A stretch of DNA of 37,779 nt from an archaeon CG10_big_fil_rev_8_21_14_0_10_43_11 (GTDB lineage: Archaea > Nanobdellota > Nanobdellia > PEZQ01), in the NCBI GenBank assembly GCA_002763265.1, contig PEZQ01000008.1, positions 1 to 37,779 of the forward strand, in the 5' to 3' direction. Made by a program: the position numbers and the translations under genes. The notes beneath the pieces were generated by a model. The model searched no databases. It was not told the origin of the DNA and saw nothing but the letters and a program-made list of their open reading frames with translations. Below, one piece after another: positions 1 through 37,779 of this stretch (positions within the stretch are counted from its first letter, which is position 1; every line of letters starts with the position of its first letter).

Positions 1-100
1 CAAACAACCCCGAACCCTCCAACTGCGCAAACACGGGAGTTGCAAATATCGTTGTTGCAAGAAAGAAAAACACTGATTTAATTGACGCGCGCATACTCAT
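1..100 (-). CDS. Exported protein, N-terminal fragment (signal peptide)
   Basis: Reading the minus strand from the ATG at 100 gives 33 open codons running off the left edge of the window. The protein begins with a short basic n-region (Arg4, Lys8), then a hydrophobic stretch over about residues 9-21, then TPVFA-Q, a good signal peptidase I site after residue 25. This is a typical Sec signal peptide, so the product is secreted or surface-anchored. A second in-frame ATG lies two codons downstream (94). The mature domain is outside the window, so its function cannot be told. The gene is divergent from dph2 and shares a short AT-rich intergenic region with it. Confidence 0.7.
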   Translation of the reverse strand, partial: MSMRASIKSVFFFLATTIFATPVFAQLEGSGLF

Positions 101-194
101 TACCTAGCACGTTTCCTGTTATTATAGTTTCGCCAAAAAAAAAGCGGAGGGGGGCAAAACCTTTTTAACTGCTCTTGTGACGTCTTGTTTGAAC

Positions 195-461
195 ATGTTT
201 GAATTAGAGCTTGACCGCGTGGTTCATGGCGTTTTGGAGAATGCATCAAAACGCGTACTTATCCAATTACCTGACGGGCTCAAACCGCAAGCAGCGCAGA
301 TTGCAGACGTGATAGAAGAGAAAACTGGTGCAACAGTTTTGATATGGCTTTCAAGCTGTTATGGCGCGTGTGACATTCCTCTTGGACTCAATACAATCGC
401 AGTTGACCACTTCATTCAGTGGGGTCACAATAAGTTCAACAAACGCAAGGAGGGTTGGTAA
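195..461 (+). CDS. dph2: Diphthamide synthase Dph2, N-terminal part (ends at in-frame TAA)
   Basis: Dph2 is the radical-SAM-like 4Fe-4S enzyme that transfers the 3-amino-3-carboxypropyl group of SAM to the diphthamide histidine of EF-2. This 88-aa ORF carries the first Dph2 domain: IQLPDGLK near residue 23, and SCYGACD (C55, C59) with the first cluster cysteine. The next ORF (465-1211) continues the same protein in the same frame after a TAA stop at 459-461. I chose ATG 195 over GTG 177 because a TTTTTAA box at 162-168 lies about 30 nt upstream, fitting a short or leaderless transcript. The product alone could not hold the cluster, so the two parts must either assemble, be joined by readthrough, or reflect an inactivating or erroneous stop. 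Confidence 0.85.
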   Translation: MFELELDRVVHGVLENASKRVLIQLPDGLKPQAAQIADVIEEKTGATVLIWLSSCYGACDIPLGLNTIAVDHFIQWGHNKFNKRKEGW

Positions 462-464
462 ACT

Positions 465-1211
465 ATGAAAGTGAGTTTTGTTGATGCAACGTGGCAAGAA
501 GAGCTTGCTCTTACTGAACAGGTTATTTCTGAGATTACAAAAAAGGCACGAAGCATTGCGCTTTTTGCAAGCGTGCAATTTCTCAAACTGGACACGATTA
601 TTGCGCAGCTCAAACGCGCAGGTATAACGGTTCTTGAAACACGCGCAAAGCGCACGAATGCAGCTCGCCAAATTCTGGGATGTGATGTGTACCATGATTC
701 ATTTGATGCAGATATCATTGCAGACGCCGACCTTATCCTCTATATTGGTGACGGATTATTCCACCCGCAGGCATTGCTCTATGCCCAGATTCTGACAGGG
801 AAAATTCATGATGTGCTCTTGTTTGACCCGCTTGACAAGCAGCACAAATACATTGGTCGCGAAAACATTTTGCCTCACCTCAAAAAACTGAAAGCAAACA
901 TTCTCAGATACCTGAGCGCAGACACGATTGGCATTCTTGTCACGCTCAAGCCCGGACAACAACATCTTGATTTAGCGTTGAAGCTTAAAGAAACGCTTGC
1001 GTCCTCAGGAAAAAAGGCGTACCTATTTCTTGACAACACCTTTGATTACGCCCAACTCGAGAATTTTTCTGATATCAAGGCTTGGGTGAATACGGCGTGC
1101 CCGCGCATTGGTCTTGATGACATAATAACTATTTCAAAGCCACTTATCAACCTCAATGATGCAACGCGCAGTGTTGAAATGCTTGAAGCAATCAAGAACG
1201 TACTTGCCTAA
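465..1211 (+). CDS. dph2: Diphthamide synthase Dph2, C-terminal part
   Basis: This 248-aa ORF contains domains 2 and 3 of archaeal Dph2. It has the second cluster cysteine in GCDVY (C73) and the third in NTACPRIGLDD (C212), plus LVTLKPGQQ between them. It is in the same frame as the N-terminal ORF, separated only by TAA-ACT. The sequence AAGGAGGG at 447-454, 10 nt before this ATG, could be a Shine-Dalgarno site, so independent initiation is possible. Together the two ORFs have the usual archaeal Dph2 length (about 340 aa) and all three cluster cysteines. EF-2 at the other end of the window keeps the target histidine, so the pathway is probably in use. Confidence 0.85.
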   Translation: MKVSFVDATWQEELALTEQVISEITKKARSIALFASVQFLKLDTIIAQLKRAGITVLETRAKRTNAARQILGCDVYHDSFDADIIADADLILYIGDGLFHPQALLYAQILTGKIHDVLLFDPLDKQHKYIGRENILPHLKKLKANILRYLSADTIGILVTLKPGQQHLDLALKLKETLASSGKKAYLFLDNTFDYAQLENFSDIKAWVNTACPRIGLDDIITISKPLINLNDATRSVEMLEAIKNVLA

Positions 1212-1268
1212 CAACAAGGCGGGTGCGTAGACAACGCGTTTTTATACCTGAACAATGACAAATAGCGT

Positions 1269-1730
1269 ATGGAAGTGGCAACATTTGGAGCAGGTTGCTT
1301 TTGGCATGTTGAAGCTGATTTTCGAAAAATAAAAGGCGTGACTAATGTGGTTGTCGGCTACATGGGTGGGCACACACAAAATCCCCGCTATGATGAGGTT
1401 TGCAGTGACAAAACAGGACATGTTGAAGTCGCGCAAATAACATTTAACCCGAAAAAAGTCTCGTATGCGCAATTGCTTGACGTGTTTTGGACTATTCATG
1501 ACCCAACCCAGATTAACCGGCAGGGTCTTGATGTTGGAACCCAATACCGCACGGTTATTTATTATCACAGTGAAGAACAAAAAAGAGAAGCAGAAGCATC
1601 AAAAAAAGCGCTTGATGCATCAAAGAAATTTAAAAAACCAATTGCAACGGCGATTGTTCCGGCAGAAACGTTCTACAGAGCAGAAGAATACCACCAGCAA
1701 TACTACAAGAAACAGGGAAACGTGTGCTAG
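1269..1730 (+). CDS. msrA: Peptide-methionine (S)-S-oxide reductase MsrA
   Basis: MsrA reduces the S-epimer of methionine sulfoxide in proteins and free methionine, repairing oxidative damage in the cytoplasm. The 153-aa product has the family signature GCFW with catalytic Cys10, followed by [24 protein letters not shown] and the EEYHQQYY segment of the active site. A C-terminal Cys153 is a plausible resolving cysteine. Length is normal for a single-domain MsrA. A TTTTTATAC box about 25 nt upstream of the ATG implies a leaderless mRNA. It precedes a DsbB-like gene in the same direction, so both are redox functions. Confidence 0.96.
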
Positions 1731-1798
1731 CAACCGGCTATGTTAACAGCGTTCATCACACATAACTATAAAAAAAGTGAGTGCGCTAAAAAAAATTT

Positions 1799-2399
1799 AT
1801 GGCATTCTCATTTGCAACACTGCCGGTTCTTCTCAAACTATTTGTGTTGTTCACCATACTTGGACAAGCCATTATCGTGTTGTATGCGCTTGGTCTTATT
1901 GTGCAACACGTGTTCAAGAAAAAAAGCGCGCGTATTCGGGCAATTGGAAGCGTGTGGAAAACGTATGGTGTGCATCTTAGTTTCCTTGTTGCAGCAACCG
2001 CCACTCTTGGCAGTTTGTACTTATCAGAAGTGCTGTTATGGGTTCCCTGCGAACTATGCTGGTTTCAGCGCATCCTTATGTATCCGTTAAGTCTTATTTT
2101 TCTTGTGGGAATTCTCAAAAAAGGACACGTCCGTGTTTGATTACGCTCTCCCGCTTATCCTGATGGGGCTGATGGTATCATCATATCATTATTACATCCA
2201 AATCAGCGATACCGCAACAAGTTGTTCGCTTGCCCTTGGCGCATCCTGCTCAAGCAAGCTCATCTTTGTGTTTGGCTACATCACCATTCCAGCGCTTGCT
2301 TTGAGCTGTTTTGCAGCACTGCTCATGCTTGCTCTTGCAAACAGGGGGGGCGCGTATAAAAACGTCATTTCAAAAATCAAAATTAGCATACGCGATTGA
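1799..2399 (+). pseudogene. DsbB-like disulfide oxidoreductase, +1 frameshift at an A6 run
   Basis: Two overlapping frames together encode one DsbB/BdbC-family membrane protein of about 200 aa. DsbB re-oxidises a periplasmic or extracytoplasmic thiol oxidase and passes electrons to quinone. Frame 1 (1799-2140) gives two membrane helices and the family motif PCELCWFQR (C84, C87), then a helix. The frame ends soon after six A residues at 2117-2122. Frame 2 resumes at KKDTSVFDYALPL and supplies the rest: a fourth helix, the second cysteine pair in SCSLALGASC, and a last helix (GYITIPALALSC). One extra A in the homopolymer explains the break. It could be a real mutation, a sequencing or assembly indel, or translational +1 slippage. 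The N-terminal helix makes five helices rather than the usual four. Confidence 0.75.
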
Positions 2400-2405
2400 G
2401 TTGAG

Positions 2406-3503
2406 TTATTCTTGTTGTGACGGGTCATCATTTTCTTTTGAGAACATGCTTTTTTTGAGCACGCTAAAACCAAGACGCCATAATTTTGATTCTTTGAGCA
2501 ATAATTGCACAATGAATTTTGTTGGAAAATCACGGTCGTGTTCTTCTAATATTTTTTTGCTTGATGACTGATTAAAAATCTGGATGAGCTCATCATACTG
2601 GTCTTGTGTCATAGAATTCATGGCCTCACGCATTTTAAGGCTCATCCACAAATCGCGGCCAAGCTTGCTGTTAAATTTTTTAGCATACGAGTCAGGGTTT
2701 TCTGCTAAGTACGAACCGGCAAGCAATCCATAAATGATACCACCATACGTAGTTGCTTTTACTTGCGTTGCTGCATCCCCAATCAGGTACGCACCATCTT
2801 TTGCAAGCACTTGCTTAGGATTATAGAGGGGTACAAGCCCACTTTGGGGTTCAATCACGTCATGCGAGCCAACGAGTTGTTTGAACGCCCCTGCAACGTT
2901 TTTTCCAATCACACCAATGCGGGCAACGTGTTCATCTTCAGGAACAACCCATGCAAATTCGCCAAGACCCATATGAATCTCTGTGATGCCGGGCTCTCCT
3001 TTATAGTGCGCGCGCACCTGCAGTCCTTGAAGGAATTGGCGCTCACCAAACATGCCTGCTGCTTTTGCAACTGGACTGAGCGGACCATCAGCGCCAACAA
3101 GCATGCGTGATTCAAAGCTTCCTTTGTCAGTAATAATCTTAAACGAGTCACCATTTTTTTTGAATCCTTGAAAGGTGTGATTAAGAAGAATTTTTGCGCC
3201 ATTATCTTCTGCTTTTTGTGCAAGGTATTGATCAAAACGCGCGCGGTCCATAACCTTGTTTTCTTTGTCAAGGTCAATGTCAACACTTTTCCCATTTGGT
3301 GCAACAATACGGAATTTCTTGATTGTTGCTACCACAAGCTCGTCAGGAATGTCAATAACGCGCTTAATTGAATCAGTCACAATGCCGGTGCACTGGATGG
3401 GGTAGCCTGCTTTTGAGTTTTTCTCAAAAATGGTCACGTCCTCATCTTTAATGAGGCTTGCGTAATGCGTTCCAGCAGGACCTGCTCCAACAACACCAAT
3501 CAT
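2406..3503 (-). CDS. Geranylgeranyl reductase family FAD-dependent protein
   Basis: This is a 365-aa flavoprotein with the N-terminal dinucleotide motif GAGPAG (residues 6-11), an FEKNSKAGYPIQCTG segment typical of the geranylgeranyl reductase branch, VGADGPLSPVAK, and a second FAD motif LIGDAATQVKATTYGG. Archaeal members hydrogenate isoprenoid chains of archaeol lipids (digeranylgeranylglycerophospholipid reductase) or related prenyl substrates. Whether this one acts on membrane lipids cannot be told from sequence alone. It is convergent with the DsbB-like gene, with 6 nt between stops. Start ATG 3503 is the only start giving the full FAD motif. Confidence 0.88.
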   Translation of the reverse strand: MIGVVGAGPAGTHYASLIKDEDVTIFEKNSKAGYPIQCTGIVTDSIKRVIDIPDELVVATIKKFRIVAPNGKSVDIDLDKENKVMDRARFDQYLAQKAEDNGAKILLNHTFQGFKKNGDSFKIITDKGSFESRMLVGADGPLSPVAKAAGMFGERQFLQGLQVRAHYKGEPGITEIHMGLGEFAWVVPEDEHVARIGVIGKNVAGAFKQLVGSHDVIEPQSGLVPLYNPKQVLAKDGAYLIGDAATQVKATTYGGIIYGLLAGSYLAENPDSYAKKFNSKLGRDLWMSLKMREAMNSMTQDQYDELIQIFNQSSSKKILEEHDRDFPTKFIVQLLLKESKLWRLGFSVLKKSMFSKENDDPSQQE

Positions 3504-3554
3504 AGCTTTAGAGCAGTTGTTTTTGGTTAAAAAAGTTTGGGAACCAAAACAGCG

Positions 3555-5354
3555 TTAAGACCTTAGAGTTTTTCCCAATTTTTTTGCCAACTCCTTTGTT
3601 TGGTCAAACAAACGTTGTATCTCACTAATACCTTCGCTCCAAAACTCGGGCGTGCTAATATCAATGCCAATTTTTGCAAAGGTTTCTTTTGGTGAGGCAA
3701 AAAGCCCTGTGCTTAAGAATTGCTTGACTTGCTCAATGTATTCGGGTTGTTCTCGAACGCGTTTTTGCAGTGCTTTTGAAATAAGCAATCCTGACGCATA
3801 TGAATAATTATAGAAATATCTTCGGATATGACCCCAATACACCCACCAATTCTCACTTCCCTCATCATTTGATACCGCAGGACCCATGTACGCGCTCATG
3901 TGTTTTTGAAAGAGCGCACCAATTTCTTGTACTGAAAGATAGTTCTTTTCACGGTAGGTTTTGTGCAGTTCCAATTCAAACTGGTAGCATGCAACTTGGC
4001 GCATAATACTTGACACATCACTATTGAGCTTTTCCATTAATAATGCGAGACGCGTGGGGTCATCTGCATCTTTGAGTAGTCGTTCAAACACAAAGTCTTC
4101 CATAAACGTGCTTGCACACTCAGCAGTTCCAAGTGACGTGCCAAAATAGAGCGCGTGTTGTTTTTTCTTCATTAACTCATTATTAATTGCGTGACCCATC
4201 TCATGCGCAAGTGTTGTTACGTCTGAGAGTTTTTTTGTAAAATTAAGCAAAACGTAGGTGGGTTGTGTTATTAGTCCATGCGCGCAAAACGCGCCACTTG
4301 TTTTTCCTTTTTTTGGAAACACATCAATCTGGCCGTTTTCAATAAATGATGTGAGGTAGTCGGCAAATTCTTTGTCTAAATCAGAAAACACGTCAGTGAC
4401 AAGTTGTGCTGCTTCTTTAAATGAGTAATTTTTTTCTTCCAATTCAAAAGGAACGTTTCGCTCGTGATACGCAAGTTGTTTTTTTCCAAACAATGCTGCT
4501 TTAAGCGCGTAGTAGTCTTTTGAGAGCGAAAATGCTTTTTTTACTGCTTTGAGCATTGCATCAACCACTTCGCTTTCCATGTCATCAGCAACATGGCGTG
4601 ACTGGTCTGCTCGCGTGTACCCGCGCAATGTGTCATTGACTTTTTTATCTTCAAGAATGGCATTGATTTCTGCTTCAGCAAGTTCTGCATGTTTTGCAAG
4701 AATATCATTAAATGCGCGTGCCGCATCATCTCTAACTTTTTTATTCTGACTGTTTAAAAGTGAAAGAATATCTGAAAATGTTTTGGTTTCTTTTTTTCCT
4801 TTTTCATTGAGGATTTCGCGCTCTTCTTTGCTCAAAAATGAGGAAACCATGCGCACCCACGACTCGTACGCGCTTGCTGACTTTAACGTGAGAATGCGCT
4901 CTTCTTCTTCACTAAGCAAGTATTTTGCTGTTTGAAAGATTCTTTCAAGAACATGACGATATGCTTTGAGTTCAGCTGATTTCAAGAAAAGTTCTTGTGT
5001 TTTTTTGTCAATTTTTGCAAGTGCGTGTTCAAAGAATCGGGTGTCATTAATGAGGTTTTTTGAGTGAGCGTCTGCTGCCCTGAATTTTGCTTTGATGGTT
5101 GTGTCAAGCTGGTCTTGCGTGCTTCTAAGCCAAAAATAGTAGAGTTCATCGGCTTCAACGCCATACCTGCGCGACCATGCTTCGTAATCATCAAGTGCTT
5201 CTTTGAGCACGCTGGGCTTTGTAAGATAGTCAGTTCTGTTCTTCCATTTTTTGATAAACGTGTCAGTTGCACTTTGCCACTTTTTGCGATTCTGCTCAAT
5301 TTTTGGGTCAGAATCTCCTGAGAATAATGGTGAAAAGTCCCATTCAAGTTTCAT
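3555..5354 (-). CDS. pepF: Oligoendopeptidase F-type metallopeptidase (M3B)
   Basis: This is a cytoplasmic zinc peptidase that degrades short peptides. The product from ATG 5354 is 599 aa, close to the PepF norm of about 600. The zinc motif HEMGH (H384-E385-x-x-H388, bases 4191-4205) is preceded by TTLA, and the downstream GTAECASTFMED supplies the third ligand Glu expected for M3 enzymes. The N-terminus KLEWDFSPLF matches the family start (WDLSPLF type), which is why I chose ATG 5354 over GTG 5378. The gene lies 24 nt behind the Nudix gene on the same strand, so the two are probably co-transcribed. Functional link to the Nudix protein is unknown. Confidence 0.95.
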   Translation of the reverse strand: MKLEWDFSPLFSGDSDPKIEQNRKKWQSATDTFIKKWKNRTDYLTKPSVLKEALDDYEAWSRRYGVEADELYYFWLRSTQDQLDTTIKAKFRAADAHSKNLINDTRFFEHALAKIDKKTQELFLKSAELKAYRHVLERIFQTAKYLLSEEEERILTLKSASAYESWVRMVSSFLSKEEREILNEKGKKETKTFSDILSLLNSQNKKVRDDAARAFNDILAKHAELAEAEINAILEDKKVNDTLRGYTRADQSRHVADDMESEVVDAMLKAVKKAFSLSKDYYALKAALFGKKQLAYHERNVPFELEEKNYSFKEAAQLVTDVFSDLDKEFADYLTSFIENGQIDVFPKKGKTSGAFCAHGLITQPTYVLLNFTKKLSDVTTLAHEMGHAINNELMKKKQHALYFGTSLGTAECASTFMEDFVFERLLKDADDPTRLALLMEKLNSDVSSIMRQVACYQFELELHKTYREKNYLSVQEIGALFQKHMSAYMGPAVSNDEGSENWWVYWGHIRRYFYNYSYASGLLISKALQKRVREQPEYIEQVKQFLSTGLFASPKETFAKIGIDISTPEFWSEGISEIQRLFDQTKELAKKLGKTLRS

Positions 5355-5378
5355 AGTTTCACATAAGCGCGTTATCAC

Positions 5379-5861
5379 TTAAAATCTTTTAGCAGATTGT
5401 TTGGCACTTTCTAATGCTTTTTTCGCATAAAACTGGATTGAGCTACGCACGTCGTATTCGGGTTGTGAGAGTTCTTCGAGACCAAACCATTTCACGCCAT
5501 CACTCAGTTCTGTTTTTGAGAGCGTGAGTTTTGGGCTGTGCGTTGTTGCAAAATAAACAAAGGTAAGATGTTCATGATGGTCATTAATGCGGTGTCTATT
5601 CATATAGGTGGGTTGAACAAGCTCTTGGTATCCACCTTCCTCAAAGGATGGTGCTTGTTCAGGCGCGTAGAGCAGCACGTCAAGTCCTACTTCTTCTTTT
5701 ACTTCACGCAGTGCTGCTTGTGTTGGGTCTTCGCCTGTCTCAATGTGTCCGCCAACGCTCAACCAAATCTTGTGCTTATCATGTTTTCGCAAAAGCACTT
5801 TATGATCATGCACAATAAACACTTCAACAGTGTAGTCAAGCGCGTAATTAATATGGGACAT
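5379..5861 (-). CDS. Nudix hydrolase
   Basis: A 160-aa protein with a complete Nudix box: G38-x5-E44-x7-REVKEEVG (residues 38-59), the Mg2+-binding loop that hydrolyses nucleoside diphosphates linked to another moiety. The flanks TVEVFIVHDHKVLLRKH and IWLSVGGHIETGE are typical of the MutT-like subgroup. Substrate cannot be predicted. A run resembling TTTAAAA at about 5884-5892 lies 25 nt before the ATG, suggesting a leaderless start. It is the first gene of a two-gene unit with pepF. Confidence 0.93.
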   Translation of the reverse strand: MSHINYALDYTVEVFIVHDHKVLLRKHDKHKIWLSVGGHIETGEDPTQAALREVKEEVGLDVLLYAPEQAPSFEEGGYQELVQPTYMNRHRINDHHEHLTFVYFATTHSPKLTLSKTELSDGVKWFGLEELSQPEYDVRSSIQFYAKKALESAKQSAKRF

Positions 5862-5914
5862 GACTCTTTGGAGGTGTTATGTTTTTTTAAAGAGCAAGTA
5901 GACGTGTCCGTTAT

Positions 5915-6802
5915 TCACGCAAAAACGGGTATTGGTTTTTTGTTTTGCGCGCGACATGCCTTTTTGTACACTAGTTTTGTTCGAATCTCAATATTCTTGA
6001 TACACGCGTTATTTTCAAACGTATCAACCTCGCTTTTTGCGTCCTCCCATCGTTTAATCCATGCTGACAGGCTTTTGTACGCGTTTGCGACAAAATCAGG
6101 TGACAGTGATTTTGTCCCAAGAGCATGCACTTCATGTGTGAGGGCTGAGAGTTCTGAGGTTACAAATTTTAATCGAAATCGAGCCAAGAACACATCACTG
6201 AGGTGTGCGAGTATTTGCTCAATACTCCCCGTTTTCTCAACAAGAGGAGCAAATCGCGTGTCAAAATGATACGCCACGTTTTCTATGTTTTGCAAAAGTC
6301 GGGTCATGTCAGGTGAGTGCTCTTTAAAAAGTTGGTCGCGGTACGTAAGTGAGCGCGCAAAATCACCAGTAAGCGTTTCAGCTAATTGCGCATCAGGTTT
6401 TTCAAGCAGGGTTATGACTGACTTTTTAGCCGTATTGTTTTGCAAGTAGTCAACAAAAAAGTATTCTTCAAAGCTTTTTGCAAACACGCGTGGTTGCGCG
6501 TGCGCATCAAGAATGTGTTGTTCTTCATGTTCAAGAAGCATGAGCATTTCCTCAAGAGAGTTGAGATTAAAGGTGTGGGGAAAAATGTTTACATTTAGTT
6601 TTGGCGTGTCACGCACAGCAAATAAGTGGTGCGTGTTCACGTTCATATAGGTGTAAGGGTTGAGTAAGTGCACAGTTTTAATGTAGGTCAAACTCTTAAT
6701 CTGCGTGTTTGAAATATCGAGCAAGTCAAGAAAAGCCTGGCGCGCACAAGGGTCATTATGCTCTTTTACGCGCGCAAATGCGCGTTCTAAGCCGTATTTC
6801 AT
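5915..6802 (-). CDS. Unknown protein with an HEEQH (HExxH) motif
   Basis: A 295-aa protein I do not recognise. No signal peptide or membrane helix is visible. The most telling feature is LLEHEEQHILDAH at residues 89-101: H92-E93-x-x-H96 matches the HExxH zinc-peptidase motif. It is followed by acidic residues (E112, E113) in a helix-like segment that could supply a third ligand. The region around it, NVNIFPHTFNLNSLEEMLMLL, would suit the strand and helix before a zincin motif. The rest is mainly alpha-helical and charged. A TTTAAATAAC box about 25 nt upstream supports ATG 6802 and a leaderless mRNA. The motif may be coincidental in a helical protein, so peptidase activity is only a hypothesis. 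Confidence 0.75.
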   Translation of the reverse strand: MKYGLERAFARVKEHNDPCARQAFLDLLDISNTQIKSLTYIKTVHLLNPYTYMNVNTHHLFAVRDTPKLNVNIFPHTFNLNSLEEMLMLLEHEEQHILDAHAQPRVFAKSFEEYFFVDYLQNNTAKKSVITLLEKPDAQLAETLTGDFARSLTYRDQLFKEHSPDMTRLLQNIENVAYHFDTRFAPLVEKTGSIEQILAHLSDVFLARFRLKFVTSELSALTHEVHALGTKSLSPDFVANAYKSLSAWIKRWEDAKSEVDTFENNACIKNIEIRTKLVYKKACRAQNKKPIPVFA

Positions 6803-6845
6803 TAATTGTGAAGATAAGAATGTAGTTATTTAAAGATTTAGATGA

Positions 6846-7097
6846 TTATTTTTCAATAAGGCCCGGCAGTTTTTTAACTGAGATTGAAACGACTTCTCCG
6901 GTGTCTTTAACAAACTCAACGCTTCGTCTTCCAACATGTTTTATGGTCATTTTTGAGCCTTTTACCACAACTCTGCTTCCTGATTCAAGCACTCTGTCGC
7001 CAACAGCAAGACCTTTTTTCCCAACCCATCCAACAACGCGAACGCTTGTTCTTCCTCCACGACTAAACACGTTTTTGAAAAAACTAAACAATCCCAT
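6846..7097 (-). CDS. Small basic protein, unknown
   Basis: An 83-aa, Lys/Arg-rich, glycine-containing protein. Alternating hydrophobic and basic residues (RVVGWVGKKGLAVGDRVL, SRVVVKGSKMTIKHVG, VVSISVKKL) suggest a small beta-barrel, of the size and pattern of SH3- or OB-like nucleic-acid-binding folds, but I cannot assign a family. The first 12 residues (GLFSFFKNVFSR) are amphipathic. ATTTTAATT lies about 25 nt before ATG 7097, supporting this start. It is transcribed toward the HEEQH gene and may share a transcript with it, although that gene has its own TATA box. Confidence 0.65.
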   Translation of the reverse strand: MGLFSFFKNVFSRGGRTSVRVVGWVGKKGLAVGDRVLESGSRVVVKGSKMTIKHVGRRSVEFVKDTGEVVSISVKKLPGLIEK

Positions 7098-7211
7098 ACG
7101 CTAACTTCACCGCACCATGTGTAATTAAAATTTGTGTTTGTACTGTTAAAGAGCAAGCAACAAAACCCTGCACTGCAGAACTGCGCTACACCGTTATTAA
7201 TGCAACATTAC

Positions 7212-7258
7212 ACGCACAAGACTAATCTGTGCGTTTCTTACGTTTCACGCTGCAGCGT
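7212..7258. repeat. Inverted repeats downstream of the lipoprotein gene
   Basis: The 173-nt gap 7098-7270 holds no convincing gene. It contains a 7-bp inverted repeat with a 9-nt loop (ACGCACA at 7212-7218, TGTGCGT at 7228-7234) and a perfect 12-nt palindrome ACGCTGCAGCGT at 7247-7258. Both follow the stop codon of the lipoprotein gene on the minus strand, so they could form 3'-end hairpins. No strong U-tract follows, so I do not call a terminator. Confidence 0.4.
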
Positions 7259-7270
7259 ACCGGGTAGCAG

Positions 7271-7504
7271 TTAAGCAATATCTAAGTCCAGGTCATTTAA
7301 CAATTCTGAAACTTCCTGAATGTTTTTACTCACATCTCTAACAACGGTTTTTGCTTCTTGCTCGCTTATAACCACGACTGCACCTGTTGTTGCTGTTTGG
7401 TTCGTGCTTGTTTGATTGTCTGATTCCTTTGTCAGAGAGTCACCAATTTGCGTGCATCCAATGAACAGTGTTGCAAACATGAATGCTATAATATATCGTT
7501 TCAT
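7271..7504 (-). CDS. Small lipoprotein coupled to the giant Cys-rich protein
   Basis: A 77-aa protein with a lipoprotein signal: MKRY, a hydrophobic core, then the lipobox-like FIGC (Cys17). The mature part starts with a Ser/Thr/Asn-rich linker containing N-glycosylation sequons (NQTSTNQTATTG) and ends in a helical acidic segment (residues 47-77). The start codon overlaps the stop of the upstream giant protein gene by 4 nt (ATGA), so the two are translationally coupled and probably work together at the cell surface. No domain is recognised. Confidence 0.8.
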   Translation of the reverse strand: MKRYIIAFMFATLFIGCTQIGDSLTKESDNQTSTNQTATTGAVVVISEQEAKTVVRDVSKNIQEVSELLNDLDLDIA

Positions 7505-10500
7505 GCTAACACCGCCACTAATGGTCCTTCACAATAGGGAAGAATATCAACTTGCGGGTCTTCAATTCCTGAGGAGTAATGAGGGATGCTGCAGGTCATA
7601 TCCTGGTTGTTGTCCGTTACATACATTGAGCACATGCCGTTTTCTAAACCTCTAATTTCTGCTTCAACACCGTCTTCTGGCGTGAATGTTGCTTGCTTAC
7701 AGAGGCGAAACGCTGCGTCAAAACAATCCTCATCAAAACCACAGTCGGCTACGTTTCCTTGTGTTATATCCCGGACTTCTTCTGAGCTACTGAGCATAAT
7801 GTAGAGCACGTTTTTGAGTGTTGATTTTCGCAAGTGACGTATCTTGAGCTTAACATCTTCAATATCCTGCACGCTCAAGCTCTCAATAGTATCGCGAAGG
7901 AAGTTGAGAATATCTTCCACTTCATCTGCGGCAGTAAACAACATTTCAGATGCGCGCTCGAATCGCGCCCCATTTGTATCATTTCGTTCTTGATAGAACG
8001 CTGCGATTGCTTGTATCTTTTCTCCAAGCTCTACGAATCTTATTTTCAAATCTTCAAGTTTGAAAACCATGCCAAGCAGGATTGCTGAATCTGGCACTTC
8101 TTCAAGTTTTTCATGCGCCTCCAAACTAACCATCGCATCACCTTTTGCAACGCATTCTACAAAGGTAACGCATCCTTTAGCATCTTTTTCCACGATTAGC
8201 TCGCCTTTACATTGTGTGTACGCTTCTGCAGGAACACTCTTGCAGTATTGTTCCTTTGCACCACAGGCGAGTATTTCGCATCCATGCGTATTGTAGTCCC
8301 GAACCACCTGCAATCCTTGTGAATTACATTTTGTTTTTATTTCTTGCACAATGTTTGGACTCAACGAGTCAACACCCACACACTTATCAGTCTCTTTTCG
8401 CTCGCACACTACACGTTCACAACCATTCTTCTTCACGTATTTTGGCGAGCCTCCAAATTCTTTGCAGCGCAATACATCCTCATTATTTTGCTCAATAGTT
8501 TGGCATTCTGCTTTGTTCTCCCATAGACGTGCGGTTTTATTCTCATCTTCAAAGCTACATTTTAAGAATTCACACGTATCAGGCCCAATATGATATTCGG
8601 GAAGCCCGCCCTGCTCAATACATTTTTGCTCCCAGCTAGGGTCTCGTGTTGGACATATTCTCTGTTCTTTTTCACACACAATAGTGCTTATGCCCGCGTC
8701 CGCATCAAATAGTTCTTCACAGCCTTGGGGAACTTCTTGCACCAACTTGAATCCTGTCTTTGACGATGACGGGCAGGTGTATTGGGATTCTTGACACCAC
8801 GTACCACACCAATTCGAACCCGCGTTTTTGCAGTCACTTTCTGAAAAACAGTTCCAGGGTTGTGATGCCGTGCAAATCGGACATTCTCCTGCATTACACC
8901 AGCCAGCGTTCACACTGCCACACCAATCGCCGCCCGCGCTGGTACAGTCTGATTTCGTGTAACAGTTCCACACTTTTGACGAAGTGCAGGTTGGACAATT
9001 TTCTTGCTGACACCAACTGTAATCACCTGAACCTGTGCACCACTGTGCATCAACACCTTCACAAGACGTTTGTGAGAAGCAATTCCAGGGGTTATTGTCA
9101 CTGCATTCGGGACAATTTTCTTGCTGACACCAGCCATAGTCCCCTGAGCCTTCACACCATTGTGCATCAACACCTTCACAGTTTGATTGTGATGCGCAAT
9201 TCCAAGGGTTTGCTTGTGAGCATGAATAGTCAGGACAGGTGTATGGTGCTTTGTTACACCATCCCGATGTGGTTGCATTGGTTGATTCAGGATTATTACA
9301 CCACACGCCACTTACTGATTTACAGGTGGTCTCTGTCTGGCAATTCCATGCTTCATTTGAGGAGCATTTGAATGTTGGGCACGTGTCTTTTTGGCACCAT
9401 GCATTTCCACTTTTATCACTGCACCATTTAGCACCAGCAGATTCACAGTTTTCCTTATCTCCACACTTCCATAATGATGACGAAGTGCAGGTTGGACAGG
9501 CATCAGATTGACACCACGTACCACACCAATTCGAACCTGCGCTGGTACACGTGCTTTCTGTTTTACAATTCAAGCTTTCCGTTGCAGAACATGTGTAGGA
9601 TGGACAGGCATCAGATTGACACCAACTAGGACCACCGCCTGAGGATTTGCACCAGTTTTTTCCTTTGTCTTCACATGCAGATTGCGTGTTTATAGGGCAG
9701 TCGTCTGAACACCACCCCGTACTTGAATACACGTCTTCACACCAATCGCCGCCCGCGCTGGTACAGTCTGATTCTGAGTAACAGTTCCATAACCCTGTTG
9801 TGTTACATGTTGGACAATCATACTCTTGACACCAACCATAACTACCTGAGCTTGCACACCAATTTCCTTGAACGCCTTCGCACAGCGATTCAGTATTACA
9901 ATTCCATTTTTCAGTAGCAGTGCAGGTTGGACAGGGTTGGCTTGAACAATACGTGCCACACCAATTCGCGCCAACACCAGTACAATCTGATTCTAAATAA
10001 CAGTTCCACGCTTCGGATGCGCTACAGGAAGGACATTCATACGTCTGGCACCAGCCGTAATCACCTGAGCTTGCACACCAATTAGCCCCACTGGCACTGC
10101 ATGACTCTTTATCATTACAGTTCCACGCTGATGATGCATTACACTCGTATGAAGGACACGCATAACTCTGACACCAGGTGTTTCCATAGGTGTCAGCACA
10201 CCAATTGGCACTTACTTGCGAACATTCTGACTCAGTTTGACAATTCCATGCTTCATTTGTGTTACACGAACTCGTACCCGTTTGATTTGTCTGATTTGTG
10301 GTTGTAGTTTGGTTTGTAGTTGTTGTCTCGTTCGTGCTTGAACAGGAGTAGCCTGCATCATTGCAGTAATTATTACACCACACCCCACCAACACTCGTGC
10401 AATTCGTTTCACTATAACAATAGCTTGTTTGTGAAGCAGAACAGGTATATGTTTGGTTAGTCGTCGTGTTAGTTTGATTTGAGCTTGGGCATACATACCC

Positions 10501-11499
10501 TGAGGAATAACAGTAATTGCTGCACCACACGCCATTAATGCCCGCGCATGCGGATTCAGTGTAGCAATAGCCCGGATACGACGCAGAACAAGTCATGCTT
10601 GTTGTAGTATTTGTGCTACCACAATCAGTTGGGCATGAGCTAGATGTTTCATTACTATCGCAAAGACCATTGCCACAATAGGCTGAAGTGTTCACGCTCG
10701 GACAAGAATAACCAGCGCTGTAACAATAATTACTGCACCACACCCCACCAACACTCGTGCAATTCGTTTCACTATAACAATAGCCCGGATACGACGCAGA
10801 ACACGAAGTGGAAGTTTGATTCGTGCTTGAACAGGTGTAGTTTGATTCGTAGCAGTAATTACTACACCAAATGCCCCCTGCACCACTACATTCTGATTCC
10901 GTGTAGCAGTACCAGCGCTCATTCGCGTTACATGTGTATGTTGGGCATGCGGTATTTTGACACCAGCTTGAAGAACCAGACATACACCAGTTAGCGCCTA
11001 CTGTTTCGCATTCAGACTGTGACGCGCAGTTCCAATAATCAGTGGATGAACAGGTATTAGACGGGCACGCACCTGACTGACACGAACTATAGCCTGCTGA
11101 ATCAGTGCACCAATTTGCCGCACCTATCCCTTCACACTCTTCTTGAGTCTGGCAATTCCAATATCCAGTTGATGAACACATAGTAAATTCCGGACACGAA
11201 TAATAATCACCTGACCACGTAGCATCGCTGCAACAATAACCTGAAGAGTAAACGGTGCCACCGCATTTACAGGAAGCACTTATGGTTATGTTTGTGCCAC
11301 ATTCTGGTGCGCACGCCTCAAGGCTCGCACAGTCTGTGTCATCACAATCAGTTAAGCCATCAGCGTCATCATCAACGCCATTTGAACATTCAGTTTCTGT
11401 TGTTGGAGTGGTTTGATTTTCCTGTGCGTATGAGGCTTGGGTGGGGAACGTAAATAAAAGGGAGAGAACAAGAAGTGCAAACAGTAATTCCCTACCCAT
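7501..11499 (-). CDS. Giant secreted Cys/Trp-repeat surface protein
   Basis: A 1332-aa exported protein. Residues 1-25 form a signal peptide (cleavage near SYA-Q). Residues 38-57 contain CSNGVDDDADGLTDC, a calcium-type Asp-rich loop common in archaeal and bacterial envelope proteins. From about residue 108 to 913 there are about 19 imperfect units of 35-60 aa with the pattern C-x4-5-W-N/Y-C-x2-E-S-x-C-x4-G-x-W-C...W-C-x4-C-P. One unit carries an extra YCGNGLCDSNE-type cysteine module. Asn/Thr-rich linkers with many N-x-T sequons separate units 3-7. Residues 914-1120 hold about four copies of a different module (C-x3-GG-x-P-x5-G-C-E-x3-C). The C-terminus is helical without a membrane anchor. 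TATAAATA about 25 nt upstream supports ATG 11499. Function unknown; likely a disulfide-rich fibre, adhesin or envelope component. Confidence 0.85.
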   Translation of the reverse strand: MGRELLFALLVLSLLFTFPTQASYAQENQTTPTTETECSNGVDDDADGLTDCDDTDCASLEACAPECGTNITISASCKCGGTVYSSGYCCSDATWSGDYYSCPEFTMCSSTGYWNCQTQEECEGIGAANWCTDSAGYSSCQSGACPSNTCSSTDYWNCASQSECETVGANWCMSGSSSWCQNTACPTYTCNANERWYCYTESECSGAGGIWCSNYCYESNYTCSSTNQTSTSCSASYPGYCYSETNCTSVGGVWCSNYCYSAGYSCPSVNTSAYCGNGLCDSNETSSSCPTDCGSTNTTTSMTCSASYPGYCYTESACAGINGVWCSNYCYSSGYVCPSSNQTNTTTNQTYTCSASQTSYCYSETNCTSVGGVWCNNYCNDAGYSCSSTNETTTTNQTTTTNQTNQTGTSSCNTNEAWNCQTESECSQVSANWCADTYGNTWCQSYACPSYECNASSAWNCNDKESCSASGANWCASSGDYGWCQTYECPSCSASEAWNCYLESDCTGVGANWCGTYCSSQPCPTCTATEKWNCNTESLCEGVQGNWCASSGSYGWCQEYDCPTCNTTGLWNCYSESDCTSAGGDWCEDVYSSTGWCSDDCPINTQSACEDKGKNWCKSSGGGPSWCQSDACPSYTCSATESLNCKTESTCTSAGSNWCGTWCQSDACPTCTSSSLWKCGDKENCESAGAKWCSDKSGNAWCQKDTCPTFKCSSNEAWNCQTETTCKSVSGVWCNNPESTNATTSGWCNKAPYTCPDYSCSQANPWNCASQSNCEGVDAQWCEGSGDYGWCQQENCPECSDNNPWNCFSQTSCEGVDAQWCTGSGDYSWCQQENCPTCTSSKVWNCYTKSDCTSAGGDWCGSVNAGWCNAGECPICTASQPWNCFSESDCKNAGSNWCGTWCQESQYTCPSSSKTGFKLVQEVPQGCEELFDADAGISTIVCEKEQRICPTRDPSWEQKCIEQGGLPEYHIGPDTCEFLKCSFEDENKTARLWENKAECQTIEQNNEDVLRCKEFGGSPKYVKKNGCERVVCERKETDKCVGVDSLSPNIVQEIKTKCNSQGLQVVRDYNTHGCEILACGAKEQYCKSVPAEAYTQCKGELIVEKDAKGCVTFVECVAKGDAMVSLEAHEKLEEVPDSAILLGMVFKLEDLKIRFVELGEKIQAIAAFYQERNDTNGARFERASEMLFTAADEVEDILNFLRDTIESLSVQDIEDVKLKIRHLRKSTLKNVLYIMLSSSEEVRDITQGNVADCGFDEDCFDAAFRLCKQATFTPEDGVEAEIRGLENGMCSMYVTDNNQDMTCSIPHYSSGIEDPQVDILPYCEGPLVAVLA

Positions 11500-11694
11500 A
11501 ACATAGTTAACGTTCTATACTCATATTTATAGTTGCTGTATTATAATTTCTCGTATCGCATCAAAGAAGGAGAAACGCGCCGTGGTTGCATCTGCAGCGC
11601 TTTTACTTTTTTCAAAGCGCAAAGAATAATAAGTCAATGCAGTTAAGCGACACCTTCTTGTCGTATACGCGCGACTTAAAAAAAAGAAGAGCAG

Positions 11695-11777
11695 CGCCAG
11701 GAGCAGGATTTGAACCTGCGTATCATTTCTGATACGGCGTCTCGAGCGCCGCGCTTTAACCACTCAGCCATCCTGGC
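11695..11777 (-). tRNA. tRNA-Ser (anticodon CGA)
   Basis: Minus-strand cloverleaf. The acceptor arm GCCAGGA pairs with TCCTGGC and is followed by discriminator G. The anticodon stem GGCG/CGCC encloses CTCGAGA with anticodon CGA. A long class II variable arm (TATCAGAAATGATAC) and the T-loop GGTTCAAATCC confirm serine. CCA is not encoded. A TTTATAA box at about 11806-11812 lies upstream. It reads the UCG codon. Confidence 0.96.
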
Positions 11778-11820
11778 AGTACTGCTAGACAAACAAAAAA
11801 GAGGGTTATAAATATTTACT

Positions 11821-12177
11821 CTAACCAAATAATTCTTGCATGTTATGATGCGAATAAAACACGCCATACATGTATGCAACGCTCACAACCGCTGCAGGAA
11901 TAGTAAAGAGCAACCCAACACCAAGCAGGATAATACCAAGAATAAACCACCCAGCAGCAACAAGCGATGAAAATATAACTACAACAACAAAACTAAGCGG
12001 GTCTTTGATAACCGGGTTAAGCGCTTCTCTAAATTCAAAAAACGCGGAAAACCGCTTTTTTACTGCGTAATGTGTAATAAACAACGGTGTAAAGAATCCC
12101 GCTATTGCAACAAGCAACCAACCAATAAAACGTATGAAACGAATAATGCCAAGCAAAACACGGCACGGGCAGGCCAA
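11821..12177 (-). CDS. DUF4013-like membrane protein, short form
   Basis: A 118-aa protein with three likely membrane helices (residues 8-30, 60-80 and 82-107). The order helix, HYAVKKRFSAFFEF, a Pro-containing loop, LLGVGLLFTIPAAVVSVAYMYGVFY resembles the C-terminal half of DUF4013 membrane proteins, which are usually about twice as long. It therefore looks like a half-length or N-terminally truncated member. The only long open start is TTG at 12177, about 25-35 nt downstream of TATA-like sequences at 12203-12221. It lies behind the 12255-12935 membrane protein on the same strand. Confidence 0.6.
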   Translation of the reverse strand: MACPCRVLLGIIRFIRFIGWLLVAIAGFFTPLFITHYAVKKRFSAFFEFREALNPVIKDPLSFVVVVIFSSLVAAGWFILGIILLGVGLLFTIPAAVVSVAYMYGVFYSHHNMQELFG

Positions 12178-12254
12178 GAAACCGGTTTAGACCAAAAACG
12201 CTACTATAAAGAGTATAAACCATGCTACCTGCCTTGTTTAAGAAACGTATTTTT

Positions 12255-12935
12255 TTATCGTACAAGTATGCTTCCCACATCAACAGCAATATCAACCGGG
12301 ATTCCGTTTGAACCAAGCGTAACCTGCCCGCTACAAAACACGCAACGCTCACGACCCGGCGAGTTGTATGAGCCAACAGCAACTGCGTACGTTACTGACG
12401 CGTTCTGATTGCTTGTAGAATAGATAGCTTCACCAACGCCAAGGGTCATGCTAACGCGAGACACGCTTGCGGGCAGAGAAACAATATCAATGCTTCCAAC
12501 ACCCCCCGTGACTACTACCTCACCAGGACTGCCCGCTTGAATGCGATACTGCGCGTCAACCGACCCAGTTAAGTGAATATACGAGTCATTGATTTGTGTA
12601 ATGATAATATCTCCTGCACCAAAGTACACGAGAACGCCCTGGGATGCATCAACTGCGTAATACTCATTTAATGAAAGAGACTCTTGCCATGTTGCAAAAG
12701 AGAAGCCTTGGGCCATGACAAAAAAGATAATGCTCATGACAAAAAGCCAATTAATCAGGGTTCCAAACGGACGCAGGGGTTGCACAACGCCAATAGTCAA
12801 AAGACTGATTCCAAAAATAATAAGAATAATTGGCGGTATAAACGGGTTGCTAAAAAGCGGCTTCCAAAGCGCGGTTTGAAGGAGTATAAAAAATATGCCT
12901 AGTGCAACAAGAAAAAAACCAGCATCCCTATCCAT
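12255..12935 (-). CDS. Membrane protein with C-terminal beta-rich exterior domain
   Basis: A protein of about 226 aa. Three hydrophobic segments occupy the first 80 residues (AGFFLVALGIFFILLQ, PPIILIIFGISLLTIGVV, LINWLFVMSIIFFVMA). The remainder is a beta-rich domain with alternating Val/Ile/Gly/Ser (LVYFGAGDIIITQINDSYIHL, GGVGSIDIVSLPAS, SRVSMTLGVGEAIYST). The plan is like the LiaF/DUF2154 or adhesin-type beta-helix domains of bacterial stress proteins, but I cannot confirm the family. A CysxxCys (CVFC) lies near the C-terminus. I chose ATG 12935 because the TTTTTAAG box at 12958-12968 lies about 25 nt upstream. Confidence 0.7.
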   Translation of the reverse strand: MDRDAGFFLVALGIFFILLQTALWKPLFSNPFIPPIILIIFGISLLTIGVVQPLRPFGTLINWLFVMSIIFFVMAQGFSFATWQESLSLNEYYAVDASQGVLVYFGAGDIIITQINDSYIHLTGSVDAQYRIQAGSPGEVVVTGGVGSIDIVSLPASVSRVSMTLGVGEAIYSTSNQNASVTYAVAVGSYNSPGRERCVFCSGQVTLGSNGIPVDIAVDVGSILVR

Positions 12936-12976
12936 CACAGTATTTGTATGTTTACGCACTTAAAAATATTTCAGAA

Positions 12977-13540
12977 TTACGTTGTAAACAATACGCGCAA
13001 AAAATACTTGAACACGCCAATAATCACTGAAAAAGAGAGAAATAAAAGCAATCCTGAAATGAGGGTTGCACCAGTGAAAGGAAGACAGGCGTATACAATT
13101 GCCATACTCACATATGCTATCAAGTTAAGCACAAGCGGCGCGCTAATAAAAAATGCGATTTGTTCAGGAAGCTTGTGCAAAAAATCAACTGTTGCAAGCA
13201 CAACTGCAAAAGCGCCAACCATAAGAGCAAGAAAAAAATTCGGGCTGAGAATGCCTGCAATAAATGACAGCACACGCGGGGCTGAAAGCACTTCACGCAT
13301 CAAATCAATTGCAACAAAAAACAAGACAAGACTATTGCCAAACGCGGTATTCCAGCCCAGCTTTTCTTTTACGTACGTGCCAAAATAAAACGCCATGGCA
13401 AGAGTTGAGACAACAAGCGGGATGCTCACCCACAACATATCAGGATACTCAAGCGGGGCGAGCACGAGTCTGACAAATATTGGACCCACCTCATTTTCAA
13501 GATAGAGCAAAATGCTATCAAACAAACCCATAGTATTCAT
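12977..13540 (-). CDS. Polytopic membrane protein, unknown
   Basis: A 187-aa protein with about five membrane helices (for example IPLVVSTLAMAFYFGTYV, FGNSLVLFFVAIDLM, FFLALMVGAFAVVLATVDFL, APLVLNLIAYVSMAIVYACL and ATLISGLLLFLSFSVIIGVF). No family recognised. ATG 13540 is preceded by GGAGATGAG with good spacing; ATG 13567, 9 codons upstream, would instead give a leaderless start from the shared TTATATAA box. It is divergent from sodN, and the shared promoter may mean shared regulation. Confidence 0.7.
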   Translation of the reverse strand: MNTMGLFDSILLYLENEVGPIFVRLVLAPLEYPDMLWVSIPLVVSTLAMAFYFGTYVKEKLGWNTAFGNSLVLFFVAIDLMREVLSAPRVLSFIAGILSPNFFLALMVGAFAVVLATVDFLHKLPEQIAFFISAPLVLNLIAYVSMAIVYACLPFTGATLISGLLLFLSFSVIIGVFKYFLRVLFTT

Positions 13541-13587
13541 ATAGAACTCATCTCCAAACATAAGCATTTTGATAGTTACAGAAATCA

Positions 13588-13595
13588 TTATATAA
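13588..13595. promoter_or_regulatory. Palindromic TATA box shared by sodN and a divergent membrane gene
   Basis: TTATATAA is its own reverse complement. Its centre lies about 26 nt before the sodN ATG (13618) on the plus strand. It is also about 25 nt before ATG 13567 on the minus strand, the usual archaeal TATA-to-start distance in both directions. One box may therefore recruit TBP for two divergent transcripts. Confidence 0.6.
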
Positions 13596-13617
13596 CAAAA
13601 CACCACCAACTTAACAT

Positions 13618-14094
13618 ATGTTATACACATTGGTACGTGTTCTTGACCGTTTTGTGCGCTTCCCAAGCGCGCACGCGCATTGCGATATTCCCTGTGGAAT
13701 CTACGACCCTCACCAGGCACAAGTAGATGCACACACGGTTATTCGCATGATAGACCTTATTAAAGAAGCGAAATCCAGCAACGTGCACAGCCTTGCTCGC
13801 TACACAAGCGTAAAAGAGCAGCATGCAGAATCGTGCAAGCATCAGATTCGAATTCTTTGGGGAGACTACTTTAAAGATGAGCATGTTAAACAATTCCCAA
13901 ACCTGCCTGAACTGGTTTGGCGCGCGCTCAAGCAAGCATCAAAAACCCGTCAAGGAACAGACCGAAAAGATGGTGAAGCTCTTCTTGCAACCGTGCAAGA
14001 GATTAGCGAAATCTTTTGGAAAACAAAAGGAAAAAACCCGAAGCGCGTGAAAGCACCCTACCCTAGTGGCGGAGAGCTCGTACTCCACGACTAA
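13618..14094 (+). CDS. sodN: Nickel superoxide dismutase precursor (SodN)
   Basis: NiSOD converts superoxide to oxygen and hydrogen peroxide. The 158-aa precursor has a 20-residue leader ending SAHA, followed by HCDIPCGIYDP, the nickel hook. After cleavage, His1, Cys2 and Cys6 with the new N-terminus bind nickel; Pro5 and Tyr9 are also conserved. The rest (HQAQVDAHTVIRMIDLI, ESCKHQIRILWGDYFKDEH, a C-terminal amphipathic helix) matches the four-helix NiSOD fold. The leader must be removed by SodX, encoded 12 nt downstream. No twin-arginine or Sec signal is seen, so the enzyme is probably cytoplasmic. Leaderless start from TTATATAA. Confidence 0.95.
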   Translation: MLYTLVRVLDRFVRFPSAHAHCDIPCGIYDPHQAQVDAHTVIRMIDLIKEAKSSNVHSLARYTSVKEQHAESCKHQIRILWGDYFKDEHVKQFPNLPELVWRALKQASKTRQGTDRKDGEALLATVQEISEIFWKTKGKNPKRVKAPYPSGGELVLHD

Positions 14095-14106
14095 GACTGG
14101 TTTTGC

Positions 14107-14403
14107 ATGCTACCGATTAGTATTGTGCGCATTATTGGTCCAAGTATGGAGCCAACACTCCATCATGGCGATTTTGTAGTAGTTCACACGTTTTTTAAAA
14201 CGCTCAAAAAAAGGGATATTGTCTTATGCAAGCATCCTATCACGGGGGTGCAGGTCATAAAGCGTATTGTGCAGGTAAAAAACAGCGTCTACGAGCTTGC
14301 GGGTGACAACCTGCAGCAAAGCACAAACTTTCGTGGAATCGCGCGCCAAGCGATTTTAGCAAAACACGCGTTTTCCATAAAAGCACCGCACATGCACCCG
14401 TGA
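14107..14403 (+). CDS. sodX: NiSOD maturation protease (SodX), S24/S26-type
   Basis: A 98-aa signal-peptidase-like protease. It has the Ser box GPSMEPTLHHGDFVV (catalytic Ser13) and the Lys box QVIKRIVQV (Lys52), forming the Ser-Lys dyad, and a final AGDN motif (AGDNLQQSTN). No membrane anchor is present, as is usual for the nickel-type SOD maturation proteases encoded beside sodN. Its job would be to cut the SodN leader and expose His1 of the nickel hook. It follows sodN by 12 nt in the same operon. Confidence 0.93.
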   Translation: MLPISIVRIIGPSMEPTLHHGDFVVVHTFFKTLKKRDIVLCKHPITGVQVIKRIVQVKNSVYELAGDNLQQSTNFRGIARQAILAKHAFSIKAPHMHP

Positions 14404-14464
14404 GTCTGTTTCACACGCGAGTGTCAAAACAAGGTTTAAAAATGAAGCCTGCAAGAGGATAGAT

Positions 14465-14677
14465 ATGGATAAACGTTTGAAAAAGCAACTGCACCGATAT
14501 CCCTATTATCGGGCGTTCCCGTTTTTTCTTCTGAGCATTGTATTTCTTGTTATTCAGGATTGGGGGCTTTTTCTCGCGTTTCTCGCGCTTGCTATTGGAC
14601 TTAGCGTAACTGATCGTACCACATTTAAACGCATCACGCCTGCACGAAAAAAACAAGGCTCGCGAAAAAAACGATGA
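14465..14677 (+). CDS. Small two-helix membrane protein
   Basis: A 70-aa protein: a basic amphipathic N-terminus (KRLKKQLHRYPYYR), two adjacent hydrophobic stretches (FPFFLLSIVFLVIQ and GLFLAFLALAIGLSV), and a strongly basic tail (KKQGSRKKR). A GTTTAAAAA box at about 14431-14439 is suitably upstream of the ATG. It lies behind sodX on the same strand and overlaps the next small gene by 4 nt. Unknown function. Confidence 0.65.
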   Translation: MDKRLKKQLHRYPYYRAFPFFLLSIVFLVIQDWGLFLAFLALAIGLSVTDRTTFKRITPARKKQGSRKKR

Positions 14678-14829
14678 AAACAAAAAAAAGCGTTCTTTGC
14701 AGGCTTGGACTGCACGCATGGACAAAACCAGTTTCTAAAACTCAATTCTCTTCAAACGTCATTGAATGGAGAAAAACGTGTTCTCGTTGCAATAGAAGAA
14801 AAACGTGGATTACTACAAAATCTGGATAA
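14674..14829 (+). CDS. Small Cys-pair (zinc-ribbon-like) protein
   Basis: A 51-aa ORF starting at an ATGA overlap with the preceding membrane gene. It has CRLGLHAW (C9, His14) and CSRCNRRKTW (C36, C39), the C-x4-H...C-x-x-C pattern of small zinc-binding proteins related to the DUF1660-type phage and archaeal families. It overlaps the 3' end of the convergent Na+/Ca2+ exchanger gene by 17 nt. The coupling by overlap and the metal-ligand spacing are the main evidence that it is real. Role unknown. Confidence 0.65.
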   Translation: MKTKKSVLCRLGLHAWTKPVSKTQFSSNVIEWRKTCSRCNRRKTWITTKSG

Positions 14830-15853
14830 TTGAAAGCGCGTACAAAAAAAGCACGTACATAAACAAGAGCACTATGCCTTCTTGTTTGCTCAACTTCTTT
14901 CCTGTCTTAACAAAAAAGAGCATTACAATTGTTAAGAGAAGCATTGTTGGAATAAAAAACCAGAGTGACATGAAACTGATAGGAAGCGCACCAAAAAGAG
15001 CGGCACTGCCAATAACAAGCGAGATATTTGTGATGTTGCTTCCAATAACGTTTCCAACAACCAAGTTTCCAAGACCTTTTCGTGCAGCACTAAACGAAAC
15101 GGACAATTCAGGCAATGACGTGCCAAGTGCAACAATTGATGCGCCAATGATTGTTTGCGAAATCATAAGCATATTTGCAATCCATGCTGCAGAATTTACA
15201 AACGCGTTTGCGCCAACAAGCACCGCTGCTAAACTTACTGCTACGATTGCAAGGTCCTTGAAAACACTTTTGCTAAAAGAATGCGCAAAAGAAAATGACC
15301 AGACCCTCTTTTGCACAAGAAACTGGGCTGCGCTGCGCGTGATGCGCGTAATAATCCCTCGTGAGGTTATGTGTGCTACAAAGTCTGAAAACTCGTACTC
15401 ATGCGGTCTGTGACGAATTGAAAGCAAAAACGCCATGTACGCAAAAAAACAAGTAATCAAAATAACCCCTTCAATTTGTGAGAGCCCTCCGTCAATTACG
15501 AACGCGTAGAATACTACGCTGATTGCTAAAAGTGCGTAGCCATCACGTTCCAAAACAACCCGGTTTGTTTTAAGAACAAGAAAGAGCGTAGTAAGACCAA
15601 GAATGAGTCCTATGTTTGCAATATTACTGCCAATCACGTTTCCAAACGCAAGACCCGCATACCCATTCAGAGCCGCGGTGAGTGTTGCAACAAGCTCTGG
15701 CAAGGATGTGCCGATTGCAACAAGGGTGACGCCAATAACAAAATCTGAGATGCCTAATTTTTTTGCAAGACGCGTTGCTGACTCAACAAACGCATCAGAA
15801 CCTTTGACAAGTAAAACTACGCCAACAATGAGTATGATACTATGCTCAATCAT
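14813..15853 (-). CDS. Na+/Ca2+ exchanger family (CaCA) antiporter
   Basis: A 346-aa integral membrane protein with the two alpha repeats of calcium/cation antiporters. Alpha-1 reads VAIGTSLPELVATLTAAL then FGNVIGSNIANIGLI; alpha-2 reads VALGTSLPELSVSFSAAR then VGNVIGSNITNISLV. About ten helices in two inverted halves, length typical of the YrbG-like family. It would expel Ca2+ (or another cation) in exchange for Na+ or H+. A perfect inverted repeat straddles the start codon, suggesting regulation. TTTATGAA at about 15883-15890 is the likely TATA region. Confidence 0.94.
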   Translation of the reverse strand: MIEHSIILIVGVVLLVKGSDAFVESATRLAKKLGISDFVIGVTLVAIGTSLPELVATLTAALNGYAGLAFGNVIGSNIANIGLILGLTTLFLVLKTNRVVLERDGYALLAISVVFYAFVIDGGLSQIEGVILITCFFAYMAFLLSIRHRPHEYEFSDFVAHITSRGIITRITRSAAQFLVQKRVWSFSFAHSFSKSVFKDLAIVAVSLAAVLVGANAFVNSAAWIANMLMISQTIIGASIVALGTSLPELSVSFSAARKGLGNLVVGNVIGSNITNISLVIGSAALFGALPISFMSLWFFIPTMLLLTIVMLFFVKTGKKLSKQEGIVLLFMYVLFLYALSIIQIL

Positions 15854-15872
15854 TACCCTTTCAAGGTAATGA
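15850..15872. repeat. Operator-like inverted repeat over the antiporter start codon
   Basis: TCATTACC (15850-15857) and GGTAATGA (15865-15872) form an exact 8-bp inverted repeat with a 7-nt spacer. It lies between the TATA-like region and the start codon and includes the ATG. It could be a repressor site or, in RNA, a hairpin covering the start. Confidence 0.5.
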
Positions 15873-15906
15873 CACGCGCTTTGTTCATAAATAGGTTTGC
15901 GCTGGC

Positions 15907-16296
15907 TTAGTAATAATTGTTGTCAATACGTTCTTGTTGAACAAGACGCTCATATTCTTCTACTGGAATGGTGGTCATGCGCGTGGTGTCATGTTTGAAT
16001 ACAAAGTAGCGATGCCCGCGAGTAGGAAAGAACGTGTTGAGCAGGGCGGTGAGTTCTGAGGTTTGTTTGAGAAAATTTGAGAATGCATACACCTGCGTTT
16101 TATCCTTAATGTTTTGAGCACCATCAAAGAGTTCTACAAAGTCTGAGAGTTCCTCTCTTTTTTCAAGGAGGCTCAGAAAGCCTTCATTGTTATTAAACAG
16201 ACTCGTATATATTTTTTTGTACGTGTCACTCATGCGTTGCACGTACTCACTGCGCGTGATTTCTTGTAAGTCACAAATCTTAAAGCGGGGTTTCAT
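15907..16296 (-). CDS. Unknown soluble helical protein
   Basis: A 129-aa protein of no recognised family: charged, mainly helical (SEYVQRMSDTYKKIYTSLF, FLSLLEKREELSDFVELFDG) with a short beta-like section (HRYFVFKHDTTRMTTIPVEEYERLV) and a C-terminal NNYY. I chose ATG 16296 rather than 16317 because the TATATAAAAAA-type box at 16316-16326 lies about 25 nt upstream, and this removes a non-conserved-looking MFACAYA extension. Confidence 0.65.
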   Translation of the reverse strand: MKPRFKICDLQEITRSEYVQRMSDTYKKIYTSLFNNNEGFLSLLEKREELSDFVELFDGAQNIKDKTQVYAFSNFLKQTSELTALLNTFFPTRGHRYFVFKHDTTRMTTIPVEEYERLVQQERIDNNYY

Positions 16297-16376
16297 AGCG
16301 TATGCGCATGCAAACAAGCATATAAAAAAACAGTACCCCTGAGAGGCGCTATGTCACGGAGCCTTTTTTGAGCGAT

Positions 16377-16538
16377 TTATGCACGCGAAATCACGTGTGT
16401 TACAATCTCTGAGCTGCAGGTTTTGTGCGTTTTGCACCACTGCTCACACTCACGAGCGCGCGCTCGTGCTGTGTACAAAAAGCCGCACACCTCGCACGCA
16501 AACACGCGCTGCTTATTGTAAGATTGCTCTTTGACCAT
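16377..16538 (-). CDS. Small archaeal zinc-finger-like protein
   Basis: A 53-aa ORF with FACEVCGFLYTARARARECEQWCKTHKTCSSEI: cysteines at 15, 18, 31, 35 and 41 and His38. This resembles a small archaeal CxxCGF...CExxCxxH-x-x-C protein type that I have seen annotated only as hypothetical. A TTATAAAA box at 16560-16567 lies about 26 nt before ATG 16538, supporting a leaderless start. A longer overlapping frame (16400-16681) is rejected in its favour. Probably metal-binding; function unknown. It is the last gene before the CRISPR array. Confidence 0.7.
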   Translation of the reverse strand: MVKEQSYNKQRVFACEVCGFLYTARARARECEQWCKTHKTCSSEIVTHVISRA

Positions 16539-16686
16539 TCATTATGCAGAGGATTAACTGTTATAAAAAACCACGCACAAAACAGGTAAAAATATGAAGC
16601 GGTTTTTGCGCGCTTACCCCAAAAGGAGGCACACTCATTTCTCACCCGCAGGGCTTTATGGTTGAAGGAAAAGAAGGACATCTCTG

Positions 16687-17437
16687 ATCTACAATAGTAG
16701 AAATTAAAGCATGCTTCTAGACCTCATCCGCGTTAATAGTCAAACCCTCCACATCTACAATAGTAGAAATTAAAGCATGCTTCTAGACTTTCGCTGAGAA
16801 GGTAGTGAGGGAGTGGATCTACAATAGTAGAAATTAAAGCATGCTTCTAGACAAAAGATTGAGGAAGTTGAGGAGAAAGTATCTACAATAGTAGAAATTA
16901 AAGCATGCTTCTAGACTTAAGACGTGGGGCGTTAGTGATTGTAGATCTACAATAGTAGAAATTAAAGCATGCTTCTAGACCGGAATATTTTGAGCGTTGG
17001 GTATTGCATCTACAATAGTAGAAATTAAAGCATGCTTCTAGACTTCAAAAAAGTATCATCCGTGACGTTCTCATCTACAATAGTAGAAATTAAAGCATGC
17101 TTCTAGACACGTTCAGTGACGTCTGGAACGAAGTACGATCTACAATAGTAGAAATTAAAGCATGCTTCTAGACGCGGATAAACCAAAGCCTAACCGCGGT
17201 ATATCTACAATAGTAGAAATTAAAGCATGCTTCTAGACCGATTGCAACACGTGCGGGCGCTCATTCATGCATCTACAATAGTAGAAATTAAAGCATGCTT
17301 CTAGACTACACCAAATGTGCAATGATTACACATGAATCTACAATAGTAGAAATTAAAGCATGCTTCTAGACCTCGCAGTCCAGACGGGCGCGAGAATTTT
17401 AATCTACAATAGTAGAAATTAAAGCATGCTTCTAGAC
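16687..17437 (-). CRISPR. Type V-A CRISPR array, 12 repeats and 11 spacers
   Basis: Twelve identical 36-nt repeats start at 16687, 16753, 16817, 16881, 16945, 17008, 17073, 17138, 17203, 17271, 17336 and 17402. Spacers from left to right are 30, 28, 28, 28, 27, 29, 29, 29, 32, 29 and 30 nt, all different. On the minus strand the repeat begins GTCTA and ends in the Cas12a crRNA handle, with stem TCTAC/GTAGA around loop TATT and final T. Transcription is therefore minus-strand, leading from cas2. The leader-proximal (newest) spacer is 17372-17401 and the oldest is 16723-16752. The repeat also contains the 10-nt palindrome AAGCATGCTT. No tracrRNA is needed for this type, and none was seen. The terminal repeat is not degenerate. 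Confidence 0.99.
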
Positions 17438-17644
17438 AGTGGTGATTTGAATCTTTATAGCATTTGCTTAATCTCCTCTAGCATACATCATTTTAGACGT
17501 TCACCTCTAAAACTCATTTCCAATATAACTGGTTATTTCTATTCTTCTTAAGTCTTTCTTTAACGATGTTAGAGCGGCTAAAGGTAGCGAATTCGTAGAT
17601 ATCAGCGATATTCTCGTATAATATTAGGACTTAGGTTTGCAGAT
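17438..17644 (-). promoter_or_regulatory. CRISPR leader
   Basis: This is the 207-nt AT-rich non-coding region between the cas2 stop and the first repeat, where new spacers would enter. On the minus strand it ends with GCTATAAAGATT (TATA-like, 17453-17460) just before the first repeat, which could start the pre-crRNA. Short palindromes (CGAATTCG near 17590, GATATC near 17598) are possible IHF-independent integration or regulator sites. No ORF of note. Confidence 0.75.
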
Positions 17645-17917
17645 TTAATACATAATCAGGTCAGTTTCTTCATTTTTAGCATAACCAAACCTTAAAATTT
17701 GGTTTTCTGCTGTTATTTTGAATATCAAGACGCTATCTCCCTGGCTAAATCGTTTCTCAAACCGATTTTTAATTTCTTCTTGCACTATATCCAAAATCCT
17801 TTTACTGTTCCTTATTTCATATACTGAGTATTGCAGTCTTCTTCCATAACTTAAAATAAACTTGGAAAACTCAGTTCTTAGATGGTCTTCTTGAATATCA
17901 TATGTTAAAATCATCAT
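17645..17917 (-). CDS. cas2: CRISPR-associated Cas2
   Basis: A 90-aa protein with the Cas2 ferredoxin-like fold signature: ILTYDIQEDHLRTEF (catalytic-type Asp7), then GRRLQYSVYEIRNS, and SVLIFKI. It dimerises and bridges two Cas1 dimers in the spacer-integration complex. Its start overlaps the cas1 stop (ATGA), so translation is coupled. The gene is closest to the array, and the order cas12a-cas4-cas1-cas2-array is that of type V-A loci. Confidence 0.95.
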   Translation of the reverse strand: MMILTYDIQEDHLRTEFSKFILSYGRRLQYSVYEIRNSKRILDIVQEEIKNRFEKRFSQGDSVLIFKITAENQILRFGYAKNEETDLIMY

Positions 17918-18888
17918 GTTTCTGCCTCTATGTTAAACACAGGAAAATTGTCCATTCCTTTTCCTTTTATGAATGATCTGTAATAGGCTTGAATATATAG
18001 AAATATTTTTTCCTTCTGTTGAAGAATCTCTTTTAAAAACAATTGAGAATACTTTTTATTGAAATTTCTCTTTACATAAAACTGTCCGTTCTTGAAATAA
18101 AAGTCGTCTTTATTTATTTGTTTCAGATTAAAGCTTTTTCTTATACGGCGGTCAATGATACACCTAAAAGGCTCTACCAAATCACAGACTAAAGATTTTC
18201 TTTGAAAAAAGAGCTTATGGTAAAATCCGCAATATGTGTCAAAGCCGTAAAGTTCCAGATTTGCTTCTATGAAATTAAACAGATAATAATAGCCTATATC
18301 CAACAGCAAATTAAAAATGTCATCTTTACATCTTGGCTTTCGACCATTAAAGTTTAGATTCTTGAAATATGTTTCAAAAAACAGTTTTGAAGCTGTTCCC
18401 TCAATCCCTAGCAATTCCTGGCTGTTTTGAGCATGGCCAATCTGTTTGAAAAGCCCCTTTATTTTTGATATATTGTTCTTTTCCTTAACGGTTTTGTATC
18501 GCAATGAGTTCATTAAACTGATTTGGTTTTTGACTTTGTTGCTGATTATGTGCTTGGCAATTTCTAGATCATTACTATTGGAATATTGCTTTTTTCTCAA
18601 TAAAAAATTTCCCTTATTATCGGGGATTATAGAAAAATAAGGTTTAAGATTATGCTTGAGAAACACTATGGGAACTGCATATTTCTTTGCATTCTTTATC
18701 AGAACAGAAGTTATCGAGAATTCTCCTAAAATAAAAACCATAAAAATTTTGCTGCAAGGATGTTGAAGAACAATTTTATTGTTTTCATCAGTAAGAATAA
18801 GATTTGAATTTTTAAGCCTCAGTTTTTTAGAGTTATCACTCTCAATGAAAAGCATTTGCTTTGCCATAAAATCGGGTCTGCTTAGCAT
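17914..18888 (-). CDS. cas1: CRISPR-associated Cas1 integrase
   Basis: This is the metal-dependent integrase of spacer acquisition. From ATG 18888 the product is 324 aa. Catalytic residues are visible: Glu163 in LLGIEGTASK, His224 in CGFYHKLFF, and the acidic pair in CDLVEPFRCIID (Asp236/Glu239). I prefer ATG 18888 to 18915 because GGAG sits 9 nt upstream, the N-terminus LSRPDFMAKQMLFIE fits type V-A Cas1 proteins, and overlap with cas4 is avoided (4-nt gap). Operon with cas4 and cas2. Confidence 0.95.
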   Translation of the reverse strand: MLSRPDFMAKQMLFIESDNSKKLRLKNSNLILTDENNKIVLQHPCSKIFMVFILGEFSITSVLIKNAKKYAVPIVFLKHNLKPYFSIIPDNKGNFLLRKKQYSNSNDLEIAKHIISNKVKNQISLMNSLRYKTVKEKNNISKIKGLFKQIGHAQNSQELLGIEGTASKLFFETYFKNLNFNGRKPRCKDDIFNLLLDIGYYYLFNFIEANLELYGFDTYCGFYHKLFFQRKSLVCDLVEPFRCIIDRRIRKSFNLKQINKDDFYFKNGQFYVKRNFNKKYSQLFLKEILQQKEKIFLYIQAYYRSFIKGKGMDNFPVFNIEAET

Positions 18889-18892
18889 GTTT

Positions 18893-19450
18893 TTAATCTC
18901 CTTTATAGTAATCACATAATTCTTTGTAGATGCACATCCCGCATTTGTTGGGGTTTTGGGTAAAATTTTTGTCTTCCAACGAAAAAAGCTTCATTTTTGC
19001 TATAACTTCTTTTAATCTATTCTTTTCATTGTTTCCAGGCAATGCAACATCATGAATTTTGTTATCTGAAAGCGAATGAAACCGTATCTTTTTAACTGCA
19101 TAACCCATCTCTACCAAACAGAAATATTGCGCATACAGTTGCAGGTAATATCCTTCATAAAGTTTTGTTATCTTGTTTTTTCTTTCTGTAAGAATCCTTT
19201 TTTCAACATCAAAAAGATCGATTTTGCCACTTACGCCCAGCTCTTCACTGTATACGTCAATACCTTCAAGAATCACTTTTTTTGTTGAATATTTTTGCGT
19301 GTCAATAGTCTTGTGGGCATTCTTTCCTTTTGTTTGATACGTGGTATGGTAGAGTGTCTCATCAAAAGAAGAATACAAATTGTGAAAATAGATGCTTCTT
19401 GGACAAAATATGAAATCATTTAGGTTTGATATTCTGATGTTTTGCTCCAT
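18893..19450 (-). CDS. cas4: CRISPR-associated Cas4 nuclease
   Basis: A 185-aa RecB-like nuclease that trims prespacers and checks the PAM before integration. The four cluster cysteines are present: C16 (FCPRS), C170, C173 and C179 (CGMCIYKELC), for a 4Fe-4S centre. The RecB nuclease motifs are H46, D78 (GKIDLFD), E89-x-K91 (TERK), and QLYAQYF. GGAGGT before ATG 19450 is a strong Shine-Dalgarno site. It lies 52 nt behind cas12a. Confidence 0.95.
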   Translation of the reverse strand: MEQNIRISNLNDFIFCPRSIYFHNLYSSFDETLYHTTYQTKGKNAHKTIDTQKYSTKKVILEGIDVYSEELGVSGKIDLFDVEKRILTERKNKITKLYEGYYLQLYAQYFCLVEMGYAVKKIRFHSLSDNKIHDVALPGNNEKNRLKEVIAKMKLFSLEDKNFTQNPNKCGMCIYKELCDYYKGD

Positions 19451-19502
19451 TTAATTACCTCCAGAAAACCGCCATTCACTCCGCTTACTTTGTCTAAATT
19501 AG

Positions 19503-22500
19503 TCATTTAATAGGCATCTCGCTAGATTCATTAATGTTAACATCACTCTGTTTCGTATTCTCTTTCTGATTTAATTTTCTTGAAGCGAAGATTGGCAATT
19601 GTTCATTCCATTTCTCCCTATCATATAACCACAAGTCCCACTCTTTATCAGAAATAAAAAGATCCAAATCAGTTGTTTCTTTACTATCATCCCTCTTGGA
19701 TTTTGTTTTTTGCTTCCCATCATTTATCCACTGTTTGATATGCTCATACATAACTATTCCTTTACGGGCAATATTATATGCTCCGTTTGCATCAGCATCT
19801 ATGGGTAAATGTGGTATTTCTTGGCTTTGATATTTACGTGAATCAAAATGTTCTCCTTGTTCATCCCTTATAGGAGAAAGCAAAAAGTTGTCGTCTTGAT
19901 TTTTATTTGTATCTGCACCATAGAATTTATCTTCTTGTTTTTTAGTGATATCTCCTGAATTTCTGATTTGTTGAATCAGATCAATTACAAAACGAAGTGT
20001 TTCCCAAGCAGTGTGCTCATTGACTTTCTTAAGTTCTACTCTTTCTTCAAATTGCTGTCTCAAAGACTTTGAGTTATCAAAATTCTCAAATAATTTGTCT
20101 AATAATTCTTTTACATCAAAAGGTTCGATAATATATTCGTTTTTGTCTTTCCCCCTTTTTGCCCTGTAACGTTCCAACGCTTTACCGCCTTTACCAGACC
20201 ACAATTTCCATTCTTTGCCATTCACATCAGTATATTGAAAGAAATAATCACCACTATAAACGCCAATCTCTGTAAAAGCACTGAGTATTTGTTTTTTAAT
20301 ATCGGCTTCGCTTCCCTTTTTCAGATAAATAGTTTTTCTCCAACCAGTTACAGGATCAGTTACAGAAGTGTAATTGGCACGAGTATACAACATAATGCCA
20401 ACTTGTTTTCTATTTTCAATATCTCTGTAATTAGTCACTGGTGGCACAAGTTGCAGGGCTTTTGACACAGAACCTATTTTGCCCATATCCGTTACATTTT
20501 TATCTACAAGGTAATTCAGCTTTTTAGCCAACGCCAATTCAAACTTTTGATATACTTGTTGCTCGAATTTTTGACGCCTACGTTTAAATCCTGGATTCAA
20601 ATCTTCCAATACAATGAAAGTGGATTTATAATTACCGTCTTTATCTCTCATCTTTTTGATAATCTCATGGATTACCAACGAAATATAGCCGTCTTTCAAG
20701 TTAGATATATTGCCTTTTTGTTGCCAGTTCTCCTGCTTTTTCTTACGTCTATCTGCAGCATTATTTATCTCCTGCAAATAATCTTTATTGTTAATAACAT
20801 CAAAATGGTCCTGTTCAATGATTTCTCCATTTGCATTAACCAACGAATAGTAAATCAAATGCTTCTCACCACGATCAATGCCCAGAAATTGAATATCTTT
20901 TTGAATATCTTTAGTTTGAGTGAAGTTGTCGTTGACAGTTTCTGTAACATTCCTGTTGCCGTATGCCTTAAAATTCAATGTAATTGGGCAATGCAAGAAG
21001 AATTTATTAGTTGTAAATCTTTTATCTTTAACAATGTCATGTTTTAATTTTTTTATAGTAACTCTATTTTCATCAATCTCGTTGTTTTTATCTAAATAAG
21101 CCTTTGCCTCATCACTTAATGCTTCAATTGATTTATTCTTATTGGCAAACAAACGTAATTCATCATGAATTTTGTACGGAATTGTTTTGTTTGTTTCTTT
21201 TTCTCGTCTGTTGAGTACATAATCTTTAGTTGTGTGTGCGGGACTTTTTTTGATTCCTTTGGCAAGATTTCTGAAAAATATTTCAGATTCTCCATTAAGT
21301 TTATAGATCACATTTCTCTTGTTTTCTTCACTAAACAACATTTTCCAATAATAAGTGTGTATGTTATCTTTACCCCTAACAGTTTTTCTTTGAGAGAAAT
21401 CCTTGTTGTAAATTTGAAACAGAAATACTTTCCCTTCATCAATAAATTCCAGTAATTTTTTCCAAGAAGTGTTTTCCTCCTTTATTTGATAACACGATAC
21501 CTCTGTGTCATGATAGAACTCTGCAATGTCTTTGTATTCAGATGTTTTTTTCCAATCAAAATTAAAGTGTTTGTATGAATCGTGTTTTAAAAATCCTTTT
21601 TTAAAATAATCAATTAATTTTCCCAATGATATTTTATATTCTTCTTCGTTCTTTTTTCGGTGTTCTGTTCTGAATTTACCCGTATCATAAATGTCAAGTA
21701 TATCATTAATTGGTAAATTGTATTTTTCCACCGCAGGTGCAAAACTATCTCCCTTTGAACGGATGAATAAACGTGGTGTATTCTTATTATCTGGTTTTTG
21801 AAAATCAAGGATTATCCTTGTTGCGGTTTCACCATTTGGCTGCTTTAGTGTTTTAATATCTTCTTTTGATAAATTGTAATTAATCGCTAAATAATAAAGC
21901 CCATCTTTTTTATATAGAAGTCCTGCCTTTTTGGCATAATCTGGTGGCCATCCACCAAGAAAAGAACTGCTTTCAAAGTTCAGTTTCAGCTTGTTTTTCT
22001 TTGCATCTTCCTGTGGTTTCTTGCTTAGGTAATTTCTCACCAAATCGTACCAATCAAACCAGTTGGAATCATCCGCACGTAGCAAAGCAGAAAGTATATT
22101 GGTCAGTTCAGGGTTAATGCTGTTTCCTTTTACCTTGCTCTCCTTTACTTCAAAATATTTCACAATCCACAGCAACCACTTTGATCTATCCAGCCATTCT
22201 TTTATCTGTAGAATATTGTTTTCATTTTTATAGTCGATTATTTTTAAAGCATCTTCTGATTTCTCGCAAAATTCCTTTGCCAACTTTTGCATATCTGCGC
22301 AAATAAGCTTGATAAGATTTTGGCTTGGTGTAAGCTTCTCATCAATTAAATCTTTATATTCTTCTAAAATATGTTCCCTGAAAAAGTCTTTACTCCAACC
22401 TTGAACAGCATCATGATTCAAAATTTCAAACAACCCCGACAGCTCAACGGCATCGTTTATTTTCAGTTGTTCTTCTCGCTCTTTGTTGTAGGTTGCAACT

Positions 22501-23807
22501 GATTTTAATGTTTCTTTTAACCCTTTGTCTTTTCCTTGTAGATCAGTTTGAATGCGATCTTTTATATCATGCCAGTTTGCTAAATACTTATTAGAAATCT
22601 TATCAACTGCTGCTTTCGACCAATAGGTGCCCTCCCAATCATTGTTTTCTCTTAACCATTCTATGAATGTGTAAATGGTGATTAGGGTATCATCGATTTG
22701 TTCGGCAAAATATTTTTCACCAGCTTTACTTATTTTGCTCAATTTTTCTTTGAGTTCCGTATCATCTTTAATTTGCTCAAACAAACTTTGTTTACCACAT
22801 CCAATCTGTTTAAATAAGGTTTTGAACTGTGACAATTTTTTAAAATCCTTTTCGTCTTTTCTTTCCTGATTATACAAATTTATCAGCAGATTGTAATGTC
22901 CCATGACTCTGTTGTATTCGTCAATTCCTTCTTGAGAAAGATATTTTGGAAACTTATCAAGATTAAACCAGTCTTCGCTTACGGGTTGTGCCTCAATCAG
23001 TTGATTGGTTTTTGCATCTTTTATTTGTATAGTCCCGCGATTATCTTTCAAGTATTGATAAGCTTTTAGATATTCTTCTTTTCGGGAAACAATTGTTTCT
23101 GTGCGGGTATCATTTTTTTTCTTTTTCTGAACCTTTCCGATTAAAAACTGAATGACGTTATCACAAAATTTAGGCAAGTTTTCATGAACTATTCTCGTAG
23201 CTACTGCCGTGCTTGCTTCTTTTTTATATTCATAATAATTAGACCTATTGGTATTATACCCTGAAAAATATCCAAAGAAACCCTCAAATTCTTCGATATG
23301 TGCCCATAATTCTACATTATCTTTATATTGCTCTGACAAATACCCTATGATTTCTGCTTTTGCTGTTGGAACCCCGTTTTTTATTTCAAATAAAGGCTTC
23401 TCTTCTTCTTCTTTCTTCTTAGTTATTTTGGTTATCTTGTATGTCTTAACAGTTTTTTCAAAAGTCTTGCCTATTTGTTCCCGTAATTTCTTTTCAAAAC
23501 CATCCAACTTTTTTTCTTTGCCTTTTTTGTATTCTTCAAAATATTCTGAAAAATCAATCTGTTTCGCTTCGTCTGAAGTCAAACTCTTATTAATTATATC
23601 TTCATGTATCTTGTCTAAGACAGGTTTTAGAGCATCATAAGCTGCTTTAATCAGTCTATCCTTCTCAATAATTTTCGTGAGTAATTCAGTTGCATCTTCA
23701 GGTGATAATACCACTCCATCCTTCCCAATTGGTCTTAACTCAAACCTCAAAGTTTTCGATAAGCTGTACAAATTTGTAAATTTATCCCATTTGCCTTTTT
23801 TGTTCAT
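19503..23807 (-). CDS. cas12a: Cas12a (Cpf1) effector nuclease, type V-A, long form
   Basis: Cas12a processes its own pre-crRNA and cuts T-rich-PAM DNA with one RuvC site. The product is 1434 aa, longer than FnCas12a (1300) and AsCas12a (1307). It starts with the classic WED-I/REC1 entry FTNLYSLSKTLRFELRPIGK. The RuvC triad is complete: D978 (GIDRGEKH), E1068 (VLEDLNPGFK) and D1339 (DADANGAYN). The Nuc-domain arginine R1282 (QQIRNSG) and SPIRDEQGEHFDSR are present. LYLFQIYNKDF-type and HTYYWKMLFSEEN motifs mark the WED/PI region. Two additions stand out: about 45 extra residues between FFRNLA and KDKRFT, the crRNA-processing region, and a long charged C-terminal tail. The N-terminal REC part is also Lys-rich. 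It overlaps the leader ORF by 4 nt and heads the operon. AT-rich relative to flanks. Confidence 0.97.
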   Translation of the reverse strand: MNKKGKWDKFTNLYSLSKTLRFELRPIGKDGVVLSPEDATELLTKIIEKDRLIKAAYDALKPVLDKIHEDIINKSLTSDEAKQIDFSEYFEEYKKGKEKKLDGFEKKLREQIGKTFEKTVKTYKITKITKKKEEEEKPLFEIKNGVPTAKAEIIGYLSEQYKDNVELWAHIEEFEGFFGYFSGYNTNRSNYYEYKKEASTAVATRIVHENLPKFCDNVIQFLIGKVQKKKKNDTRTETIVSRKEEYLKAYQYLKDNRGTIQIKDAKTNQLIEAQPVSEDWFNLDKFPKYLSQEGIDEYNRVMGHYNLLINLYNQERKDEKDFKKLSQFKTLFKQIGCGKQSLFEQIKDDTELKEKLSKISKAGEKYFAEQIDDTLITIYTFIEWLRENNDWEGTYWSKAAVDKISNKYLANWHDIKDRIQTDLQGKDKGLKETLKSVATYNKEREEQLKINDAVELSGLFEILNHDAVQGWSKDFFREHILEEYKDLIDEKLTPSQNLIKLICADMQKLAKEFCEKSEDALKIIDYKNENNILQIKEWLDRSKWLLWIVKYFEVKESKVKGNSINPELTNILSALLRADDSNWFDWYDLVRNYLSKKPQEDAKKNKLKLNFESSSFLGGWPPDYAKKAGLLYKKDGLYYLAINYNLSKEDIKTLKQPNGETATRIILDFQKPDNKNTPRLFIRSKGDSFAPAVEKYNLPINDILDIYDTGKFRTEHRKKNEEEYKISLGKLIDYFKKGFLKHDSYKHFNFDWKKTSEYKDIAEFYHDTEVSCYQIKEENTSWKKLLEFIDEGKVFLFQIYNKDFSQRKTVRGKDNIHTYYWKMLFSEENKRNVIYKLNGESEIFFRNLAKGIKKSPAHTTKDYVLNRREKETNKTIPYKIHDELRLFANKNKSIEALSDEAKAYLDKNNEIDENRVTIKKLKHDIVKDKRFTTNKFFLHCPITLNFKAYGNRNVTETVNDNFTQTKDIQKDIQFLGIDRGEKHLIYYSLVNANGEIIEQDHFDVINNKDYLQEINNAADRRKKKQENWQQKGNISNLKDGYISLVIHEIIKKMRDKDGNYKSTFIVLEDLNPGFKRRRQKFEQQVYQKFELALAKKLNYLVDKNVTDMGKIGSVSKALQLVPPVTNYRDIENRKQVGIMLYTRANYTSVTDPVTGWRKTIYLKKGSEADIKKQILSAFTEIGVYSGDYFFQYTDVNGKEWKLWSGKGGKALERYRAKRGKDKNEYIIEPFDVKELLDKLFENFDNSKSLRQQFEERVELKKVNEHTAWETLRFVIDLIQQIRNSGDITKKQEDKFYGADTNKNQDDNFLLSPIRDEQGEHFDSRKYQSQEIPHLPIDADANGAYNIARKGIVMYEHIKQWINDGKQKTKSKRDDSKETTDLDLFISDKEWDLWLYDREKWNEQLPIFASRKLNQKENTKQSDVNINESSEMPIK

Positions 23808-23863
23808 GCTCTAACCGCCACAGGAACTCTTATATTTCCAGAAAAAATGGTTTTTTCAATCAT
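23804..23863 (-). CDS. 19-aa leader ORF overlapping the cas12a start
   Basis: ATG 23863 opens a 19-codon frame (MIEKTIFSGNIRVP...VRA) whose TGA overlaps the cas12a ATG (ATGA). A CATATAGA box at about 23883-23890 lies about 24 nt upstream of this ATG, so the transcript may begin at the leader ORF itself. cas12a has only a weak SD-like GGCGGT before its ATG, so translation of cas12a could depend on coupling to this ORF. It may instead be a chance frame. No homologue is known to me. Confidence 0.45.
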   Translation of the reverse strand: MIEKTIFSGNIRVPVAVRA

Positions 23864-23932
23864 GTTATGCCTCGCTCATTTTCTATATGAATAGTACATT
23901 AAAAGGATTAAATCTTTTTCGGAGGTGAAATC

Positions 23933-24072
23933 ATGCCCAAAATAGAGCTTGAAATCAAAACCCAACTTGAAAAGGACATTAAAGAAGCTTTTGAGGTGAA
24001 CTCAAGGCTTCTAGCTACAATTCAAAGGCTGAGTGGTTGAGAGAGCAAATACGGAATGTCCTTACAAGATAG
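23933..24072 (+). pseudogene. Ribbon-helix-helix (antitoxin/regulator-like) gene with -1 nt frameshift
   Basis: GGAGGTG 5 nt before ATG 23933 marks a real start. Frame 1 (to 24040, 35 codons) reads PKIELEIKTQLEKDIKEAF, a beta strand plus helix. A different frame from about 24022 reads SKAEWLREQIRNVLTR up to TAG at 24070-24072, a perfect second RHH helix. Adding one base near ACAATTCAA (about 24018-24026) would give a 46-aa MetJ/Arc/CopG-type protein. Such proteins are DNA-binding dimers that act as antitoxins or repressors. It is divergent from cas12a, so it may have controlled the cas promoter. No toxin partner is visible. A sequencing indel cannot be excluded. Confidence 0.65.
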
Positions 24073-24073
24073 C

Positions 24074-24640
24074 TTATTGTTTTTTTGCTGGGAAACACCC
24101 TTCAAGACAGTAGACAGTTAATTTGCCTACACAATTGTCTCTTTCACAGATAGATGCCATATTACATGAAGTGCACAATTTACTGGTCAATTCACTTTTA
24201 TCTAACTTAAGAGTTCCTTGTTTATCGTGCAATTCATGCAAGAGCTTGAGGTATTTGCCTTCTGCAATTCTTGGCACCCCATCCTTGTTTTTTAGTCCTA
24301 TCCATTCGTATAGCCTTTTACCGCCTTTTGATGAATTGCATTTTTTACAGATTTTTATTGCATTGTCAGCAATATCTGGCCCACCGCAAGACCTGGGCAA
24401 AATATGCTCAACTGTTAGATCTTCCTTTGAACCACAATAAATACATTTATTTGGTTTTTCATGTTCCTTAACCCACTCTCTAATGGCAGTTGACCAAGTT
24501 ATTTTGCCGTCTCTCAAAGCAATAAAACGGTCCATTTGGAAGGCTCTTTGATTTATTCCAAAACCTGCAGATTTGGAAATAAGTTTAGCATACTGCCAGA
24601 AAATCTCATCCTTTATTGTCTTCACAATTGCTGGTGGCAT
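24074..24640 (-). CDS. HNH endonuclease with extra Cys cluster
   Basis: A 188-aa protein. It has a conventional HNH core: CIYCGS, VEHILPRSCGG, then NAIKICKKCNSSKGGK, with the structural CxxC pairs and the catalytic His of VEH. The C-terminal part adds CTSCNMASICERDNC...YCLEGC, a second metal-binding cluster. An N-terminal helical region (residues 1-65) is unassigned. AAGGAGGT before ATG 24640 is a strong SD site. It is convergent with the RHH remnant and lies in the cas AT-rich block. It resembles stand-alone HNH nucleases of restriction or mobile contexts rather than Cas9. Whether it works with Cas12a is unknown. Confidence 0.85.
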   Translation of the reverse strand: MPPAIVKTIKDEIFWQYAKLISKSAGFGINQRAFQMDRFIALRDGKITWSTAIREWVKEHEKPNKCIYCGSKEDLTVEHILPRSCGGPDIADNAIKICKKCNSSKGGKRLYEWIGLKNKDGVPRIAEGKYLKLLHELHDKQGTLKLDKSELTSKLCTSCNMASICERDNCVGKLTVYCLEGCFPAKKQ

Positions 24641-24706
24641 AATTAACCTCCTTTTCGTCTATAAAGCCTACTTCCTCCATAGACCTTAATTCTTAGTGTG
24701 CATAAG

Positions 24707-24790
24707 CGCAGGGAGAGGGATTCGAACCCTCGCCTCCCGAAGGAGACTGGCTCTCCAAGCCAGCGCCGTAGACCACTTGGCTATCCCTGC
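24707..24790 (-). tRNA. tRNA-Ser (anticodon GGA)
   Basis: A minus-strand class II tRNA. Acceptor GCAGGGA pairs with TCCCTGC, discriminator G. Anticodon stem CTGGC/GCCAG encloses TTGGAGA, anticodon GGA. The long variable arm TCTCCTTCGGGAGGC and T-loop GGTTCGAATCC are present. CCA is not encoded. It reads UCC and UCU. It lies at the right edge of the Cas12a block, a typical place for island insertion. Confidence 0.97.
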
Positions 24791-24839
24791 AAAGAGTAAC
24801 ACAACAGAATAAGTGTGCGTTTTTAAAGGTTTTAGGCGT

Positions 24840-25403
24840 TTACTGGTATAAGCCAAAAAATGATTTTGTTTCATTAACCGCGCCAGATACAACACCTAAT
24901 AATGTTTCCATCTGAAACTTGAATTGGCCAAACGCAAAATGAAGCGGGCGCGCAGGGTCTGAGAAGGGTTTTTCTTTTGGCTCATTCCACACATTTATTT
25001 TTCTGCCATAAAAATAATTCTCATAAAAACGCGCAAGCACTTTTAAAAAAGGATTTGACTCCCAGTCTTTATTTCCCGACATAAGATTTGCATTGAATTT
25101 CATCTTAAACACGCCTTGCGGGATTGTTGTTTTCACTCCATTTTGCAGGACTTCAACATCGCGCACGCCAAACAGAGTAAAACCCACTTTTATCTTGAAT
25201 TGCGTGTAACTGCCCGATTTCTTTGTGCACTCCCACTTGATGAGGATATCTTCTCCGCTAACTGAGCGAACAACCCGGTATTCGGTTTCCTGCACCCTAA
25301 ATCCCAAATCATTAAAGTAGTCCCATAAAAGCCTGTACAAATCGTTATAGTCCGCAGGCCCTATATAGTCTGCTTTTTGTTCAAAAATCGCGTCTTCATT
25401 CAT
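24840..25403 (-). CDS. Unknown soluble protein
   Basis: A 187-aa protein without signal peptide or membrane helix. It starts with acidic-aromatic NDLYRLLWDYFNDLGFRVQE and has alternating beta segments (YRVVRSVSGEDILIKWECT, FKIKVGFTLFGVRDVEVL). A helical C-terminus holds LLGVVSGAVNETKSFFGLYQ. I cannot assign a family; the pattern suggests a small alpha+beta domain. GCATAAAAAC at about 25423-25432 lies 24 nt before ATG 25403, supporting a leaderless start. Confidence 0.75.
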   Translation of the reverse strand: MNEDAIFEQKADYIGPADYNDLYRLLWDYFNDLGFRVQETEYRVVRSVSGEDILIKWECTKKSGSYTQFKIKVGFTLFGVRDVEVLQNGVKTTIPQGVFKMKFNANLMSGNKDWESNPFLKVLARFYENYFYGRKINVWNEPKEKPFSDPARPLHFAFGQFKFQMETLLGVVSGAVNETKSFFGLYQ

Positions 25404-25498
25404 CTATAGGTTTACCGTTTTTTGATGCATAAAAACATTATGACGCAAAAAAAAGGGTGGTAAAATTAGTAAAAAGACATAACACTCAAAAGAATGCG

Positions 25499-25651
25499 CT
25501 ACTCAGACCTACTTGTAGTTGTCACATGAAATGCCGTTTGGTTTGTAGCATTTGTAGAATTAGTAATATTCAACGCTGAACCGGTAAGCACGGATAAAAA
25601 GAAGACAGAGAATAATAGACTAAAAATGAACGACAGTCGTCTTTTGTTCAT
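25499..25651 (-). CDS. Small secreted, glycosylatable peptide
   Basis: A 50-aa ORF with a clear signal peptide: NKRRLS, hydrophobic core, cleavage near TGSA-L. The mature end is Asn/Thr-rich with three N-x-T/S sequons (NITNSTNATNQT). GGAGGT sits 4-5 nt before ATG 25651 and a TTTATATATG box lies upstream, about 25680-25690. AATGAAC (25625-25631) and GTTCATT (25646-25652) form an inverted repeat across the start codon, which could hide it in RNA. Divergent from the lipoprotein gene. Confidence 0.6.
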   Translation of the reverse strand: MNKRRLSFIFSLLFSVFFLSVLTGSALNITNSTNATNQTAFHVTTTSRSE

Positions 25652-25772
25652 TCAACCTCCGCTACGGAATACATATTACTCATATATAAAACCCTATGAA
25701 AATCTACCAAACACGAAACGAAGGAAAATCCATTACAATAGATTTTTATATTCTGAGAAGACAGGGTTAACT

Positions 25773-26174
25773 ATGAAAAAGGAAGCATTATTCCTACTCA
25801 CACTATTTTTTATAAGTGGCTGCACAACAGTTTTACAGGGAGTTGAATCAAAACCACTGACTGCAGATAATTTTTCATTTAATGTCCCAGATGATATACT
25901 TGAAGAAGTTAACAGTAATGGACAAGCAAAAGTCAAGATAGTTACAAAGAATATTACCACTACGCAAGATTTAGAAGAAAAAATATTGAACGAACTAACC
26001 ACTGATGACATTGAATTCGTACTTCCATCAACAACTTCACTCACTGCAGTTTACGCATACCTTACTTCAAGCGGATTTCACAAACTCAAAAACAATCAGT
26101 ACATAGAATCTATTGGACGAGAAGAAGTGTTAACAGTAAATCCTCCTAAAGAAACAGATTCTCTAATCAGTTAA
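25773..26174 (+). CDS. Lipoprotein of unknown function
   Basis: A 133-aa protein with a lipoprotein signal: KKEA, a hydrophobic core, then lipobox FISGC (Cys17) followed by TT. The mature part is compact alpha/beta: KVKIVTKNITTTQDLEE, DDIEFVLPSTTSLTAVYAYL and a C-terminal Gly/Glu region. I chose ATG 25773 because a TTTTTATATT box at about 25743-25752 lies 25 nt upstream and the signal peptide begins there. The longer upstream frame is not supported. Confidence 0.75.
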   Translation: MKKEALFLLTLFFISGCTTVLQGVESKPLTADNFSFNVPDDILEEVNSNGQAKVKIVTKNITTTQDLEEKILNELTTDDIEFVLPSTTSLTAVYAYLTSSGFHKLKNNQYIESIGREEVLTVNPPKETDSLIS

Positions 26175-26203
26175 TAATCTACCAAGGGGAAACAAAAGAA
26201 AAT

Positions 26204-26227
26204 TTATATTGCTAGAACTCAATATAA
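26204..26227. repeat. Inverted repeat over the promoter of the next gene
   Basis: TTATATTG (26204-26211) and CAATATAA (26220-26227) form an exact 8-bp inverted repeat with an 8-nt spacer. One arm overlaps the TATA region of the following gene (ATG 26235). Adjacent AAATT/AATTT sequence extends it imperfectly. It may be an operator. Confidence 0.4.
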
Positions 26228-26234
26228 AATTTAC

Positions 26235-26576
26235 ATGCTACATCCAATTCTTGAAAACAAATATTTTCTCATTTTAACAGGAATTGGAATAGGTATTATA
26301 CTCTCTCTCTCAACAATCATTCTAATAACTATATATCTAGAAAACATGACACAACCAGAAAGCAAAGTAGGAGCAATAGCGCCCATAAAACAAAATGCTG
26401 ATATCACTGCAAACGCAGGGATAGCATGTAGAGCAAATAGGGGACTAGAATGCGCAGAAGAGTGCACTACCTACATACTCCCCAGTGGCAACACAACTAC
26501 TAACCAAAGTGAAGCACCATATGGACAATCTATAGGCTGCCAAGAAACAGTGAATATATACTGTTGTCTAAACTAG
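26235..26576 (+). CDS. Single-pass membrane protein with Cys-rich exterior tail
   Basis: A 113-aa protein: one membrane helix near the N-terminus (FLILTGIGIGIILSLSTIIL), then a short exterior domain with cysteines in CRANRGLECAEEC and CQETVNIYCC, and an NTTTNQS sequon. Six cysteines suggest disulfides. Unknown function; probably envelope-associated. TTTATATT about 28 nt upstream supports the start. Confidence 0.65.
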   Translation: MLHPILENKYFLILTGIGIGIILSLSTIILITIYLENMTQPESKVGAIAPIKQNADITANAGIACRANRGLECAEECTTYILPSGNTTTNQSEAPYGQSIGCQETVNIYCCLN

Positions 26577-26754
26577 TGAGCTCTCACTCCCCTGTTTCGT
26601 TTTTAGTTTTTGAACCCTTACTAACAGGTTTTTGCCTTTTTTTAAACTCTTGTGAGTGGGCTTACAGAGAGTTGAACCCCGACGAGTGGCGCTCATAAAT
26701 GACGTGGCGTTATGAAAAAGCATAAAAGCAATTACGGTTTTTGAATTGTTTACT

Positions 26755-26928
26755 ATGACCTGTGATTTTTGCAGTCAAGACGAAATCGACACGTGCCAGT
26801 ACTGCGGCAGACTCTTTTGTGAAGAACATGGAACTGACAACGCGTGCACTGAATGTAGAGACGAGTTTGATGAAAGCAAACTTGACGATATTGAAGACGC
26901 CGAAAACGCGGACTTCACCAAGACCTAA
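26755..26928 (+). CDS. Small zinc-finger protein
   Basis: A 57-aa protein with CDFCSQDEIDTCQYCGRLFC, HG and CTEC: four CxxC-type knuckles plus His, resembling the AN1/B-box-like small archaeal zinc-finger proteins. The C-terminus is very acidic (DESKLDDIEDAENAD). I chose ATG 26755 over TTG 26746 as the normal start. It precedes the HerA-like gene by 57 nt on the same strand and may be co-transcribed. Confidence 0.75.
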   Translation: MTCDFCSQDEIDTCQYCGRLFCEEHGTDNACTECRDEFDESKLDDIEDAENADFTKT

Positions 26929-26984
26929 CCCAAGCAAGTGCAATCTTTAAAACTACAAATAACCATCCTCTCTACAGACACAAC

Positions 26985-28526
26985 ATGCTTGACCTATCAG
27001 ACAATTTCTCCCTTAACGCAGAAGAAGTGGTCACGAGCCGAACCTGCGTTACTGCCCAAAGCGGTGCGGGAAAAAGCTATCTTATTGGGGTTTTGTGCGA
27101 AGAATTGCTCAAAAAAGAATGGCCCTTCTGCATTATCGACCCTGAAGGAGAATACTCCTCGCTCAAACAAAAATTCAATCTCTTATGGGTTGGCGGAGAA
27201 AACAGCGACGTACCCCTTGAAACGTGCGACCTTGCAAAACTCGCAAAAACAGCAATCACCGACTACTACCCGCTCATCCTTGATGTGAGCGAAGCAAAAA
27301 ACCCAAAAGCAGTTGTTAACACGTTTTGCGAACACCTTTTTCAAGCAGAAACAAAACTGCGAAAACCATACCTGCTCATTGTTGAAGAAGCAGACAAATT
27401 TGCTCCGCAAAAAGGCAACAACGACGTGCGCATCATTCATGACATTGCACGGCGCGGACGAAAACGAGGGCTTGGTCTTCTGCTTGCAACGCAACGGCCC
27501 GCGTTTATTGACAAAGACGTGCTCAGCCAGTGCAACAATCAAATGATTGGAAAACTCACGCTCAAAAATGACCTTGACGCAGTCAAACTCTTTTTTGAAA
27601 GCACACAAGAACTCAAAACACTCATGACCCTTGAACCCGGCTACTTCTACTTCATGGGCGACTTTGTTGACACAAAAGCGCTTATCAAATCGCGAGAACG
27701 ACTCACCAAACACCAAGGCTACACACCCTTTGCGCGCACGGTTGGCGCGATTAACGTAAAAAACATTGCTCAACGCGTTGAACGAAAAGATGCGTCAAAC
27801 GCTGAGCGAATCAAACCCGTTCTCTCTGAGCAGGAAGCACAAGCACGCATACGTCTTAAAAAACGATTTGTCTTTTTTGGAAGACCTCTTGAAAAAATAA
27901 ACAGCATCACGCGTATTGAACGACCCCTTCTCAAAACGCGCGTAAAAGTGATTCTTGGAAAGCGCATTCGCGACCTTACTATTATATTTGACGGCATCAC
28001 CGGCATTCCAATCCAATACAGAAATGGCATCATCTTTCTCAAACAATACTCACCGCTCATTGGCCTTGACCAGGACGAAGTAAACACGCTCTTCCACCTT
28101 ATTGGCAGAGGCTCAGGAACCATACGGGACGTTGTGCACATGATACGCGGCTCAGATTCAGGCATTCGCCGCGCGATTCAAAAACTCTACAAACACAAAC
28201 TCATAACGCGTATTGGAAAAATCGAAAATGCGCACGTCTACAAACCCCTCGTATACGTGCCCTGGGTTAAGCGCGTGCAATTTTTTGACACTGAGTTTCC
28301 AAAAGGCGAGCCTGCAAAACAAGAAAAAACACCGTTCACCCTTGAGCAAGCACGAGAATTTGTCAAAGGCGTTGATGCCAACGCTGAAATCGTGAGCTCG
28401 TCTGTTGTGTACTACCCCTTCTACAAAGTCACCATAAAAGCAAAGAAAACGGAGCGAACCGTATTTGTCGACGGGGTTTCAGGACGAAAAATCCGATTCT
28501 ACAAAGCACAACACATACAGGAATAA
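26985..28526 (+). CDS. HerA/DUF87-type ATPase
   Basis: A 513-aa ATPase of the HerA/FtsK-like superfamily. It has Walker A GAGKS (residues 27-31), IIDPEGEYSSL, Walker B LLIVEEAD (130-137), and the arginine-finger/sensor region DIARRGRKRGLGLLLATQRP. A C-terminal region after about residue 280 has a winged-helix-like HLIGRGSGTIRDVVHMIRG segment. HerA proper works with NurA in DNA end resection; this version is shorter than many HerA proteins and no nurA is beside it. Role in DNA processing or secretion is uncertain. Confidence 0.9.
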   Translation: MLDLSDNFSLNAEEVVTSRTCVTAQSGAGKSYLIGVLCEELLKKEWPFCIIDPEGEYSSLKQKFNLLWVGGENSDVPLETCDLAKLAKTAITDYYPLILDVSEAKNPKAVVNTFCEHLFQAETKLRKPYLLIVEEADKFAPQKGNNDVRIIHDIARRGRKRGLGLLLATQRPAFIDKDVLSQCNNQMIGKLTLKNDLDAVKLFFESTQELKTLMTLEPGYFYFMGDFVDTKALIKSRERLTKHQGYTPFARTVGAINVKNIAQRVERKDASNAERIKPVLSEQEAQARIRLKKRFVFFGRPLEKINSITRIERPLLKTRVKVILGKRIRDLTIIFDGITGIPIQYRNGIIFLKQYSPLIGLDQDEVNTLFHLIGRGSGTIRDVVHMIRGSDSGIRRAIQKLYKHKLITRIGKIENAHVYKPLVYVPWVKRVQFFDTEFPKGEPAKQEKTPFTLEQAREFVKGVDANAEIVSSSVVYYPFYKVTIKAKKTERTVFVDGVSGRKIRFYKAQHIQE

Positions 28527-28606
28527 AAAAAAGGAGTGGGAAAAAAAGAGATTCCCCAACCGCATTGAGGACAGTTAAGCCGTTCTCGTGAACGAAGCAA
28601 AAAACA

Positions 28607-28711
28607 TTATTTTTTTGCTTTCTTTTTTGGTGCTGCCTTTTTTGCCGGTTTTTTTGCTGGCTTTTTCATTGCCTTTTTTGCCGGTTTCTTAGCAGAAGCC
28701 TTTTTCATCAT
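28607..28711 (-). CDS. 34-aa Lys/Ala/Pro-rich protein, histone H1-tail-like
   Basis: A 34-codon ORF reading MMKKASAKKPAKKAM followed by further KKPA/KKAA units: about half the residues are Lys, with Ala and Pro. This is the composition of H1 C-terminal tails and of bacterial HC1-type nucleoid proteins. Codons vary between AAA and AAG and between GCA and GCT, so it is not simple DNA repetition alone. A GTATACC box and a palindrome lie upstream, and GGGGGGGTG is near the start. Likely a DNA-binding peptide; unconfirmed. Confidence 0.6.
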   Translation of the reverse strand: MMKKASAKKPAKKAMKKPAKKPAKKAAPKKKAKK

Positions 28712-28744
28712 ACTGAAAAACACCCCCCCATTGTATTCATTTCA

Positions 28745-28759
28745 ATACCAAAATGGTAT
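28745..28759. repeat. Palindromic operator-like site upstream of the Lys/Ala-rich gene
   Basis: ATACCAAAATGGTAT is a 6-bp inverted repeat around AAA, 34 nt upstream of the Lys/Ala-rich ORF. It overlaps a TATAC sequence on the other strand, where a TBP site could lie. Confidence 0.45.
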
Positions 28760-28820
28760 ACTCTGCTTATGCGCAGACCATGTTTAAAAATAAATCGGAA
28801 AGAGAAAAAGGCTAACTGCT

Positions 28821-29129
28821 TTATTCTATGATTTCCATTTCGATGTTGACATCTTTTGGAATTGGAATTCTCATCACGTAACGAAGCGCTTTTTCATTTA
28901 CATCAAGGTCAATAAGCCGCTTGTGAATACGCATTTCCCATGTCTCATATGACTCACGACCCTCGCCACACGGGCTTTTTCGAACAGGGACTTTAAGCCG
29001 CTTTGTTGGAAGAGGAATAGGTCCACTAAGCTTAACTCCTGCCTTTTTGGCAATATCTTTGATTTCAGTACACACGCCTTCCAGCTTGCGTACATCTGTT
29101 GAAAAGAGCTTAATGACTGCTTTTCCCAT
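28821..29129 (-). CDS. rpsJ: 30S ribosomal protein uS10
   Basis: A 102-aa archaeal/eukaryote-type uS10 (S20e): AVIKLFSTDVRKLEGVC, GPIPLPTKRLKVPVRKSPCGEG, and the ending ALRYVMRIPIPKDVNIEM. It is part of the small-subunit head and is needed for tRNA positioning. In many archaea it directly follows the EF-1alpha gene; here it lies 3.9 kb downstream of it on the same strand, separated by other genes. Confidence 0.98.
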   Translation of the reverse strand: MGKAVIKLFSTDVRKLEGVCTEIKDIAKKAGVKLSGPIPLPTKRLKVPVRKSPCGEGRESYETWEMRIHKRLIDLDVNEKALRYVMRIPIPKDVNIEMEIIE

Positions 29130-29286
29130 TACTTGGCACTAAACACGCATATGGTTTTTAAAGATTACTGTTAGATGCCTACGAACAAAACAATGTAATG
29201 CCCGCAAAAACAAAAAATACCGTTATAATCCCCGATTAGAAGCGGAAAAGGATATTAAAACCTTAACAATACTTAAACAAAACAGC

Positions 29287-29940
29287 TTAGTGTATGACTC
29301 TTCTTTTTTTGTGAAAAACAAAAAAATGTTTTTGGTTGCGCTTTAATTTCTTTTTTGAAACTAATTTTTTTGACAAAATCTCATCACGCTCAAGCCAAAA
29401 GAGCCTCATAATGAATATAAGCCCAAAAAATGACACCGCGCTTGCAAGCATGAATGTGTACTTAAAACCAATGTAGTCTGCAATAGCAGCGCCAATAATG
29501 CCGGTTATGGCAATGCCAAAACCAATGAGCGCAGAGTATGAACTCCACTCAAAACTCTCATGATTCTTATCAAGATGCGTGACCCACAACGCAATCCACG
29601 CAGGGTACGCAAGTGCAACACCAACACCGTACAGTACCTGAAGCATGTATATCATCCAGATGTGGTCTGCAAAGATGTAGAGAAGCGGAATTGCAACAAT
29701 AATAATAGAGCCCAGCATCAACCAAATAGTATCATGGTCATGCGAATCAATAAACCGTGAAAAAGGGAGCTGAATGATATTTTTTACCACAAAAAAAAGC
29801 GTGCTTGCAAATCCTGCAGCAAAAATCGTTCCCCCAATAATATTGTCCTTAATAAAAATTGCAAGAATAGGGGTCATCAGACCAAAACCAGATAGTATAA
29901 AAAAGTCAGACATCATCAAAAGTAAGATAACCAGATTCAT
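29287..29940 (-). CDS. Half-size MFS transporter-like membrane protein
   Basis: A protein of about 217 aa with six membrane helices: the first half of a major facilitator. The N-terminus has LMMSDFFILSGFGLMTPILAIF, and the loop after helix 2 reads QLPFSRFIDSHD, similar to the MFS A-motif. The remaining six helices are absent, and the protein ends with a basic tail (KKLVSKKKLKRNQKHFF). It may dimerise to form a 12-helix transporter, or be a natural truncation. GGAAGGTG before ATG 29940 marks the start. Divergent from sufB. Confidence 0.8.
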   Translation of the reverse strand: MNLVILLLMMSDFFILSGFGLMTPILAIFIKDNIIGGTIFAAGFASTLFFVVKNIIQLPFSRFIDSHDHDTIWLMLGSIIIVAIPLLYIFADHIWMIYMLQVLYGVGVALAYPAWIALWVTHLDKNHESFEWSSYSALIGFGIAITGIIGAAIADYIGFKYTFMLASAVSFFGLIFIMRLFWLERDEILSKKLVSKKKLKRNQKHFFVFHKKRRVIH

Positions 29941-30006
29941 CACCTTCCTAAAGAGCTGAACAAAGATAAAAAACTATCCAGAAAATAACAATAGTTAAAA
30001 GTATAG

Positions 30007-30021
30007 TATAACTCAGTTATA
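30007..30021. repeat. Palindrome directly before sufB
   Basis: TATAACT-C-AGTTATA, a perfect 7-bp inverted repeat, ends 2 nt before the sufB ATG. It lies between the TATA-like TTAAAAG (29995-30001) and the start codon, so a bound repressor would block transcription. Iron-sulfur genes are commonly regulated, so this is a candidate operator. Confidence 0.5.
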
Positions 30022-30023
30022 GT

Positions 30024-31421
30024 ATGGCTGATTTTGATATCGAATACAAGCAAGGATGGCATGATAATACAAAACCCTATGAAAACTTTGGCTACGGCCT
30101 TACTGAGGACATTGTTCGAAAAATTTCAGCACGAAAACAAGAACCCGCGTGGATGCTTCAAAAACGCCTCAAAGGATTGGAATTATTTTTAGAAAAACCC
30201 ATGATTCGCTGGGGTGATTCACAACTGCTCAACGCACTTGATTTTGATACAATTCAATATTATGTAAACCCTATAAAAAAAGCTGGGCGCTCATGGGAAG
30301 ATGTTCCAGAAAATATTAAAAACAGTTTTGAACGCCTTGGCATCCCTGAAGCTGAGCGAAAATACTTTGCCGGCGTTGGCGCGCAATACGACAGCGAAGT
30401 TGTGTATCATGGATTGCGCCAAGAACTTCAAGACAAAGGCGTTATTTTTCTTTCCATGGATGAGGGACTCAAACAATACCCAGACAGGGTAAAACAGTAT
30501 TTTGGCAAAATCATCCCGCCGCATGACAATAAGTTTGCCGCTCTCAACACTGCAGTATGGAGCGGCGGCTCGTTTGTGTACGTGCCAAAGGATGTGCAAC
30601 TTAACGACTTTCCCCTGCAGGCCTACTTTAGAATTAATGCCAAAAATGCAGGCCAATTTGAGCGAACACTCATCATTGCTGAACCTGGCTCAAAAGTGCA
30701 CTACATTGAAGGCTGCACCGCACCAGTGTACTCCGAAAACGCGCTGCACTCTGCTGTAGTTGAGCTTATTGCAAAAAAAGATTCACACCTTCGTTACACC
30801 ACCGTTCAGAATTGGTCAAATGACGTGTACAACCTCGTTACCAAACGCGCTCACGCATATGAAGGCGCGTTAGTCGAATGGGTTGACGGCAACATCGGCT
30901 CAAAACTCACCATGAAATACCCTAGTGTGTACTTGCTTGGCAAGGGAGCGCGAGGCGAAGTCCTGTCTGTTGCGTACGCAGGAAACGGCCAGCACCAGGA
31001 TACTGGAGCAAAAATGATTCACTTAGCGCCAAACACGAGCTCACGTATTATTGCAAAAAGCATTTCAAAAGGAACAGGAAAAACCACCTATCGCGGACTC
31101 GTGCGCGTTGAGCGCAGCGCAGATAACGTTAAATCAAGCGTGCAGTGTGATGCGCTGCTTCTTAATGATTACTCACAAAGTGATACCTTTCCTATTATGG
31201 AAATTGATAATGAAAACGCGCAGATAAGCCATGAAGCAACAGTTGGAAAAATTGGTGATGACGAACTTTTTTACGTACAGACACGCGGCATTCCTGAAAA
31301 TGAAGCGCTGAGTCTTCTTGTAAACGGTTTTTTTGAACCATTTTCAAAACAGTTACCCATGGATTATGCAATAGAGCTTAACCGTTTGATTGAGCATGAA
31401 ATGAAAGGCGCAATTGGTTAG
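30024..31421 (+). CDS. sufB: Fe-S cluster assembly scaffold SufB
   Basis: SufB, with SufC and usually SufD, builds Fe-S clusters. The 465-aa protein has the expected length, the beta-helix core with EGCTAPVYSENALHSAVVE, the YLLGKGARGEV and LAPNTSSRI motifs, and SSVQCDALLL with the likely cluster cysteine. The C-terminal helix has the SufC-contact pattern EALSLLVNGFFEPF. sufC is not in the window. It overlaps the stop of the glycosylase gene by 4 nt (convergent). Cas4 and Dph2 in this window both need Fe-S clusters. Confidence 0.97.
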   Translation: MADFDIEYKQGWHDNTKPYENFGYGLTEDIVRKISARKQEPAWMLQKRLKGLELFLEKPMIRWGDSQLLNALDFDTIQYYVNPIKKAGRSWEDVPENIKNSFERLGIPEAERKYFAGVGAQYDSEVVYHGLRQELQDKGVIFLSMDEGLKQYPDRVKQYFGKIIPPHDNKFAALNTAVWSGGSFVYVPKDVQLNDFPLQAYFRINAKNAGQFERTLIIAEPGSKVHYIEGCTAPVYSENALHSAVVELIAKKDSHLRYTTVQNWSNDVYNLVTKRAHAYEGALVEWVDGNIGSKLTMKYPSVYLLGKGARGEVLSVAYAGNGQHQDTGAKMIHLAPNTSSRIIAKSISKGTGKTTYRGLVRVERSADNVKSSVQCDALLLNDYSQSDTFPIMEIDNENAQISHEATVGKIGDDELFYVQTRGIPENEALSLLVNGFFEPFSKQLPMDYAIELNRLIEHEMKGAIG

Positions 31422-31996
31422 TCAAGCATTTTCCATAAATAGAGGGCTGCGAGGGTGCGATACGGCGCCCAGACCCGGCTTAGTTCTTCAACGCGTTTTG
31501 GTTTTGGCAGCTCTTCAAAACCATAGAGTGTTTGCACCGCTTTTCTAAGCCCCAAGTCACCTGCTGAAAACACGTCTAAACGTTTGAGCGAGAACATTAA
31601 AAACATTTCAACACTCCATTGACCAATGCCTTTGACTTTTACGAGTTCGTCAATGATTTCTTGATTTGTCATGTTCAAAAAATCAGTGCGCACGTGATTA
31701 TGAGCAAACTTTTCTGCTAAATCTTTTAGATACGTTTTTTTCTGATTGCTCAAACCAACCCCATCCAAATCAGCAGTCAGGACTTCTTTTGGAGCAATTG
31801 GTGTGCGTTCTTTTACCCGATTCCAGATAGTGATGGCAGCTTTTGTTGACAATTGCTGAAACACAATGCTTCGACAAAGCATTTGAAAATAATCATCATT
31901 TGCTGCCCATGAAAAATCAATGTCACCAAGCTCATCAATTACGCGCGCTAGTTTCTCATCTTTTGCTTTGAGTTCATTACTCTCGTTTTCAAACAT
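31418..31996 (-). CDS. AlkA-like DNA-3-methyladenine glycosylase
   Basis: A 192-aa HhH-GPD base-excision glycosylase. Residues 118-137 form the helix-hairpin-helix LVKVKGIGQWSVEMFLMFSL, followed by the catalytic Asp147 in VFSAGDLGLRKAV. IVFQQLSTKAA is the conserved N-terminal part. There are no C-terminal Fe-S cysteines, so it belongs to the AlkA rather than MutY/Nth group. It would remove alkylated purines. Confidence 0.93.
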   Translation of the reverse strand: MFENESNELKAKDEKLARVIDELGDIDFSWAANDDYFQMLCRSIVFQQLSTKAAITIWNRVKERTPIAPKEVLTADLDGVGLSNQKKTYLKDLAEKFAHNHVRTDFLNMTNQEIIDELVKVKGIGQWSVEMFLMFSLKRLDVFSAGDLGLRKAVQTLYGFEELPKPKRVEELSRVWAPYRTLAALYLWKMLD

Positions 31997-32154
31997 ATTC
32001 TGCTAATTCCTTACGCTTTGATAGACTAAAACATTGTGCATTCTTTGAAATATCATAACACGTCACGCACTAGACAAATGTTGCACGCAAAACTCTTTTT
32101 TATGACGTATCCTCCTCTTACCTGTGTTTTTAAGTATTGTATGAAAACAACGCA

Positions 32155-32931
32155 TTACGCGCGCTCATTGCTAAACATGAAGCGAAGCGAATAGTCTTTT
32201 TTCTTGCTGGGTCCAAGCACATCAAAACCCTGCGTATCCAAAAAATAGGTGTCATCAGATACGGGTAATTTCAGGAGCGTGCTAACCGGTTCTATGCACA
32301 CGTAATCTGCGCCTTTCGGGCTCCACACAACAAGATTGTTAAAATCATCAGACTGGTAGTGAATCTGGTAATTCCCGTTCATGTAGTGCAATTGTGAAAC
32401 ACCCTTCAAAAGCAGTGCGTGGTTTGGTTTCATCTCTGATGCTCGTATCACTTCACTAAGGGTAAAACCATTAATGCCCTGCACAAACATACCATCAGAA
32501 ACATCTCCGCCAATCAAAAACGCAGGATGCCATGCAAACATGAAAGGCATGGGCTGGAGTGAATTATTAGTAATTGAAAAATCCACTTCAAGCGCGCCAT
32601 CTTCTTTTGGGTTGAATGTTTTTTCAAGAAGATAGGCCAAGAATGAAACGTGCTCTGGTCGTGAGTGGTCTGCTGCGTATTTTCTGTTAACAACGGGCTC
32701 GCCCCAATACAATTGATAGAAGCGCGCGTCTCCTGAACGAATAAAATCAAGATTCGGCGCAATGCCATGCTGATCATGCGAAAAAACATGGTCGCCCACG
32801 CGAATCTCGCTACGCGGTCCTACTGGTCCAAACACCGGAAAACACAGGTGTTCTTTTCGCTGTTGTGAACAAAACTCAGTGTCATCGTGTAAGAGACTGG
32901 TGAGTGTTCCTTTTACATAGGTAAGTTTCAT
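32155..32931 (-). CDS. Aldose 1-epimerase-like / hexose mutarotase-like protein
   Basis: A 258-aa beta-sandwich protein of the galactose mutarotase superfamily. Key residues fit: His55 (QHGIAPN), the catalytic His135 (FAWHPAFL) and the catalytic Glu214 (VCIEPVS). Such enzymes interconvert alpha and beta anomers of free hexoses or hexose-6-phosphates. The position near glucose-6-phosphate dehydrogenase, which uses the beta anomer, makes hexose-6-phosphate mutarotation a reasonable guess. A terminator-like hairpin separates it from EF-1alpha. Confidence 0.85.
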   Translation of the reverse strand: MKLTYVKGTLTSLLHDDTEFCSQQRKEHLCFPVFGPVGPRSEIRVGDHVFSHDQHGIAPNLDFIRSGDARFYQLYWGEPVVNRKYAADHSRPEHVSFLAYLLEKTFNPKEDGALEVDFSITNNSLQPMPFMFAWHPAFLIGGDVSDGMFVQGINGFTLSEVIRASEMKPNHALLLKGVSQLHYMNGNYQIHYQSDDFNNLVVWSPKGADYVCIEPVSTLLKLPVSDDTYFLDTQGFDVLGPSKKKDYSLRFMFSNERA

Positions 32932-32987
32932 TGTTCAAGCACATTACTAATTAGTTTTTAAAGCTTGTGTACGAGAAAAAATAAGAG

Positions 32988-33012
32988 AAAAAAGGGGGTT
33001 TTTAAACCCCTC
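32988..33012 (-). terminator. Hairpin plus U-tract after EF-1alpha
   Basis: On the minus strand, GGGGTT and AACCCC pair as a GC-rich stem immediately followed by six T residues (32988-32993). This is an intrinsic-terminator-like structure. It lies between the EF-1alpha stop (33037) and the epimerase start (32931). A T-run on the other side could let it act in both directions. Confidence 0.6.
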
Positions 33013-33036
33013 TTTTTTTGCTACTTTAAAAGGTTT

Positions 33037-34308
33037 TTACCTTTTTTCAAGGATTTTTGTGCAGATTCCTGCAGCAACGGTTTGACCCATGTCTCGAATA
33101 GCAAATGAAGCCATTTGAGGAATAACTCCTCGTTCTTCAATGACCATTGGCTTTGTAGGCTCGAGTTCAACAATTGCAGCGTCACCGTTTCGGAGGAATT
33201 CAGGATTCTCTTCTTTTACTGCACCAGTTCGTGGGTCAAGTTTTTGCTTGAGTTTTACGAACTTGCACGCGACTTGCGCGGTGTGGCAGTGGAAGACTGG
33301 AGTGTATCCGGGGGTAAGCACGGTTGGGTGTCGTAGCACAAAGATTCGTGCTTCAAATCGTTTTGCAACGGTTGGAGGCTGGTCTGGAGTACCGACAACG
33401 TCACCACGGCGGATGTCTTCTTTTGCAACGCCTCGAACGTTGAAACCAACGTTGTCTCCAGGCTCTGCTTTCTCAATTTCCTCATGGTGCATTTCAATGC
33501 TCTTTACTTCGCCTTGCGCGCCGCTTGGCATGAAGACGATTTTTTGACCTTTCTTGAAAACGCCTGTTTCAACTTTTCCTACTGGAACAGTTCCAATACC
33601 TTTAATTGAGTACACGTCTTGGATTGGAAGTCTAAGTGGAAGTTCCACTGGAGCTTCAGGGATTACAAAGTTGTCAAATGCTTCTTTAAGAGTTGGACCA
33701 CTGTACCAGGTAAGCTTATCTCCTTTTGCAATGATGTTGTCTCCGCCAATAGCTGAGGTTGGAATCATTTGCACTTTGCTCATGTCGTAGCCAACGCTTT
33801 TGAGAAGTTCAGTAACTTCTTTTTTGACTGCGTCATATTTTGCCTGGTCATAGTTGATAGTATCTACTTTGTTAAGTGCAACAATCAATTGTCCAATGCC
33901 AAGCACACGAGCCAAGTACGCGTGTTCGCGAGTCTGGTCTTGGATGCCGTCTTTTGTTGAAACAACAAGAACTGCAGCGTCAGCTTGTGATGCGCCAGTA
34001 ATCATGTTTTTCACAAAGTCCTTGTGACCCGGTGCGTCGATAACCGTAAATTCGTATTTATCAGTGTCGAATTTCTTGTGAGCAAGCTCAATTGTGATAC
34101 CTTTTTTACGTTCTTCTTTGCTCAAATCGACTGCGTACGCGTATTCCCACGTACCTTTACCGTATTCAGCAGCTTCTGCTCTGAATTTTTCTAGTTGTTG
34201 TTTGGAAACTACTCCTGTCTCTACAAATAGCCTTCCAATAAGGGTTGATTTTCCATGGTCAATGTGACCGATGAAAATCAGATTCAAGTGCGGTTTTTGC
34301 TTTGCCAT
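33037..34308 (-). CDS. tuf: Translation elongation factor EF-1alpha
   Basis: A 423-aa archaeal EF-1alpha that delivers aminoacyl-tRNA to the ribosome as the GTP form. It has G1 GHIDHGKS (14-21), [12 protein letters not shown], and an EF-1alpha-type C-terminus ([26 protein letters not shown]). Length is normal. Its promoter contains the 16-nt AT palindrome TTATTAATATTAATAA (34331-34346), with a GGTGA SD-like site before the ATG. It was presumably once next to fusA and rpsJ. Confidence 0.98.
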
Positions 34309-34432
34309 ATTCTATTCACCATATGTTTAATTATTAATATTAATAAAGAGAAACAAAAAACTACCCCTTTTTAAACATTTCTGACTAGAGTCAAAAATGC
34401 ATAAAAAAAAGCAGTAAAAACGCGTTTTCGGT

Positions 34433-35821
34433 TCATACAAGCCAGCGTCTGCCGTCTGCGCGCATCAATGAAAATAGCTCAGACGGACCTTTACTTCCCG
34501 GATAGTAGTATACAAGGCGCGGCGAGTCAAGAGCACGCATCACCTGCTCATACACCGCCCAGCACGCTTCAGCTTCCTCGCCGGTTACAAAACCTTTATT
34601 GTCAAAGCGAATAACGCGATAGAGTAATCGGTCATAGGGATGCGCGTGTTTTTTTCGCAGGTCTTTGTTTTCCAAAAAACTCATAAATACCGGTTCAAGC
34701 ATGTCATCTTTAAAGGAGTGGTACACATTAAAACGCACGCTCACGCCCTCATCTCCAGAGATAGTGATAAGAATCGAGTTTGGGAGCACTCCTTTTTTGA
34801 AAATTTTAGAATCACTTTTTTTAAGACGAATATAGATGCGGGTCACTTTCTCGTCTAAACCCTTTCCGCTCTTAAAATAAAATGGCACGCCACGCCAGCG
34901 CTCGTTATCAACAAAGAGCTTAAGCCCCATGCACGTTTCAATTGAGGAATCAGTTCCCAAATCCTTACAAAAACCATGATATTGACCTTTGACAAGAAAA
35001 CACGTTTCATCAAGCGTGATGTTTTTTAAAAAATCAACCTTGCTTTTTGAGAGGTCCTCTCGTTTAAGCGAGTCAGGTTCCTCAATACCAACAAGGCTTG
35101 CAAGCTGCAATAAATGGGTTTGAAACATATCTTTTAGCACGCCACTATCCCCAAAATAGGCGTTTCTGCCCTCAAGACCGATTTTTTCGTTTGCAATGAT
35201 TTGCACGTGGTCTATGAAATCCTTATTCCAAATCTTTTCAAAAAAATGGTTTGAAAAGCGCACGGCAAGAATGTTTCGAACCATCTTATAATTGAGGTAG
35301 TGGTCAATCCGGTACACTTTTTCCTCACTACCTTGCTCTAAAATAAGCGTGTTAAGGGTTTTGCATGAGGCTGCATCCATGCCGAATGGTTTTTCAAACG
35401 CAATGCGGGACTCATCATCAAAAGCAAACAGCCCTGAGTGCATGAGTTGGGTGAGCGCGTTTTCAAAAAGCATCGGATGCAAGCTTAAGTAGAAAATAAT
35501 GTTTCCTGCATAGTCTGCTTTTAATTGTTTCAAATAGCTTTCAACATGGTCTAAACCGCCAGGCTCGTGCATGTCAACACGTTGGTAGAAGAATTTTTTG
35601 AGAAACTGATTATTGCATTTAAAATTAGTTGATTCAAACACGATTCTTCGAAAATGAGCGTCAGTTAATGTGCTTCGAGCAATGCCAACAACCTTGAAGT
35701 CGCGTGAAATCTTTTTTGAACGAACCAGACGAAAGAGTGCTGAATACAGTTTTCTTTTTGCCAAATCTCCTGTTGCACCAAAAAGAACAAGAACAAATGG
35801 GTCGCGTCTAATTCTACCCAT
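34433..35821 (-). CDS. zwf: Glucose-6-phosphate 1-dehydrogenase
   Basis: A classical bacterial/eukaryote-type G6PDH of about 462 aa, catalysing glucose-6-phosphate to 6-phosphogluconolactone with NADP. It has the coenzyme motif FGATGDLAKRKL (residues 14-25), the signature YRIDHYLNYKMVRN with the catalytic His, and EKIGLEGRNAYFGDSGVLKDMFQTH. ATG 35821 is chosen because the TTTTATAG box at about 35843-35852 lies 25 nt upstream. Most archaea lack this enzyme type. It lies between the EF-2 and EF-1alpha genes. It could supply NADPH for redox repair (MsrA etc.). Confidence 0.96.
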   Translation of the reverse strand: MGRIRRDPFVLVLFGATGDLAKRKLYSALFRLVRSKKISRDFKVVGIARSTLTDAHFRRIVFESTNFKCNNQFLKKFFYQRVDMHEPGGLDHVESYLKQLKADYAGNIIFYLSLHPMLFENALTQLMHSGLFAFDDESRIAFEKPFGMDAASCKTLNTLILEQGSEEKVYRIDHYLNYKMVRNILAVRFSNHFFEKIWNKDFIDHVQIIANEKIGLEGRNAYFGDSGVLKDMFQTHLLQLASLVGIEEPDSLKREDLSKSKVDFLKNITLDETCFLVKGQYHGFCKDLGTDSSIETCMGLKLFVDNERWRGVPFYFKSGKGLDEKVTRIYIRLKKSDSKIFKKGVLPNSILITISGDEGVSVRFNVYHSFKDDMLEPVFMSFLENKDLRKKHAHPYDRLLYRVIRFDNKGFVTGEEAEACWAVYEQVMRALDSPRLVYYYPGSKGPSELFSLMRADGRRWLV

Positions 35822-35892
35822 ACTATTGAACAAGACACGCGAACTATAAAAGACTAGTCATGGCAAAAAAAAAATGGGGGCGCAAGACGGGG

Positions 35893-37779
35893 TTAGTACT
35901 GTGTTTGTGCAAGCCCTTTTCGTTCACGAATCTTTGTAATAACATCTGTTTGCATTGAGTGAGGCAATTGTTCGAAGCGAACGTCTTTTAAGCTCCACAC
36001 TGCGCGACCACTGCTTGCGCTGCGCAATTCACTTGTAAACCCAAATGATTCTGCAACAGGCATTTTTGCCATCATAACCAGATATCTATCGGTCTGGTCC
36101 ATGTCAAGAATGCTTCCGCGCCGTGACTGCACAAGCTTTGTGAGCGCACCCATAACTTCTACAGGACTGTCAATGCGAATTTCGCGAACAGGCTCGAACA
36201 TAATAGGTGCGGCATGTTCAAATGCAACACGAATACCCTCCCTAACTGCAGGCAGCACTTGAGCCGGTCCGCGGTGAATCGCGTCCTCGTGGAGTTTAAC
36301 ATCCATGAGTTTAACTTTCACACCAATAACCGGTTCGCGTGAAAGAGGTCCTGAGCGCACAATTTCTTTAAACGCATCAATAACCATTGGCAGGACTTCG
36401 CGAATCTGCACAATACCCTTTGTCATGTCAAGAAACGCACAACTTTCATAGAGTGATTTAACTGCGCGCGCTTCATCTTTGTCCATGCCAAGTTCATGGA
36501 ATTCTTTCCAGATTTCCTTGTCCTTTGGCTTGATGTCCATGTTCTCAAGCTTTCCGTTTCGAAGCGCATCATACACGCTTGCGTCAAGTGGCTCTACTAT
36601 GAGGTAGAACTTATTGTGCTTGTTTGGACTTTTTCCTTCTGCTTCAGGGGACGTTTTAGTAACTGATTCACGATATACTACGATTGGCTCTGACGTTTGG
36701 ATTTCAACACCCTTGTATTTCTGGATTTTTTGCTCAATCCATTCAAGGTGCAGTTCGCCAAGACCGCTCATCAAGTGTTCGCCAGTTTCCTCATAAATCT
36801 GGATGCGAATGGTTGGGTCTTCTTTTTCAATTCCGCGCAAAACCTCAATGAGTTTTGGCAAGTCTTTTGGATTCTTTGCTTCAACTGCTTTTGTCACAAC
36901 CGGCTCGAAAATGTGGCTGATAGCTTCAAAGGGCTCAATCATTATGTTAGAAATTGTTTCGCCAGAAAACGTGTCTTTAAGACCTACAATTGCAACGATG
37001 TTTCCTGCAATTGCTTCATCAATGGTAACACGTTGATTTCCTTTGTACATAGCAACTTGCTGGATACGCTCTTCGCGACCACCCTTAACCAATTTCACGG
37101 TATCGCCTTGCTTGAGCTTTCCTGAAAAGATGCGGCCTGTTGCGACTTCACCATACTCGTCAACCGTGACTTTAGTTACTTCAAGAATAAGCGGTCCGAC
37201 TGAACTGCACGCAAGAAGCGCTTTTCCAACGTCACTTTCCAAATCACCCTTCCAAATAGTAGGGATACGGTATTGCTGCGCTTGTTTTGGGTTTGGAAAG
37301 TGCGTGATTGCCATATCAAGAAGGATTTCGTGAAGTGGTGCTTTTTTTGCGAGTTCTTGGACTTTTTCTTTATCATCGCTGTTGTATGCTTCAATAATGT
37401 CTTTGAAGGTAAGTCCGCGCTCATGCATGGCAGGAAGGCTTAATGCCCACTTATCAATTGCTGAACCAAACGCAACACTGCCGTCACCAACTTGCACGAG
37501 CCATTCGGCAAGTTTGTCTTTTGGCGCGTACGTCTTGATAAGCTCATTGACGCTGTTAATCCAGTGGATAAAGCGTTGCTGCATTTCTTCTGGTTTAAGT
37601 TTTAACTCCTTAATGAGTCTGTCAACTTTGTTAATGAAAAGAACGGGTTTAACACGCTCTTTGAGGGCTTGGCGAAGAACGGTTTCAGTTTGCGGCATTG
37701 CACCTTCAACTGCACAAAGCACAACAAGCGCGCCGTCAACAGCACGCATTGCGCGCGTAACGTCACCGCCAAAGTCCAC
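35893..37779 (-). CDS. fusA: Translation elongation factor EF-2, N-terminus outside window
   Basis: 628 aa of archaeal EF-2; the first codons including the G1 loop are beyond the right edge. It starts in the G3 region (DFGGDVTRAMRAVDG) and has NKVDR. Domain IV contains LHEDAIHRGPAQ with the histidine that becomes diphthamide (residue 502 of the fragment, codon 36274-36276). The C-terminus is normal (TDVITKIRERKG). EF-2 moves the ribosome during translocation. The conserved histidine is the substrate of the Dph2 pathway seen at the left end. Confidence 0.98.
   Translation of the reverse strand: MDFGGDVTRAMRAVDGALVVLCAVEGAMPQTETVLRQALKERVKPVLFINKVDRLIKELKLKPEEMQQRFIHWINSVNELIKTYAPKDKLAEWLVQVGDGSVAFGSAIDKWALSLPAMHERGLTFKDIIEAYNSDDKEKVQELAKKAPLHEILLDMAITHFPNPKQAQQYRIPTIWKGDLESDVGKALLACSSVGPLILEVTKVTVDEYGEVATGRIFSGKLKQGDTVKLVKGGREERIQQVAMYKGNQRVTIDEAIAGNIVAIVGLKDTFSGETISNIMIEPFEAISHIFEPVVTKAVEAKNPKDLPKLIEVLRGIEKEDPTIRIQIYEETGEHLMSGLGELHLEWIEQKIQKYKGVEIQTSEPIVVYRESVTKTSPEAEGKSPNKHNKFYLIVEPLDASVYDALRNGKLENMDIKPKDKEIWKEFHELGMDKDEARAVKSLYESCAFLDMTKGIVQIREVLPMVIDAFKEIVRSGPLSREPVIGVKVKLMDVKLHEDAIHRGPAQVLPAVREGIRVAFEHAAPIMFEPVREIRIDSPVEVMGALTKLVQSRRGSILDMDQTDRYLVMMAKMPVAESFGFTSELRSASSGRAVWSLKDVRFEQLPHSMQTDVITKIRERKGLAQTQY

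Follow-up and report, generated by a model that had tools for sequence, protein, structure and literature searches.

Two adjacent genes of archaeon CG10_big_fil_rev_8_21_14_0_10_43_11 raise the question whether a tiny, probably host-dependent archaeon meets superoxide with a nickel enzyme and a protease dedicated to its maturation. The nickel superoxide dismutase (NiSOD) of Streptomyces, whose leader is removed before nickel binding, has such a sodX partner. The stretch of DNA analysed here, referred to as the window, comprises positions 1–37,779 of contig PEZQ01000008.1, + strand, and an initial annotation had described the two genes as a complete sodN-sodX pair, composed of a 20-aa leader, the motif HCDIPCGIY and an adjacent Ser-Lys protease. 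Following up this description, we consider it very likely that the genes form a two-gene unit of a NiSOD and its maturation protease, which probably supplies the only superoxide scavenger of the cell and was probably acquired laterally. Direct support comes from the gene pair, the hook, the catalytic dyad, the predicted fold and the lack of matches to other known scavengers.

Identity of SodN and its partner protease

The first gene, sodN (13618–14094, + strand), encodes a NiSOD precursor of 158 aa that matches the Pfam family Sod_Ni (PF09055; E 1.5e-44, 152 bits, cut-off 25) as well as the sodN model TIGR02753 (154.5 bits, cut-off 90). Aligned to the crystallised NiSOD of Streptomyces (PDB; E 5.8e-27), it matches from exactly His21, the predicted His1 of the mature protein, which delimits a 20-aa N-terminal leader MLYTLVRVLDRFVRFPSAHA (13618–13677, + strand), whose hydrophobicity (best 19-residue Kyte-Doolittle value 0.46) is too low for a Sec signal. 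The leader is followed by the nickel hook HCDIPCGIY (13678–13704, + strand; precursor residues 21–29, mature residues 1–9). His1, Cys2, Asp3, Pro5, Cys6 and Tyr9 of the hook are invariant in 97 of 97 aligned NiSODs, an alignment that was seeded from the window protein and whose residue counts are therefore not family-wide frequencies.

An AF2 model computed with 30 related sequences reached a mean pLDDT of 92.8 and displays the four-helix NiSOD fold, for which a Foldseek search of the PDB returned NiSOD chains as all of its top 16 matches, the remainder being insignificant. The enzymes of Streptomyces coelicolor and S. seoulensis (PDB 1q0d, 1t6u) share this fold (TM 0.87–0.94 by target length) and the hook HCDxPCGxY at approximately 40 % sequence identity. 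Model confidence drops in the hook, where residues 21–24 fall below a pLDDT of 50; for a loop that is organised by a metal but was modelled with none, such a drop might be anticipated.

After a gap of 12 bp, sodX follows on the same strand (14107–14403, +) and encodes a 98-aa peptidase of the S26 type with Pfam S26/S24 matches. Judged by sequence, the family matches of both open reading frames lie far beyond chance. The best NCBIfam model for the small protein is that of SodX (TIGR02754), to which it scores 48.3 bits and thus below the cut-off of 63.25, while general signal peptidase models match nearly as well. It could accordingly be a relative of general signal peptidases that lies beside sodN by chance, SodN being processed otherwise. 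We regard this as highly improbable: in 17 of 18 loci of the window's phylum sodX lies downstream of sodN on the same strand, separated by at most 60 bp in 14 of them, the protein lacks a transmembrane segment (best 19-residue hydropathy 0.84), and some relatives in the same position (L019, L020, L022, L029) pass the SodX cut-off. As its own score stays under that cut-off, we base the assignment as SodX, the putative maturation protease, on this linkage and on the dyad of Ser13 and Lys52, which is identical in 62 of 62 homologues beside sodN in the fetched loci. Both reading frames lie exactly where the initial annotation had placed them, and its description of the pair is borne out by the family matches and the dyad.

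Origin of the locus and relatives of SodN

An objection to an archaeal NiSOD, named in the initial annotation as a refuting condition, is that bacterial DNA, be it the whole contig or just the gene pair, has contaminated an archaeal bin. This reading can point to Chloroflexota and CPR bacteria among the SodN relatives and to the G+C content of the pair, 47 % against 41 % for the window; the HerA gene of the same window, however, also reaches 46 %. The contig of 82,427 bases, moreover, carries the archaeal markers RNA polymerase A'/A'', TFIIB (TFB), pelota and EF-1alpha, and the assembly (1,006,051 bases, 99.59 % complete) has an estimated contamination of only 0.71 %. The sister SodN (tree support 98/80) is encoded in another genome of the family, where a sodX directly follows it and overlaps the sodN end. 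In view of the marker genes and the sister pair contamination is largely refuted and so unlikely as to be nearly negligible, and the archaeal host assumed at the outset stands.

The closest named relatives of SodN, at 50–60 % identity, belong to Aenigmatarchaeota, Micrarchaeota, Woesearchaeota, CPR bacteria, Dehalococcoidia and Thermoplasmata. The DPANN NiSODs (Aenigmatarchaeota, Micrarchaeota, Woesearchaeota and other DPANN archaea; L018–L021, L024–L025 and others), likewise roughly 50–60 % identical, share the hook and the C-terminal tail with the window protein, and most have a downstream sodX as well. In the SodN tree, which had been proposed as a check, archaeal and bacterial phyla are interleaved and the window's own class harbours separate SodN groups, a pattern that suggests repeated horizontal transfer. 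The pair was probably acquired laterally from a pool of genes common to DPANN archaea, CPR bacteria, Chloroflexota, Thermoplasmatota and Asgard archaea. Rooting or dating of such transfers was set aside and their direction is not readable, since the tree has no root, leaves many deep forks open and places the lone Streptomyces sequence on a long branch of unreliable position. Viral carriage was also considered, and no copy of sodN was found in viral contigs or phages.

A second, divergent SodN group of the window's class (L010, L011, L013–L017) was grouped with SAR202-like Chloroflexota. Its hooks continue as IYET, IYEA or VYEP, the C-terminal tail is missing and most members have Phe or Trp at position 47.

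The initial annotation had further presented NiSOD as a rarity among archaea. The pair does lie in an archaeon, but the rarity is weakened by earlier reports and by its presence in 17 of 371 sampled genomes of the phylum. While a 2009 paper stated that archaea had yielded no SodN (PMC2667541), it had by 2023 been reported from Nanoarchaeota, Thermoplasmatota, Woesearchaeota, Aenigmarchaeota, Heimdallarchaeota and Thaumarchaeota (PMC10783094). The present pair thus belongs to an already recognised kind of system, which is real and patchily distributed among DPANN archaea and other microbes.

Superoxide defence and nickel supply

Family searches of the genome for Fe/Mn-SOD, desulfoferrodoxin/superoxide reductase (SOR) and Cu/Zn-SOD, the check for other SODs that had been called for, gave no match. 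Among the known families of superoxide scavengers, NiSOD is therefore the only one that was found, and it is probably the cell's sole defence of this kind. At least one strong AhpC-TSA (peroxiredoxin-type) protein is encoded in the genome and could remove the H2O2 made by NiSOD; rubrerythrin was considered as a peroxide sink, and the family search found none in the genome.

Among the 371 genomes sampled across the phylum, NiSOD occurs in 17, Fe/Mn-SOD in 194 and SOR in 82, and none of the 17 NiSOD genomes contains Fe/Mn-SOD or SOR (Fisher p, with relatedness ignored, 2e-6 against Fe/Mn-SOD and 7e-11 against either of the two). Within genus g9, NiSOD is found in some genomes (G008, G054, G195, G345) and Fe/Mn-SOD in others, e.g. 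G087, G120 and G151, which indicates replacement at short range. The three enzymes hence largely stand in for one another within the phylum, sometimes inside one genus. In Marine Group II Thermoplasmatota, too, an archaeal NiSOD replaces Fe/Mn-SOD, and closely related lineages have switched between these enzymes (PMC10783094); their NiSODs, which are absent from the present tree, are said to group with Cyanobacteria (PMC10783094).

The nickel supply that the initial annotation took to be implied did not find support, as a search of the genome for the importers NicO and CbiM found neither, a result that counts against the proposed reading. A DsbD-like locus at approximately 52.3–53.8 kb of the contig was considered as a UreH-type nickel carrier and rejected, as it adjoins thioredoxin-like/redoxin genes and matches DsbD_TM. 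Hydrogenase was likewise dismissed as a nickel user, no NiFe hydrogenase being found in the genome. The locus thus provides a well-assembled case of a tiny archaeon in which no known superoxide scavenger but NiSOD was found, and neither a NicO nor a CbiM importer.

We propose that the cell synthesises SodN in its cytoplasm as an inactive precursor, from which the small, soluble Ser-Lys protease SodX would cut the leader after the SAHA motif and expose His1. The freed HCDIPCGIY hook could then wrap Ni(II)/Ni(III), and the protein would assemble, probably into a hexamer. The enzyme would convert superoxide to O2 and H2O2, the latter to be removed by the peroxiredoxin-type proteins of the same genome. 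The initial annotation also took NiSOD to imply exposure of the lineage to oxygen and, together with MsrA, to suggest life at oxic-anoxic interfaces, both of which we regard as conjectural. Further redox-related genes of the window encode MsrA (1269–1730) and, following it, a short DsbB-like membrane protein (1799–2140).

Differences from the Streptomyces enzyme

In Streptomyces NiSOD, Glu17 and Arg47 form part of a hydrogen-bond network that keeps His1 in place (PMC5722923). The window protein carries Asp17 and His47 instead, and most of its relatives combine Ala, Gly or Ser at position 17 with His47; the DPANN NiSODs mostly have Ala17, in contrast to Asp17 of the window protein. His47 is present in 83 of the 97 sequences of the seeded alignment, whereas Glu17 occurs in the Streptomyces reference only. 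The pair is also kept in the actinobacterial SodN of Nonomuraea, while the alphaproteobacterial SodN of Novosphingobium was read by eye as Ala17/Glu47. We regard the Glu17-Arg47 pair as a Streptomyces feature rather than a family-defining one; nearly all sampled relatives lack it and still qualify as SodN by hook and model.

Since the support of His1 is replaced, the protein might retain its hook and yet work with altered kinetics or serve a different purpose, for instance the storage or binding of nickel. The Streptomyces network and its replacement in the window protein and most relatives speak for this reading, but neither the hook ligands nor Tyr9 vary, and the gene never stands beside Fe/Mn-SOD or SOR in the phylum sampled, which points to SOD function. 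We therefore judge a changed role or kinetics to be very unlikely and retain the reading of SodN as a superoxide dismutase.

The second difference is a C-terminal tail GKNPKRVKAPYPSGGELVLHD (14029–14091, + strand), through which the window protein exceeds the Streptomyces enzyme by a hairpin of approximately 21 residues. The tail (VKAPYP..GELV) is conserved with at least 15 residues in 78 of the 97 rows and is predicted by AF2 with high confidence to form a beta hairpin of strands 141–145 and 153–157, whereas the solved NiSOD chains end near residue 117 and have no such tail. Novosphingobium SodN has a similar one, so that the tail is not unique to the DPANN/CPR/Chloroflexota lineage. It is conceivable, albeit rather doubtful, that the NiSODs of this lineage constitute a structurally distinct form, defined by a small residue or Asp at position 17, His47 and the added hairpin, in which the holding of His1 or the tuning of Ni(III) may differ. 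No published description of the second-sphere change or the tail was found in the literature covered, which lacks most subscription journals. Through the second-sphere change, natural variants become available for probing the weight of the His1 network in NiSOD catalysis.

Other genes in the window

Besides the sodN-sodX pair, the window contains a type V-A CRISPR system (16684–23807) with a Cas12a-like open reading frame of 1434 aa (RuvC_1, REC1, Cpf1_PI), Cas4, Cas1 and an array of 12 copies of the repeat ATCTACAATAGTAGAAATTAAAGCATGCTTCTAGAC. The cas12a gene has a G+C content of 33 %, compared to 41 % for the window. Glucose-6-phosphate dehydrogenase of bacterial type is unusual in archaea; a gene for this enzyme, with both Pfam domains present, is located at 34433–35833. 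Finally, a cysteine-rich, secreted-looking protein of 1332 aa with many repeats of the WNC/NWC type is encoded at 7501–11499.

Follow-up and report, generated by a model that had tools for sequence, protein, structure and literature searches.

The locus described here raises the question of how a bacterial-type immune system built around Cas12a came to lie in the chromosome of an archaeon. The window, that is the whole stretch of DNA analysed (37,779 nucleotides), belongs to an 82-kb contig of a draft assembly of 1.006 Mb, with 11 contigs and a completeness of 99.6%, and the host chromosome is that of a DPANN archaeon (Nanobdellati/Woesearchaeota-group). The answer that we consider highly probable is that this type V-A locus has a composite history, in which the effector would have been replaced in situ on a conserved cassette of adaptation genes, leader and repeat.

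The locus, its host and its borders

A complete type V-A locus occupies the minus strand of the window from 16687 to 23807. It begins with cas12a (19503..23807), which encodes a protein of 1434 aa placed by phylogeny in clade I of the family (PADLOC M57 group), and continues with cas4 (18893..19450, 185 aa; TIGR04328, 227 bits for a cut-off of 70), cas1 (17914..18915, 333 aa, type V-A subtype; TIGR04329, 386 bits for a cut-off of 300) and cas2 (17645..17917, 90 aa; PF09827 and TIGR01573, the latter at 39.5 for a cut-off of 24.5). On the same strand follow the leader (17438..17644), which fills the interval between cas2 and the array and contains the conserved block ATGAGTTTTAGAGGT...TCTAAAATGA, and the CRISPR array itself (16687..17437). 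The original prediction of a complete set on one strand thus holds, each gene being confirmed by curated models, and the models matched by Cas1 and Cas4 are specific to type V. This cas1 gene encodes the sole Cas1 of its genome.

The flanks are archaeal, as had been predicted from the sequence: a Dph2-like gene lies on the left, uS10_euk_arch, EF-1 alpha and aEF-2 are found on the right, and on both sides the best matches of the flanking genes are archaeal or eukaryotic models. The G+C content is 0.31-0.33 in the island versus 0.42-0.43 in the flanks, which agrees with the island having been acquired from a source of low G+C. The upstream border of the island is marked by a tRNA-Ser(GGA) gene (24706..24790, minus strand), whose position beside the HerA-like and uS10 genes is kept in G602, a genome of the same family with the gene order EF-1 alpha, uS10, HerA-like gene, homologue of a 187-aa protein and tRNA-Ser. 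Because this synteny extends as far as the tRNA-Ser, the right flank can be regarded as native up to the island. The G602 contig stops 139 bases past the tRNA-Ser, short of any empty site, and no Cas1 was found in this genome, which is 83% complete.

The tRNA-Ser gene was considered as an attachment site and rejected, since the tRNA end has no direct or inverted repeat at the opposite border of the island. The island of another DPANN locus, G362, also starts beside a tRNA gene (tRNA-Gly, L036 7778-7848), and no attachment repeat was found at either of these two tRNA-adjoining islands. Elsewhere in the window, we observed a sodN gene for a nickel superoxide dismutase (13618-14094), here in a DPANN genome, and a gene (7501-11499) for a protein of 1332 aa without Pfam match, which displays only a weak acidic double-disulfide repeat and is possibly a surface protein.

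The interval first proposed for the system ran from 16687 to 24640, and its last part does not appear to belong there. Indeed, positions 24074..24640 (minus strand) correspond to an HNH endonuclease gene (188 aa; PF01844/PF14279), which is probably a neighbour and not a component of the system because no relative of it was found near any other Cas12a locus retrieved; a role as an accessory was rejected on the same ground. In 18 related genomes, this gene gave just a weak partial match. The 19-aa leader ORF that had been counted in the system (MIEKTIFSGNIRVPVAVRA, 23804..23863, minus strand) does exist and overlaps the cas12a start by ATGA. Its putative role as a conserved regulator was given up, as the ORF was not seen upstream of the related cas12a genes examined, and it is at most a candidate member of the system. 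Between cas12a and the HNH gene, a plus-strand ORF of 36 codons (23933-24040) with a good ribosome-binding site is perhaps a remnant.

Effector family and the type V-A loci of DPANN archaea

The effector is assigned to Cas12a by TIGR04330 (673.6 bits for a cut-off of 300) and by PADLOC Cas12a_M57 (1349 bits). As predicted, the RuvC triad (D978, E1068 and D1339) and the Nuc arginine (R1282) are intact, with D/E/D and Arg at the expected alignment columns; conserved columns were taken from the retrieved sequences, and the Francisella numbering served only as a lead. The columns tentatively indexed on a C-terminal piece of the Francisella protein as D917/E1006/D1255/R1218 read D/E/D/R in the window. 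The residues of the processing site are H858, R867 and K927. The His and the second Lys of this site are thus kept, while an Arg takes the place of the first Lys, which most other sequences have; the clade I relatives L007-L012 and L016 share this Arg. The possibility that the effector is a Cas12a2, in which a zinc ribbon replaces Nuc and a large insertion occurs, was rejected given the presence of the Nuc Arg and the full-length match to Cas12a.

The closest full-length Cas12a proteins are 53-57% identical and bacterial, from Bacteroidota SZAS-18 (L007), Leptospiraceae UBA2033 (L008) and Flavobacteriales MAG_49 (L009). No Cas12a homologue was found in viral contigs or in phages, and the plasmid search returned just one distant Butyrivibrio Cas12a. 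With the type V-A systems of Francisella novicida, Lachnospiraceae and Acidaminococcus, the locus shares the effector family, the order cas12a-cas4-cas1-cas2-array, a 36-nt repeat with the UCUAC/GUAGA handle and the RuvC and Nuc residues, while it departs from the usual type V-A by its archaeal DPANN host, its clade I (M57 group) Cas12a with an Arg for Lys and its DPANN-specific adaptation clade.

The original prediction had also held that few archaeal Cas12a proteins are known, and in this group they are indeed rare, as a full Cas12a match above the cut-off was obtained in 3 of the 371 genomes sampled from the phylum. A Cas1 search in this phylum sample and in two orders led to six V-A-type DPANN loci, namely the window (G000), G362 (KA32, JAHYJW01, L036), G039 (Woesearchaeota CG10 37_12, PCYA01), G504, G307 and a remnant, G213. 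The NCBI title of JAHYJW01 refers to Patescibacteria, a label that looks wrong and that we rejected, since the contig bears archaeal L15e, aRF1 and RadB.

Two of these loci have unusual effector regions. In G307 (L119, contig C35, 1-4503), the adaptation clade of the window (Cas1 67%) is found with a Bro-N gene and a Cas12a2-type effector that has a zinc ribbon. The 513-aa C-terminal part of this effector matches the Cas12a2 structure 8d49 (3e-120), and the protein is assigned to the Cas12a2 group and no finer because related clades, Cas12a3 and Cas12a4, exist (PMC12851939). In G213 (L093, contig C49, 400-963), about 100 residues from the N-terminus of a clade I Cas12a are fused in frame with residues 9-90 of Cas2. 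The fusion adjoins an array of 3 repeats where the contig ends, and it is what a deletion has left of a V-A locus. In G039, a Bro-N-like gene lies between cas12a and cas4. Two DPANN loci with unlike effectors (L121 1246-2103 and L119 2129-2959) have a Bro-N domain gene at this place, the assignment being made by PADLOC PDC-S13 in L119 and by eye in L121.

Array and predicted immune function

The array comprises 12 repeats of 36 nt (GTCTAGAAGCATGCTTTAATTTCTACTATTGTAGAT) and 11 spacers of 27-32 nt, with its leader side at 17437. The repeats are identical in all 12 copies and, in keeping with the stem-loop handle described in the original prediction, their 3' 19 nt fold as a UCUAC-loop-GUAGA hairpin typed as the Cas12a handle (z -5.4). 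The same repeat is found letter for letter (36/36) in G362 (27 copies) and G039 (9 copies), and the leader can be aligned with those of G362, G039 and G504. The window, G362 and G039 have no spacer in common, and neither a second array nor a spacer self-match was found in the host genome. In the array of L094 (minus strand, offsets 2844-4578), we observed that the spacer pairs 1/2 and 3/18, numbered in minus-strand order, are near-identical and unequal, as if taken from related variants of one invader.

Judging from their family, Cas4-Cas1-Cas2 would capture DNA fragments with a T-rich PAM and add them to the array on its leader side. The intact residues of Cas12a suggest that pre-crRNA cleavage upstream of the UCUAC...GUAGA hairpin would be carried out by the effector itself, and that the Cas12a-crRNA complex would cleave matching dsDNA via a single RuvC site. 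Immune function and dsDNA targeting are in this way predicted from the sequence, and the intact genes and perfect repeats are what would make the system functional and recently active, as was initially proposed.

It could be argued that immunisation has been lost in a decaying or orphaned locus, and the protospacer searches agree with this to some extent. In IMG/VR, 18-nt PAM-proximal seeds of 7 spacers gave 0-7 matches each and no true target, the matches being treated as due to chance because all of them fail past 18-19 nt, and phage records yielded no match to any of the 11 spacers. Furthermore, the deletion remnant in G213 indicates that such loci do decay in this group. However, every reading frame and catalytic residue is intact in the window, no repeat deviates from the others and the leader is conserved, and we regard decay as unlikely.

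Histories of the effector and of the adaptation cassette

The adaptation proteins of the window are close to those of G362 (Cas4 87%, Cas1 87% and Cas2 93% identical) and of G039 (80%, 83% and 92%, respectively), while the effectors of these two loci belong to clade II and share no more than about 29-31% identity with the window Cas12a in local alignments, or 35-37% in global ones. At the DNA level, homology between the window and G362 spans cas4-cas1-cas2 and most of the leader (80-84%) and ends at 19451, at the cas4 start codon; within cas12a, the alignment is limited to two short conserved motifs.

Phylogenies of Cas12a and Cas1, which had been proposed as a check of the original prediction, were built with one genome per species and with a Cas12a sample drawn by two peptide patterns, and they reveal different histories, bacterial-type for the effector and a DPANN clade for Cas1. 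Indeed, the five DPANN loci that bear a Cas1 form one clade (100/99, and 100/100 without long rows) in which the window and G362 are sisters (99/92). In the Cas12a tree, the window protein lies among Bacteroidota, Spirochaetota and related bacterial proteins, G362 and G039 fall within a large Bacteroidota group, and G504 forms a separate deep branch. Forcing the window, G362 and G039 into one Cas12a clade is rejected by the AU test (p 1.3e-50), and so is forcing the window Cas1 with the Cas1 proteins of L007-L009 (p 8.5e-5).

Uptake of the entire V-A locus as a unit from a bacterium, without any effector swap, would account for the bacterial origin of the closest Cas12a relatives and for the low G+C content throughout the island. 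This scenario is nevertheless very improbable, as the loci with the closest Cas12a (L007, L008 and L009) have different repeats and adaptation genes that belong to other, local clades of bacteria, and their Cas1 proteins are just 38-44% identical to that of the window, against 83-87% for the DPANN Cas1 proteins associated with the same repeat. Equally hard to believe is an assembly chimera, with a cas12a of bacterial origin wrongly joined to the adaptation module and array of a DPANN archaeon, since, although the assembly is a draft in 11 contigs, two misjoins would be needed (the other side of cas12a leads to the HNH gene and the tRNA-Ser in a neighbourhood syntenic with G602), the border at 19451 has no common sequence that could cause a join, cas12a and cas4-cas1-cas2 are equally low in G+C, and G213 independently joins the N-terminus of a clade I Cas12a to a DPANN-type Cas2.

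Replacement of the effector in situ is the reading that we retain. Incongruent trees, an identical repeat and a sharp homology border are its observed part, from which we infer the recombination event itself and its direction. The adaptation genes, leader and repeat belong to a clade specific to DPANN archaea, and this cassette has passed horizontally from one DPANN lineage to another: the host EF-1 alpha of the window genome is only 53% identical to that of G362 and 60% to that of G039, whereas the adaptation proteins reach 80-93%. The effector, for its part, is a Cas12a from a separate clade that is otherwise bacterial. The exchange of its gene would have been bounded by the upstream flank of cas12a on one side and by the cas4 start on the other, with the cassette and the repeat being retained, and the 52 nt between the cas12a stop and the cas4 start (19451..19502, minus strand) are the putative 3' recombination border. 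Since the repeat is unchanged, an array of the old format would be readable by the new effector. When the effector change is mapped on the Cas1 subtree, the window branch is its cheapest place by parsimony. By contrast, this adaptation clade or its sister is paired with a clade I Cas12a in the G213 remnant and in the bacterium L016, so that clade I may be the older partner of the cassette.

A second, independent case of effector exchange is provided by a pair of Flavobacteriales, L009 (clade I) and L053 (clade II), whose Cas1 and Cas2 proteins are 89% and 95% identical versus 36% for Cas12a. Their repeats differ at 1 of 36 positions and DNA homology again begins just 5' of cas4. Over the Cas1 tree, the effector-clade label changes 7-8 times.

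Archaeal hosts of Cas12a include Methanomassiliicoccales (Methanoplasma termitum and Methanomethylophilus alvus), which resemble the window in being archaeal and lie outside DPANN. In archaea, class 2 systems are described as rare, with II-D named in DPANN and a few others scattered (PMC12669027), and neither an earlier report of V-A or Cas12a2 in DPANN nor one of Cas12a2 in archaea was found in the literature searched, which covers a minority of the subscription journals. It is known in general that effector modules can be exchanged in situ while the adjacent adaptation genes and array stay in place (PMC6452270). While this review stresses exchange in type III, the window represents the exchange of a single class 2 gene with an identical repeat in DPANN. 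The 2025 classification gauges such swaps by identities of 90% for Cas1 and 50% for the effector (PMC12669027), a threshold that the window/G362 and L009/L053 pairs narrowly miss. Effector shuffling being already known in general, the window adds an intact archaeal V-A case.

A broader reading, to which we give even chances, is that the DPANN cassette spreads between lineages and takes interchangeable type V effectors, namely Cas12a proteins of two deep clades and a nuclease of the Cas12a2 type. If so, an archaeal cell could give up the cutting of DNA for an abortive infection triggered by RNA, and, wherever the repeat stays the same, the stored spacers would survive the change of effector. 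As nucleases, both the clade I Cas12a and the Cas12a2-type protein of DPANN have, in addition, been little sampled. The window and G362 constitute a natural pair, with the same repeat, near-identical adaptation genes and deeply different Cas12a proteins, with which one can test whether unrelated effectors can use a single array and what limits their exchange, and which bears on how an ultra-small archaeon gained bacterial-type immunity.
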